Assembly (NCBI GenBank): GCA_012521335.1
Contig: JAAYMM010000064.1
Coordinates: 1 to 40,132, forward strand
DNA length: 40,132 nucleotides
Source of the DNA: Bacillota bacterium
GTDB taxonomy: Bacteria > Bacillota > Limnochordia > Darwinibacteriales > Darwinibacteriaceae
Reading direction: 5' to 3'
The stretch's first letter is position 1. Each line of letters begins with the position of its first letter. Below, piece after piece: positions 1 through 40,132 of the stretch. The translations under genes were made by a program, and so were the position numbers. A model generated the notes under the pieces. The model saw only the letters and a program-made list of their open reading frames with translations. It searched no databases and was not told the DNA's origin.

Positions 1-200
1 AGATCTCACCTCTGAGTACTTAGTACTCGTCGCTGGACAGCAACGGTGGGATCTTCTTCTATTTTTTTGGAGCCAACTCCTGTCCTACAGTAACTTTATA
101 CTAGCGATCGTGACCACGCTCTCAATCCCTGTTCACTTGACAAAGCCTGGCACTTTTAGGAGAATCAAGGTGTGTCCGCAGCTTTTGACCGCGAGGTGTG
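1..200. other. Leading non-coding stretch
   Basis: About 200 bases precede the first gene. I see a T-rich tract near 60-68, a short GGAG/CTCC inverted repeat just after it, and a TATACT hexamer near 99-104 that could be a -10 box, but no convincing -35 partner. An antisense reading frame and an overlapping frame here look like chance. No RNA gene or riboswitch is recognised. Confidence 0.4.
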
Positions 201-1742
201 ATGCTGAAGATGAAGAAAATGATCCGCTTTGTATTCCACCGAGCAACTATCGCGGGGGTAGCCATCTTTGCGCAGCTGGGCGCCCTCATTTTGATGATCG
301 GGCGGTTCAGCACCTACTTCCCGCTTTTTTATGTGTTCTTCAGCAGCTTAAGTGCGGCGGTTGTCATCGTGATCGCCACTGGCCGGGCCAAGTCAGCATA
401 CAAGATCGCCTGGATCATCTTAATACTCCTCTTTCCCATCTTCGGCGGACTCTTCTATCTCATGCTGGGCCGGATTCGCCTGACTCCCAAGATGCGCAGG
501 AAGATGGAGAAAACACGTGTGCATGGAGAAAAGTCTCTAGAAACGAGCGCGACCGTCCTCCATGAACTGGAGAAGATCGATCTCCGAGCGGCCGGACAGG
601 CTCGCTACATCCAAAACCACGCGGCCTACCCGGTCTACCGCCATGAACACTCCGAATTCTTCCCCGTAGGCGATGCGGCTTTCCCAACCATGCTCAGGGA
701 GCTGGAAAAGGCCGAGCGCTATATTTTCCTGGAGTATTTCATCCTGGAAGAAGGCACCATGTGGAACAGCATCCGGGACATCCTGGTGCGCAAGGCCCGA
801 GCAGGCGTAGATGTGCGCCTGATCTATGATGACTTAGGCTGCATGTTCCGGGTGCCTAAAGACTACCATCGGACCCTGGAGGCAATGGGCATCAAGACGG
901 AACGCTTTCATCCCCTTAGGCCTATGCTCTCCCCCAGCCTGAACTATCGGGATCACCGCAAGCTGATGGTGATCGACGGACATACGGGCTTTACGGGCGG
1001 TATCAACCTCGCGGACGAGTACATCAACGCGGTGGAGAAGTACGGTCACTGGAAAGACTCGGTCTTTATGCTCAAGGGTGAAGCGGTGTGGTCCCTCACG
1101 GTCATGTTCCTGGCAATGTGGGAGTATCTGCGCGACGAGCCGGTGAGGTTGGAAGACTTTTCTCCAAGCCGACTGGACAACCTCCCGCCCAGCAAGGGCT
1201 TCATCCAACCCTTTGCTGATAACCCACTGGACGATGAGACAGTGAGCGAAACCGTGTATTTCAATCTGATCAACCGGGCCCGAGACTATGTGTACATCAA
1301 CACGCCGTATCTGATCCTGGATAACGAAATGCTCGCGGCCTTGTGTGCGGCAGCCAAGAGCGGTGTGGACGTGCGCATCATGACCCCAGGGATCCCAGAT
1401 AAGCCCCTGGTTTACGCCGTCACCCGCTCGTACTACCTACCCCTCTTGGAAAGCGGTGTGAAAATCTATGAGTATACCCCAGGTTTTATGCATTCCAAGA
1501 CCATGGTGGCTGATGATCAGGTAGCCGTTGTGGGCACCGTGAACCTGGACTACCGCAGCCTGTATATGGCTTTCGAAGATGCCGTTTGGCTCTACGGCAC
1601 CCACAGCGTGCTCCAAATCAGGGATGATTTCCTGGAGACACTGCCCGTCTGCCGAGAGGTACAGCTAGCTGAGTATCAGAGCATCCCTGCTCTGCGTAAG
1701 GCCAGGTGGGCCCTGCTGAGGCTGCTCGCGCCCCTTTTATAA
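201..1742 (+). CDS. cls: Cardiolipin synthase (PLD family)
   Basis: Membrane enzyme that makes cardiolipin from two phosphatidylglycerols. The N-terminus has three hydrophobic segments (roughly residues 10-32, 37-60 and 68-88), more than the usual two. The soluble part carries two phospholipase-D HKD motifs, the first around HRKLMVIDG followed by GGINLADEY, the second HSKTMVADD followed by GTVNLDYRS. Both have the His, Lys and Asp needed for catalysis, and the length of about 510 residues is normal for the family. The start is uncertain: GTG 198, ATG 201 and ATG 210 are in frame behind GAGGTG at 193-198, which is too close to 201 and well spaced for 210. It is probably first in a + strand run with the EAL protein 17-74 bases downstream and the ROK kinase. 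The family call is secure. Confidence 0.93.
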   Translation: MLKMKKMIRFVFHRATIAGVAIFAQLGALILMIGRFSTYFPLFYVFFSSLSAAVVIVIATGRAKSAYKIAWIILILLFPIFGGLFYLMLGRIRLTPKMRRKMEKTRVHGEKSLETSATVLHELEKIDLRAAGQARYIQNHAAYPVYRHEHSEFFPVGDAAFPTMLRELEKAERYIFLEYFILEEGTMWNSIRDILVRKARAGVDVRLIYDDLGCMFRVPKDYHRTLEAMGIKTERFHPLRPMLSPSLNYRDHRKLMVIDGHTGFTGGINLADEYINAVEKYGHWKDSVFMLKGEAVWSLTVMFLAMWEYLRDEPVRLEDFSPSRLDNLPPSKGFIQPFADNPLDDETVSETVYFNLINRARDYVYINTPYLILDNEMLAALCAAAKSGVDVRIMTPGIPDKPLVYAVTRSYYLPLLESGVKIYEYTPGFMHSKTMVADDQVAVVGTVNLDYRSLYMAFEDAVWLYGTHSVLQIRDDFLETLPVCREVQLAEYQSIPALRKARWALLRLLAPLL

Positions 1743-1816
1743 CCAAGTAAACAAGGATTATGTCAGTTTATGTCGAATATCTGCAGTACATTTTCCACCC
1801 GCTGGGGGTGTTGGCC

Positions 1817-4165
1817 ATGTCAAGATGGAAATTCGGCAGGATTCGCGACCGTGTGCTTGCTCTGTTCATCATCGTAGTCTTGGGCCTCACCGTAACTGTG
1901 ATAGCCATCACAGGTTTCCTCACCCGTTCGCTGGTGACCGATCTGGTAGTGGAGAATGCCCGGGCATTAGCCCATCACCAAAGCCATTTCCTGGCCATGT
2001 GGCAGCGGGAACGTATGTCTGATCTGCAGCAGTTGGCCAACTCCGACCTCTTGGAAACCATGGACTGGGAGCAGATCGAACCCTACCTCAAACGCCAGAT
2101 CGACGAGGCTCTGTCCTACTACCTCATCTTTTTCGTGGCCGAGCCCGATGGCAGCTACAACACTACGTTGGAGCGTAATGCCGGAAATATTGCCGATCGG
2201 GAGTACTTCCCCAAGGCTATGGCGGGCGAAACGGTAATCACCGGCCCCCTCATCTCCCGCTCCACCAGTCAGCGGGTAATCATCGTGGCTACCCCCATCT
2301 GGAATGCAGATCACACCGAAGTACAAGGCGTGTTGGGCCTGTCCATGGATCTAGAAGAACTGCTTAGCGTATCTCGAGATCTGATGGTCTCCGCCCAGCA
2401 GGATTCCCTCTATCTAGCCGATGAAAACGGGTGTTTCATCATCCACCCTGATCCGGACATGATCATGAACAGCCGGATCCAGGAGGTGTTCCCCGAGTGG
2501 GATCAGCTCCCGCGCGAAGCGGGATCCTTTTCGGGCGTGGACAACGGCGTAAGCTACCACGCCTATTACCAAAAGCTTCCAGACCCCAGCGGCTGGACAG
2601 TGGCAGTGAAGGTCCCTACCACGTATTTCACCGAACCGGTGAACCGCCTGATCTGGCACCTTTCCGTGGTGGGTCTCGTCGCGGTGGCCTTAGTGTTCTG
2701 GCTGGGCTCCTGGTTTGCCTCCACCATCTCCAAGCCCATTGTGGAGCTGAACAAGGTTTTCCGCCGCGGTGCCGAGGGAGACCTCACGGTGCGGGCTGAG
2801 GTAAACACCAGAGACGAAATTGGAGAAACAGGCCAGTCCTTCAACCGCATGATGGAGACCATCGGCACCATGACCTTCTACGACCCCATCACGGGCCTGC
2901 CCAACCGCCAGCACTTCATGAGCCGCCTAGAAGGGACTCTCAACGATGGCGGCACGGTGATCTTGGCCCTGGTGTCCATCCGTGACCTGGCAGAAATCAA
3001 GACCTTCCTGGACCGAGAAGTATTAGATCGCCTGCTCATACAACTCTCCAAAAGGCTGCAGCAGATTTCCAGCGACTACTTGGTGATCGGGCGTCTATCT
3101 GAAGGCGAGTTTGGGCTGATCATACCGTCCAATACCAATGCCGTGCTGAAGGTAATTGACCGACTGGATCAGCTGGTGGCTCAGCCTTTCCTCTATGCGG
3201 AAACAGACCTGGCTGTGCGCCTTTCTGGCGGCATCAGTATCGCGGTGGAACCCGGCCTCACGGCGGATATGTTCTACCAGCAGGCCCAGGCCGCGCTCTA
3301 TGAGGCCGAGCACAGCGCGGACGAACCCCTCAAGCTCTACAATCCCAGCGCACACCATGCCCTGGTGGAACGCATGCGCTTTCAGACCGAGATCCGCACG
3401 GGATTGGAACAGGGGCAGTTTGTGGTGTACTACCAGCCTGTGGTGGATCTGCAGACCAAGGCCATCGCCGGCAAGGAAGCCCTGATCCGCTGGAATCATC
3501 CCACCCGCGGACTGTTGGTACCGGGGCAGTTCATCCCCGCAGCCGAGCAGGGAGGCCTGGTGGAACAGATCGGAGAGTACATGCTCCACCAAGTATGTGC
3601 ACAGCACGAAGAATGGCTGAAGGCCGGTTTTCAACCTGGATGGGTGTCGGTGAACATCTCTGCCAACCATTTCCGGTCCCCCCACTTCCCCGCCCAGCTG
3701 CGCTCTATTCTCAACCGTTACGATATTCCGCGGGAACTCTTGCGCATAGAGATCACAGAGGAAGCCATGCTCAAACCCACGCCTGAAGTGCTGGAGAACT
3801 TCCAAGCCCTGAGGGAAATGGGTATCTACATTGCCATCGACGATTTTGGCACCGCCTACTCTTCACTGCACTATCTGGCCCGCTATCCCATGCAGGCCCT
3901 GAAAATAGACAAACAGTTCATCGACGATGTGGACAGCAGTGCGCGCATGGCCGGTCTGGTGAGATCCATCATCGGCATGGGCATGAACCTGAGTATGGAA
4001 GTGGTGGCGGAAGGCGTGGAACGCCAGAATCAGCTGGAACTGCTGCACCACATGGGCTGCCTCAAAGCCCAAGGGTTCCTGTTTAGCCAACCCGTGCCCG
4101 GACGGGAGTATCTAGAGGTCCAGAGTAGTCTCAGCGGCCGCCTCACATCGCTCTTGTCTGTCTAG
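1817..4165 (+). CDS. Membrane c-di-GMP phosphodiesterase, cache-HAMP-GGDEF(degenerate)-EAL
   Basis: Predicted sensor that breaks down cyclic di-GMP. Order: TM helix (about 10-33), extracytoplasmic double-cache-like sensor (45-270), second TM helix (275-300), HAMP (300-350), GGDEF domain (about 351-515), EAL domain (530-775). The GGDEF domain keeps its DPITGLPNR start, but the signature loop reads SEGEF, so cyclase activity is unlikely. It may bind GTP as a regulatory domain. The EAL domain keeps its acidic and metal-binding residues: EALIRW, SVNIS, EITEE, IDDFGTAYSS, LKIDK and VVAEGVE, so hydrolysis of c-di-GMP is expected. I prefer ATG 1817, with GGGGGTG six bases upstream and a basic n-region just before the first helix. 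ATG 1760 is in frame (801 aa) but its AAGGA lies only two bases away. The ligand of the cache domain is unknown. Confidence 0.9.
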   Translation: MSRWKFGRIRDRVLALFIIVVLGLTVTVIAITGFLTRSLVTDLVVENARALAHHQSHFLAMWQRERMSDLQQLANSDLLETMDWEQIEPYLKRQIDEALSYYLIFFVAEPDGSYNTTLERNAGNIADREYFPKAMAGETVITGPLISRSTSQRVIIVATPIWNADHTEVQGVLGLSMDLEELLSVSRDLMVSAQQDSLYLADENGCFIIHPDPDMIMNSRIQEVFPEWDQLPREAGSFSGVDNGVSYHAYYQKLPDPSGWTVAVKVPTTYFTEPVNRLIWHLSVVGLVAVALVFWLGSWFASTISKPIVELNKVFRRGAEGDLTVRAEVNTRDEIGETGQSFNRMMETIGTMTFYDPITGLPNRQHFMSRLEGTLNDGGTVILALVSIRDLAEIKTFLDREVLDRLLIQLSKRLQQISSDYLVIGRLSEGEFGLIIPSNTNAVLKVIDRLDQLVAQPFLYAETDLAVRLSGGISIAVEPGLTADMFYQQAQAALYEAEHSADEPLKLYNPSAHHALVERMRFQTEIRTGLEQGQFVVYYQPVVDLQTKAIAGKEALIRWNHPTRGLLVPGQFIPAAEQGGLVEQIGEYMLHQVCAQHEEWLKAGFQPGWVSVNISANHFRSPHFPAQLRSILNRYDIPRELLRIEITEEAMLKPTPEVLENFQALREMGIYIAIDDFGTAYSSLHYLARYPMQALKIDKQFIDDVDSSARMAGLVRSIIGMGMNLSMEVVAEGVERQNQLELLHHMGCLKAQGFLFSQPVPGREYLEVQSSLSGRLTSLLSV

Positions 4166-4207
4166 ACATAACACCACGGATCACTGAAGGAAATGGGGAT
4201 TGCAGAA

Positions 4208-5122
4208 ATGACCAGGTACGCTTTGGGGATTGACATTGGAGCAACCAACACTAGGATCGCGGTGGTGGACTCTGCTGGGAATATCCTTGCCAGCGAGCAC
4301 CTGCCCTCCCGCATGGCAGAAGGAGCCCCCTTCTTTGCCGAGGTGGGAGCACGTGCCCACAGCTTGGCCCGGTCCTACCAAGTCGTGGCTGTTGGCGCGG
4401 GCACTGCGGGGCAGATCCATCATGCCACGGGAACTTACCTGCCAGGCCTCTATCCCCAAGCGCCCTGGGTGGGCGTGCCCCTGCGGGATATCTTGGCCGA
4501 GGCTACGCATCTGCCCACCTTTGTAGATAACGACTGCAAGACCCACGCCTATGCCGAACTGAAGTTGGGCGCGGGTCGCGGTTATACCGATTTTATCTCC
4601 CTCACCTTAGGCACGGGCCTGGGAGGAGGGATCATCGCCAACGGTGAGCTGGTGCAGGGAGCTAAGGGCATCGCTGGCCACGTGGGACACATCAGTATCG
4701 ACCCCGCAGGTCCTCCCTGCCCCTGCGGCAATAGAGGCTGTTTGGAGCTGTTCGCCTCGGGCACCGCAGTGGCCCGCCTGGCCAGTGCTCAGCTGGGCAG
4801 GGAGATCACTTCGCCGGAAGTATTCCGCTTGGCTGCCGCAGGCGATGCCGCGGCCCAGTCCGTCCTCGAGACTATGGCCACTGCCTTGGGCAGGGGCTTA
4901 GGGGCTATGGCCAATATGTTCAACCCCCAGCTGTTCATTCTGGGCGGGAGCATAATGCAGTGGTATCCGCTCCTGGAAGAGACCACCCGTCGCAGTTTCC
5001 AGGCTAGCGCCATGACCGAGCTGCAGGATACGCCCATCGTAACCTCCCCCATAGGGGGGGCCGGGGGAGTTATCGGAGCTGCTCTCTACGCCCTGGACCA
5101 GGTGGAGCGGGGCCGGGACTAG
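4208..5122 (+). CDS. ROK family sugar kinase (glucokinase-like)
   Basis: ATP-dependent sugar kinase of the ROK family, about 304 residues. The N-terminus has the phosphate-binding DIGATNTRIAVVD. The middle holds VDND and a glycine-rich LGTGLGGGI. A His followed by CPCGNRGCLE near residue 170 is the family's structural zinc site. There is no DNA-binding domain, so this is an enzyme rather than a ROK repressor. Glucose is the likeliest substrate, but fructose, mannose or N-acetyl sugars cannot be excluded. ATG 4208 gives a normal short N-terminus. ATG 4193 is in frame with AGGA only one base away. It follows the EAL gene by about 40 bases and ends at a strong terminator. With the cellobiose phosphorylase at the other end of the window, it could feed free glucose into glycolysis; that link is inference. 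Confidence 0.88.
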   Translation: MTRYALGIDIGATNTRIAVVDSAGNILASEHLPSRMAEGAPFFAEVGARAHSLARSYQVVAVGAGTAGQIHHATGTYLPGLYPQAPWVGVPLRDILAEATHLPTFVDNDCKTHAYAELKLGAGRGYTDFISLTLGTGLGGGIIANGELVQGAKGIAGHVGHISIDPAGPPCPCGNRGCLELFASGTAVARLASAQLGREITSPEVFRLAAAGDAAAQSVLETMATALGRGLGAMANMFNPQLFILGGSIMQWYPLLEETTRRSFQASAMTELQDTPIVTSPIGGAGGVIGAALYALDQVERGRD

Positions 5123-5140
5123 GGGACAACTGTTGTGCAA

Positions 5141-5174
5141 AACGGGGCTTGCCGCCAGGCAAGCCCCGTTTTTG
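5141..5174. terminator. Bidirectional rho-independent terminator
   Basis: A 13-bp perfect stem (5141-5153 with 5158-5170) closes a GCCA loop, with A's on the left and a T-run on the right. It sits between the convergent ROK kinase and aminopeptidase genes and can serve both strands. Confidence 0.93.
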
Positions 5175-5175
5175 T

Positions 5176-6645
5176 CTAGACATAGGTTTCTGCTAAGTGG
5201 TAGAGCAGGCGCACACCTACACCTGTGGCCCCTTGGCTCAGATACTCTCCTTCTTTTTCGGCAAAGGCCGTACCGGCAATATCCAGGTGCAGCCACGGTT
5301 TGTCCTGTACGAACTCGGCTATGAACAGACCTGCGGTAATGGTGCCCGCTTCCCTGCCTCCCACATTGCGCAGATCCGCGTAGGCCGTCTTGTTCTGTTC
5401 TTTATACTCGGGGAAGGCCGGCAGCTGCCATACCTTTTCTCCCGACTTTTGCGCTGCCTGCTCCAAACGGGCATAGAGGCCTTGGTCGTTGGTGAGCACA
5501 CCAGTGGTGAGATTGCCCAGAGCCACGATCACCGCGCCGGTGAGAGTGGCCACATCGACCACCACAGAAGCGTTTTCTCTGGTGATGATGTAGTGTACCG
5601 CATCGGCCAGGGTCAAACGGCCTTCCGCATCGGTGGACTCCACCAAGACCGTCTTGCCGGCCATGGTACCGAGGATATCCCCCGGGCGATACCCTGTACC
5701 CGAGATCAGGTTCTCGCATGCAGCCACAACCGCCACCACATTTACGCCCACCTGCTCCCGGGCCAGGGCACTCATGGCCCCAATGACCGCAGCGGCGCCA
5801 GCCATGTCGTACTTCATGGCTTCCATACCCTTGGCCTGTTTCAAAGACAGTCCGCCGCTGTCAAAGGTGATCCCTTTGCCCACCAGGCCCAGAATCTGAT
5901 CAGGATGGGCGGGATCGCCCAAGTGGCGCATGACAATAAGCCTGGGCCGGTTGGTGCTGGCCTTGCCTACAGCAAGGAACGCTTCCATGCCCAGTTCGGC
6001 AATTCTATCTTCCTCCCAGACCTCTACAGCAAAACCATATTTCTCCCCGGCCTTTTGGGCTTCCTGGGCCAGCCTTTCGGGAGTGAGCACATTACCGGGT
6101 TCGTTCACCAGATCGCGGGCCAAATTGGTGGCTTCACCCAAGGTCTGCCCCAGCTTGATCCCGGCAATCACTGCCACTTCCTGATCTGGTGTGTAGCCCA
6201 CCTGCAGGGTGCGCACCGAACACTCCTTTTTGTCCGCAAGATAGCGGTTGAAGCGGTAGGAAGCCAAGAGAAACGCCTCGGTCACCCCCCGCGCTGCGTC
6301 ACCAGCGTCCAGGCCAGGGCAGTTCCAGGGCATGATCGTAAGGACATCAACTTTGAGCCGTTCGGCTTCTTTCAGCCCAGCTCCAAGCGCTCGACGCACC
6401 GTTTCTGGCGTCAACTCTGCTGTTTTCCCCAGGCCCGCAGCCACCACTCGCAGAGGCCTTTCCGCCCCTTCCGGCAGGTAGACACAAGAGGCCTTTTCAC
6501 CAAGCTTGCCTGCGAACTTTTGCGCAGCCATGAGCTGGCCAACTACCGCACTGGGCCAGGCGTAATCCCGAACCCCTTCTTCAGCAACCAAGCACAACAG
6601 ATCCGTTTCCACATGCGCGTTGAACTGCAGGGCACGTACTTCCAA
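5176..6645 (-). CDS. pepA: Leucyl aminopeptidase (M17)
   Basis: Cytosolic two-metal aminopeptidase that removes N-terminal residues from peptides, 489 residues, normal for the family. The C-terminal catalytic half shows the metal and active-site motifs in order: GKGITFDSGG near residue 256 (Lys and Asp), KYDMAGAAAV (Asp), and STDAEGRLTLADA near 338 (Asp, Glu and catalytic Arg). In the last, Ser replaces the usual Asn of NTDAEGR. The start is TTG at 6645, chosen because AAGGAGAGGG lies about nine bases upstream and the N-terminus is family-like. It follows the MFS gene by 43 bases on the same strand, so the two may be co-transcribed. Many PepA proteins also bind DNA; nothing here tests that. 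Confidence 0.95.
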   Translation of the reverse strand: MEVRALQFNAHVETDLLCLVAEEGVRDYAWPSAVVGQLMAAQKFAGKLGEKASCVYLPEGAERPLRVVAAGLGKTAELTPETVRRALGAGLKEAERLKVDVLTIMPWNCPGLDAGDAARGVTEAFLLASYRFNRYLADKKECSVRTLQVGYTPDQEVAVIAGIKLGQTLGEATNLARDLVNEPGNVLTPERLAQEAQKAGEKYGFAVEVWEEDRIAELGMEAFLAVGKASTNRPRLIVMRHLGDPAHPDQILGLVGKGITFDSGGLSLKQAKGMEAMKYDMAGAAAVIGAMSALAREQVGVNVVAVVAACENLISGTGYRPGDILGTMAGKTVLVESTDAEGRLTLADAVHYIITRENASVVVDVATLTGAVIVALGNLTTGVLTNDQGLYARLEQAAQKSGEKVWQLPAFPEYKEQNKTAYADLRNVGGREAGTITAGLFIAEFVQDKPWLHLDIAGTAFAEKEGEYLSQGATGVGVRLLYHLAETYV

Positions 6646-6688
6646 CTTCTATATCCCTCTCCTTCACTAATCTGATCTACCTTCTGCC

Positions 6689-7960
6689 TCAGTCCACATC
6701 CAACAACTCCAGCTTACTCCTGGGACTCACGGCCTTGCTGTCCCCGTGCCGCACCTGGCTCATAGTGAGAAAGGCCAGGACCATGAACACCGTAGCATAG
6801 GGAAACAGCGTGCCGTAGCCAAAACGCTCCATGAAGTAACCAGAGAGAATCGGCGTGAGGATCTGGGCTGACATGGACGCGGTGTAGTAGTACCCCGTGT
6901 ATTTCCCGATGTCCGCGCCCTTGGCCATTTCCACTACCATAGGGTAGGAGTTCACGTTAATGGCCGCCCAGGCAAAACCGATCAAGACCAAAAGTACGTT
7001 GAGCAGGGGCGAGAATGCCCGGAAGAAGGAAGCGGCGAAAAAGGACAGCCCCAGCACTGTGATGCCCGCCATAATCGTTCTCTTTCTCCCGATTCTAGCG
7101 GCGATGAGACCTGCAGGTATAAAGGCGATGACCGCCGCGACCGTGGCCAGCATCAGGCTGTTGGCAAATCCCCCTCCGGCGATGCCCAGATAACTTTGGG
7201 CGTACTTGGAAAAGGCTGTCGTCACCGCGTTATAGGCAAAGAACCAGAAGAAGATGGAGGCCAAGATCAATCCGAAACTCCGCCTGACCGCGGGTTCCAT
7301 GGACCCGCCTTGGGGCTGAGCCTCCTCTACTTCTTCTTCCCCCTCATGAGCACGCATGGCCGCAGCGAGCTTCTTCTCCTTCACCGTGAGGAAGAGGATC
7401 ACCACCGCCACCACCATCAGCGCTCCCACACAAGCGAAAATGGGCAGATAGTTGGGTTTGCCCTCCTTGGGCACAAGCACTGAGATGAGAGCTAGCGAAT
7501 AAATGACCCCCAGCGCTCCCATGAGGTTGATGATACCGTTCGCCTGCGAACGGAGCGGCTTGGGCGTCACATCGGGCATGAGGGCCACGGCGGGTGAACG
7601 ATAGGTACTCATGGCCACCAGGGCAACGAGCAGGGAGCCGATGAACAAGGGCAGGTTCACCGCGTTATCTGCCGCAGGGATCACCACCATGGCCGCTACA
7701 GCCACAGCAGTACCGCCCAGAATAAAGGGCATGCGCTTACCGATGGGAGTATCCACGCGATCCGATAAGGCCCCAAACAAAGGCAGCATGAATAAGGCCA
7801 AGATATTGTCTAGAGCCATGATCACACCGGATAACGTGTCGCCTATGCCAAAAGTGTGCTTGAGGATCAGGGGGATAATGCTGTCGTAGACGTTCCAGAA
7901 AGCGGAAATGGACATAAAGGCTAAGCCGATGAAAAATGTTCTGCGGTAATTCAGCTTCAC
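6689..7960 (-). CDS. MFS transporter, possibly sugar (SLC45/GPH-like)
   Basis: Integral membrane transporter of 423 residues with about twelve hydrophobic segments in two halves, separated by a charged cytoplasmic loop (KEKKLAAAMRAHEGEEEVEE region, about residues 190-210). The N-terminal half has an MFS signature between helices 2 and 3 (GALSDRVDTPIGKRMPFI), and the second half repeats it as ARIGRKRT. The first helices (SAFWNVYDSIIPLIL) resemble the SLC45/GPH-like MFS group that carries disaccharides; the substrate is not provable from sequence. The start is GTG 7960, with AAAGGAGGGG about eight bases upstream. It lies upstream of pepA and is divergent from the peroxiredoxin gene. Confidence 0.8.
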   Translation of the reverse strand: MKLNYRRTFFIGLAFMSISAFWNVYDSIIPLILKHTFGIGDTLSGVIMALDNILALFMLPLFGALSDRVDTPIGKRMPFILGGTAVAVAAMVVIPAADNAVNLPLFIGSLLVALVAMSTYRSPAVALMPDVTPKPLRSQANGIINLMGALGVIYSLALISVLVPKEGKPNYLPIFACVGALMVVAVVILFLTVKEKKLAAAMRAHEGEEEVEEAQPQGGSMEPAVRRSFGLILASIFFWFFAYNAVTTAFSKYAQSYLGIAGGGFANSLMLATVAAVIAFIPAGLIAARIGRKRTIMAGITVLGLSFFAASFFRAFSPLLNVLLVLIGFAWAAINVNSYPMVVEMAKGADIGKYTGYYYTASMSAQILTPILSGYFMERFGYGTLFPYATVFMVLAFLTMSQVRHGDSKAVSPRSKLELLDVD

Positions 7961-8063
7961 TCACAAGCCCCTCCTTTGGGTCGGTTATCTGCCATCTTCT
8001 CCCTTTTTCTCCGCATCCTGCCAATTCCCTGCCTAAAGGAAAATATGGGAAAAATGGAAGGAA

Positions 8064-8091
8064 TTGACGATCACAAGCAGAAGTTGATAAT
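8064..8091 (+). promoter_or_regulatory. Sigma-A-type promoter of the Sec-peroxiredoxin
   Basis: -35 TTGACG at 8064-8069, a 16-base spacer and -10 GATAAT at 8086-8091. It is correctly placed for either peroxiredoxin start. The -10 box lies inside the Fur-family operator at 8085-8099. Confidence 0.78.
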
Positions 8092-8099
8092 TAAAATCA
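8085..8099 (+). promoter_or_regulatory. Fur/PerR-type operator, 7-1-7
   Basis: TGATAAT-T-AAAATCA is an imperfect inverted repeat matching the Fur-family 7-1-7 pattern (left half 7/7 to the Fur form, right half 5/7). It covers the -10 box, so a bound repressor would block transcription. A closely similar copy precedes sod at 10365-10379. Fur, PerR or another family member cannot be distinguished from the site alone. Confidence 0.68.
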
Positions 8100-8222
8100 T
8101 TACGAAGGGGGTCGCGGATTATGAAAGAGTTTGGCCCCGGCTGCCAGCGTCCTAAGGGACAGCCCAAGCAGGCGGTGGAAATGGCTGTTGTACAGGAAGC
8201 ACCGAAGGGAGAGGAGAGAAAG

Positions 8223-8834
8223 ATGATCCAGGTTGGCAAACCAGCCCCCATGTTCAGCGCTCCGGCCTTTTACCAGGGCAAGTTCGTGGAGGTGGACTTG
8301 GCAGAGTTCAAAGGTAATTGGATCATGCTGTGCTTTTACCCAGGTGATTTTACCTTCGTCTGAGCTACAGAAGTCTCAGCAGTTGCTGAGAAATACCCTG
8401 AGTTTGAAGAACTTGGTGTCAAAGTCTTTTCCATCAGTGTGGACAGTGTCTATGTGCATAAGATGTGGAATGACCATGAGCTGAAGAAGATGCTGCGCGA
8501 CCAGGATATCCCCTTCCCAATGCTGTCCGACCAAAACGGCAATATCGGCCGGCTCTACGGAGTGTATGATGAAGAGTCGGGCACGGAAACCCGCGGACGC
8601 TTTTTGATCGATCCAGACGGCATAGTCCAAGCCTTCGAAGTAATGACACCGCCTGTGGGACGCAACGTCGCGGAAACCCTCAGGCAGATCAAAGCCTTCC
8701 AGCTCGTCAGGGCCAGCAAGGGTACGCAGGTGACCCCCGCCGGCTGGCAGCCAGGCAAAGCCACCCTCAAACCAGGCCCTGGGCTGGTGGGCAATGTGTG
8801 GCAGGAGTGGAACCCAGCCAAAGACCTGGGTTAG
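8223..8834 (+). CDS. Selenocysteine-containing peroxiredoxin (in-frame UGA, residue 47)
   Basis: Thiol-type peroxidase of the AhpC/Prx family that reduces hydrogen peroxide and organic peroxides. The frame is interrupted only by TGA 8361-8363, which falls exactly at the peroxidatic position: residues before it read CFYPGDFTFV and after it ATEVSAVAEKY, where relatives read FTFVC(P/A)TE. Both sides are in one frame and together give a full-length Prx of 203 residues with Sec at 47, the usual position. A stem-loop follows the TGA (8374-8391). The usual resolving-Cys motif VCPAGW reads VTPAGW, so this looks like a one-selenol enzyme needing an external reductant. ATG 8223 has GAGGAG upstream and a family-like start (MIQVGKPAP). 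In-frame ATG 8121 also has a GAAGGGGG site and would add 34 residues. The flavoprotein gene lies about 65 bases downstream with no terminator between. Confidence 0.93.
8374..8391 (+). promoter_or_regulatory. Bacterial SECIS-like stem-loop
   Basis: TCTCAGC (8374-8380), loop AGTT, GCTGAGA (8385-8391): a perfect 7-bp stem with a G in the second loop position. The loop starts 17 bases after the UGA, inside the window where bacterial SECIS elements bind SelB. It lies within the coding sequence. Confidence 0.78.
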
Positions 8835-8899
8835 TAGGGATAAACGCCAGCACAATGGGCATGCTACCCAAGATAAACGCACTTTAAGGAGAGTTGATC

Positions 8900-10045
8900 T
8901 TGGGCGAGACCATCCTCATTCTCGGAGGAGGCACGGCGGGAGTCGCTGCCGCCAACGTGCTGGCTGACGTTCTACCTTCAGGATACCAGTTAGTCTTGGT
9001 GGACCGCATCCCGGTCCACCTTTTTTTGGCCTCTCTCCCCCTGCTGATCGTGGGTCGCCGCCGGCCCCAGCAGCTCACCCGCGCCCTTTCGCTGCTCCAA
9101 GGCCGCGGCCTTAGGTTCATCCAGACCGAGGTGGAAGGACTTGACCTCCCCCACAGGGTGGCTCTGACTACAGCAGGTAGCTTGTCTTACGACAAGTTAA
9201 TCGTAGCCTTGGGTGCCGAGAGGGTGGAAGACCACCTTCCCGGCCAAAAAGAGTGGGCCTTTAACCCTTTCAGTTGGCAGGAAGCTCAAGCCCTCAGAGA
9301 GCGCTTGGCGCGGCTGCGCAGTGGGCGGCTTGTGCTGTTCATTTCCAGCCTGCCTTTTACCGGCGAGGTGGCGCCCTATGAGATCATGCTGCTTCTCCAT
9401 GATTACTACCGCAGGCGCGGCCTGCGCCGCCAGATCGAGTTGGTCTTGATCACCCCCGAGGAGCGTCCTTTCAGTTTCGCCCCGCCACAGATCAGCAAGC
9501 AGACAGAAGAACTCCTGTCAGACGCAGGGATTAGGCTTCTTGCCGGGCGCAGCGTTCAGGGCATCTCTAAAGCGGGGGAAGTGCTCCTGGATGGCGGCAG
9601 GCTGCCAGCGGACCTGGTTTTAGCCATCCCCCACCATCAAGTCCCCGCCTGCCTGCGCGGTTCACCCTTGGTAGGAGCCGAAGGTTGGGTGGAAGTGGAT
9701 CCCCGCAGTCTAGAAACCCGCTGGCCTGGTGTCTATGCCCTGGGAGATGTGGTGGGAATTAAGCTGCCCACAGGGCACTGGCTGCCCAAAGTGGGCTTTT
9801 TCGCCCATTACCAGGCAGAGGTGGCTGCGCGCAACTTGGCCCTCCTGCTCAGCGGCAAGGATGCGGCCTTCCAGTTTCTAGGCGGAGCTGCAGGGGCCTC
9901 CATGCTCACCGCGTTCCGGCGAGGTTGCTTCGTCTCCCTCAATGCCTACGCCAATCCCCCTGCCATGACCGTTTCTAGGCCAAATCCCTTTGCTTACCTG
10001 CTGAAGACCATTTTTGAAAAATACTGGTTGACAGCCTGGTTCTAG
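8900..10045 (+). CDS. FAD/NAD(P)-dependent oxidoreductase, SQR/NDH-2-like
   Basis: Flavoprotein of about 381 residues resembling sulfide:quinone oxidoreductase and type II NADH dehydrogenase. The N-terminal FAD-binding motif is ILGGGTAGVAAANVL. A LPLLIVGRRRPQQLTR stretch and DKLIVALGAE follow, and the second FAD motif is VYALGDVVGIKLP with LPKVGFFAHYQAEVAARN near the end, typical of the SQR group. The catalytic cysteines are not clearly in SQR positions: the visible Cys residues are in PACLRG and RRGCFVS. So the electron donor is open, and NAD(P)H or sulfide are both possible. TTG 8900 is eight bases from AAGGAG and is preferred over TTG 8894. It directly follows the Sec-peroxiredoxin, which suggests that it could supply reducing equivalents; that is inference. 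Confidence 0.82.
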   Translation: MGETILILGGGTAGVAAANVLADVLPSGYQLVLVDRIPVHLFLASLPLLIVGRRRPQQLTRALSLLQGRGLRFIQTEVEGLDLPHRVALTTAGSLSYDKLIVALGAERVEDHLPGQKEWAFNPFSWQEAQALRERLARLRSGRLVLFISSLPFTGEVAPYEIMLLLHDYYRRRGLRRQIELVLITPEERPFSFAPPQISKQTEELLSDAGIRLLAGRSVQGISKAGEVLLDGGRLPADLVLAIPHHQVPACLRGSPLVGAEGWVEVDPRSLETRWPGVYALGDVVGIKLPTGHWLPKVGFFAHYQAEVAARNLALLLSGKDAAFQFLGGAAGASMLTAFRRGCFVSLNAYANPPAMTVSRPNPFAYLLKTIFEKYWLTAWF

Positions 10046-10107
10046 CATAACTTCTGCCTCAACCTTGCAGGCTACAGACAGCAACCATACAGGAAAGGGA
10101 TGAAACA

Positions 10108-10323
10108 GTGGACAGGAAGCTGGACGAAAAGGAGAAAAGCAAAAAGAACCTGCAGCAGCAGATCCGGCACACTAAGGATCGGCTGCGCGATGCGGAGTAT
10201 GCTTTGGAGCACGAGGATCTGTCTCCGGGCCGCCGCAAAGAGCTGGAAGAGAAAAACCGCCACCGGCGCGAGGACATTTGGGGTAAGACCAAAGAACTGC
10301 GGGAAATGGATGATGACAAGTAG
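10108..10323 (+). CDS. Small acid-soluble spore protein, Tlp-like
   Basis: Highly charged, helical 71-residue protein. It aligns by eye with the thioredoxin-like-named spore protein Tlp: a helix LQQQIRHTKDRLRDAE, an acidic linker, then ELEEKNRHRREDI and a Glu/Asp/Lys tail, matching the Tlp pattern of VQNTIENIEEAE then EKNARREESI. Tlp proteins are packed in the spore core in Bacillus. The GTG start at 10108 has AGGAAAGGG eight bases upstream. The gene lies 62 bases after the flavoprotein and ends at a hairpin with a T7 tract. The similarity is recalled, not searched, and a generic coiled-coil protein remains possible. Confidence 0.62.
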   Translation: MDRKLDEKEKSKKNLQQQIRHTKDRLRDAEYALEHEDLSPGRRKELEEKNRHRREDIWGKTKELREMDDDK

Positions 10324-10349
10324 CGGGCCCAACCCGGGCTCGTTTTTTT
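10322..10349 (+). terminator. Rho-independent terminator
   Basis: GC-rich imperfect hairpin (CGGG/CCCG core, alternative GCCC/GGGC pairing) followed by seven T's at 10343-10349. It ends the peroxiredoxin-flavoprotein-Tlp run just upstream of the sod regulatory region. Confidence 0.75.
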
Positions 10350-10364
10350 GTGTGATTTTCAACC

Positions 10365-10379
10365 TGATAATGAGAATCA
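10365..10379 (+). promoter_or_regulatory. Fur/PerR-type operator upstream of sod
   Basis: TGATAAT-G-AGAATCA, a 7-1-7 inverted repeat almost identical to the one at 8085-8099. It abuts the sod -35 box at 10381, so binding could block or otherwise modulate RNA polymerase. Confidence 0.7.
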
Positions 10380-10380
10380 C

Positions 10381-10409
10381 TTGCATCCATTTCCATTCTA
10401 TGCTACACT
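10381..10409 (+). promoter_or_regulatory. sod promoter
   Basis: -35 TTGCAT (10381-10386), a 17-base spacer and -10 TACACT (10404-10409). The predicted transcription start is near 10416, at the left edge of the dyad at 10420-10444. Confidence 0.62.
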
Positions 10410-10419
10410 GAAGACAAAC

Positions 10420-10444
10420 AATCCTTACTAATTTAGTTAGGATT
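10420..10444 (+). repeat. 25-base dyad in the sod leader
   Basis: Half-sites AATCCT and AGGATT flank ACTAA/TTAGT around a central T, with one mismatch pair (T/T) between the arms. It lies between the -10 box and the ribosome binding site, so it could be a second operator at the transcription start or a leader hairpin. Confidence 0.7.
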
Positions 10445-10461
10445 AGCAAGGAGTGACCAAT

Positions 10462-11079
10462 ATGTTTGAGCAAGTGAAACTGAGCTACGACTTCGCCGCA
10501 TTGGAACCCCACATTGACGAGCTGACCATGCAGACTCACTACGGCAAGCACCATGCAGCCTACACCAACAACCTGAACGGAGCCTTGGAGAAGCTGCCTG
10601 ACCTGGCCGGCAAGAGCATTGAAGAAATCCTGACCAATCTAGAAACCATCACTGATCCCGCCTTGAGGACCACGGTCCGCAACAACGGCGGAGGTTACTA
10701 TAACCACAACCTGTATTTCCAGATTCTCAGCCCCCAAGGCGGACAACCTCCCCAAGGCAGACTGGCTGAGCAGATTCAAGCCGATTTCGGTTCCTTTGAA
10801 GAACTGGTACAAAGACTAACGGCAACCGCAGCTTCCGTGTTCGGGTCGGGCTGGGCCTGGCTTTCCAAAGACCCCTCCGGTAAACTGGTCATCACCAGTA
10901 CACCCAACCAGGACAATCCCCTCATGACGCACGGTGGCCAGCTAACCCCCATTCTGGGCATCGACGTCTGGGAACACGCCTATTACCTCAAGTACAAGAA
11001 CGTGCGCGCCGATTACCTCAAAGCGATCTTCAACGTGCTTGATTGGGCTGAGGTAGCCCGACTATACGAGCAGGCCTAA
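10462..11079 (+). CDS. sodA: Superoxide dismutase, Fe/Mn type
   Basis: Cytosolic enzyme converting superoxide to peroxide and oxygen, 205 residues, full length. The metal ligands are visible: His26 in MQTHYGKHHAAY, a second His in GGYYNHNLYF near residue 80, and Asp and His in the signature DVWEHAYYLKY near 165. Fe versus Mn cannot be decided reliably by eye. ATG 10462 is chosen because AAGGAG ends eight bases upstream; GTG 10453, which overlaps that site, is unlikely. It stands alone between two terminators, with its own promoter, a Fur-family operator and a leader dyad. Its peroxide product would be removed by the Sec-peroxiredoxin upstream, which shares the operator type. Confidence 0.96.
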   Translation: MFEQVKLSYDFAALEPHIDELTMQTHYGKHHAAYTNNLNGALEKLPDLAGKSIEEILTNLETITDPALRTTVRNNGGGYYNHNLYFQILSPQGGQPPQGRLAEQIQADFGSFEELVQRLTATAASVFGSGWAWLSKDPSGKLVITSTPNQDNPLMTHGGQLTPILGIDVWEHAYYLKYKNVRADYLKAIFNVLDWAEVARLYEQA

Positions 11080-11097
11080 GCCAGACCCGACAGTTGA

Positions 11098-11127
11098 GGT
11101 GCTGAACATCCGTTCAGCACCTTTTTT
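11098..11127 (+). terminator. Rho-independent terminator of sod
   Basis: Perfect 10-bp stem (11098-11107 with 11112-11121), ATCC loop, six T's at 11122-11127. Confidence 0.94.
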
Positions 11128-11210
11128 GATCCCGCGATCCAAAATAGGAAGTCAAAGCCAATTCCGTTGTCCTGGGCTTGAATACTATATCCCAGAAAGG
11201 GGGGTGTACA

Positions 11211-11456
11211 GTGGGGAATCTGTTTTCCACCAGTAGAGGCGTGGGGCAAGCGGCGAACCCCTTCGCGGATCTGCTCCCAGCCTTTCTGGAAGCCATCCCT
11301 ATGCTCACTTCGATCCTCAAATCAGGAGAAGGATCGTCAGCTGGCCGCTTGTCGTCCCTCCTGAAGGAGATGGATCCACAAGCGCTGTCCGCGCTGATCC
11401 AGCGGTTCACCGGAACCATGCCCAACCTGCAAGGGGTATTACAGGCAAAGGAGTGA
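11211..11456 (+). CDS. Small helical protein, paralog family member A
   Basis: Unrecognised 81-residue protein with no signal peptide or clear membrane helix. It is rich in Leu, Ala and Pro, with FADLLPAFLEAIPMLTSIL, then LSSLLKEMD, then LIQRFTGTMPNLQGVL. The same layout (a YP or IP helix, an MD/IE turn, a final P-E/N-L helix) appears in the proteins at 11576 and 13213, so I treat the three as distant paralogs. GTG 11211 is preferred because AAAGGGGGG sits seven to eight bases upstream; an in-frame TTG at 11178 lacks such a site. Five bases downstream begins a 30-residue membrane miniprotein, so the two are probably co-translated. Function unknown; the nearby YheC/YheD-like gene hints at spores or the cell surface. 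Confidence 0.7.
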   Translation: MGNLFSTSRGVGQAANPFADLLPAFLEAIPMLTSILKSGEGSSAGRLSSLLKEMDPQALSALIQRFTGTMPNLQGVLQAKE

Positions 11457-11461
11457 AGGAA

Positions 11462-11554
11462 ATGGGCAGACCCATCTGCTGCGGGATCGACCCGACCACG
11501 GCCATCTTCATCTTGTTCCTGGTTGCCCTGGTCATCATCGCTGCTAACCTCTAG
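11462..11554 (+). CDS. One-helix membrane miniprotein (30 aa)
   Basis: Short reading frame from ATG 11462 behind AGTGAAGGA. It has a polar N-terminus with two adjacent Cys (PICCGIDPTT) and then one strongly hydrophobic helix of about 17 residues (AIFILFLVALVIIAANL). The size and layout are like the YjcZ-type sporulation miniproteins, but it lacks their glycine-rich head, so I do not assign that family. It sits five bases after helical protein A and 21 before helical protein B, consistent with one transcript. A related miniprotein is at 13018. The Cys pair could be modified or bind metal. Confidence 0.62.
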   Translation: MGRPICCGIDPTTAIFILFLVALVIIAANL

Positions 11555-11575
11555 CCGAAACCGGAGGTGTATGGA

Positions 11576-11851
11576 TTGAAACGCAAAGACAACGAAGGAA
11601 GCTCGTCCCTTGATGCACTGCTCAAGCTGCTCCCGGCCCTGGCCTTGAGCTATCCGGCCCTCACTTCCCTGCTCGGCCAGCTCACCGGGCAGCCCCAGGA
11701 CAACCGGGCCTCTGTGCAAGAAGCAGTGCCCAAAATTACCCAGGCCCTGACCCAGATGGATCAGGCCAAAAAGGAAGAACTGGTGCAAGAACTGCTCCGC
11801 TTTTTCCCCGAGCTGGAGAAACTGCTCAAGCAGGGGGAAGCAAAAAACTGA
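11576..11851 (+). CDS. Small helical protein, paralog family member B
   Basis: Unrecognised 91-residue, predicted all-helical protein. It aligns clearly with the protein at 13213: SSSLDALLKLLPALALSYP against SSSLVDSVLQICAVALTSYP, and ELVQELLRFFPELEKLL against QLVNQLLEAVPELERFF. The start is TTG 11576, eight bases after GGAGG; an in-frame GTG at 11567 overlaps that site. It follows the 30-residue miniprotein by 21 bases and is the last gene of this run, facing the YheC/YheD-like gene. It has no membrane segment or signal peptide. The amphipathic helices suggest self-assembly or membrane-surface binding, but no activity can be named. Confidence 0.75.
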   Translation: MKRKDNEGSSSLDALLKLLPALALSYPALTSLLGQLTGQPQDNRASVQEAVPKITQALTQMDQAKKEELVQELLRFFPELEKLLKQGEAKN

Positions 11852-11872
11852 CCGTCTCCCACTGACAGTGCC

Positions 11873-12898
11873 CTAGGAAAAGCGACCTGGGGCACTTGTC
11901 TTGGAGCGGAGCAGGTGCTGCTGGTACTGCAGGGGTGTCAGGTAGATGCGCCTCAGCATCTTGCTATCACCGAGGCGCCAGAACAACCCTTTGTCCGGTT
12001 TGCCGTTGACCTCCAGAATCCAAGGCCTTCCCTCCCTATCCAGAAGGAAGTCTACTCCTAGTTCACCCAGCCCCCCAAGGCCTGCGTCCAGAACCTCAGC
12101 GACCCGGTAACTCAGGTTGTGCAGCTGATCTAAAGTGTCCCCCGAAACAACCTCAGACACTGGAACCACTGCCTGATAGCTGTTGGTAAGCAGGCTCTCA
12201 GAGCGGACGACCCGGCTCAACTCACCGCTAACTGTCCATTTTCCCTCTTTGTCCTTCTGCAGCATGATGCGCACATCAAACTTGAACCCGTCCAGCTCCA
12301 GGCTGTGGACATACTCCTGGACCAGATAAACCCCCTGCGGAGCTGCGGCCTTCACCAAAGCAAGATAAAGCGCCTCTCCCCACAAGGGAAAGGAATACCA
12401 CTGGTTGGTCACCAGCACCGTTTCGGGCCCGGCCAGCTCCAACCTAAACACTCCTGCGCCGCCATGTCCCCGGCGGGGCTTGAAGATCAAAGTCGTGTGC
12501 TCGGCCAAAAGCTGAGACAGTTCTGCCGGTGAAAAGAGATAGGTGCTCGGTAAGTATTCCCCAGCTGGACTCTCCTTGAGCAGCAGATAGACCTCCCATT
12601 TGTCGAACTGGGTCCGTTGATTGAAGATGTTCTCCTCACCGATGCGCTCGCCTAGCTTGGCTAAAACCACTCGCGGCTCGGGAAAACAGCGGTTGTAGAT
12701 GGTGCGTGGAAAGGCAAACTCGCCCAAACGCCACACCCCGCGGCGCAGCTGCAGCCCCTTGATGGTCTCCCTCTGCCAATCGATACCCCAGGGATCAAAG
12801 AACAGCAGCTCCCGAGGTAGATCCCGCCAGTGCTCACTGTAGTAAGGCACCGTCTGCAGGGTATTCAGCAGCAGAGCCCGATCAATGCGTGCTGGCAT
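11873..12898 (-). CDS. YheC/YheD family spore-associated ATP-grasp protein
   Basis: 341-residue protein of the YheC/YheD family, linked in Bacillus to the endospore coat, with an ATP-grasp fold. Visible signs are FKPRRGHGGAGVFRLE (glycine-rich ATP-binding loop with Lys), LVQEYVHSLELDGFKFDVRIMLQK, GGLGELGVDFLLDREGRPWILEVNGKPDKG (metal-binding Asp and Glu-x-Asn near the C-terminus). The substrate is unknown. I use ATG 12898, about six bases from GGGGGTG; the open frame continues to 13000 but that part is not family-like. It lies between two sets of small helical and one-helix proteins, convergent with one and divergent from the other. Confidence 0.85.
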   Translation of the reverse strand: MPARIDRALLLNTLQTVPYYSEHWRDLPRELLFFDPWGIDWQRETIKGLQLRRGVWRLGEFAFPRTIYNRCFPEPRVVLAKLGERIGEENIFNQRTQFDKWEVYLLLKESPAGEYLPSTYLFSPAELSQLLAEHTTLIFKPRRGHGGAGVFRLELAGPETVLVTNQWYSFPLWGEALYLALVKAAAPQGVYLVQEYVHSLELDGFKFDVRIMLQKDKEGKWTVSGELSRVVRSESLLTNSYQAVVPVSEVVSGDTLDQLHNLSYRVAEVLDAGLGGLGELGVDFLLDREGRPWILEVNGKPDKGLFWRLGDSKMLRRIYLTPLQYQQHLLRSKTSAPGRFS

Positions 12899-12939
12899 AC
12901 AAGCACCCCCAAGGGCTGAAAACGGGAACCAAGCATGAT

Positions 12940-12967
12940 CACCGCCCCGCCTCAGCCTCATAGTGTA
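12940..12967 (+). promoter_or_regulatory. Possible sigma-K promoter for the 26-residue miniprotein
   Basis: CACC at 12940-12943 and CATAGTGTA at 12959-12967 match the mACm and CATAnnnTA elements of the mother-cell sigma factor, with a 15-base spacer, one short of the usual range. It is about 50 bases upstream of the GTG at 13018. Confidence 0.42.
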
Positions 12968-13017
12968 AGAGCAAGAAGGCCAACTTCTTAATTCAGCCAC
13001 CGAGGGGGTGCAAATTC

Positions 13018-13098
13018 GTGAACAACGAACAGGAAACCTTCATCATCTTCGTCGCGTTGATTCTCATCGTCGTCCTGGCTGTGATCCTCTTGGCCTAG
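13018..13098 (+). CDS. One-helix membrane miniprotein (26 aa)
   Basis: Short frame from GTG 13018, with GAGGGGGTG about eight bases upstream, ending at TAG 13096-13098. A seven-residue polar head (NNEQET) is followed by a single hydrophobic helix (FIIFVALILIVVLAVILLA). The F-I-x-F-x-A-L spacing matches the miniprotein at 11462, so the two are likely paralogs. It is followed by a hairpin and then helical protein C, repeating the miniprotein-plus-helical-protein order of the 11.5-kb cluster. A sporulation role is suggested by the sigma-K-like promoter and the neighbouring YheC/YheD-like gene only. Confidence 0.55.
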   Translation: MNNEQETFIIFVALILIVVLAVILLA

Positions 13099-13107
13099 CA
13101 TCTTCTC

Positions 13108-13131
13108 GAGGATGGGGATAGCCCCATCCTC
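13108..13131 (+). terminator. Hairpin after the miniprotein
   Basis: Perfect 10-bp stem GAGGATGGGG/CCCCATCCTC with an ATAG loop, starting nine bases after the stop codon. The following tract is CTTTCCC rather than all T, so it may terminate weakly or act as an mRNA stabiliser. Confidence 0.6.
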
Positions 13132-13212
13132 CTTTCCCTGTCATATATATATGACTCACCGCCGGGAAACGGGAACGATACGGTTGCCAAACCCCAAAAA
13201 AGGAGGCAGCGC

Positions 13213-13497
13213 TTGGATATGACCGAGGAACGAAGGACAGAATCCTCCAGCTTAGTCGATTCCGTCCTCCAAATCTGCGCCGTGGCTCTCACCAGTTACC
13301 CCCTAATCGCCCCGCTCCTCACACAACTGAGGGAAAACGTGCGGGAGGCGTTTAGCAGGGCAGCGGACGTCTTACCGCGCCTCAGCCAAGCCTTGAATGA
13401 GATAGAAGTGGACAGCGATGTTACGGAACAGCTGGTCAACCAACTCCTGGAGGCCGTCCCCGAGCTGGAGCGTTTCTTTCCACGGCTGCGGCGCTGA
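13213..13497 (+). CDS. Small helical protein, paralog family member C
   Basis: Unrecognised 94-residue helical protein, paralog of the one at 11576 (shared SSSL start, TSYP helix, QAL turn and VPELERFF end). It has an acidic head MTEERRTESSS and a basic tail PRLRR. TTG 13213 is six bases after AGGAGG; ATG 13219 is in frame but twelve bases away. It has one Cys in the first helix and no membrane segment. A 12-base palindrome CATATATATATG lies upstream at 13142-13153 and could be an operator. A terminator follows at 13512. Function unknown. Confidence 0.75.
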   Translation: MDMTEERRTESSSLVDSVLQICAVALTSYPLIAPLLTQLRENVREAFSRAADVLPRLSQALNEIEVDSDVTEQLVNQLLEAVPELERFFPRLRR

Positions 13498-13511
13498 GCC
13501 GCATGATCCTT

Positions 13512-13550
13512 AAAGGCTGGGAGGTGAGCGAAATCCTTCCCAGCCTTTTC
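13512..13550 (+). terminator. Rho-independent terminator
   Basis: 11-bp stem AAAGGCTGGGA (13512-13522) with TCCCAGCCTTT (13538-13548), followed by T and C. It ends the helical protein C transcript. Confidence 0.85.
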
Positions 13551-13609
13551 CTTGTGGTGTTCTAGGTTCCAAGGAACGTGCCAACTTGCCCCGCGCGCCG
13601 CGGCGCGGC

Positions 13610-15181
13610 CTAGAATGCCAAGGGCGAGGACGCCTGGGCTCTAGGCACAAAGAGGATGTACTGGTAGTAGTCGGTGGTGACGCCTGCAGTTGGTGCCACC
13701 TCATTGAGCTTCCAGATTAGGTTCTGGGTGAAAGGTGACTCGGGTCCATCCAGTTTGACCAAGAGCGGCTGCTCCCCCGAGAGGTCCGCCAAAATCCCCG
13801 CGCTGCTGCGGTAGGTATCCAAGGGAACGGGCTGCGTTCCGTCTTGACTGATGCGCTCACTGCCACTGTAGACCAGCACCAGGCTGAGAATGGACCCTGC
13901 GAATCCTTCCATTTGGTCGATCCGCGAAGCCAGCCAGTCCACCCCCAGCTGCTGGCCTTGGAAGACGTGGTTCAAACCCCACTGCCCGAAATACTTCTCC
14001 CCTCCCTCGGGAGAAACTTGCCTGAGGAGATTCGCGTACATGGCCTGCTCGCGTCCGTTGTTCCATTCTGTGCCGCTGACGGTCTGGAGCTCTAGCCCAG
14101 CCAGCAGGCTGGAGAGCACCAGCTCGACCTCGCCCCACAGCCTGCCCAAGGCCTCCTTGACCTCCTCCGTTTCCAGCTCCACCAGCAGATCAGAGGTGAA
14201 ACGCACGGCTTCGGTGTAGTTGAGCCTGAGCTCCCCTCGCAGGACCTGACCAATCTGCGCCAGCTTGGTTGCTGCCCAGAGTCTGTCATCCAGCCCGTCC
14301 AAAAGGTGCTGCAGGTAACGGAAGGCCAAAAGTGGCTGATGCTCTATATCCAATCCGATCAGGCGCAGCTCTTCGCCTGCGGGCAGCGCCTGCGCCAGTC
14401 GGCGAACGTGCTGCCAGTGGTTGTAGTTCTCTCGAGTGAAGAAATAGGTTCCTCTCACCTGGGAAAAGGCGAACTCCAGCAGCGCTTCATCTCCCGTGGC
14501 CACATATTCTCTGAGAAAGCCCACAATGCTCGGGGAGAGCTCCAAGAGGAGACTGCGCACTCCGCCCTCCTGCACCAAAAACTGCAGAAGCGCGGATTCC
14601 AGCTCCTGGTTGCATGCGGCCCCATGACTTTCTCCCACCAGAAAGATGCGATAGGCAGGCAGCTCCTTGGCCAAATTCTCGGTCAGATCTTGCCAGCTGA
14701 AAACGGGCCAGCTCCAAGCCTCTAGATACGCACGAAGCTCCTGGAGCGCAGCTTGATCGCAGGACTCTTCCGCTGAAAACACCAGTTTCTCCTGGGCCCA
14801 GCGGGCCAGTTCCGGGATTTCTGTTACCACTTCTATGACCCTGCGGCCGCTCAAACCCACATTCTCCGGCGGATGGAAACTGAGAAACAGTTCCTGCAGG
14901 GAAGCAGCCTCCTGTTCGGTCTCTGTGAGCACCAGATTCACCTGCAGCTGGCCAGCTGGCGTGCTGAAGACATAGTTTCTGAGCACAACCACCTGTACTC
15001 CCAGGCGCACCGAGAACTGCTCGAGATCGCTGGGGGAAGCCAAGTAATCACCGATGAGAACCCAGCCTTCCGGAAGGGAAGATGGGTCGAGGAGGGTGCC
15101 TTCGCCATTTGATCCGGCCGCGGCACTTGACCACAGGCCTAGTACGCACATGAGCACGAAAACAAGAACAATTCGCTTCAT
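13610..15181 (-). CDS. Secreted erythromycin-esterase/ChaN-like protein
   Basis: 523-residue exported protein. The signal peptide is clear: MKR, a hydrophobic core VLVFVLMCVLGLW and a small-residue cleavage region SSAAAG. Residues about 25-165 are an unrecognised domain. From about 175 the sequence resembles the EreA/ChaN/TIKI superfamily: FLVGESHGAACNQE (the GE-x-HG motif), a LLLELS strand, and RLIGLDIEHQ. This fold includes erythromycin esterases, haem-binding ChaN and metalloproteases, so the activity is open; resistance should not be assumed. The start is ATG 15181, with GAGAGGG upstream; the longer frame to 15223 is not used because the promoter lies at 15214-15242. It is divergent from mrfA. 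Confidence 0.66.
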   Translation of the reverse strand: MKRIVLVFVLMCVLGLWSSAAAGSNGEGTLLDPSSLPEGWVLIGDYLASPSDLEQFSVRLGVQVVVLRNYVFSTPAGQLQVNLVLTETEQEAASLQELFLSFHPPENVGLSGRRVIEVVTEIPELARWAQEKLVFSAEESCDQAALQELRAYLEAWSWPVFSWQDLTENLAKELPAYRIFLVGESHGAACNQELESALLQFLVQEGGVRSLLLELSPSIVGFLREYVATGDEALLEFAFSQVRGTYFFTRENYNHWQHVRRLAQALPAGEELRLIGLDIEHQPLLAFRYLQHLLDGLDDRLWAATKLAQIGQVLRGELRLNYTEAVRFTSDLLVELETEEVKEALGRLWGEVELVLSSLLAGLELQTVSGTEWNNGREQAMYANLLRQVSPEGGEKYFGQWGLNHVFQGQQLGVDWLASRIDQMEGFAGSILSLVLVYSGSERISQDGTQPVPLDTYRSSAGILADLSGEQPLLVKLDGPESPFTQNLIWKLNEVAPTAGVTTDYYQYILFVPRAQASSPLAF

Positions 15182-15213
15182 TGCCCTCTCCCTTTGTGAA
15201 TTTTTGTGCATAC

Positions 15214-15242
15214 AGTATAACATGCCCCCAGACTGCTCTCAA
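15214..15242 (-). promoter_or_regulatory. Promoter of the Ere-like gene
   Basis: On the minus strand, -35 TTGAGA (15237-15242), a 17-base spacer and -10 TATACT (15214-15219). Its -35 box is nine bases from the mrfA -35 box, so the two divergent promoters are back to back. Confidence 0.72.
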
Positions 15243-15251
15243 GCAAAATGA

Positions 15252-15280
15252 TTGACTGCAAACGTCCGTTCGTCTATCAT
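15252..15280 (+). promoter_or_regulatory. mrfAB promoter
   Basis: -35 TTGACT (15252-15257), an exact 17-base spacer and -10 TATCAT (15275-15280). A LexA-type box lies within the spacer. Confidence 0.78.
15259..15272 (+). promoter_or_regulatory. LexA (DinR)-type SOS box
   Basis: CAAAC-GTCC-GTTCG matches the Firmicutes LexA consensus CGAAC-N4-GTTCG at nine of ten fixed positions and sits between -35 and -10 of the mrfAB promoter, where LexA would block transcription. Confidence 0.68.
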
Positions 15281-15296
15281 GTAGGCAGAAGGGTAG

Positions 15297-17612
15297 GTGT
15301 GGGTTTTGGGCGTTGAAGAGACTCTCAGAAAACTAGAAAACAACCCCCGCTTTATGGCTAACGTCACTTTTCGCCATACCATAGAGGCTCAAGCGGGCAG
15401 TTTCGAGCCTGTTCCCGAGTTCGTACATCCCGATCTGCGGGCACTCCTGCAGCGCAAAGGAATCGAGCAGCTCTACTCCCACCAAGCCGCAGCCCTGAGG
15501 GCGGTGCAGGCAGGAGAGAACTTGGTTGTGGTCACCCCCACGGCATCGGGTAAGACCCTCTGCTACAATCTACCGGTACTGCAGACGCTTCTGGAGGATC
15601 AGGAAGCCAGGGCGCTGTACCTCTTCCCCACCAAAGCGCTGGCTCAGGATCAGGTGGCAGAGCTCATGGCCTGGAGCACAGAACTCGGGGACCGGATTAA
15701 GACCTATACATACGATGGGGATACACCTGGTGATGCCCGCATTGCTATCCGCGCCGCGGGCAGTATTGTGGTCACCAATCCGGACATGCTGCACTCAGGG
15801 ATCCTGCCCCACCATACCAAGTGGATGCGGCTGTTTGAGAACCTCAGATATGTGGTCATTGATGAACTGCATATCTACCGCGGGGTATTCGGCTCCCATG
15901 TAGCCAACGTACTGCGCAGACTCGACCGCATCTGCCACTTCTACGGCGCCAATCCCTTATATATCTGCACCTCCGCCACCATCGCCAATCCCAAAGAACA
16001 CGGGGAGACGCTCCTGGGCCGACCTGTCACCGTTGTCGATCAGAACGGTGCTCCCCGGGGGCGCAAAGATATCTTCTTCTACAACCCGCCCGTGGTCAAC
16101 AAGGCCCTGGGGATTAGGCGCAGCTCGCTGCTGGAGGCGGAGGCCGTTGCCCGCGAACTCATCGCGGACAGGATCCCCACCATCATCTTTGCCCGCAGCA
16201 GGCTGGATACGGAAGTGCTCGTCACTTACCTGCGCAAAGCCTTTCATAGAATCGGCGAGCCTGCGGACACTATCCGCGCCTACCGCGGTGGGTACCTGCC
16301 CAAACAGCGCCGGCAGATTGAGCGGGATCTGCGCGATGGCAAAGTGTTGGGTGTGGTGAGCACCAACGCCTTGGAGCTGGGCATCGATATCGGCACCTTG
16401 CAGGCCGCCGTGCTCACGGGGTATCCCGGCACCATTGCCAGCACCTGGCAGCAGCTGGGCCGGGCCGGGCGCAGCCATGAACCTTCCCTGGCGGTGCTGG
16501 TGGCTACCAGCAGTCCCCTCAACCAGTTCATGATTCAAAACCCCGCCTACTTCCTCGAGCGCGGCGTGGAATACGCGCGCATCAATCCCAACAACCTGTT
16601 CATTTTGGTGTCCCACCTGAAATGCGCGGCCTTTGAACTGCCCTTCACCGAGGGGGAGAAGTTCGGGGAAATCGATCCCACAGAGATTCTAGATTACCTC
16701 ACCTCCGAGCTGGTTCTGCGCAAAGTGGAAGGCCGCTGGTACTGGATGAGTGAAAACTACCCCGCAGCCCATATCTCCCTGCGCAGCGCTTCCACGGAGA
16801 ACTTTGCCATCATTGATACAACCGACGGCAGAACCCAGGTCATCGGTGAAGTGGACCGTTTCAGCGCACCTATGCTCATTCACGAGGGAGCCATCTACAT
16901 CCATGAAAGCAAGACTTACCATATTGATCATCTCGATTGGGAAGGCCAGAAGGCCTACGCCCGGGAAGTAGAAACGGACTATTACACCGATGCCAACTTG
17001 GACGTGGAACTCAAGGTCCTAGATGTGTTTGCCAAAGAAGAACAGCCCAATGTGCGGCGCAGCTGGGGCGAAGTGATGGTCACGGCCAAAACGCACATGT
17101 ACAAAAAGATCAAGTTTTACACCCATGAGAACATCGGCTGGGGCCAGATTTCCCTGCCCGAGATGGAGATGCACACCACTGCTTACTGGTTCAGCGTCCC
17201 CAAGGGTTTTGCGAGCGGTCTCGATCAAGGTGCCCTGCAGAGCGCACTGATGGGCGCGGCGCACCTTCTGGGGAACATCGCCTCCCTGGAGCTCATGTGC
17301 GAACCCAGCGATTTGGGAGTGGCTGCCCAAATCAAGTCACCCTTTACTGGCGAACCAACAGTGTTTATCTACGAGAAGTACCCGGGCGGTGTGGGTTTCA
17401 GCGAACAGCTCTATGAGGCCCACGGGAGACTCCTCTGGCGAGCCCTGTCTATTATCAAGAGCTGTCCCTGTGAGGCGGGCTGCCCCTCCTGTGTGGGCCC
17501 CGCGGAAGAAGTGGGCCACGGAGGAAAAGCACATACTCTCTGGCTGCTGAAGGGGGCGTTGGGGCATGGATCTCACCAGCAAGCTGCGTCAGCTGCTGCC
17601 CCAGAAAAGTAA
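15297..17612 (+). CDS. mrfA: MrfA-like DEAD/DEAH-box DNA helicase with DUF1998
   Basis: 771-residue superfamily 2 helicase of the YprA/MrfA type, which in Bacillus subtilis acts in repair of mitomycin-C-type DNA damage. Motifs in order: Q-region YSHQ, Walker A TPTASGKT near residue 81, Walker B VIDELH near 189, CTSATIANP, TNALELGIDIG and QQLGRAGR. The C-terminal DUF1998 domain ends with the four-Cys zinc cluster SCPCEAGCPSC near 723-735. All catalytic residues are present. The start is uncertain among GTG 15297 and TTG 15306, with AGAAGGG and GGTAGGTG nearby. The promoter has a LexA-type box, fitting a DNA-damage role. The gene overlaps the mrfB-like exonuclease by 47 bases. Confidence 0.92.
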   Translation: MWVLGVEETLRKLENNPRFMANVTFRHTIEAQAGSFEPVPEFVHPDLRALLQRKGIEQLYSHQAAALRAVQAGENLVVVTPTASGKTLCYNLPVLQTLLEDQEARALYLFPTKALAQDQVAELMAWSTELGDRIKTYTYDGDTPGDARIAIRAAGSIVVTNPDMLHSGILPHHTKWMRLFENLRYVVIDELHIYRGVFGSHVANVLRRLDRICHFYGANPLYICTSATIANPKEHGETLLGRPVTVVDQNGAPRGRKDIFFYNPPVVNKALGIRRSSLLEAEAVARELIADRIPTIIFARSRLDTEVLVTYLRKAFHRIGEPADTIRAYRGGYLPKQRRQIERDLRDGKVLGVVSTNALELGIDIGTLQAAVLTGYPGTIASTWQQLGRAGRSHEPSLAVLVATSSPLNQFMIQNPAYFLERGVEYARINPNNLFILVSHLKCAAFELPFTEGEKFGEIDPTEILDYLTSELVLRKVEGRWYWMSENYPAAHISLRSASTENFAIIDTTDGRTQVIGEVDRFSAPMLIHEGAIYIHESKTYHIDHLDWEGQKAYAREVETDYYTDANLDVELKVLDVFAKEEQPNVRRSWGEVMVTAKTHMYKKIKFYTHENIGWGQISLPEMEMHTTAYWFSVPKGFASGLDQGALQSALMGAAHLLGNIASLELMCEPSDLGVAAQIKSPFTGEPTVFIYEKYPGGVGFSEQLYEAHGRLLWRALSIIKSCPCEAGCPSCVGPAEEVGHGGKAHTLWLLKGALGHGSHQQAASAAAPEK

Positions 17613-18780
17613 TCCTACTCCTGCCCCCAAGCGAGCTGCGGATCTAGATCCCTTCTTGGGTGGGGCGGAGACCCACACCCCTTTGGGGGCGTGCTACGTG
17701 GTTGTTAAGGAGCTGCCCCTTAGCTACCACCACGGCAGCTGCTGGCTGGAAGAAGCCTACAACGCCTCCTACCTCCACCTGTCCCGCTGGGGGCAGAACT
17801 CTGGAGGGGCGCTGCACCTAGAGAAAACGCTCTTTCTGGACACGGAGACCACAGGCTTGGCCGGGGGCACTGGCACGTACGCCTTTTTGGTGGGCTTGGG
17901 TTATTTCACGCACGACCGCTTCGTAGTCAAGCAGATCCTCATGCGCGATTACAACGAAGAACTGGCCCTCCTCCACGTGGTGGAACAGGAACTGCAGGAA
18001 AAAGAAACGGTGGTCTCGTTCAACGGGAAGGTGTTCGATCTTCCCCTGCTCCACACCCGGTTTGCCCTGGCACGCCTGGGCTTTCAGGGAGCCAGCGGCA
18101 AGGCCCATTATGACCTGCTGCCCCTCTCCCGCCGGCTGTGGCGGCATCGCCTTGCCAGCTGCAGCCTGGTCAGCCTGGAAGAAAACATCCTGGGACTAAG
18201 GCGCAGCGGCGACATTCCCGGTTACGAGATTCCCCAGCGCTATTTTGACTTTCTGCAAACAGGGCGGGGTGCGCTGCTCCAGGATATTGTGGAGCACAAC
18301 TTCTTGGATATAGTCTCCATGGCTGCCCTGCTGCACCGTCTAGAGACAGTCCTGGGGTTGGAACCCCACGAGTGCAGCTGCCCCTATGAAGCGGAGGCCC
18401 TGGCGAGGCTGGCCCTGGAAAGCCAAAACGTCTCTCTGGCCCTAGATTACCTGCAGCAGGCAGCACGGCTAGCTCAAGAGCAGGAGCTCTACCTGCGCAT
18501 CCTCAGGCAAGGAGCTGGACTGCTCAAGCGCTTGGGAGAACACCGCCGGGCAGCCGCTCTGTGGCAGGAGATCCTCTCCCAAGCACCCCACGACCTATAC
18601 AGCGCGGAAGAGTTGGCCAAGTACTACGAGCACCGGGCCAAGGATTTGCCCGCCGCTCAGCTGGTGACCAGAAAGGCCTTGGCCGTTGCTTGGAGGGAAA
18701 AGTCACCTCTGGTTCCCTCGCTGGAACACCGCCTCAAGCGGATTGAAAACAAGCTCCGCCGAGACGCTGCGGAGCTGTGA
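17566..18780 (+). CDS. mrfB: MrfB/YprB-like 3'-5' exonuclease with TPR tail
   Basis: 404-residue RNase H-fold exonuclease, partner of MrfA. The DEDD-type acidic residues are visible: FLDTETTGLAGG near residue 90 (Asp and Glu), VSFNGKVFDLPLL (Asp), and HNFLDIVSMAAL (Asp, with preceding His). From about residue 265 the sequence becomes helical repeats resembling TPRs (ALDYLQQAARLAQEQELYLRIL, RAAALWQEILSQAPHDLYSAEELA), likely protein-binding. ATG 17566 has AAGGGGG ten bases upstream and lies within the end of mrfA, so translation is probably coupled. The pair would be induced together under SOS if the upstream LexA box works. A strong hairpin follows the stop. Confidence 0.9.
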   Translation: MDLTSKLRQLLPQKSNPTPAPKRAADLDPFLGGAETHTPLGACYVVVKELPLSYHHGSCWLEEAYNASYLHLSRWGQNSGGALHLEKTLFLDTETTGLAGGTGTYAFLVGLGYFTHDRFVVKQILMRDYNEELALLHVVEQELQEKETVVSFNGKVFDLPLLHTRFALARLGFQGASGKAHYDLLPLSRRLWRHRLASCSLVSLEENILGLRRSGDIPGYEIPQRYFDFLQTGRGALLQDIVEHNFLDIVSMAALLHRLETVLGLEPHECSCPYEAEALARLALESQNVSLALDYLQQAARLAQEQELYLRILRQGAGLLKRLGEHRRAAALWQEILSQAPHDLYSAEELAKYYEHRAKDLPAAQLVTRKALAVAWREKSPLVPSLEHRLKRIENKLRRDAAEL

Positions 18781-18791
18781 GAAAGAAAGCC

Positions 18792-18819
18792 CCCCTGCGG
18801 CAGCAATCGGCCGCAGGGG
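18792..18819. terminator. Hairpin between convergent mrfB and FMN-protein genes
   Basis: Perfect 10-bp stem CCCCTGCGGC/GCCGCAGGGG around an eight-base loop. There is no good T-tract on the + side. An A/G-rich left flank (GAAAGAAAGC) gives a CTTTC tail on the minus strand. Confidence 0.7.
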
Positions 18820-18866
18820 AGCTGATGATCTTACGGTGTTTTGTATGATGTTTGAATCAGTCCGGC

Positions 18867-19376
18867 TTAGTTGCCCAGGGCGTCCTTAGCGGCTGCCAGC
18901 AGAGCGGAGAGGTAACCGTAGGTGTCAACCAAGGTTGCGCCGGTGACCAGGTCAACCGCTGCTTCCTTCTCAGTGGAGTTGAGCAGAGCTTCCAGCTCGC
19001 TAACGGTCATGCCCAGTACGAAGTTCTCAATGGCGGCAAAGTTGTCGGCGATGGTCACAGTGGAGCCGGCACGAGCCATGTTGTTGCTGTAGAACTCGTT
19101 GTTCACTTTCTTGGAAGCCAGCCAGGTCTCGCCAACGGTGAAAGCGGACTCAGCGTTGGGAACGCCGATGGTTTCGCCTGTGCCCAGCATCTGGTACTCA
19201 TCAATGTAAGCAGCAACGATCTTGTCACCGTCGAGAGCTACAACGGCTACGGTAAAGCACTTGGTGCCATGGGCTGCAAAGTCAGCTTTGCCCAACTTGA
19301 TCTCCGCTGCCATGCTGGAACCAGCCACAGCCAAAAGCGCTACCAACACAAGAACTGCTACAAGACTTCTCTTCAT
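18867..19376 (-). CDS. Secreted FMN-binding-domain-like protein
   Basis: 169-residue exported protein with a textbook signal peptide (MKRSLVAVLVLVALLAVAG then SSMAAE). The mature part has a repeated beta/alpha look (TVAVVALDGDKIVAAYIDEYQ) and a C-terminal DLVTGATLVDTYGYLSALLAA, which resembles the FMN-binding domain motif D-x-x-[ST]-G-A-T where ApbE can attach FMN to Thr. It lacks Cys after the signal region, apart from one in KCFTV, so it is not an obvious lipoprotein. The role may be extracytoplasmic electron transfer, but the domain call is by eye. ATG 19376 has AAAGAGG seven bases upstream; the longer frame would read through the promoter. It is strongly promoted (TTGACG-17-TATAAT). Confidence 0.62.
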   Translation of the reverse strand: MKRSLVAVLVLVALLAVAGSSMAAEIKLGKADFAAHGTKCFTVAVVALDGDKIVAAYIDEYQMLGTGETIGVPNAESAFTVGETWLASKKVNNEFYSNNMARAGSTVTIADNFAAIENFVLGMTVSELEALLNSTEKEAAVDLVTGATLVDTYGYLSALLAAAKDALGN

Positions 19377-19403
19377 ATACCTGCCTCTTTCTACTTTGTA
19401 TTT

Positions 19404-19419
19404 GCACTTCATCAAGTGC
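19404..19419 (-). repeat. Leader hairpin of the FMN-protein mRNA
   Basis: Perfect 6-bp inverted repeat GCACTT/AAGTGC with a 4-base loop, between the promoter and the ribosome binding site. It could stabilise an abundant message or be an operator. Confidence 0.55.
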
Positions 19420-19439
19420 AGTTGATGTTCACATGCTTT

Positions 19440-19468
19440 ATTATAGTATCCCGGTCCCATGGCGTCAA
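19440..19468 (-). promoter_or_regulatory. Strong sigma-A promoter of the FMN-protein gene
   Basis: Minus strand: -35 TTGACG (19463-19468), exact 17-base spacer, consensus -10 TATAAT (19440-19445). The best promoter match in the window, implying high expression. Confidence 0.85.
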
Positions 19469-19505
19469 TAGTGTTTGTGCCCCTTTTCTCAAGGGGGGCG
19501 ATTCT

Positions 19506-19534
19506 TTGACAAGCCGATCACAACTTCCTAATAA
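19506..19534 (+). promoter_or_regulatory. Promoter of the S9 peptidase gene
   Basis: -35 TTGACA (19506-19511, consensus), 17-base spacer, -10 TAATAA (19529-19534). The leader before the TTG start is about 65 bases. Confidence 0.72.
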
Positions 19535-19605
19535 GGTGCCAGCGGCAGGAAAAGACCACTCAACAGGGAAGATTATCAAAACATCTATGAAAGGGATGAT
19601 CGCTG

Positions 19606-21609
19606 TTGGAAAACCTGCGCCTTGATGATTTTACGCACTATAAATTCCTCTCCGGCATCAAGCACAGCCCCAGTGGGCGCTGGGCGTGTTTCGCCGTACA
19701 CCAGGCAGATCTCGAAGCAAACGACTACCGCTCCCATCTCTGGGCCTGCGACCTGGAAGGCCGCCGGTGCTTCCAGCTTACGGGACTGGGCAAAGAGCGG
19801 GCGTTCATCTGGCTGAACGACGAGGAAATCCTCTTTGCCTCACTGCGCGACCCTAAAGATCTGGAACGCCAGAAGCAGGGTGAAGATTTCACTGTGTTCT
19901 ATAGGATCCGCATCTCAGGCGGTGAAGCGGTGGAGGCTTTCCGCATCCCCCAAAGGGTTCTGAGCCTTGAAGCGCTGCCAGGCGAGCGCTTTCTCCTCAC
20001 CTGCCTGCACAATCCCCGCCGGCCCGACCTAAGCAGCCTGGACGAAAAGGAACGGGCAGAGGAACTCAAAAAACGCGCAGAAGAAAAGAACTACGAGGTG
20101 CTGGAAGAGATCCCTTATTGGAGCAACGGCAGCGGGTTTGTCAGCGGCTGCCGTTCCCGGCTCTACCTTTTCCATCAAGACACCGGAGCCCTGGAGCCCC
20201 TCAGCGGCGAATTCATGCAGGTAAGCAGCGTTGAGCTCAACTCCGCCCGGGACAAAGCCGTGTTTGTCGGCTCTGAATACCAAGGGCAAGCCCCGCTCAC
20301 CAACGCCCTGTACCTGGCCGACCTGGAACAAAGAGAAGTGCGGCAGCTTACGCCCGCCGAGGAGTTTACTTACTACGAAGCGCATTTCCTCAGCGATGAA
20401 GAGCTGATCTGCTGGGGCTCTGATCGTCAGAGCTACGGCTTGAACGAAAACCCCCGTTTCTACCTGATCAACCTCACCGATGGCAGCAGGACCCTGTTAA
20501 CACCGGACTTTGATGCCAGCACAGGCAGTTCTGTGAACTCTGACTGCCGCTTTGGCGGGGGCAATGACAGCCAGCTGGAAGCAGGTTATCTCTACTTCAC
20601 CACCACGGAAGGCTGCAGCTCTTACCTCAACCGCATGGATCGCACTGGGAAGATCGAGCGGGTCATCACCGAAGAAGGTTCCGTGGACAGTTTCAGCGTT
20701 AAGGGCGACAGCATTCTGTTCATCGGTCTGCGGGAGCTGCGCCTGCAAGAACTCTACACCCTCGAAAACGGCGCCGAACGCCAGCTGACCTCGTTCAACA
20801 CCTGGGTGCAGGATGAGCGCAAGCTAGCGAGACCAGAACACCTTTCTTTCGAGACAGAGCCGGGCATAACCATCGACGGCTGGGTGCTCAAACCGGTGGA
20901 CTATGCTGCTGGCCAGCGCTACCCGGCCATCTTGAACATTCACGGCGGGCCCAAAACCGTCTACGGCACCGTTTTCGTCCATGAAATGCAGTACTGGGCC
21001 AACCAAGGCTATTTCGTCTTTTTCTGCAACCCCCGAGGTAGTGACGGCAAGGGCAACGCGTTCGCGGACATCCGGGGCAAGTACGGCACCATCGACTACG
21101 CCGATCTCATGCGCTTCACCGATGTGGTGCTCGAACGCTATCCCGAGATCGATCCCGAACGAGTTGGCGTCACTGGCGGCTCTTACGGAGGGTTTATGAC
21201 CAACTGGATTATCGGCCACACCCAGCGTTTTCGGGCGGCTGCCTCCCAGCGCAGTATCTCCAACTGGATTTCCATGGGCTACACCACCGACATCGGCTAC
21301 TTCTTTATGCCGGATCAGATCGGTGCCACCCCCTGGTCTGATCTGGACAAGGTCTGGGAGCACTCCCCTTTGAAATATGCAGACCGCGTCAAAACCCCAA
21401 CCCTCTTCATCCACTCTGATGCGGACTACCGCTGCTGGGTGCCGGAGGCCCTGCAGATGTTCACCGCCCTCAAGTACCATGGTGTGGAGGCCAGGGTCTG
21501 CCTGTTTAAGGGAGAGAACCATGACCTGAGCCGCACAGGCAAACCCAAAGCCCGCCTGCGCCGCCTAGAAGAAATCACGGCCTGGTTCGACCGCTTCTTG
21601 AAGAACTAA
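19606..21609 (+). CDS. S9 family peptidase (acylaminoacyl-peptidase/prolyl oligopeptidase type)
   Basis: 667-residue cytosolic serine peptidase that cleaves short peptides. The N-terminal two thirds have beta-propeller-like repeats. The C-terminal alpha/beta hydrolase domain starts near residue 415. The catalytic triad is visible: Ser in GVTGGSYGGFMTNW near 526, Asp in FIHSDADYRCWVPEA near 605 and His in KGENHDLSR near 638. This order and the RCWVPEA context point to the S9C group. No signal peptide is seen. The start is TTG 19606, with AAAGGGAT upstream. The gene stands alone between its promoter and a shared terminator. It may work with PepA in peptide recycling (inference). Confidence 0.93.
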   Translation: MENLRLDDFTHYKFLSGIKHSPSGRWACFAVHQADLEANDYRSHLWACDLEGRRCFQLTGLGKERAFIWLNDEEILFASLRDPKDLERQKQGEDFTVFYRIRISGGEAVEAFRIPQRVLSLEALPGERFLLTCLHNPRRPDLSSLDEKERAEELKKRAEEKNYEVLEEIPYWSNGSGFVSGCRSRLYLFHQDTGALEPLSGEFMQVSSVELNSARDKAVFVGSEYQGQAPLTNALYLADLEQREVRQLTPAEEFTYYEAHFLSDEELICWGSDRQSYGLNENPRFYLINLTDGSRTLLTPDFDASTGSSVNSDCRFGGGNDSQLEAGYLYFTTTEGCSSYLNRMDRTGKIERVITEEGSVDSFSVKGDSILFIGLRELRLQELYTLENGAERQLTSFNTWVQDERKLARPEHLSFETEPGITIDGWVLKPVDYAAGQRYPAILNIHGGPKTVYGTVFVHEMQYWANQGYFVFFCNPRGSDGKGNAFADIRGKYGTIDYADLMRFTDVVLERYPEIDPERVGVTGGSYGGFMTNWIIGHTQRFRAAASQRSISNWISMGYTTDIGYFFMPDQIGATPWSDLDKVWEHSPLKYADRVKTPTLFIHSDADYRCWVPEALQMFTALKYHGVEARVCLFKGENHDLSRTGKPKARLRRLEEITAWFDRFLKN

Positions 21610-21611
21610 AA

Positions 21612-21645
21612 AGCCGGGGATGGAGCTTGCCATCCCCGGCTTCTA
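21612..21645. terminator. Bidirectional rho-independent terminator
   Basis: Perfect 13-bp stem AAGCCGGGGATGG/CCATCCCCGGCTT around AGCTTG, with A's on the left and TTCT on the right, between two convergent genes. Confidence 0.9.
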
Positions 21646-21649
21646 TCTA

Positions 21650-22255
21650 TCACTGCAGTATGAAGTTCAGCTCCAGCCGGAGCTGGTCTGGGCTTTGGTA
21701 GTGCACGCCCTTGATGCCGAACTCGCTCGCAGCCGCGAGATTCGCCAGCGAATCATCGATGAAGACGCATTCCTCAGGAATCAAGGTGTACCTGGCCAAC
21801 AGAATCTGGTAGATCGCCGGTTCCGGTTTGAGGGTTTGGTGCTGATAGGAAATGACCAATCCATCAAAGAGGCTGAACCACTCGTACTTCTCGTAGACAT
21901 ACTCGAAGGCTGCCTTGTGGAAGTTGGAGAGGACATAGAGGCGGTAGCCAGACTTCTTAAGGCTGCGCACCACCTCCACGTTGGAGGAAATTGGCTTGAG
22001 GATGGAAAACCAGTCGGCAAAGGTCACAGTAATCTCCGCAGCGAGATCGGGATACTGCTTGATCAGCCTGTTCACCGCCTGCTCTTGGGTGATCACGCCC
22101 CGGTCCAGCATATACCACTCCGGGCTGGAAAAAACGGCCCTGTGGAGGCGCTGCACCAGTTCAGGCTGGTCAAAAAGGCTCTCCAGGTACTCACCAGGAT
22201 TGAACTTCAAGAGTACGTTTCCTAGGTCAAAGATTACGTTTCGGATCTTGCGCAC
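21650..22255 (-). CDS. HAD family phosphatase, YihX-like
   Basis: 201-residue HAD superfamily subfamily IA hydrolase. Motif I is VIFDLGNVLLKF near residue 10, with the Asp nucleophile; the +2 residue is Gly, as in the YihX group, which includes glucose-1-phosphate phosphatase. Motif II is YVLSNF, motif III has Lys in TLKPEPAIY, and motif IV is VFIDDSLANL. Sugar-phosphate dephosphorylation is likely but the substrate is not proven; a link to cellobiose phosphorylase, which makes glucose-1-phosphate, is tempting. The start is GTG 22255, seven bases from GAGGAG; the longer TTG frame (22276) overlaps that site. It is convergent with the S9 peptidase and divergent from the TPR gene. Confidence 0.84.
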   Translation of the reverse strand: MRKIRNVIFDLGNVLLKFNPGEYLESLFDQPELVQRLHRAVFSSPEWYMLDRGVITQEQAVNRLIKQYPDLAAEITVTFADWFSILKPISSNVEVVRSLKKSGYRLYVLSNFHKAAFEYVYEKYEWFSLFDGLVISYQHQTLKPEPAIYQILLARYTLIPEECVFIDDSLANLAAASEFGIKGVHYQSPDQLRLELNFILQ

Positions 22256-22422
22256 ACAACCGCTCCTCAGCTGCAAAATGGATACCCCTGTCTCTTCGCC
22301 TCCCCACCCCCATGTTCCTTCTTGAACGCGGGGAATTTCGTACCAGGTTCCAGCTGCGGTGTGAAGGAAAACGCCCGCTGGGCTGGAAATCAGCAGTAAA
22401 CCCTATGGACGAGGTGATTCAT

Positions 22423-23145
22423 TTGCCGAGAAAACCCATGCTCAAATTGCTGATTTTGGCAGCCCTGGTGCTGCTGTGCATCCTCCCGGCCCACGCAGGG
22501 CCCTACGCCGAATTCGATGCCTTGATTGAGAGCAAGGATGTGGCCAAAATTAGGCGGGCCATCGAGGAGCTGGAGGCCATCTTGAGCCGCAACCCTGAAG
22601 ATGGAGAAGCACTCTGGCTTGCAGGCAAAGCTTATCTGTACTTAGGGGACCGCACTGAAGAAGGGCGGTTGGAGCTTTTCGAACAGGGCAAAGAGTACGC
22701 GGACCGGGCCGTGGAGATCCTCCCCGCTTCTCCCCACGCCCACTACTGGCTTTCCGCGCTGATCGGAAGGATCGGCCAGACCAGGGGCATTTTGAGCAGC
22801 CTGTTCATGGTCCGGCCAATGAAAGAAGCCCTAGATCGCACCATCGAGCTCGATCCGGGCTACGCGGCGGCCTACTGGGTACTCAGTCAGCTCTACCAGC
22901 AGGCTCCAGGCTTCCCTTTGAGTATCGGCAACAAAAAGCTGGCTTTGGAAAACGCCCAGCGCGCCGTGGAGCTAGAACCGGGCAACCTTGAGTTCCAGCT
23001 GCAGCTGGCCAGGGCCCTAGATCACAATGGCGACAAGGATGCAGCCCGCTCCTTACTGCAGAAGATCCAAGCTGACCCGGAACTGAAGAAGGATCCTGAG
23101 CTTATGGCCGAAGTAGAAGCCCAGGCTAAGGAATGGAACCTCTAG
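22423..23145 (+). CDS. Exported TPR protein, TatT-like
   Basis: 240-residue protein with an N-terminal signal sequence (MPRKPMLKLLILAALVLLCILPAHA) and at least three tetratricopeptide-like repeats: AIEELEAILSRNPEDGEALWLAGKAYLYLG, a middle one ending ALDRTIELDPGYAAAYW, and a last one at NAQRAVELEPGNLEFQLQLARALDHNG. The APGFPLSIGNKKLAL stretch resembles the TatT component linked to TRAP transporters, but no TRAP genes are near. TTG 22423 is preferred, six bases from GAGGTG and giving a normal signal peptide; the open frame begins at 22312 but adds non-family sequence. Its TAG overlaps that of the convergent DUF4097 gene within CTAG at 23142-23145. Confidence 0.74.
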   Translation: MPRKPMLKLLILAALVLLCILPAHAGPYAEFDALIESKDVAKIRRAIEELEAILSRNPEDGEALWLAGKAYLYLGDRTEEGRLELFEQGKEYADRAVEILPASPHAHYWLSALIGRIGQTRGILSSLFMVRPMKEALDRTIELDPGYAAAYWVLSQLYQQAPGFPLSIGNKKLALENAQRAVELEPGNLEFQLQLARALDHNGDKDAARSLLQKIQADPELKKDPELMAEVEAQAKEWNL

Positions 23146-23903
23146 TACCCTAGTATGGAAATGGAACCATTGGAGGTGGTGATGTCCAAATGGGGGCCGT
23201 CCCCATTGCGGATCACCACCTCTTTGCGCCCCGTGAGCTGATTCTCACCCAAGCGGCACTCTACCCGGCCGTTGGAGGTGATCGCCCGGAGAAGGCCCTT
23301 GGTGCTGCGGGGCATGCGCAGGTCGATCTGACCATTGCTCGTCCTCAGGCGATACTCTCCGTCCCCCGCCAGAACCAGCTGGCCTTGGATCCGGCCGTTG
23401 GAAGTGAGCAGCGCGCTGGGTTCAGTCAAGACCAGTCTGCCGAACTCAATGCGGCCGTTGGCAGTGCGCGCCTGCACCCTGCCGATCACCTCTGCCATGC
23501 TGATGGGGCCGTTCTGGGTGCTGGCATCCAACACGCCCCGGAAGGGAACATTGAGCCTGATGCTTCCGTTAGCCGTCCTGGCGCGCAGCTCCTGCAGGTG
23601 CTCTCCAGAAGCTAAGATAGTAAAGCGCATCTGAGAGGAGAACATGCCCCAAATCCGCTCCGGGCGCACTGCTGTGAGCACCAAGCGTCTACCCTCGACG
23701 CGCTGTTCTACTCTGAGCTCCTGGAGAAGAGCGCGCAAACTCGTTTCGTTCAGGCCCCGCACCGATTTTTCCGCCACCACCCGCGCTTGGCCCGCTTCCA
23801 AGGGCTCCCACCTGATGGCGCCGTTGAACCCGCTCACTTCCAGACTGTTAATCTCCGGACCTAAAACGAACTCTTCCACAACCTCCAGTTTTGTCAAGAA
23901 CAT
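23142..23903 (-). CDS. DUF4097 (YvlB-like) beta-repeat protein
   Basis: 253-residue protein dominated by a repeated short motif, T-[SA]-N-G-x-[IV], seen about eight times from residue ~130: RTANGSI, STQNGPI, RTANGRI, LTSNGRI, RTSNGQI, ITSNGRV and TTSNGSI. Each repeat is spaced about 18-24 residues, as expected for a beta-solenoid of the DUF4097 family, whose function is not established. No signal peptide or membrane helix is seen, so it is probably cytoplasmic or anchored by a partner. ATG 23903 is chosen for AAAGGAAGTG upstream; the frame continues to 24155 but would overlap the tpx start. Convergent with the TPR gene, divergent from tpx. Confidence 0.78.
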   Translation of the reverse strand: MFLTKLEVVEEFVLGPEINSLEVSGFNGAIRWEPLEAGQARVVAEKSVRGLNETSLRALLQELRVEQRVEGRRLVLTAVRPERIWGMFSSQMRFTILASGEHLQELRARTANGSIRLNVPFRGVLDASTQNGPISMAEVIGRVQARTANGRIEFGRLVLTEPSALLTSNGRIQGQLVLAGDGEYRLRTSNGQIDLRMPRSTKGLLRAITSNGRVECRLGENQLTGRKEVVIRNGDGPHLDITTSNGSISILGY

Positions 23904-24083
23904 CAGTGCCACTTCCTTTCCCCTGTTCAGCTTGAGTATAACAGCTGGAACCCCCTGTGCACAGGGCCTGGGATTGGACTTCACCTCCGTCTGCAGACCG
24001 ATCTCCACATTTTTCCTGAGCTGAGCAGGAATCCATTTCTTAGTGCAGAAGTCACCAATCACCTTGATTAAGGAGGGAAGAAC

Positions 24084-24590
24084 ATGGAAAAACGCAAGGT
24101 CACCATGAAAGGCAAAGAACTTACCGTCCGGGGGCCCAAGCTCAGTATAGGCCAAAAGGCGCCCGACTTCAGACTAGTGGATAACCAGTTCAACCCCAAA
24201 ACGCTCGCTGATTTCGGAGCAAAAGTGAAGCTGCTCAGCATCGTCCCTTCCCTGGACACGGGGGTGTGCGATGCCCAAACCAGGCGCTTTAACGAAGAGC
24301 TGAGCAAGCTCGAGGGCGCTGTAGTGATCACCGTGAGCGTTGATCTGCCCTTTGCCCAGAGTCGCTGGTGCGGGAATGCCGGCCTGAACGAGGCCATCAC
24401 CCTCTCTGACCACTACGACGTGTCTTTTGGTGAAGCCTACGGTGTGCTCATTGAGGAAATGCGCCTGCTGGCTCGGGCAGTGTTAGTCCTCGATCAGGAC
24501 AACATCATCCGCTACACCGAATACTTGGAAGAAGTGGCCTCCCATCCCAATTACGAGGCCGCGCTGGAAGCAGTGCGCGCGCTGCTCTAG
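24084..24590 (+). CDS. tpx: Thiol peroxidase Tpx (atypical 2-Cys peroxiredoxin)
   Basis: 168-residue peroxiredoxin of the Tpx type that reduces peroxides with thioredoxin. The peroxidatic Cys is in [15 protein letters not shown], where relatives have SLDTPVC, so Pro is replaced by Gly. The resolving Cys is in RWCGNAGL. This one uses Cys, unlike the Sec-containing Prx at 8223. ATG 24084 follows an excellent TAAGGAGGG site. The region upstream lacks the TGATAAT operator found at the Sec-Prx and sod genes, so regulation probably differs. A bidirectional terminator follows. Confidence 0.95.
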
Positions 24591-24608
24591 GGCGCGGCGG
24601 GCATAAAA

Positions 24609-24645
24609 CAAGCCGGGCTCAGCTGTTCTGCTGCCCGGCTTTTCT
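24609..24645. terminator. Bidirectional terminator between tpx and the nitroreductase
   Basis: 9-bp stem AAGCCGGGC (24610-24618) with GCCCGGCTT (24633-24641), a 14-base loop, A-rich left and T-rich right flanks. Confidence 0.87.
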
Positions 24646-24652
24646 GTGTCCT

Positions 24653-25168
24653 TTAGCGATTCCAAGTGACGATCTCTTCGAGTGACTTGCGTTTTTTGAT
24701 GGGCATGGGCCCTTCCCCGGGGTAGCCCAGGGGGATGAGGGCAAGGGGCTCCATGTGTTCTGGCAGGTTCAGTGTGGTGCGGACCTGCGCCGCATCGAAA
24801 GCACACACCCAGCAGGTGCCCAGTCCTAAGGATGCTGCCGCAAGGATGAGGTGTTCCACGGCAATGGCTACATCCACATCGCAGTGGTCCTTCCCATCCC
24901 GACGCTTCCAGGACTGCTCATGATCGCCGCAGGCCACGATGATCACGGGGGCGTTCCTCAGCCACTCACCCTGATAGGCCTGGCAGATCTCGGCCCGGAG
25001 CTGCTCATCAGTGGCCACATAGAAGTGCCAAGGCTGATAGTTCACAGCGCTGGGGGCCAGCCTGGCAGCCTCCAGAACTTGCTCAATCTTCTCCCTTTCC
25101 ACGGGTTGCTCGCGAAATGTGCGTACCGAATAACGTTCCGCCACTAGTTCCAAAAAGGCATTCGACAT
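24653..25168 (-). CDS. Nitroreductase family FMN oxidoreductase
   Basis: 171-residue NAD(P)H-dependent flavoprotein of the nitroreductase family. Signs are RYSVRTFREQPV near residue 13 (FMN phosphate-binding Arg/Ser), EAARLAPSAVNYQPWHFYV, an acidic DVDVAIAVEHLILAAASLGLGTCWV core and LIPLGYPGEGP near the end. The physiological substrate is unknown; quinones, flavins and nitro compounds are typical. ATG 25168 is six bases from AGGAGG, which overlaps the stop of the upstream cyclase gene, so translation is probably coupled. It is last in the DUF1538/P-II operon. Confidence 0.9.
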   Translation of the reverse strand: MSNAFLELVAERYSVRTFREQPVEREKIEQVLEAARLAPSAVNYQPWHFYVATDEQLRAEICQAYQGEWLRNAPVIIVACGDHEQSWKRRDGKDHCDVDVAIAVEHLILAAASLGLGTCWVCAFDAAQVRTTLNLPEHMEPLALIPLGYPGEGPMPIKKRKSLEEIVTWNR

Positions 25169-25179
25169 AGGCATCCTCC

Positions 25180-26520
25180 TCATTCTGTGTGCTGGGCGCT
25201 GGCTTTACCCGCCCGCTTGACTGCATAGAGCTCTGCATCCGCCCTGTTCAGGGCGTCCATGAAACCTGTATCCCCAGGCTGAAAACGGGCCGCACCCAGG
25301 GAAATGCCGGTGGTGACCTTCTCCCCTGCAAACTTGAACTCCAGGGCGGCCACAGACTCCATGATCCGCCTCTGCACCCGCTCTCCCAGTTCAGCGGAGA
25401 CTACTACCACAAACTCATCGCCACCCCAGCGGATCAGTTCTCCACCACTGCCCACAACGCGTCGCACCGCCGCGGCCACCGCACGCAGAACCTGGTCGCC
25501 GGCGGCATGTCCGAAAAAATCGTTCACTTCTTTCAGACAGTCCACATCGAACATCAAGAGCACAGGACTAGGTTCGCCGGCTTGAAAGGACGCAAAGGCC
25601 CTGCTGAGAATCTCCACGCCGCAGCGCCGGCTGCGGGCCCCGGTAAGCAGGTCCTCGTTGATCTCTGTTTTTAGTTGAGCCGTCTGCTGACGGAAGAAGA
25701 AGTACTCTACCACCAGAACTAGGCCCAACGCGGCCACCACCAGCAGAACTAAGACCAGCACCAGCCTCAGCGACAGCAAAGCGGTCAACCTGCCGCCCTC
25801 CTGGGCGGTCTGGTGGAGATGGGGTTCCAGCTCGCTGCGGTTCACCCCCATAGTCACCAACCAGCCGAGCTCCTCGTGCCACAAGGAATAAGCCAGATCG
25901 TTGCCATGCTCATCTACCCGCAGCGGTCCCTGGGCAACAGACAGCCACATGCCCTCGCCGAGCTCCAAGGTTGCCAAGGTCTCCTGCACCTTGGCTTGAA
26001 CCCGCCGCTGCAGCGTGCTCCCGTGAACACCCCACAGTGCCACCAGTTCTCCGTGGAGCAGCAGCTCAGAAAGCTGCAGACCCGCCGCAGCTCCTGGCAG
26101 GCGCAGCTCGCCCTGGCTGTACAGAATCTCCCCGCTCACGGGATTCCAGAGCAGAGCGGAAAGCTGCGGCTCAGACTGCATGAGCTGTTGGAAATAACCA
26201 GCAAACGCGGGCGCGTCCAGATCCGCCGCCTGCTCCAGCAGCTGCAACCTGTCTGCAATCAGCGCCTCCCAGCTCTGTTCTTCCTCGGACTTCAACCGTT
26301 CGATCACCTGCACCACATTGTGCACATTGAGCCGCAGGAAATCTTCGTGCATCGCGGCTACAGTACGTTCGGCCGCGCCTAAGTAGATGCCGGCCACTTG
26401 CTGAAAACTGAGCCAAAAAGCATAGCCGCTGACAGTACAGATCACCAGAACCAAGACGGCCATAGTCAAATTGTGGACATGCCCGTGCGGAACTACCCTC
26501 CAGCGCAGCTTGGGCCCCAT
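25180..26520 (-). CDS. Membrane diguanylate cyclase (GGDEF)
   Basis: 446-residue sensor enzyme making c-di-GMP. TM helix near residues 17-40, an extracytoplasmic region of about 200 residues with no recognised domain (probably cache-like), second TM helix near 240-270, and a GGDEF domain from about 290. The active site is intact: DVDCLKEVNDFFGHAAGD and RWGGDEFVVVV near 366. The RxxD inhibitory site upstream of GGDEF is not seen (GSGGELIRWGGDEF), so product inhibition may be absent. ATG 26520 has AGAGGGG about nine bases upstream; the frame to 26631 would run into the cyclotransferase gene. Its product would be hydrolysed by the EAL proteins at 1817 and 30091. Confidence 0.92.
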   Translation of the reverse strand: MGPKLRWRVVPHGHVHNLTMAVLVLVICTVSGYAFWLSFQQVAGIYLGAAERTVAAMHEDFLRLNVHNVVQVIERLKSEEEQSWEALIADRLQLLEQAADLDAPAFAGYFQQLMQSEPQLSALLWNPVSGEILYSQGELRLPGAAAGLQLSELLLHGELVALWGVHGSTLQRRVQAKVQETLATLELGEGMWLSVAQGPLRVDEHGNDLAYSLWHEELGWLVTMGVNRSELEPHLHQTAQEGGRLTALLSLRLVLVLVLLVVAALGLVLVVEYFFFRQQTAQLKTEINEDLLTGARSRRCGVEILSRAFASFQAGEPSPVLLMFDVDCLKEVNDFFGHAAGDQVLRAVAAAVRRVVGSGGELIRWGGDEFVVVVSAELGERVQRRIMESVAALEFKFAGEKVTTGISLGAARFQPGDTGFMDALNRADAELYAVKRAGKASAQHTE

Positions 26521-26545
26521 AGCGCAACCCCTCTTGCCCCCAGAT

Positions 26546-27349
26546 TCACTCGGCTGCGGGCAGCAGCCTAATCGCGTAGATTCTGGACCAGAGTTTGCCC
26601 GTGACAACAACTCGGCCCGTATCACCATCAAAGGCTATACCGTTGAGCACATCGGCTCCTGGGTTAACTTCTCGTTCCTGGGCAGCGAGTTCCCTGAGAT
26701 CGATCCAGCCCAGCACCTTTCCTGTAGCTGGGTCAATGCGGCAGATCACGCTGCTCAGCCAGACATTGGCCCAGATTTCGCCTTCTACATACTCCAGTTC
26801 GTTCAATAGAGCTATCGCGCCGCCTTCTCCCCTAACCTCCAGGCTGCTCACCGTTTCTAAGGTCTGGGGATCCAACCAGCGCAGGACGCTGGAACCATCG
26901 CTCATGATCAGATGGGTGCCATCGGTGGTAAGGCCCCACCCCTCCCCTGCATAGGTGTACTCCCCAATCCTTTCCAGGCTATCCGCATCGTAGATGAAAC
27001 CGGTGCCTTCCCTCCAGGTAAGCTGGTAGACTTTATCGCCCAGGGCAGCAATACCCTCGCCGAAGAAACGGGGCTCCAAGTCAACGCTTCTCAGCACAGC
27101 GCCATCTTCCAGGCGCACCACGCGCAGAGACGATTCCCCATACAGGCCCGTCCCCTCGTACAGCAAGCCATCGCGGAAGAACAGTCCCTGGGTGAAAGCC
27201 CGCTGGTCGTGGGGGAAGCTGTCCACCACCTCGATGCGGTAAACCGGTTCCACTGCCAGGCACACCAACACAGGTGCGCCCAGGGACAGACCCATCAACA
27301 GCCCCAGAGCAATCGCCACCTTGAGCAGGTTAATCCTCCACCACTCCAT
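26546..27349 (-). CDS. Glutaminyl-peptide cyclotransferase (glutamine cyclotransferase)
   Basis: 267-residue enzyme of the beta-propeller glutaminyl cyclase family, turning N-terminal Gln of peptides into pyroglutamate. The N-terminus is a signal anchor or signal peptide (LLKVAIALGLLMGLSLGAPVLVCLA), so it acts outside the cytoplasm. Motifs are FPHDQRAFTQGLFFRDGLLYEGTGLYG, then FGEGIA, KVYQLTWREG, GEGWGLTTDG, LNELEYVEGEIWANVW and NGIAFD, all in family order. ATG 27349 overlaps the end of the P-II gene by 20 bases with GGGAGG nearby, so the two are translationally linked. Its substrates in bacteria are unclear. Confidence 0.9.
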   Translation of the reverse strand: MEWWRINLLKVAIALGLLMGLSLGAPVLVCLAVEPVYRIEVVDSFPHDQRAFTQGLFFRDGLLYEGTGLYGESSLRVVRLEDGAVLRSVDLEPRFFGEGIAALGDKVYQLTWREGTGFIYDADSLERIGEYTYAGEGWGLTTDGTHLIMSDGSSVLRWLDPQTLETVSSLEVRGEGGAIALLNELEYVEGEIWANVWLSSVICRIDPATGKVLGWIDLRELAAQEREVNPGADVLNGIAFDGDTGRVVVTGKLWSRIYAIRLLPAAE

Positions 27350-28001
27350 AGACCTCCCTCACATCCTGGACGAAGATAATGCCCTTGCCCGGTTCGTGGA
27401 TCTTCAGCTCATCGCGCACCGCGAGCACGATCTTGTCCGCCAGCTCCTGGCGGGCCAAGATCAACACCATCTCCTTCTCCGGCTCAATCTCCAGGTTCAA
27501 AAACCTGCTCGTCTCGTGGATGCTCGAACCCCGGGCGTTGATTATGGTGCCGCCCTTGGCCCCTGCAGCCTTAGCCACATCCATGACCTCTTCGCCCTTA
27601 CCCTTGTCCACCACCACGAAAACGGCGCGATACACGCTGTCCCCACCTCCATCAGCACTTTTGAAGTCGTACTCGTAGTCTCCGGTGCCCAGAAAGGCTC
27701 CCAACGGCATGGCAAAGGCAATACCTTGTCTCGGCTTGTTCAGATGCAGTTCATCGGCGAACATTCTCAGGGCATTGCGGCCCAGGTGCTTTTGGGCAGC
27801 TAAGAAAACGATCTCCTTACGGGTATCTGTCAAGCCCAGCAGCTCCGCCAGGCGCCCTGTTACCGTGCCGCGTCCCAAGGCGATGGTGCCTCCGCTGATG
27901 CCGTTTTTCTTGGCCATACTCACTACTCTGCTGCCCAGTCCGAAGTTCACTACGACACAGAGCAGCTCATACTGCTTCCGTCCAACAGACTCAGGAGCCA
28001 T
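27330..28001 (-). CDS. Tandem P-II-like signalling protein
   Basis: 223-residue soluble protein with two GlnB/P-II-type domains in one chain (about 5-110 and 112-220). The first has YELLCVVVNFGLGSRVVSMAKKNGISGGTIALGRGT, and the second VFVVVDKGKGEEVMDVAKAAGAKGGTIINARGS, then both have E-x-x-x-x-L-A-x-Q/RQ and the KPRQGIAFAMPL / EPGKGIIFVQDV C-terminal strands. P-II proteins bind ATP, ADP and often 2-oxoglutarate and gate transporters or enzymes. ATG 28001 is nine bases from GAGGGG, while ATG 28010 is too close to it. It directly follows the DUF1538 gene, its probable target, and overlaps the cyclotransferase gene. Confidence 0.83.
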   Translation of the reverse strand: MAPESVGRKQYELLCVVVNFGLGSRVVSMAKKNGISGGTIALGRGTVTGRLAELLGLTDTRKEIVFLAAQKHLGRNALRMFADELHLNKPRQGIAFAMPLGAFLGTGDYEYDFKSADGGGDSVYRAVFVVVDKGKGEEVMDVAKAAGAKGGTIINARGSSIHETSRFLNLEIEPEKEMVLILARQELADKIVLAVRDELKIHEPGKGIIFVQDVREVYGVVED

Positions 28002-28026
28002 CTGACTCATCCCCTCGTCTTCTTGA

Positions 28027-29514
28027 TCACCTTGTCTTGACCCTAAACACAACTCCCAGCCCCAACATAGTCACAATCCCCGCCATGGCCACCAAGGCGA
28101 TCATGCCCAAGCCATCGCGCAGGAGATCTGCCCCCTCTAGGGCTCCGGCGGCCCCTTGGAAGAAAGCGAGGATAAAGGTGGTTGTCAAGGGCCCCGTGGC
28201 TACGCTGCCCGAATCAAAGCCGATGCCAACGAAGAGATTGGGGACAAAGCGCGCCAGAACCAGAGCAGTTAGATAACCTGGCAGCAGAATGTGCCAGAGC
28301 GTCAGCCAGGGCAGCAAAATCCGGAGAGATGAAAGCAGAACAGCTAGGCCCACACCGAAAGCCAAAGCGGCCACCACTACTGTGCGCTTGACATAGCCGC
28401 TGGTCACGTCCTCAATCTGCCTGGTGAGTACATACACCGACGGTTCAGCCACGATGGTCACAAACCCCAGGACGAACGATGTAACTAACAGCCAGACCTT
28501 GTTTTCCAAGGAAGCTAACTGATAGCCCAACTGACTGCCAAGTTCCATGAACCCTCCGTTGACACCCATGAAAAACAAGAAGGTTCCCAGAAGAGTATAG
28601 GCAAAACCTTTGGACATTCTTTGGAACTGCCTCTTGTCCAGTTTGAGAAGCACCCTCTGCAGCACTAGAAAAGATACTGCGAGGGGCAGGAGGGCAACAA
28701 AGCTGTCCCGCACAGCGGCGGGAGCCACTTGCCAAAACCTGCCCATCATGGAGCCTACCTCGGCGGAAGCGAGTTCCAGGGTGATTAAGGGAAAATCACG
28801 CAGAGGCTTAACCAGATTCATAACCATCACGGCCAAAATTGGCCCGACTGCGCCGGCGCCCACAAGGCCAAAGCTGTCGTCCTCAGCCTGTTTGCTGTCC
28901 TTGCGCATGCGGGAGATGCCCACGGCCAAAGCCATGATGAAAGGCACAACCAGAATCCCGGTCACGGAACCAGAAGAGTCAAAGCTTATGGCCAGAAACT
29001 CCAGAGAATTGCGGGAGGTGATCCAGGCCAAAATCAAGATCACCCCGTAGGCCACGGCAAAAAAGTTGCGCATGGATACATGCAGAAACACGCGGGCAAA
29101 GCCAAGAGCTATCATGAGGGCAAACCCTGCGGGTATGACGCCCAGCAGCAAGCGCGCGGAAATCCCTCCCGCCGTGACATGTTCAATCTGATTGACCAGC
29201 ACCAATATGCCTGGCTCCGCCACGGAGACAAAAAAGCCCAGCAATCCTCCAGCCAAAAGGAAGAGCCAGAGCTTGTTCGTCTTCACCAGCGCTGAACCGG
29301 TAATGCTGCCAAAGGGGGAAATGCCCAGATCAACACCGACAAAGAAGATGGACAGACCGATAATTAAGATAAGCGCACCCACCAAGAACCTGACCACTAC
29401 TGGAGCAGCCAACGGGACCAGCGTGAAATGTAAAAGCAAAACAATGATGGCTATGGGAAGAACAGCTTGCGTGTTGTTCTTCAGATAACCTACCAGAATG
29501 TTCAACCAACCCAC
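28027..29514 (-). CDS. DUF1538 membrane protein (duplicated)
   Basis: 495-residue integral membrane protein with about twelve hydrophobic segments in two repeats of the DUF1538 type. The repeat signatures are FFVGVDLGISPFGSITGSAL with GFFVSVAEPGILVLVNQIEHVTAGG in the first half, and FFMGVNGGFMELGSQLGYQL with GFVTIVAEPSVYVLTRQIEDVTSGY in the second. The inverted-looking duplication and conserved AEP in a membrane region resemble a transporter, but the substrate is unknown. The start is ambiguous: GTG 29514 (4 bases after AAAGG) or TTG 29505 (after AGGGTGGG); the frame to 29610 gives a non-family N-terminus. First gene of the operon with a P-II gene 25 bases on. Confidence 0.84.
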   Translation of the reverse strand: MGWLNILVGYLKNNTQAVLPIAIIVLLLHFTLVPLAAPVVVRFLVGALILIIGLSIFFVGVDLGISPFGSITGSALVKTNKLWLFLLAGGLLGFFVSVAEPGILVLVNQIEHVTAGGISARLLLGVIPAGFALMIALGFARVFLHVSMRNFFAVAYGVILILAWITSRNSLEFLAISFDSSGSVTGILVVPFIMALAVGISRMRKDSKQAEDDSFGLVGAGAVGPILAVMVMNLVKPLRDFPLITLELASAEVGSMMGRFWQVAPAAVRDSFVALLPLAVSFLVLQRVLLKLDKRQFQRMSKGFAYTLLGTFLFFMGVNGGFMELGSQLGYQLASLENKVWLLVTSFVLGFVTIVAEPSVYVLTRQIEDVTSGYVKRTVVVAALAFGVGLAVLLSSLRILLPWLTLWHILLPGYLTALVLARFVPNLFVGIGFDSGSVATGPLTTTFILAFFQGAAGALEGADLLRDGLGMIALVAMAGIVTMLGLGVVFRVKTR

Positions 29515-29613
29515 CCTACCTTTCCAACTATGATCGCTTTCAGATGCAGATGCTGCCCTGAGACTATCCAGGGAATTTGGGCAGACTGTTCCTAGAAAAA
29601 GGAGGGGCAAACC

Positions 29614-30072
29614 ATGAAATCCAAACGCTTTCTTGTTCCGCTCCTGGTGTTGGTCATGCTAGGTACAGTCGCGGCGATACAGGGGCTGCGCAGACAGGCA
29701 CCTCCTGCACCCGAACTGTTCCAGTCCCAGGTTGCGGCGGCGGAAAACTCCCTGGAGACCATTTCCCGCCTGAATCTAGAAGTTGACCTTCGCGGAGGCA
29801 AAGAACTAGAGATGCGCTATTCATCTAACGGAGCAGCCAGCACTCGCATCGGCAGAGACGGCAAAACCGACGCAGCTGCCCTAGGAGAAATCAACAGCCT
29901 TTTGGCCGCGCTTCCTCCCTTGGCAGAAGGCAGGCCCCTGGCGATCATCCAAGGGGCTCTGGAACACTTGCAGGTTGATGAAGCAGAAGTAGATGAATTC
30001 GAACTGTCCTATCGCCTAACCAACGGCTTGGCGCGCATCATCGAACTGGAGGTAAATAGGGAAGAGGACTGA
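29614..30072 (+). CDS. Small exported YusW-like protein
   Basis: 152-residue protein with an N-terminal signal or anchor helix (MKSKRFLVPLLVLVMLGTVAAIQG). The rest resembles the YusW-like domain by eye: NLEVDLRGGKELEMRY, a helix ALGEINSLLAALPPLAEG, then LQVDEAEVDEFELSYRL and ARIIELEVNRE. There is no Cys at the cleavage region, so it is not a clear lipoprotein. The ribosome binding site AAAAGGAGGGG is excellent. It is divergent from the DUF1538 operon and convergent with the PAS-EAL gene, only 18 bases away and with no evident terminator between. Function unknown. Confidence 0.66.
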   Translation: MKSKRFLVPLLVLVMLGTVAAIQGLRRQAPPAPELFQSQVAAAENSLETISRLNLEVDLRGGKELEMRYSSNGAASTRIGRDGKTDAAALGEINSLLAALPPLAEGRPLAIIQGALEHLQVDEAEVDEFELSYRLTNGLARIIELEVNREED

Positions 30073-30090
30073 AAGCCCTTCTGCCTCTCG

Positions 30091-32487
30091 TTAGGATGCC
30101 CCGCCTCCTGAGATCCTACCAGAGGCTTCCTGAACCTCCAGCAGTTTGATGGCCGCCTGCTCGCTGACGGGCCTGGAGAAGAGGAATCCCTGGAGGAAAT
30201 CGCAGTTGTGCTTGACCAGGTACTCTTTCTGCACTTCCTGCTCCACTCCTTCGGCCACCACGGCATGGCCCAAGCGGTGGGCCATGGAGATGATGTCGCC
30301 GGCTATGGCCTGATTCTCTCCTGCGGTAACCAAGCGGTCGATGAAAGTCTTGTGAATCTTGAGGAAGTTGACGTTGAGTTCCTGCTCCCGCGCCAGAGAC
30401 GAATAGCCTGTACCGAAGTCATCGATGGCGATGATGGTTCCGGCTTGCATTAACACACCCAGTTTTTCATTGATCGCCGCGTAGTTCTGGGTGAACACCG
30501 ACTCGGTAATCTCCAGGCACAGCTGGTTCGGCTGCAGCCCCGCTTCGCGCATCACCGCGAAGATCTCGTCCACGAAGTCCTCCTGCGCCAATTGGATCGC
30601 GGAAACGTTGATCGAGATCTTATAACCTTTTAATCCCCGCTTCTCCAGGCCGCTCAGGAAAGCACAAGCCTTACGGGCAATCAGCTTGCCGATGGGCACG
30701 ATGAGCTGGTTCTCTTCCGCAATGGGGATGAACTCGCCAGGGGAAACGATACCCAAAGGCCCTCCGTCCAGCCTGGCTAGCGCTTCGAAGGCGTAGATGC
30801 GCTGAGTAGAGGCATCGATGATAGGCTGGAATTCCAGAAAGAGAGCATCCTCCCGCTCACCATAGGCCACCCGCAGCAGCAGTTCTTCGATCTCGCTCAG
30901 ACGGTCCAGCTCGGCAGCGAGGTCTTCATCGTAAAAACGGTAGGCAAAGGGCCGGCTGCGGTCCGCCCGCTCGGCGCTGATCCCCGCATGATGGATGAGA
31001 TCCTCAGGCTCCGCTAACTCCCCACCTATCTGGCGGATGCCGATGCCGCAGCCGTAGGTGTTCACAATGGCCACAGTCTTCAGTGTCTCCACCACTTGGG
31101 CACAAAACTCGATGAGCTCACCGCGGCTTAAGGGTTCTTGAATGTAAAAGGCGAACCGTCCGTAGGCAGCCTGGTAAAGATGGCGGGTCGGGGTGCAGTG
31201 GCCGGCCAGGCGCTGGGCCACGCTGCGCAGCAGGTACTCGCAGAAACTGAATCCGTAGATGGAGTTGATGGTGTTGATGCGGCGCAGGTTAAACAGGACC
31301 ACAGCCCGCTGGGGGTACTCACCGCTGCGGCCGTCTTCTGCCATGACCGCCCTTAAGGCCCGGCGGTTGGGCAGGCCCGTGATCAGATCTAGTTCGCTGA
31401 TGCGCTTCAGCTGGAGCTCGCTTTCTTTGCGCTCTGTAATATCGATGATGATGCCTTCTAAAGCCTCAACCTCACCCCGCTCATTGAACACGCCCATACC
31501 CATTTCTAGAACCCATTTGCGCTCACCGCTTTTGGTGGTGATCTCATACTCAAATTCAAACGACCGCCGCTCAGAGAGTACCTCCTGCCATTTCTGCCAG
31601 AGCAGTTCCCGGTACTCAGGCGCAATGAGATCGTTAAAGGAGAGATCTCTGTTGTACAGCAGGCTCTCCGCGGAGTAGCCGGTTAACGGCTCACAGCCTT
31701 CGGAGACGAACTGCATCGTCCAGGAACGGTCCCAAAGGCAGCGGTAAGCCATACCTGGCAGGTTCTTGAGCAGGACCGCTTTGCTGCGTTCGCTCTCCGA
31801 AAGGCGCTCTTCCACAGACTTGCGGTCGGAGATGTCTTTGATCATATATATAGTCCGCTTGGACTCCGTGCCCGGCTGGGCGAAGGGCGTGGCCGTGAGC
31901 TCCACCCAGACCTGAGACCCATCAGGACGCAGGATGCGCTGTTCCATGCTGTAACTGAGGATTTTCCCTTCCTCCAAGAGCCTGCGCTGCTCCCGCTCCC
32001 TGGCAGCATCCTGGGGATGGATAACCTGTCCCCACCCCTGCTCCACCAGCTCGCGTCGGGAACGTCCAGCGATCCTTTTAAAGGCATCGTTAACAATGGG
32101 ATAGAGGTTTTCGCTCCACTCCCCCGGTTCCAGAGGGAGGCCCACAGCAATACCTAAAGAACTCTGGTTGAAGATGGCCTGAAGAAGTGCTGCGTGGTGG
32201 GGATGGGCGCTGCTTAGGGCCTGCAGTAAGCCATCTTGGTCCTTGACCAGCACAACGGGAATGGAGTGTTCACCGCTGATCGTCTCCAACTCCCTGGCCA
32301 GACCGTAACCATCCAGATCTGCCTGTCTGCGGCAGATCACAATCAAGTAGATATCAGAGTTGCTGCGAATCTTGGCAGCAGCATCCTCTAGCGTGCTGCA
32401 GATTAACGGCTGGAACCCTCCCAGCGCGCCTTTACGACTCCCGACTTCCGCCAGGCAGTCCCCTACGATCATGATTTTTCCCGGCAA
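30091..32487 (-). CDS. Cytoplasmic PAS-PAS-GGDEF(degenerate)-EAL c-di-GMP phosphodiesterase
   Basis: 798-residue soluble signalling protein. The first 90 residues look like a receiver domain (KIMIVGDC, then YLIVICRRQADLDGYGLARELE) but the phospho-acceptor Asp is replaced by Cys and the first acidic pair is reduced. Two PAS/PAC domains follow (about 105-230 and 235-365). The GGDEF domain (375-530) has AAYGRF in place of the signature, so it is not a cyclase. The EAL domain (545-790) keeps FEALARL, SINVS, LEITES, IAIDDFGTGYSS, LKIHK and VVAEGVE, so c-di-GMP hydrolysis is expected. I use TTG 32487, eight bases from GAGAGGAG; the longer frame to 32568 is not family-like. Confidence 0.88.
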   Translation of the reverse strand: MPGKIMIVGDCLAEVGSRKGALGGFQPLICSTLEDAAAKIRSNSDIYLIVICRRQADLDGYGLARELETISGEHSIPVVLVKDQDGLLQALSSAHPHHAALLQAIFNQSSLGIAVGLPLEPGEWSENLYPIVNDAFKRIAGRSRRELVEQGWGQVIHPQDAAREREQRRLLEEGKILSYSMEQRILRPDGSQVWVELTATPFAQPGTESKRTIYMIKDISDRKSVEERLSESERSKAVLLKNLPGMAYRCLWDRSWTMQFVSEGCEPLTGYSAESLLYNRDLSFNDLIAPEYRELLWQKWQEVLSERRSFEFEYEITTKSGERKWVLEMGMGVFNERGEVEALEGIIIDITERKESELQLKRISELDLITGLPNRRALRAVMAEDGRSGEYPQRAVVLFNLRRINTINSIYGFSFCEYLLRSVAQRLAGHCTPTRHLYQAAYGRFAFYIQEPLSRGELIEFCAQVVETLKTVAIVNTYGCGIGIRQIGGELAEPEDLIHHAGISAERADRSRPFAYRFYDEDLAAELDRLSEIEELLLRVAYGEREDALFLEFQPIIDASTQRIYAFEALARLDGGPLGIVSPGEFIPIAEENQLIVPIGKLIARKACAFLSGLEKRGLKGYKISINVSAIQLAQEDFVDEIFAVMREAGLQPNQLCLEITESVFTQNYAAINEKLGVLMQAGTIIAIDDFGTGYSSLAREQELNVNFLKIHKTFIDRLVTAGENQAIAGDIISMAHRLGHAVVAEGVEQEVQKEYLVKHNCDFLQGFLFSRPVSEQAAIKLLEVQEASGRISGGGAS

Positions 32488-32603
32488 TGTTGCTGCTCCT
32501 CTCAACCAACAGTGAACGCTCGCAGACGTTCTCTGATCTCTTCCACACAGACCCTCTGCATCCTGCACCAGACAACCGAACGATTCCGAATTTAGGCTAG
32601 CTG

Positions 32604-35600
32604 TCAGCCCCCTAACCCGGCCGGGGCCAGTGCGTCCCCCAGAACATGAACAGAAAGCACGTTTGCGGGCAGAAGTTTTCTGGCCAGGTCCACTAAGGCG
32701 AGGTGGTGGGTGAAGAGGATCACCTGAGTCCTCCCGGAGAGGTCAGCGAGCACCTGCAGGGCCTCAGCCGTCCGCAAGTCGTCGAAGTTGACCAGAAGAT
32801 CATCGGCGATAAAAGGCAGGGGTTCCCCTTGCTCCAAAAAGCCCTCAATGCTGGCCAGGCGCAGCGCCAAGTAGAGCTGATCCTGGGTACCATCGCTCAT
32901 CCCTTCCACGCCAACCAGTTCTTCACCACGCACGCCCCTGATCACGGGTCTGCCCTGGTGGTCATAGTCCACGGCCAAACCCTGGAAGCTCCCTCCGGTA
33001 AGGCGTTCGAAAATACGGCCTGCTCGGTGCAGTACCGGATTCTGGTACTCTTCCTGATAGCGCTCCATGGCCCGCTGCAGAACCAGTGCGGCCGTGCGCA
33101 GCTGCAGGTATCTCCCTGCTGCCTTGGCCAGCCCAGCTAAGACTTCCTGGGCCCGCTCCGCTGCTTCTGCTGCCTCTGCTGCGCTGCCCTGCACCACTGC
33201 TTCGTACTCCTTTTTCAACACTCCGAACCCCTCGTGAAGCCTAACCTTGTCCTGCCGCAGGCGCTGCATTTCCTCCGTTAAGAGCTGCAGCTGGTAAGCT
33301 GCGGCGTCCAGGTCTACTGACTCCGCTTCCTCCGCCAGCTCCTCAAGGGACAGGCCATCGCCCATCTGCAACAGCTGTCTTTCCAGCTGGACAAGGCGCC
33401 CGCGCAGCTCCACCGCCTGGGCGTGGCGGTTCAGAACATCCTCCAACTCCCGGAAATCGGCTGCACCCGTTTCCGTGAGTAGAGCATTGAGACCTTCTTG
33501 GGCCTGGGCGATCTGCAGACCCAGTTCGCTTAGGCTTTCCCCCAGCTCCGCCAGCTGTTTTTCCTTTTCCCTGCGGGTGGCCAGCGTCCTGGAAGCATCT
33601 CTGCTCAGCTGCCCCAGATGCTCCACCACTACGGCAGCATCCATACCCTGGATGTCAAGGTGAGCTTGCTGTGCGGCCTGGTACGCCTGCAGGCGGTATT
33701 CCTCAATGAACTTCTGCTGCCGACATGCGCTCCGCTTGGCCAGAGCCAGCTTGTCCAGAAGCTCCACAAGCTCCTGGGCCTGGGCTAGAAACGCCTTGGC
33801 AGCCTGGGGAGTGGTGCCGGCAGGCAGGCCCACTTCGGTTAAGAGATGCTGCCACCGTTTCTCCCACTGTTCCTGCTGTGCCAGCAGTTCTTCCACACGG
33901 CGCTGCGCTCTGGCCGCTTCCAGCTGCTGTTCCCGCAGGCGCTGTGTCAGGCTGTTGTAAACACCTCGGCGCTCCAGCTCTTCCTGGCAGATTCTTTCAG
34001 CCCGCGCCTTAAGCTCCACCAGCCCACCCTGAGCATCGGCCCCAGCAGCCTGCAGGGCAGCGCTCAGCTTGTCAATAAAGCTCTGTTTCTTCTGCTCCAA
34101 TTCCTCCGCAGCCCGTTCGGCTTGGCGGGCCCGCTGGAACAGCTCGCAGAGGTCTAGGCAGCGCTGCAGCCATTCCAGCATCTCCTTTGGACTCAAAGGC
34201 TTGATGCCAACAGGGCGCCACAGCTGTTCCCACTTGTGCTGAAACTCAGCCTCCTGCTGATCCAGGGCTGCCGCCTCGCCAGCCCTCTCCTCAAGCTCGC
34301 GCTCCACTGCTGCCAACTGTTCCACCAAGGCCTGGCGACGCGCCGCTCGATCCGCGGCCCGCCAGAGTTCATCAGCCTTCTGGTCTGCCGCAGTAACGCT
34401 CTGTTCATAGGCCTCCGCCAGAGGCCTGTGGCCGGCAAAGGCCCTTTCCTGCTCCCGATCAAGCACACCATCGAGCCAAGCCCGGCGAATCAGCTGCCAG
34501 CCTTGATCCCGGTATGCTCTGGCCTGATGCAGCTCCTGAGGCGTAACCAGCGGCCCTGCAGCCTCAAGCCCCGCGAGCTCCTGGATCAGGGCAGCGCGGC
34601 GCGCCTTGAGGCTGTCCATGGCTCGGCCCAGCTCTCGCCTTTTCTGCGCTAACTCCTCAGCCTGGGCCGCGCAAGCAGCAACGGAAGCCGGCAGAGGCAG
34701 CTCTGCCGTGACCAGCTGCTCCACATTACCCGGCCACAGGGGAAGACGCTCCCGCTCCAGCGCTGCCGATGCCTGCAGGTCCGCCGCCAGCTGTTCCTGC
34801 TGCGCACAGGCAGCTTCCAGATCACCCGCTTTGCTCAATTCGGCCAGCAGCGCCTGGAGCCCGCTGATATCTGCCAGAGCACCAAACCGCTCCAAGACCT
34901 GCTGTGTAGCCTGCAGATCGTGGATTCTGCTGGCGGCAGCTTCTTGGGCCTGGGCCAGCTCCACAGCCAAAGAGTTCCAGAGATCGGAGAGCTCGTGCAC
35001 TGCCTCCCTCAGGTGGATGGGCAGCCGAAACTGCTCCCCGGCCTGAAGATCCTGGGCGAAAGGGTTAAGCTCTCTGAGCTTGCCTAGAGCGCTCTGTTCC
35101 AGAGTATCTACCTGTCCCCTAAGTACGGGCAGGTCCTGCACCGCCTGCCGGTACTGGCCCAGCCCCTGCTGCAGCAGGTTGATGGTCTCCTCTTGATCCA
35201 GGATACCTTGGGGCAGCTGCAGGGCTTCCAACTCCTGGTGCAGCAGTGCCCAGCGGCGCTCCGCGGCGCCGCGCCTTTCCTGGGCTTGGCGCAGCAGCGT
35301 GCTGTATGTGCTGAAGCGCTCCTGGCTGTCTGGGGCCAGGGCAGGCAGTTCTCCCAAAGACTGAAGGGATGCCAGTACCGCCTGGCGCTCTGCCAGTAGA
35401 GGCTTCGTGCGCTGGATGCGCTGCAGTCTCTGCCGGCGCCGCTCGGCTGCCTCCAACTGGCGCTCCAGGCTGGCCAGGAGTTCCTGCTGGTGCAGGTAGT
35501 TGCTTTCCAGTTCGGCAAACTGGCGCGGTGACAGGGCGGCATTGGCCGCACTCTGTTTCAACTCACGAAACTGTTTGGCCAGGCTGTTCACTTCTGGCTT

Positions 35601-36131
35601 GCTGGCTGTGGGCTTAAAGAGAGCACCCGCCTGGTTGCTCAGCTCCTCCAGGCGCCGCCTGAGTTCGTGCAGACCGGAGGCGGCAGCAAAGAGGCTCTCC
35701 CCCAGGCTCCCGCCTGCTTCCAGGAGACGTTGGCCCCCTTCGCGCAGACGAAGATGGTCCAGCCCGAACATGTTCTCATACTCGCTGCGCTCCAGTCCGC
35801 AAGTAAAAGGCAGGAGAATGTCCTCGTCCAGCGGCTTGTCCTCCAAATCCCGCAGAGTGCTGCGTGTACCGGAGCGCCTCCGGAACAGGAGGCGTGTGCC
35901 GTCGGCCAGTCTCAATCCAGCTTCGATGCGCAAGGCCCTGGGAGGATGCCGGAAACTAGCACCGGAGCTGCGGATCGGTCCAAAAAGCGCATCAGATACT
36001 GCCCGGAGCAATGTGCTCTTCCCTGCCTCATTGCGGCCGTAGATAATATGCAGGCTCTTATCCAGGGGAAACTCGATGCGTTCATCCGTGAACAATCCAA
36101 AGGCTGGTAGATACAGGTATTCAATCCTCAT
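32604..36131 (-). CDS. yhaN: YhaN-like SMC/Rad50-type ATPase
   Basis: 1175-residue ABC-type ATPase of the SbcC/RecN/YhaN group. The Walker A loop GRNEAGKST is near residue 33, followed by a very long coiled-coil core rich in Ala, Glu, Gln and Leu, then the C-terminal GMSDGTQDQLYLALRLA signature and the Walker B LPFIADDLLVNFDDLR. No zinc-hook CxxC is obvious. It is longer than typical YhaN proteins (under 1000 residues), with the extra length in the coiled coil. It partners with the YhaO-like nuclease, whose stop codon it overlaps by 11 bases; ATG 36131 has AGGAG nearby. Likely cell role: DNA end processing or repair. Confidence 0.9.
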   Translation of the reverse strand: MRIEYLYLPAFGLFTDERIEFPLDKSLHIIYGRNEAGKSTLLRAVSDALFGPIRSSGASFRHPPRALRIEAGLRLADGTRLLFRRRSGTRSTLRDLEDKPLDEDILLPFTCGLERSEYENMFGLDHLRLREGGQRLLEAGGSLGESLFAAASGLHELRRRLEELSNQAGALFKPTASKPEVNSLAKQFRELKQSAANAALSPRQFAELESNYLHQQELLASLERQLEAAERRRQRLQRIQRTKPLLAERQAVLASLQSLGELPALAPDSQERFSTYSTLLRQAQERRGAAERRWALLHQELEALQLPQGILDQEETINLLQQGLGQYRQAVQDLPVLRGQVDTLEQSALGKLRELNPFAQDLQAGEQFRLPIHLREAVHELSDLWNSLAVELAQAQEAAASRIHDLQATQQVLERFGALADISGLQALLAELSKAGDLEAACAQQEQLAADLQASAALERERLPLWPGNVEQLVTAELPLPASVAACAAQAEELAQKRRELGRAMDSLKARRAALIQELAGLEAAGPLVTPQELHQARAYRDQGWQLIRRAWLDGVLDREQERAFAGHRPLAEAYEQSVTAADQKADELWRAADRAARRQALVEQLAAVERELEERAGEAAALDQQEAEFQHKWEQLWRPVGIKPLSPKEMLEWLQRCLDLCELFQRARQAERAAEELEQKKQSFIDKLSAALQAAGADAQGGLVELKARAERICQEELERRGVYNSLTQRLREQQLEAARAQRRVEELLAQQEQWEKRWQHLLTEVGLPAGTTPQAAKAFLAQAQELVELLDKLALAKRSACRQQKFIEEYRLQAYQAAQQAHLDIQGMDAAVVVEHLGQLSRDASRTLATRREKEKQLAELGESLSELGLQIAQAQEGLNALLTETGAADFRELEDVLNRHAQAVELRGRLVQLERQLLQMGDGLSLEELAEEAESVDLDAAAYQLQLLTEEMQRLRQDKVRLHEGFGVLKKEYEAVVQGSAAEAAEAAERAQEVLAGLAKAAGRYLQLRTAALVLQRAMERYQEEYQNPVLHRAGRIFERLTGGSFQGLAVDYDHQGRPVIRGVRGEELVGVEGMSDGTQDQLYLALRLASIEGFLEQGEPLPFIADDLLVNFDDLRTAEALQVLADLSGRTQVILFTHHLALVDLARKLLPANVLSVHVLGDALAPAGLGG

Positions 36132-37386
36132 GGTTCTCCTCCCCTCGTGGACTGAGCACAAGCTCGGCCAAGGCTTTCGCCTCGACCACAAACTCCAGCA
36201 AGGTTTGGGGTTCGTCCAGATCAAGTTCGGGATATTCCCTGAAGAGCTCTGCCGGGAGTTTGGCCTTCAGCTTCTGAAAGCTGTCCTGCACCGCGCTGAG
36301 CAGCTCCTGGTCTTGCGCCAAGTCGGCGAAGAACTGCTGCAGAAAGCCCGCAGGCAGGTGTTCCTGGGCCAGGTGGGTGCTGGGGCTGGTGGTGCGCAGC
36401 TGCACCTTCTCCACCCAGCTCTCTGTGCCCGCCTCTTCGTGCACCGCGGCCCGGACCTCCGCCTCTAAGCGCTCCGGGTCGCGGCGCAGGGCGCCGTCCA
36501 ACGTTGACTCACCCCACAGCTCGAAGCGTACAGCCACCAGGCGTCCTGCAGCTCCTTCCAGCTCCCGCCTTGTTCTGCTGCGCACGGCGTCCAAGAGCTC
36601 TTCTAAGCTTGTCAAGGGAGCGCAGTCTATGGAACACACACACCAGCGCAGCACATCCAGATCAACGTGCTCCACACTGCGCACCCGCCCGTGGTCGAGG
36701 GTCACCAGGGTACAGCCCTTGGGTCCGGCCTCCCGCACATGCCTGCCCTGGAGGATACCAGGATAGACTATCCAAGGCTCTTCGTGGACAGCTTCCCGCC
36801 CATGTACATGGCCCAAGGCCCAGTAGTCGTAGCCCTTGTTCACCAGTTCATCCACACTGCAGGGCGCGTAGGGCTCGTGCCCTTCCCTGCCTTCCAAAGC
36901 CGTGTGCAGCAGGCCGATGTTGAACAGGCCCGAGACAGGGGGCGGATAGCTGCGGGCCAGGTTCTCCGTGACCGCGCGCTGGGCATAGCTCTGCCCGTGC
37001 AGGGCCACGCCCAGCTCCTCCAAAATGATCGTCTCGGGCTCGCCCCACTGAAACTCCCGCACGTGTTCGGGCAGTGTGAGCCGGAGCGTGATCTGACTAG
37101 CGGCATCGTGATTACCTCGTATCAAAAAGACGGGAATACCCGCTTCTTTCAGACGGTTCATCTGGTTGATGAAGTAAAGCCCAGTACTGTAGTCGCGCCA
37201 ATCACCGTCGTAGAGGTCTCCGCAGATGAGCACAAAGTCAACTGCTTCCGCGAGAGCCAGCTGTACGAGATTCTCCAAGGCCTGCCTGGTGGCGCTGCGC
37301 GCCAGGTGTGGCGCGCCTTCATAGCGTTCTAGGCCGCGCAGGGGGCTGTCCAGGTGGATGTCCGCTGTATGGATGAACTTCACCAT
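36121..37386 (-). CDS. yhaO: YhaO-like metallophosphoesterase (SbcD/Mre11 type)
   Basis: 421-residue DNA nuclease-type metallophosphoesterase. Metal-binding motifs in order: [12 protein letters not shown] (Asp9 and His11), [22 protein letters not shown], a His in GLLHTALEG, and GHVHGRE near residue 200. The C-terminal part (about 280-421) is predicted to contact YhaN. ATG 37386 overlaps the stop of the upstream cellobiose phosphorylase gene by 7 bases (ATGGTGA), so translation is probably coupled. It also overlaps yhaN downstream. All catalytic residues are present. Confidence 0.92.
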
Positions 37387-39827
37387 GCAGCCTCACTGCC
37401 CAGGACGACTTCCACTTCGTGCTCGCCCGATGAGAACAGGGGCAAAAGGTTGCCCTCAATTTCCCGACCATCCACACTGACTTTGGCCACTCCCCGGCTT
37501 ACGTGCTCCGGATTGCGCACCCTGATTTTGTACACGGCGGCCCGAAACTCCCTGCGCACCTCATAACCATCCCACTGAGGCGGGATGCAGGGGTCCAAGC
37601 GCAGACCGTCGTAATCGGGCTTGATGCCTAGGATGGCTTGGGAAATAGCCACGTAATTCCAGGCTGCGGTACCCGTGAGCCAGGAGTTCTTCGCCTGCCC
37701 GAAGTTGGCCGCATCCCGCCCGGCAATCATCTGTGCGTAGACATAAGGCTCCAGACGATGCAGTTCGGAAATCTCCTCGCGGTAAGCTGGGCAGATCTTC
37801 TTATACAGCTCGAAGGCCCGCTCTCCCCGGCCGATCACCGTCTCGGCGATCATCACCCAGGGGTTGTTGTGGCAGAAGATGCCTGCGTTCTCTTTGTAGC
37901 CAGGCGGGTAAGACGAGATCTCTCCTAAGTTCAAGTAGTAGCGGGAGTAAGCGGGGGTCTGGAGGATGATCCCGTGGTCTGTCTCCAGAAGCTGGGCCAC
38001 AGAATCGAGGGCTTGCTTCGCCCGTCCATCATCCAGGCCGATTCCTGCCATCACACAGAAGCCCTGAGGCTCGATGAAGATCTGGCCTTCAGCACACTCT
38101 TGGCTGCCCACCTTCTGGCCGAAGGCATCATAGGCCCGCAGGAACCAGCTCCCGTCCCAGCCGTGGTCAAGGACCGCCTGGATCATGCGGTCGCGGTGCT
38201 CCTCCGCCTCCCGGGCCTCCTGTTCCAAGCCCCGACGGCGGCAAATGGCGATGAAGTCATGAGCTGCATAAACAAACAAGCCGGCAATAAACACCGATTC
38301 GGCAACGGGCCCTTCTGAAGGCCCCGTGGTCTGGAACGACTCACCGGGCTCTTCCGAAAAGCAGTTCAGGTTGAGGCAGTCATTCCAGTCTGCCCGGCCG
38401 ATCAGGGGCAGCCCGTGTGGACCTAAGTTGTGCACCACATGATAAAACGAACGTTTCAGGTGTTCAAACAGGCTGGCGCTGTTCGCGGGGCCGCTGTCGA
38501 AGGGCACTTCTTCATCTAAAATGGAGAAGTCACCCGTTTCTTTGAGGTAGGCTGCCGTACCCACGATGAGCCAGAGGGGATCGTCGTTGAATCCGGAGCC
38601 TATGGCGTGATTGCCCCGTTTGGTCAGGGGCTGGTACTGATGATAGGCGCTGCCATCGGGAAACTGGGTGGAGGCCAGGTCCAGAATCCTCTGCCGGGCC
38701 CGTTCCGGCACCTGGTGCACGAACCCAAGGAGGTCTTGGTTGGAATCGCGGAAACCGATCCCCCTCCCAATGCCCGATTCAAAGAAAGAGGCGCTGCGGG
38801 AAAGATTGAAGGTGACCATGCACTGATAGGGATTCCAGATGTTCACCATCCGATCCAGTTTGGCATCACCGCTGGCCAGCTGGTATTTCCCCAACAGCCC
38901 ATCCCAGTACGCCCGAAGCTCCTCCAGCGCCTGAGCGACCTGTTCAGGCCGGGCAAAGCGCGCCAGCATCTCCTTGGCCTTTTCCTTGTTGATCACTCCC
39001 GGTGCAGCCCACTTTTCTTCTTTGGGGTTCTCCACATAACCCAAGATGAAAATCAAGGTCTTGCTTGCACCCGGGGCTAGATCCACCAACAGATGGTGGG
39101 AGGCAATGGGCGACCACCCGCTGGCCAGTGAGTTATTGGCGCGGCCTGCGAATACCACTTGCGGCTCCTGCAGGCCGTTATACACCCCTAAAAAGCTTTC
39201 CCGGTCCGTGTCAAACCCGGCCACTTCCTCGTTCACAGCGAAGAAGGCGTAGTGGTTGCGCCGCTCCCGGTATTCAGTCTTGTGATAGATAACAGACCCT
39301 TCTACCTCCACTTCTCCTGTGCTGAGGTTGCGCTGGAAGTTGGTCTGATCATCCTGGGCATCCCACAGGCAGAACTCTAGGAAGGAAAAAACGGACAGGC
39401 TCTTGGCACAGGTGCTTTCGTTGGTTAAGGTGAGCTGCATCACTTCGCCGTTGAAACCCAGGGGTACAAAGAAAAGCTGCTCAGCCCTTACCCCGCCCCT
39501 CGCTCCCGTAATCTTGGTGTAACCAAGTCCGTGGCGGCACTGATAAAAGGTTAGTTCCTTTTTCATCGGCCTAAAGCTCGGCGACCATACATCCTCACCG
39601 TCTTTGATATAGAAACAGCGTCCACCTTCATCCAAGGGTATGTTGTTGTAGCGGTAGCGAGTTAGGCGCCTGAGCCTGGCATCCCGATAAAAGGAATAGC
39701 CGCCTCCTGTGTGGGAGATGAGGCTGAAGAAGTCCTGGCAGCCCAGGTAGTTGATCCACGGATAGGGAGTAAGTGGCGTGGTAATCACGTACTCCCGCTG
39801 CACATCGTCAAAAAAACCAAATCTCAT
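37380..39827 (-). CDS. Cellobiose phosphorylase (GH94)
   Basis: 815-residue GH94 enzyme that splits cellobiose with phosphate into glucose-1-phosphate and glucose in the cytoplasm. The N-terminus matches clostridial cellobiose phosphorylases closely ([48 protein letters not shown]). The catalytic Asp is in [12 protein letters not shown] near residue 480, and [10 protein letters not shown] and [11 protein letters not shown] near the C-terminus are family hallmarks. Chito- or other disaccharide phosphorylases of GH94 are less likely. ATG 39827 is six bases from GGAGGGG; the frame to 39866 lacks a site. It is the first gene of an overlapping set with yhaO and yhaN, an odd pairing of sugar metabolism and DNA repair. 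Confidence 0.93.
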
Positions 39828-39931
39828 GGCCATCCCCTCCATGGCATTTCCTATCCTATTCTCCACCTACGCTCACTCTTCCTTTTCTAAGGGCTTGAGA
39901 GCAGTTTTTCGCCACCCGCAGAGATGAACTC

Positions 39932-39960
39932 TTTACAGGGGACAAGACCTGTGGTATTTT
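39932..39960 (+). promoter_or_regulatory. Promoter of the riboswitch-controlled gene
   Basis: -35 TTTACA (39932-39937), exact 17-base spacer, -10 TATTTT (39955-39960). The predicted start near 39967 places the riboswitch at the 5' end of the transcript. The spacer holds part of an ACAGG/CCTGT dyad. Confidence 0.7.
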
Positions 39961-39977
39961 AGAACTTGAAAGACATA

Positions 39978-40046
39978 ACTCATATAAGCCTGCAAATTTG
40001 GTGCAGGAGTTTCTACGTGGCGACCTATATCGCCTACGCTATGAGT
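39978..40046 (+). promoter_or_regulatory. Purine riboswitch aptamer, guanine class
   Basis: P1 pairs ACTCAT (39978-39983) with ATGAGT (40041-40046). P2 is CCTGCA/TGCAGG with a seven-base loop ending GG. The joining region carries the conserved TTTCTAC. P3 is GGCGA/TCGCC, extended by GT/AC around one bulged T, with a loop beginning CC that can kiss the P2-loop GG. The residue before TATGAGT reads C (position 74), which selects guanine or hypoxanthine rather than adenine. The regulated gene lies beyond the window and is probably for purine synthesis or transport. Confidence 0.88.
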
Positions 40047-40132
40047 GACCTATAAGCGCTGTTCAGTAAGGCTTCCCCGAAGCCATTATTGACGTTTCCT
40101 GCGGCTTGTCGAGCACTCGATGAGTTTTTTTG
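40047..40132 (+). promoter_or_regulatory. Riboswitch expression platform (partial)
   Basis: Downstream of the aptamer a GGCTTC/GAAGCC hairpin (40070-40084) is followed by CACTC (40114-40118), which can pair with GAGTG of the P1 right arm (40043-40047), and by a second ATGAGT (40120-40125) that runs into seven T's. The pairing switches suggest transcription termination on ligand binding, but the window ends before the gene, and the terminator stem itself is weak by eye. Confidence 0.5.

Follow-up and report, generated by a model that had tools for sequence, protein, structure and literature searches.

Selenocysteine (Sec)-containing peroxiredoxins have been known since that of Eubacterium acidaminophilum was first described in 2001 (Sohling et al. 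2001, as cited in PMC8533274 and PMC13188914), and the peroxiredoxin of C. sticklandii has been annotated as a long form with Sec84 in a chain of 240 residues (PMC3091704). The bacterial SECIS element (bSECIS) has been characterized by a loop of 3-9 nt, a stem of 4-16 bp, a distance of 16-37 nt from the UGA, a G in the first two loop positions and an energy of at most -7.5 kcal/mol (PMC13188914). The locus described here lies in the window, that is, the whole stretch of 40,132 nucleotides of DNA that was analysed (contig JAAYMM010000064.1, assembly GCA_012521335.1), and with it an uncultured Bacillota lineage gains a clear PrxU. That the gene encodes a real selenoprotein of the known PrxU family is the best explanation of the locus as a whole, and we hold it with very little reservation.

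The gene, prxU, occupies 8121-8834 on the + strand and encodes the long form of a selenocysteine peroxiredoxin, with 237 residues, Sec81 at the TGA of 8361-8363 and a TAG stop codon at 8832-8834. A sequence-only reading had recognized a selenoprotein peroxiredoxin here at 8223-8834, with the TGA at the peroxidatic residue (FTFV-U-ATE) of an otherwise intact frame. When only TAA and TAG are taken as ends, the frame extends from 8091 to 8831, and the TGA is indeed the sole in-frame stop within it. The end of the gene had also been placed correctly, but its start was set 34 codons too late; 8223 is rejected as the conserved start since the ATG there is internal and in frame with the upstream ATG at 8121, at which the conserved frame begins. 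In phmmer searches, AhpC/Prx proteins of solved structure align with their catalytic Cys on the TGA, and the motif P-x-x-x-T-x-x-U is present as PGDFTFVU. Six further TGA-interrupted frames within the window have no recognizable redox motif around the TGA. The TGA at 8361-8363 is almost certainly read as Sec, a reading of the sequence supported jointly by the PrxU profile, the Sec machinery of the genome, the clade-wide TGA and a SECIS element with compensatory changes. It rescues a gene that is split in two by the standard code, although the worry that annotation breaks prxU may be partly out of date because a curated PrxU family model exists.

With the TGA read as Sec, the protein scores 367.5 bits against the PrxU equivalog among the NCBIfam profiles (NF040737), for which the cut-off is 270. 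AhpC and the remaining NCBIfam peroxiredoxin models all score under their own cut-offs, the others far below. The domains found are AhpC-TSA and 1-cysPrx_C, the latter as a weak match. In an AlphaFold2 (AF2) model, the core has a pLDDT mostly above 90 and is matched best in the PDB by Prx1-4 and AhpC (Z up to 25, rmsd 1.8-2.6 at the top), the linker of residues 15-31 is disordered with a pLDDT below 50, and the first ten residues average 65.

PrxU is found in 19 of the 73 genomes of the class, each with one TGA. The TGA also stands at this codon in all of the best 80 loci from GTDB (80/80), which span Bacillota, Chloroflexota, delta-proteobacterial lineages, Spirochaetota, Nitrospirota, Cloacimonadota and KSB1. 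After addition of an evenly drawn sample of 398 genomes of the phylum, TGA occupies the peroxidatic position in 126 of 126 distinct Sec sequences of the PrxU clade (103 long and 23 short), and TGC or TGT is found at the same codon in 11 Cys homologues, which form a clade of their own. The query carried Cys at the peroxidatic position, and the search was therefore not biased to TGA. When 136 rows were placed on a tree, a fully supported branch (100/100) divided the 11 Cys rows from the Sec rows, and thus no Cys version lies within the PrxU clade as sampled. An error of sequencing or assembly, by which the TGC or TGT of a Cys peroxiredoxin became TGA, might be thought of for a draft genome of 93 contigs, but it is rejected as untenable because the same codon is TGA in over a hundred independent assemblies of relatives; the covariation in the SECIS element also argues against it, as does a separate Cys AhpC in the same genome (C49:180-737), and we give it a negligible probability. 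The refutation that the sequence-only reading had itself proposed thus failed. A pseudogene, in which the TGA would be a true stop ending the function of a former peroxidase, accords with the meaning of TGA in translation table 11. However, purifying selection is found on both sides of the codon (pN/pS 0.13 upstream of the TGA and 0.21 downstream), the frame has no further stop and the identical TGA recurs across phyla, so that this explanation is likewise rejected, with hardly any probability left to it.

Downstream of the TGA, a hairpin at 8374-8391 (+ strand), UCUCAGC-AGUU-GCUGAGA, has a stem of 7 bp and a tetraloop at 8381-8384, the loop beginning 17 nt past the TGA. The folding energy is -15.9 kcal/mol (z -3.1) for the 50 nt counted from the TGA and -9.9 kcal/mol for the hairpin by itself, and the element agrees with each of the published bSECIS constraints (PMC13188914). 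Among the 103 long sequences, paired bases that both fall on third codon positions change together: pair 12-27 occurs as U-A, C-G and G-C, pair 15-24 as A-U and G-C, and the bases that open and close the loop (18-21) as A-U and G-C. These three rank first to third of 190 third-position (wobble) pairs by mutual information, with 0.78, 0.57 and 0.38 bits versus 0.16 for the next; the sequences are related and the counts are not independent, the control being the other third positions of the same sequences. Synonymous differences (pS) amount to 0.31 per site in the SECIS codons versus 0.72 and 0.79 on either side, or about 40%. In about half of the short PrxU sequences (L145-L165, with loops such as CATA), the same stem is not formed at the same offset, and the SECIS of these sequences may lie at a different offset or have a different shape.

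The genes to which the sequence-only reading had pointed as a check, selA, selB, selD and tRNA-Sec, are all present above curated cut-offs, so that the second refutation it had proposed, a genome without Sec machinery, failed as well. In the genome, a draft of 1.72 Mb that is 95% complete and in which the machinery was sought by family searches, there is one tRNA-Sec (71 bits, above the Rfam cut-off; confirmed by ARAGORN, anticodon TCA). It adjoins selB (347 bits) and selA (503 bits), themselves next to each other, on contig C5, and selD (394 bits) is found on contig C54. The argument for the machinery rests on the cut-offs, since the selB, selD and tRNA searches match widely at low score in control genomes and exceed the cut-off in only a few of these. 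Within the class, selA is found in 17 of 19 genomes with PrxU versus 17 of 54 without it (p = 1.2e-5, a statistic that ignores kinship). In two PrxU genomes of the class, G043 (75% complete) and G048 (94%), neither selA nor selB above cut-off was found; one missing contig could explain this gap, because the drafts are fragmented and selA, selB and tRNA-Sec are clustered in the genome of the window. The selD frame (C54:7536-8444, L017) has an in-frame TGA of its own, and the selenophosphate synthetase of this genome is, judged from that frame, probably also a selenoprotein.

From these components we infer how Sec would be inserted in the cell and how the enzyme would act. At the UGA of 8361-8363, SelB bound to the hairpin at 8374-8391 would supply the ribosome with Sec-tRNA-Sec, which SelA would form using selenophosphate provided by SelD. 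The selenolate of Sec81, in the pocket formed by P-x-x-x-T-x-x-U, would then attack H2O2 or an alkyl hydroperoxide to give a selenenic acid, which thiols would reduce. The C-terminal resolving Cys, which stands in a V-C-P motif in AhpC, is absent from every PrxU inspected, where V-T-P, A-T-P or a similar sequence is found instead; the window protein reads V-T-P, with Thr205 (8733-8735, + strand) at this site in the alignment, and Thr, Ala, Met or Ile stands there in 85 of the 85 distinct relatives counted. Because this Cys is absent, the reductant would be either an outside thiol, such as thioredoxin, or another Cys of PrxU, for which the Cys of an N-terminal G-C-x-R-P motif would be the best candidate in the long form. 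The separate AhpC of the same genome (C49:180-737, L169) is of the ordinary Cys type and has a C-terminal resolving Cys.

The G-C-x-R-P motif belongs to a conserved N-terminal extension of 34 codons (8121-8222, + strand), in which it reads G-C-Q-R-P (8139-8153, + strand) with Cys8 encoded at 8142-8144. The pattern G-C-Q-R-P-K has no second occurrence in the genome. In the first, unselected set of 85 distinct sequences, all 85 have an in-frame Cys no more than 45 residues ahead of the core, and 84 have it in a motif like G-C-x-R-P. Of the motif residues, G occurs in 101, R in 98 and P in 102 of the 103 long forms, although these forms were chosen by a looser Cys motif and the conservation of C and P is partly by construction; in alignment A1 (51 rows), Cys8 and Pro11 are invariant. 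The motif is under purifying selection with a pN/pS of 0.19, versus 0.49 for the linker, and the extension, which is about 29 to 45 codons long depending on the species, stays in frame despite these differences. The NF040737 model itself seems to include the extension, since the match of a short-form query starts at profile position 35. The long clade marked by the tail Cys has tree support of 100/99. Within this clade, L143 and L144 have no Cys extension and L141 ends at a contig edge. L036 (SCVKP) and L162 (GCVQP) have Cys-bearing extensions outside it, so the tail may have undergone more than one gain or loss.

Cys8 is the best candidate in the long form for a relocated resolving Cys. On the other hand, PrxU may work as a 1-Sec enzyme, whose selenenic acid is reduced directly by thioredoxin or a small thiol, with Cys8 serving in redox sensing, oligomer cross-linking or partner binding; this alternative concerns only the resolving step. 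Short PrxU proteins lack the N-terminal Cys as well as the C-terminal one, so that neither is required for PrxU chemistry, and this favours a 1-Sec enzyme together with the disordered linker of the AF2 model, which is a model of a single chain and does not extend to the reach of Cys8 to Sec81 of a neighbouring subunit. That Cys8 is so strictly conserved within the long clade would, however, suit catalysis, and we put the chances of a 1-Sec enzyme at about even.

Both ends of the extension are preceded by sequences resembling a Shine-Dalgarno site on the + strand: AAGGGGGT at 8105-8112 for the upstream start at 8121 (anti-Shine-Dalgarno pairing of -11.3 kcal/mol) and, inside the coding sequence, AAGGGAGAGGAG at 8205-8216 before the in-frame ATG at 8223 (-8.4 kcal/mol), which for the window alone is within chance (p 0.21). 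Across the family, a start codon is found at the first core residue in 100 of 103 long forms (97 of them ATG). The mean pairing energy ahead of this internal start is -10.3 kcal/mol, versus -5.2 for synonymous shuffles of the same codons, and is lower than the mean of the shuffles in 100 of 100; the corresponding values are -3.0 for the remaining ATGs that lie in frame within the core and a mean of -11.0 for the upstream start. Lys-Glu is encoded as AAGGAG in 65 of 75 cases in the stretch of the internal site versus 2 of 27 in the core (p about 1e-13, ignoring kinship). Because this internal Shine-Dalgarno is kept beyond what codon choice would lead one to expect, its presence throughout the family suggests that two isoforms are made, with and without the extra Cys, the short one having 203 residues. 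The internal site is likely to be the older start, still used after an upstream start was gained.

It may even be that translation starts at ATG 8223 alone, the short form with Sec inserted being the sole product, and that the extension is a leader with no role as protein. The strong internal sites across the family and the existence of PrxU proteins without the extension speak for this, as does the Sec47 numbering of the E. acidaminophilum protein, which fits the internal start. It is nevertheless quite improbable, in view of the in-frame G-C-x-R-P in more than 100 sequences across phyla, the low pN/pS of this motif in a frame that survives length changes, the strength of the upstream Shine-Dalgarno and the Sec84 numbering in the C. 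sticklandii annotation (PMC3091704). A fuller version of the two-isoform reading, in which one frame would give both a core enzyme of 203 residues and a form of 237 residues whose G-C-x-R-P Cys replaces the C-terminal resolving Cys, is put forward tentatively, as a rather doubtful though not far-fetched combination; if true, mixed oligomers of the two forms could tune the resolution of the selenenic acid. A literature search on internal initiation and N-terminal resolving Cys in peroxiredoxins found neither described for PrxU.

The genes following prxU on the + strand encode a pyridine nucleotide-disulphide oxidoreductase (8894-10045; Pfam PF07992) and an Fe/Mn superoxide dismutase (10453-11079; Pfam PF02777 and PF00081). 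The former remains next to prxU in the genus and in some of the family, the latter in the genus. This context fits oxidative-stress defence, and the oxidoreductase could be a candidate reductant. In distant lineages the genes 3' of prxU are varied, and the context is therefore uninformative beyond genus and family. A search of viral contigs with the long protein found no relative. Elsewhere in the window, a frame of 537 residues at 13613-15223 on the - strand has no Pfam match.

Comparison with known systems places the window protein among three kinds of peroxiredoxin. It shares fold and active-site layout with the typical 2-Cys enzymes (AhpC, Prx1-4), which are its best PDB matches, but it has Sec for the peroxidatic Cys, its C-terminal resolving Cys is replaced, and the PrxU form stands as a clade apart from their Cys type in the tree. 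The 1-Cys peroxiredoxins (Prx6, yeast Prx1, LsfA) likewise have no C-terminal resolving Cys, and the 1-cysPrx_C domain is matched weakly, although the sequence is nearer to AhpC/Prx1. The SECIS hairpin resembles the bSECIS (PMC13188914) in its 4-nt loop with G second and then U, co-varying first and last loop bases, 7-bp stem, 17-nt spacing and low energy, with no difference found for the window. While the selenium peroxidase family itself is already known, what merits specialist attention is the tail with its Cys and the internal ribosome-binding site that the family conserves. Their comparative value lies in a PrxU without a C-terminal resolving Cys, a large clade of which bears a conserved Cys tail instead, and in a ribosome-binding site retained within the coding sequence; both lead to testable predictions on the turnover of selenium peroxidases that have no classical resolving Cys. 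With the PrxU family (NF040737) the protein has in common the peroxidatic Sec, the P-x-x-x-T-x-x-U motif, a score above the equivalog cut-off and a SECIS after the UGA, nothing speaks against its membership, and the C. sticklandii annotation (PMC3091704) fits a long form with the G-C-x-R-P tail.
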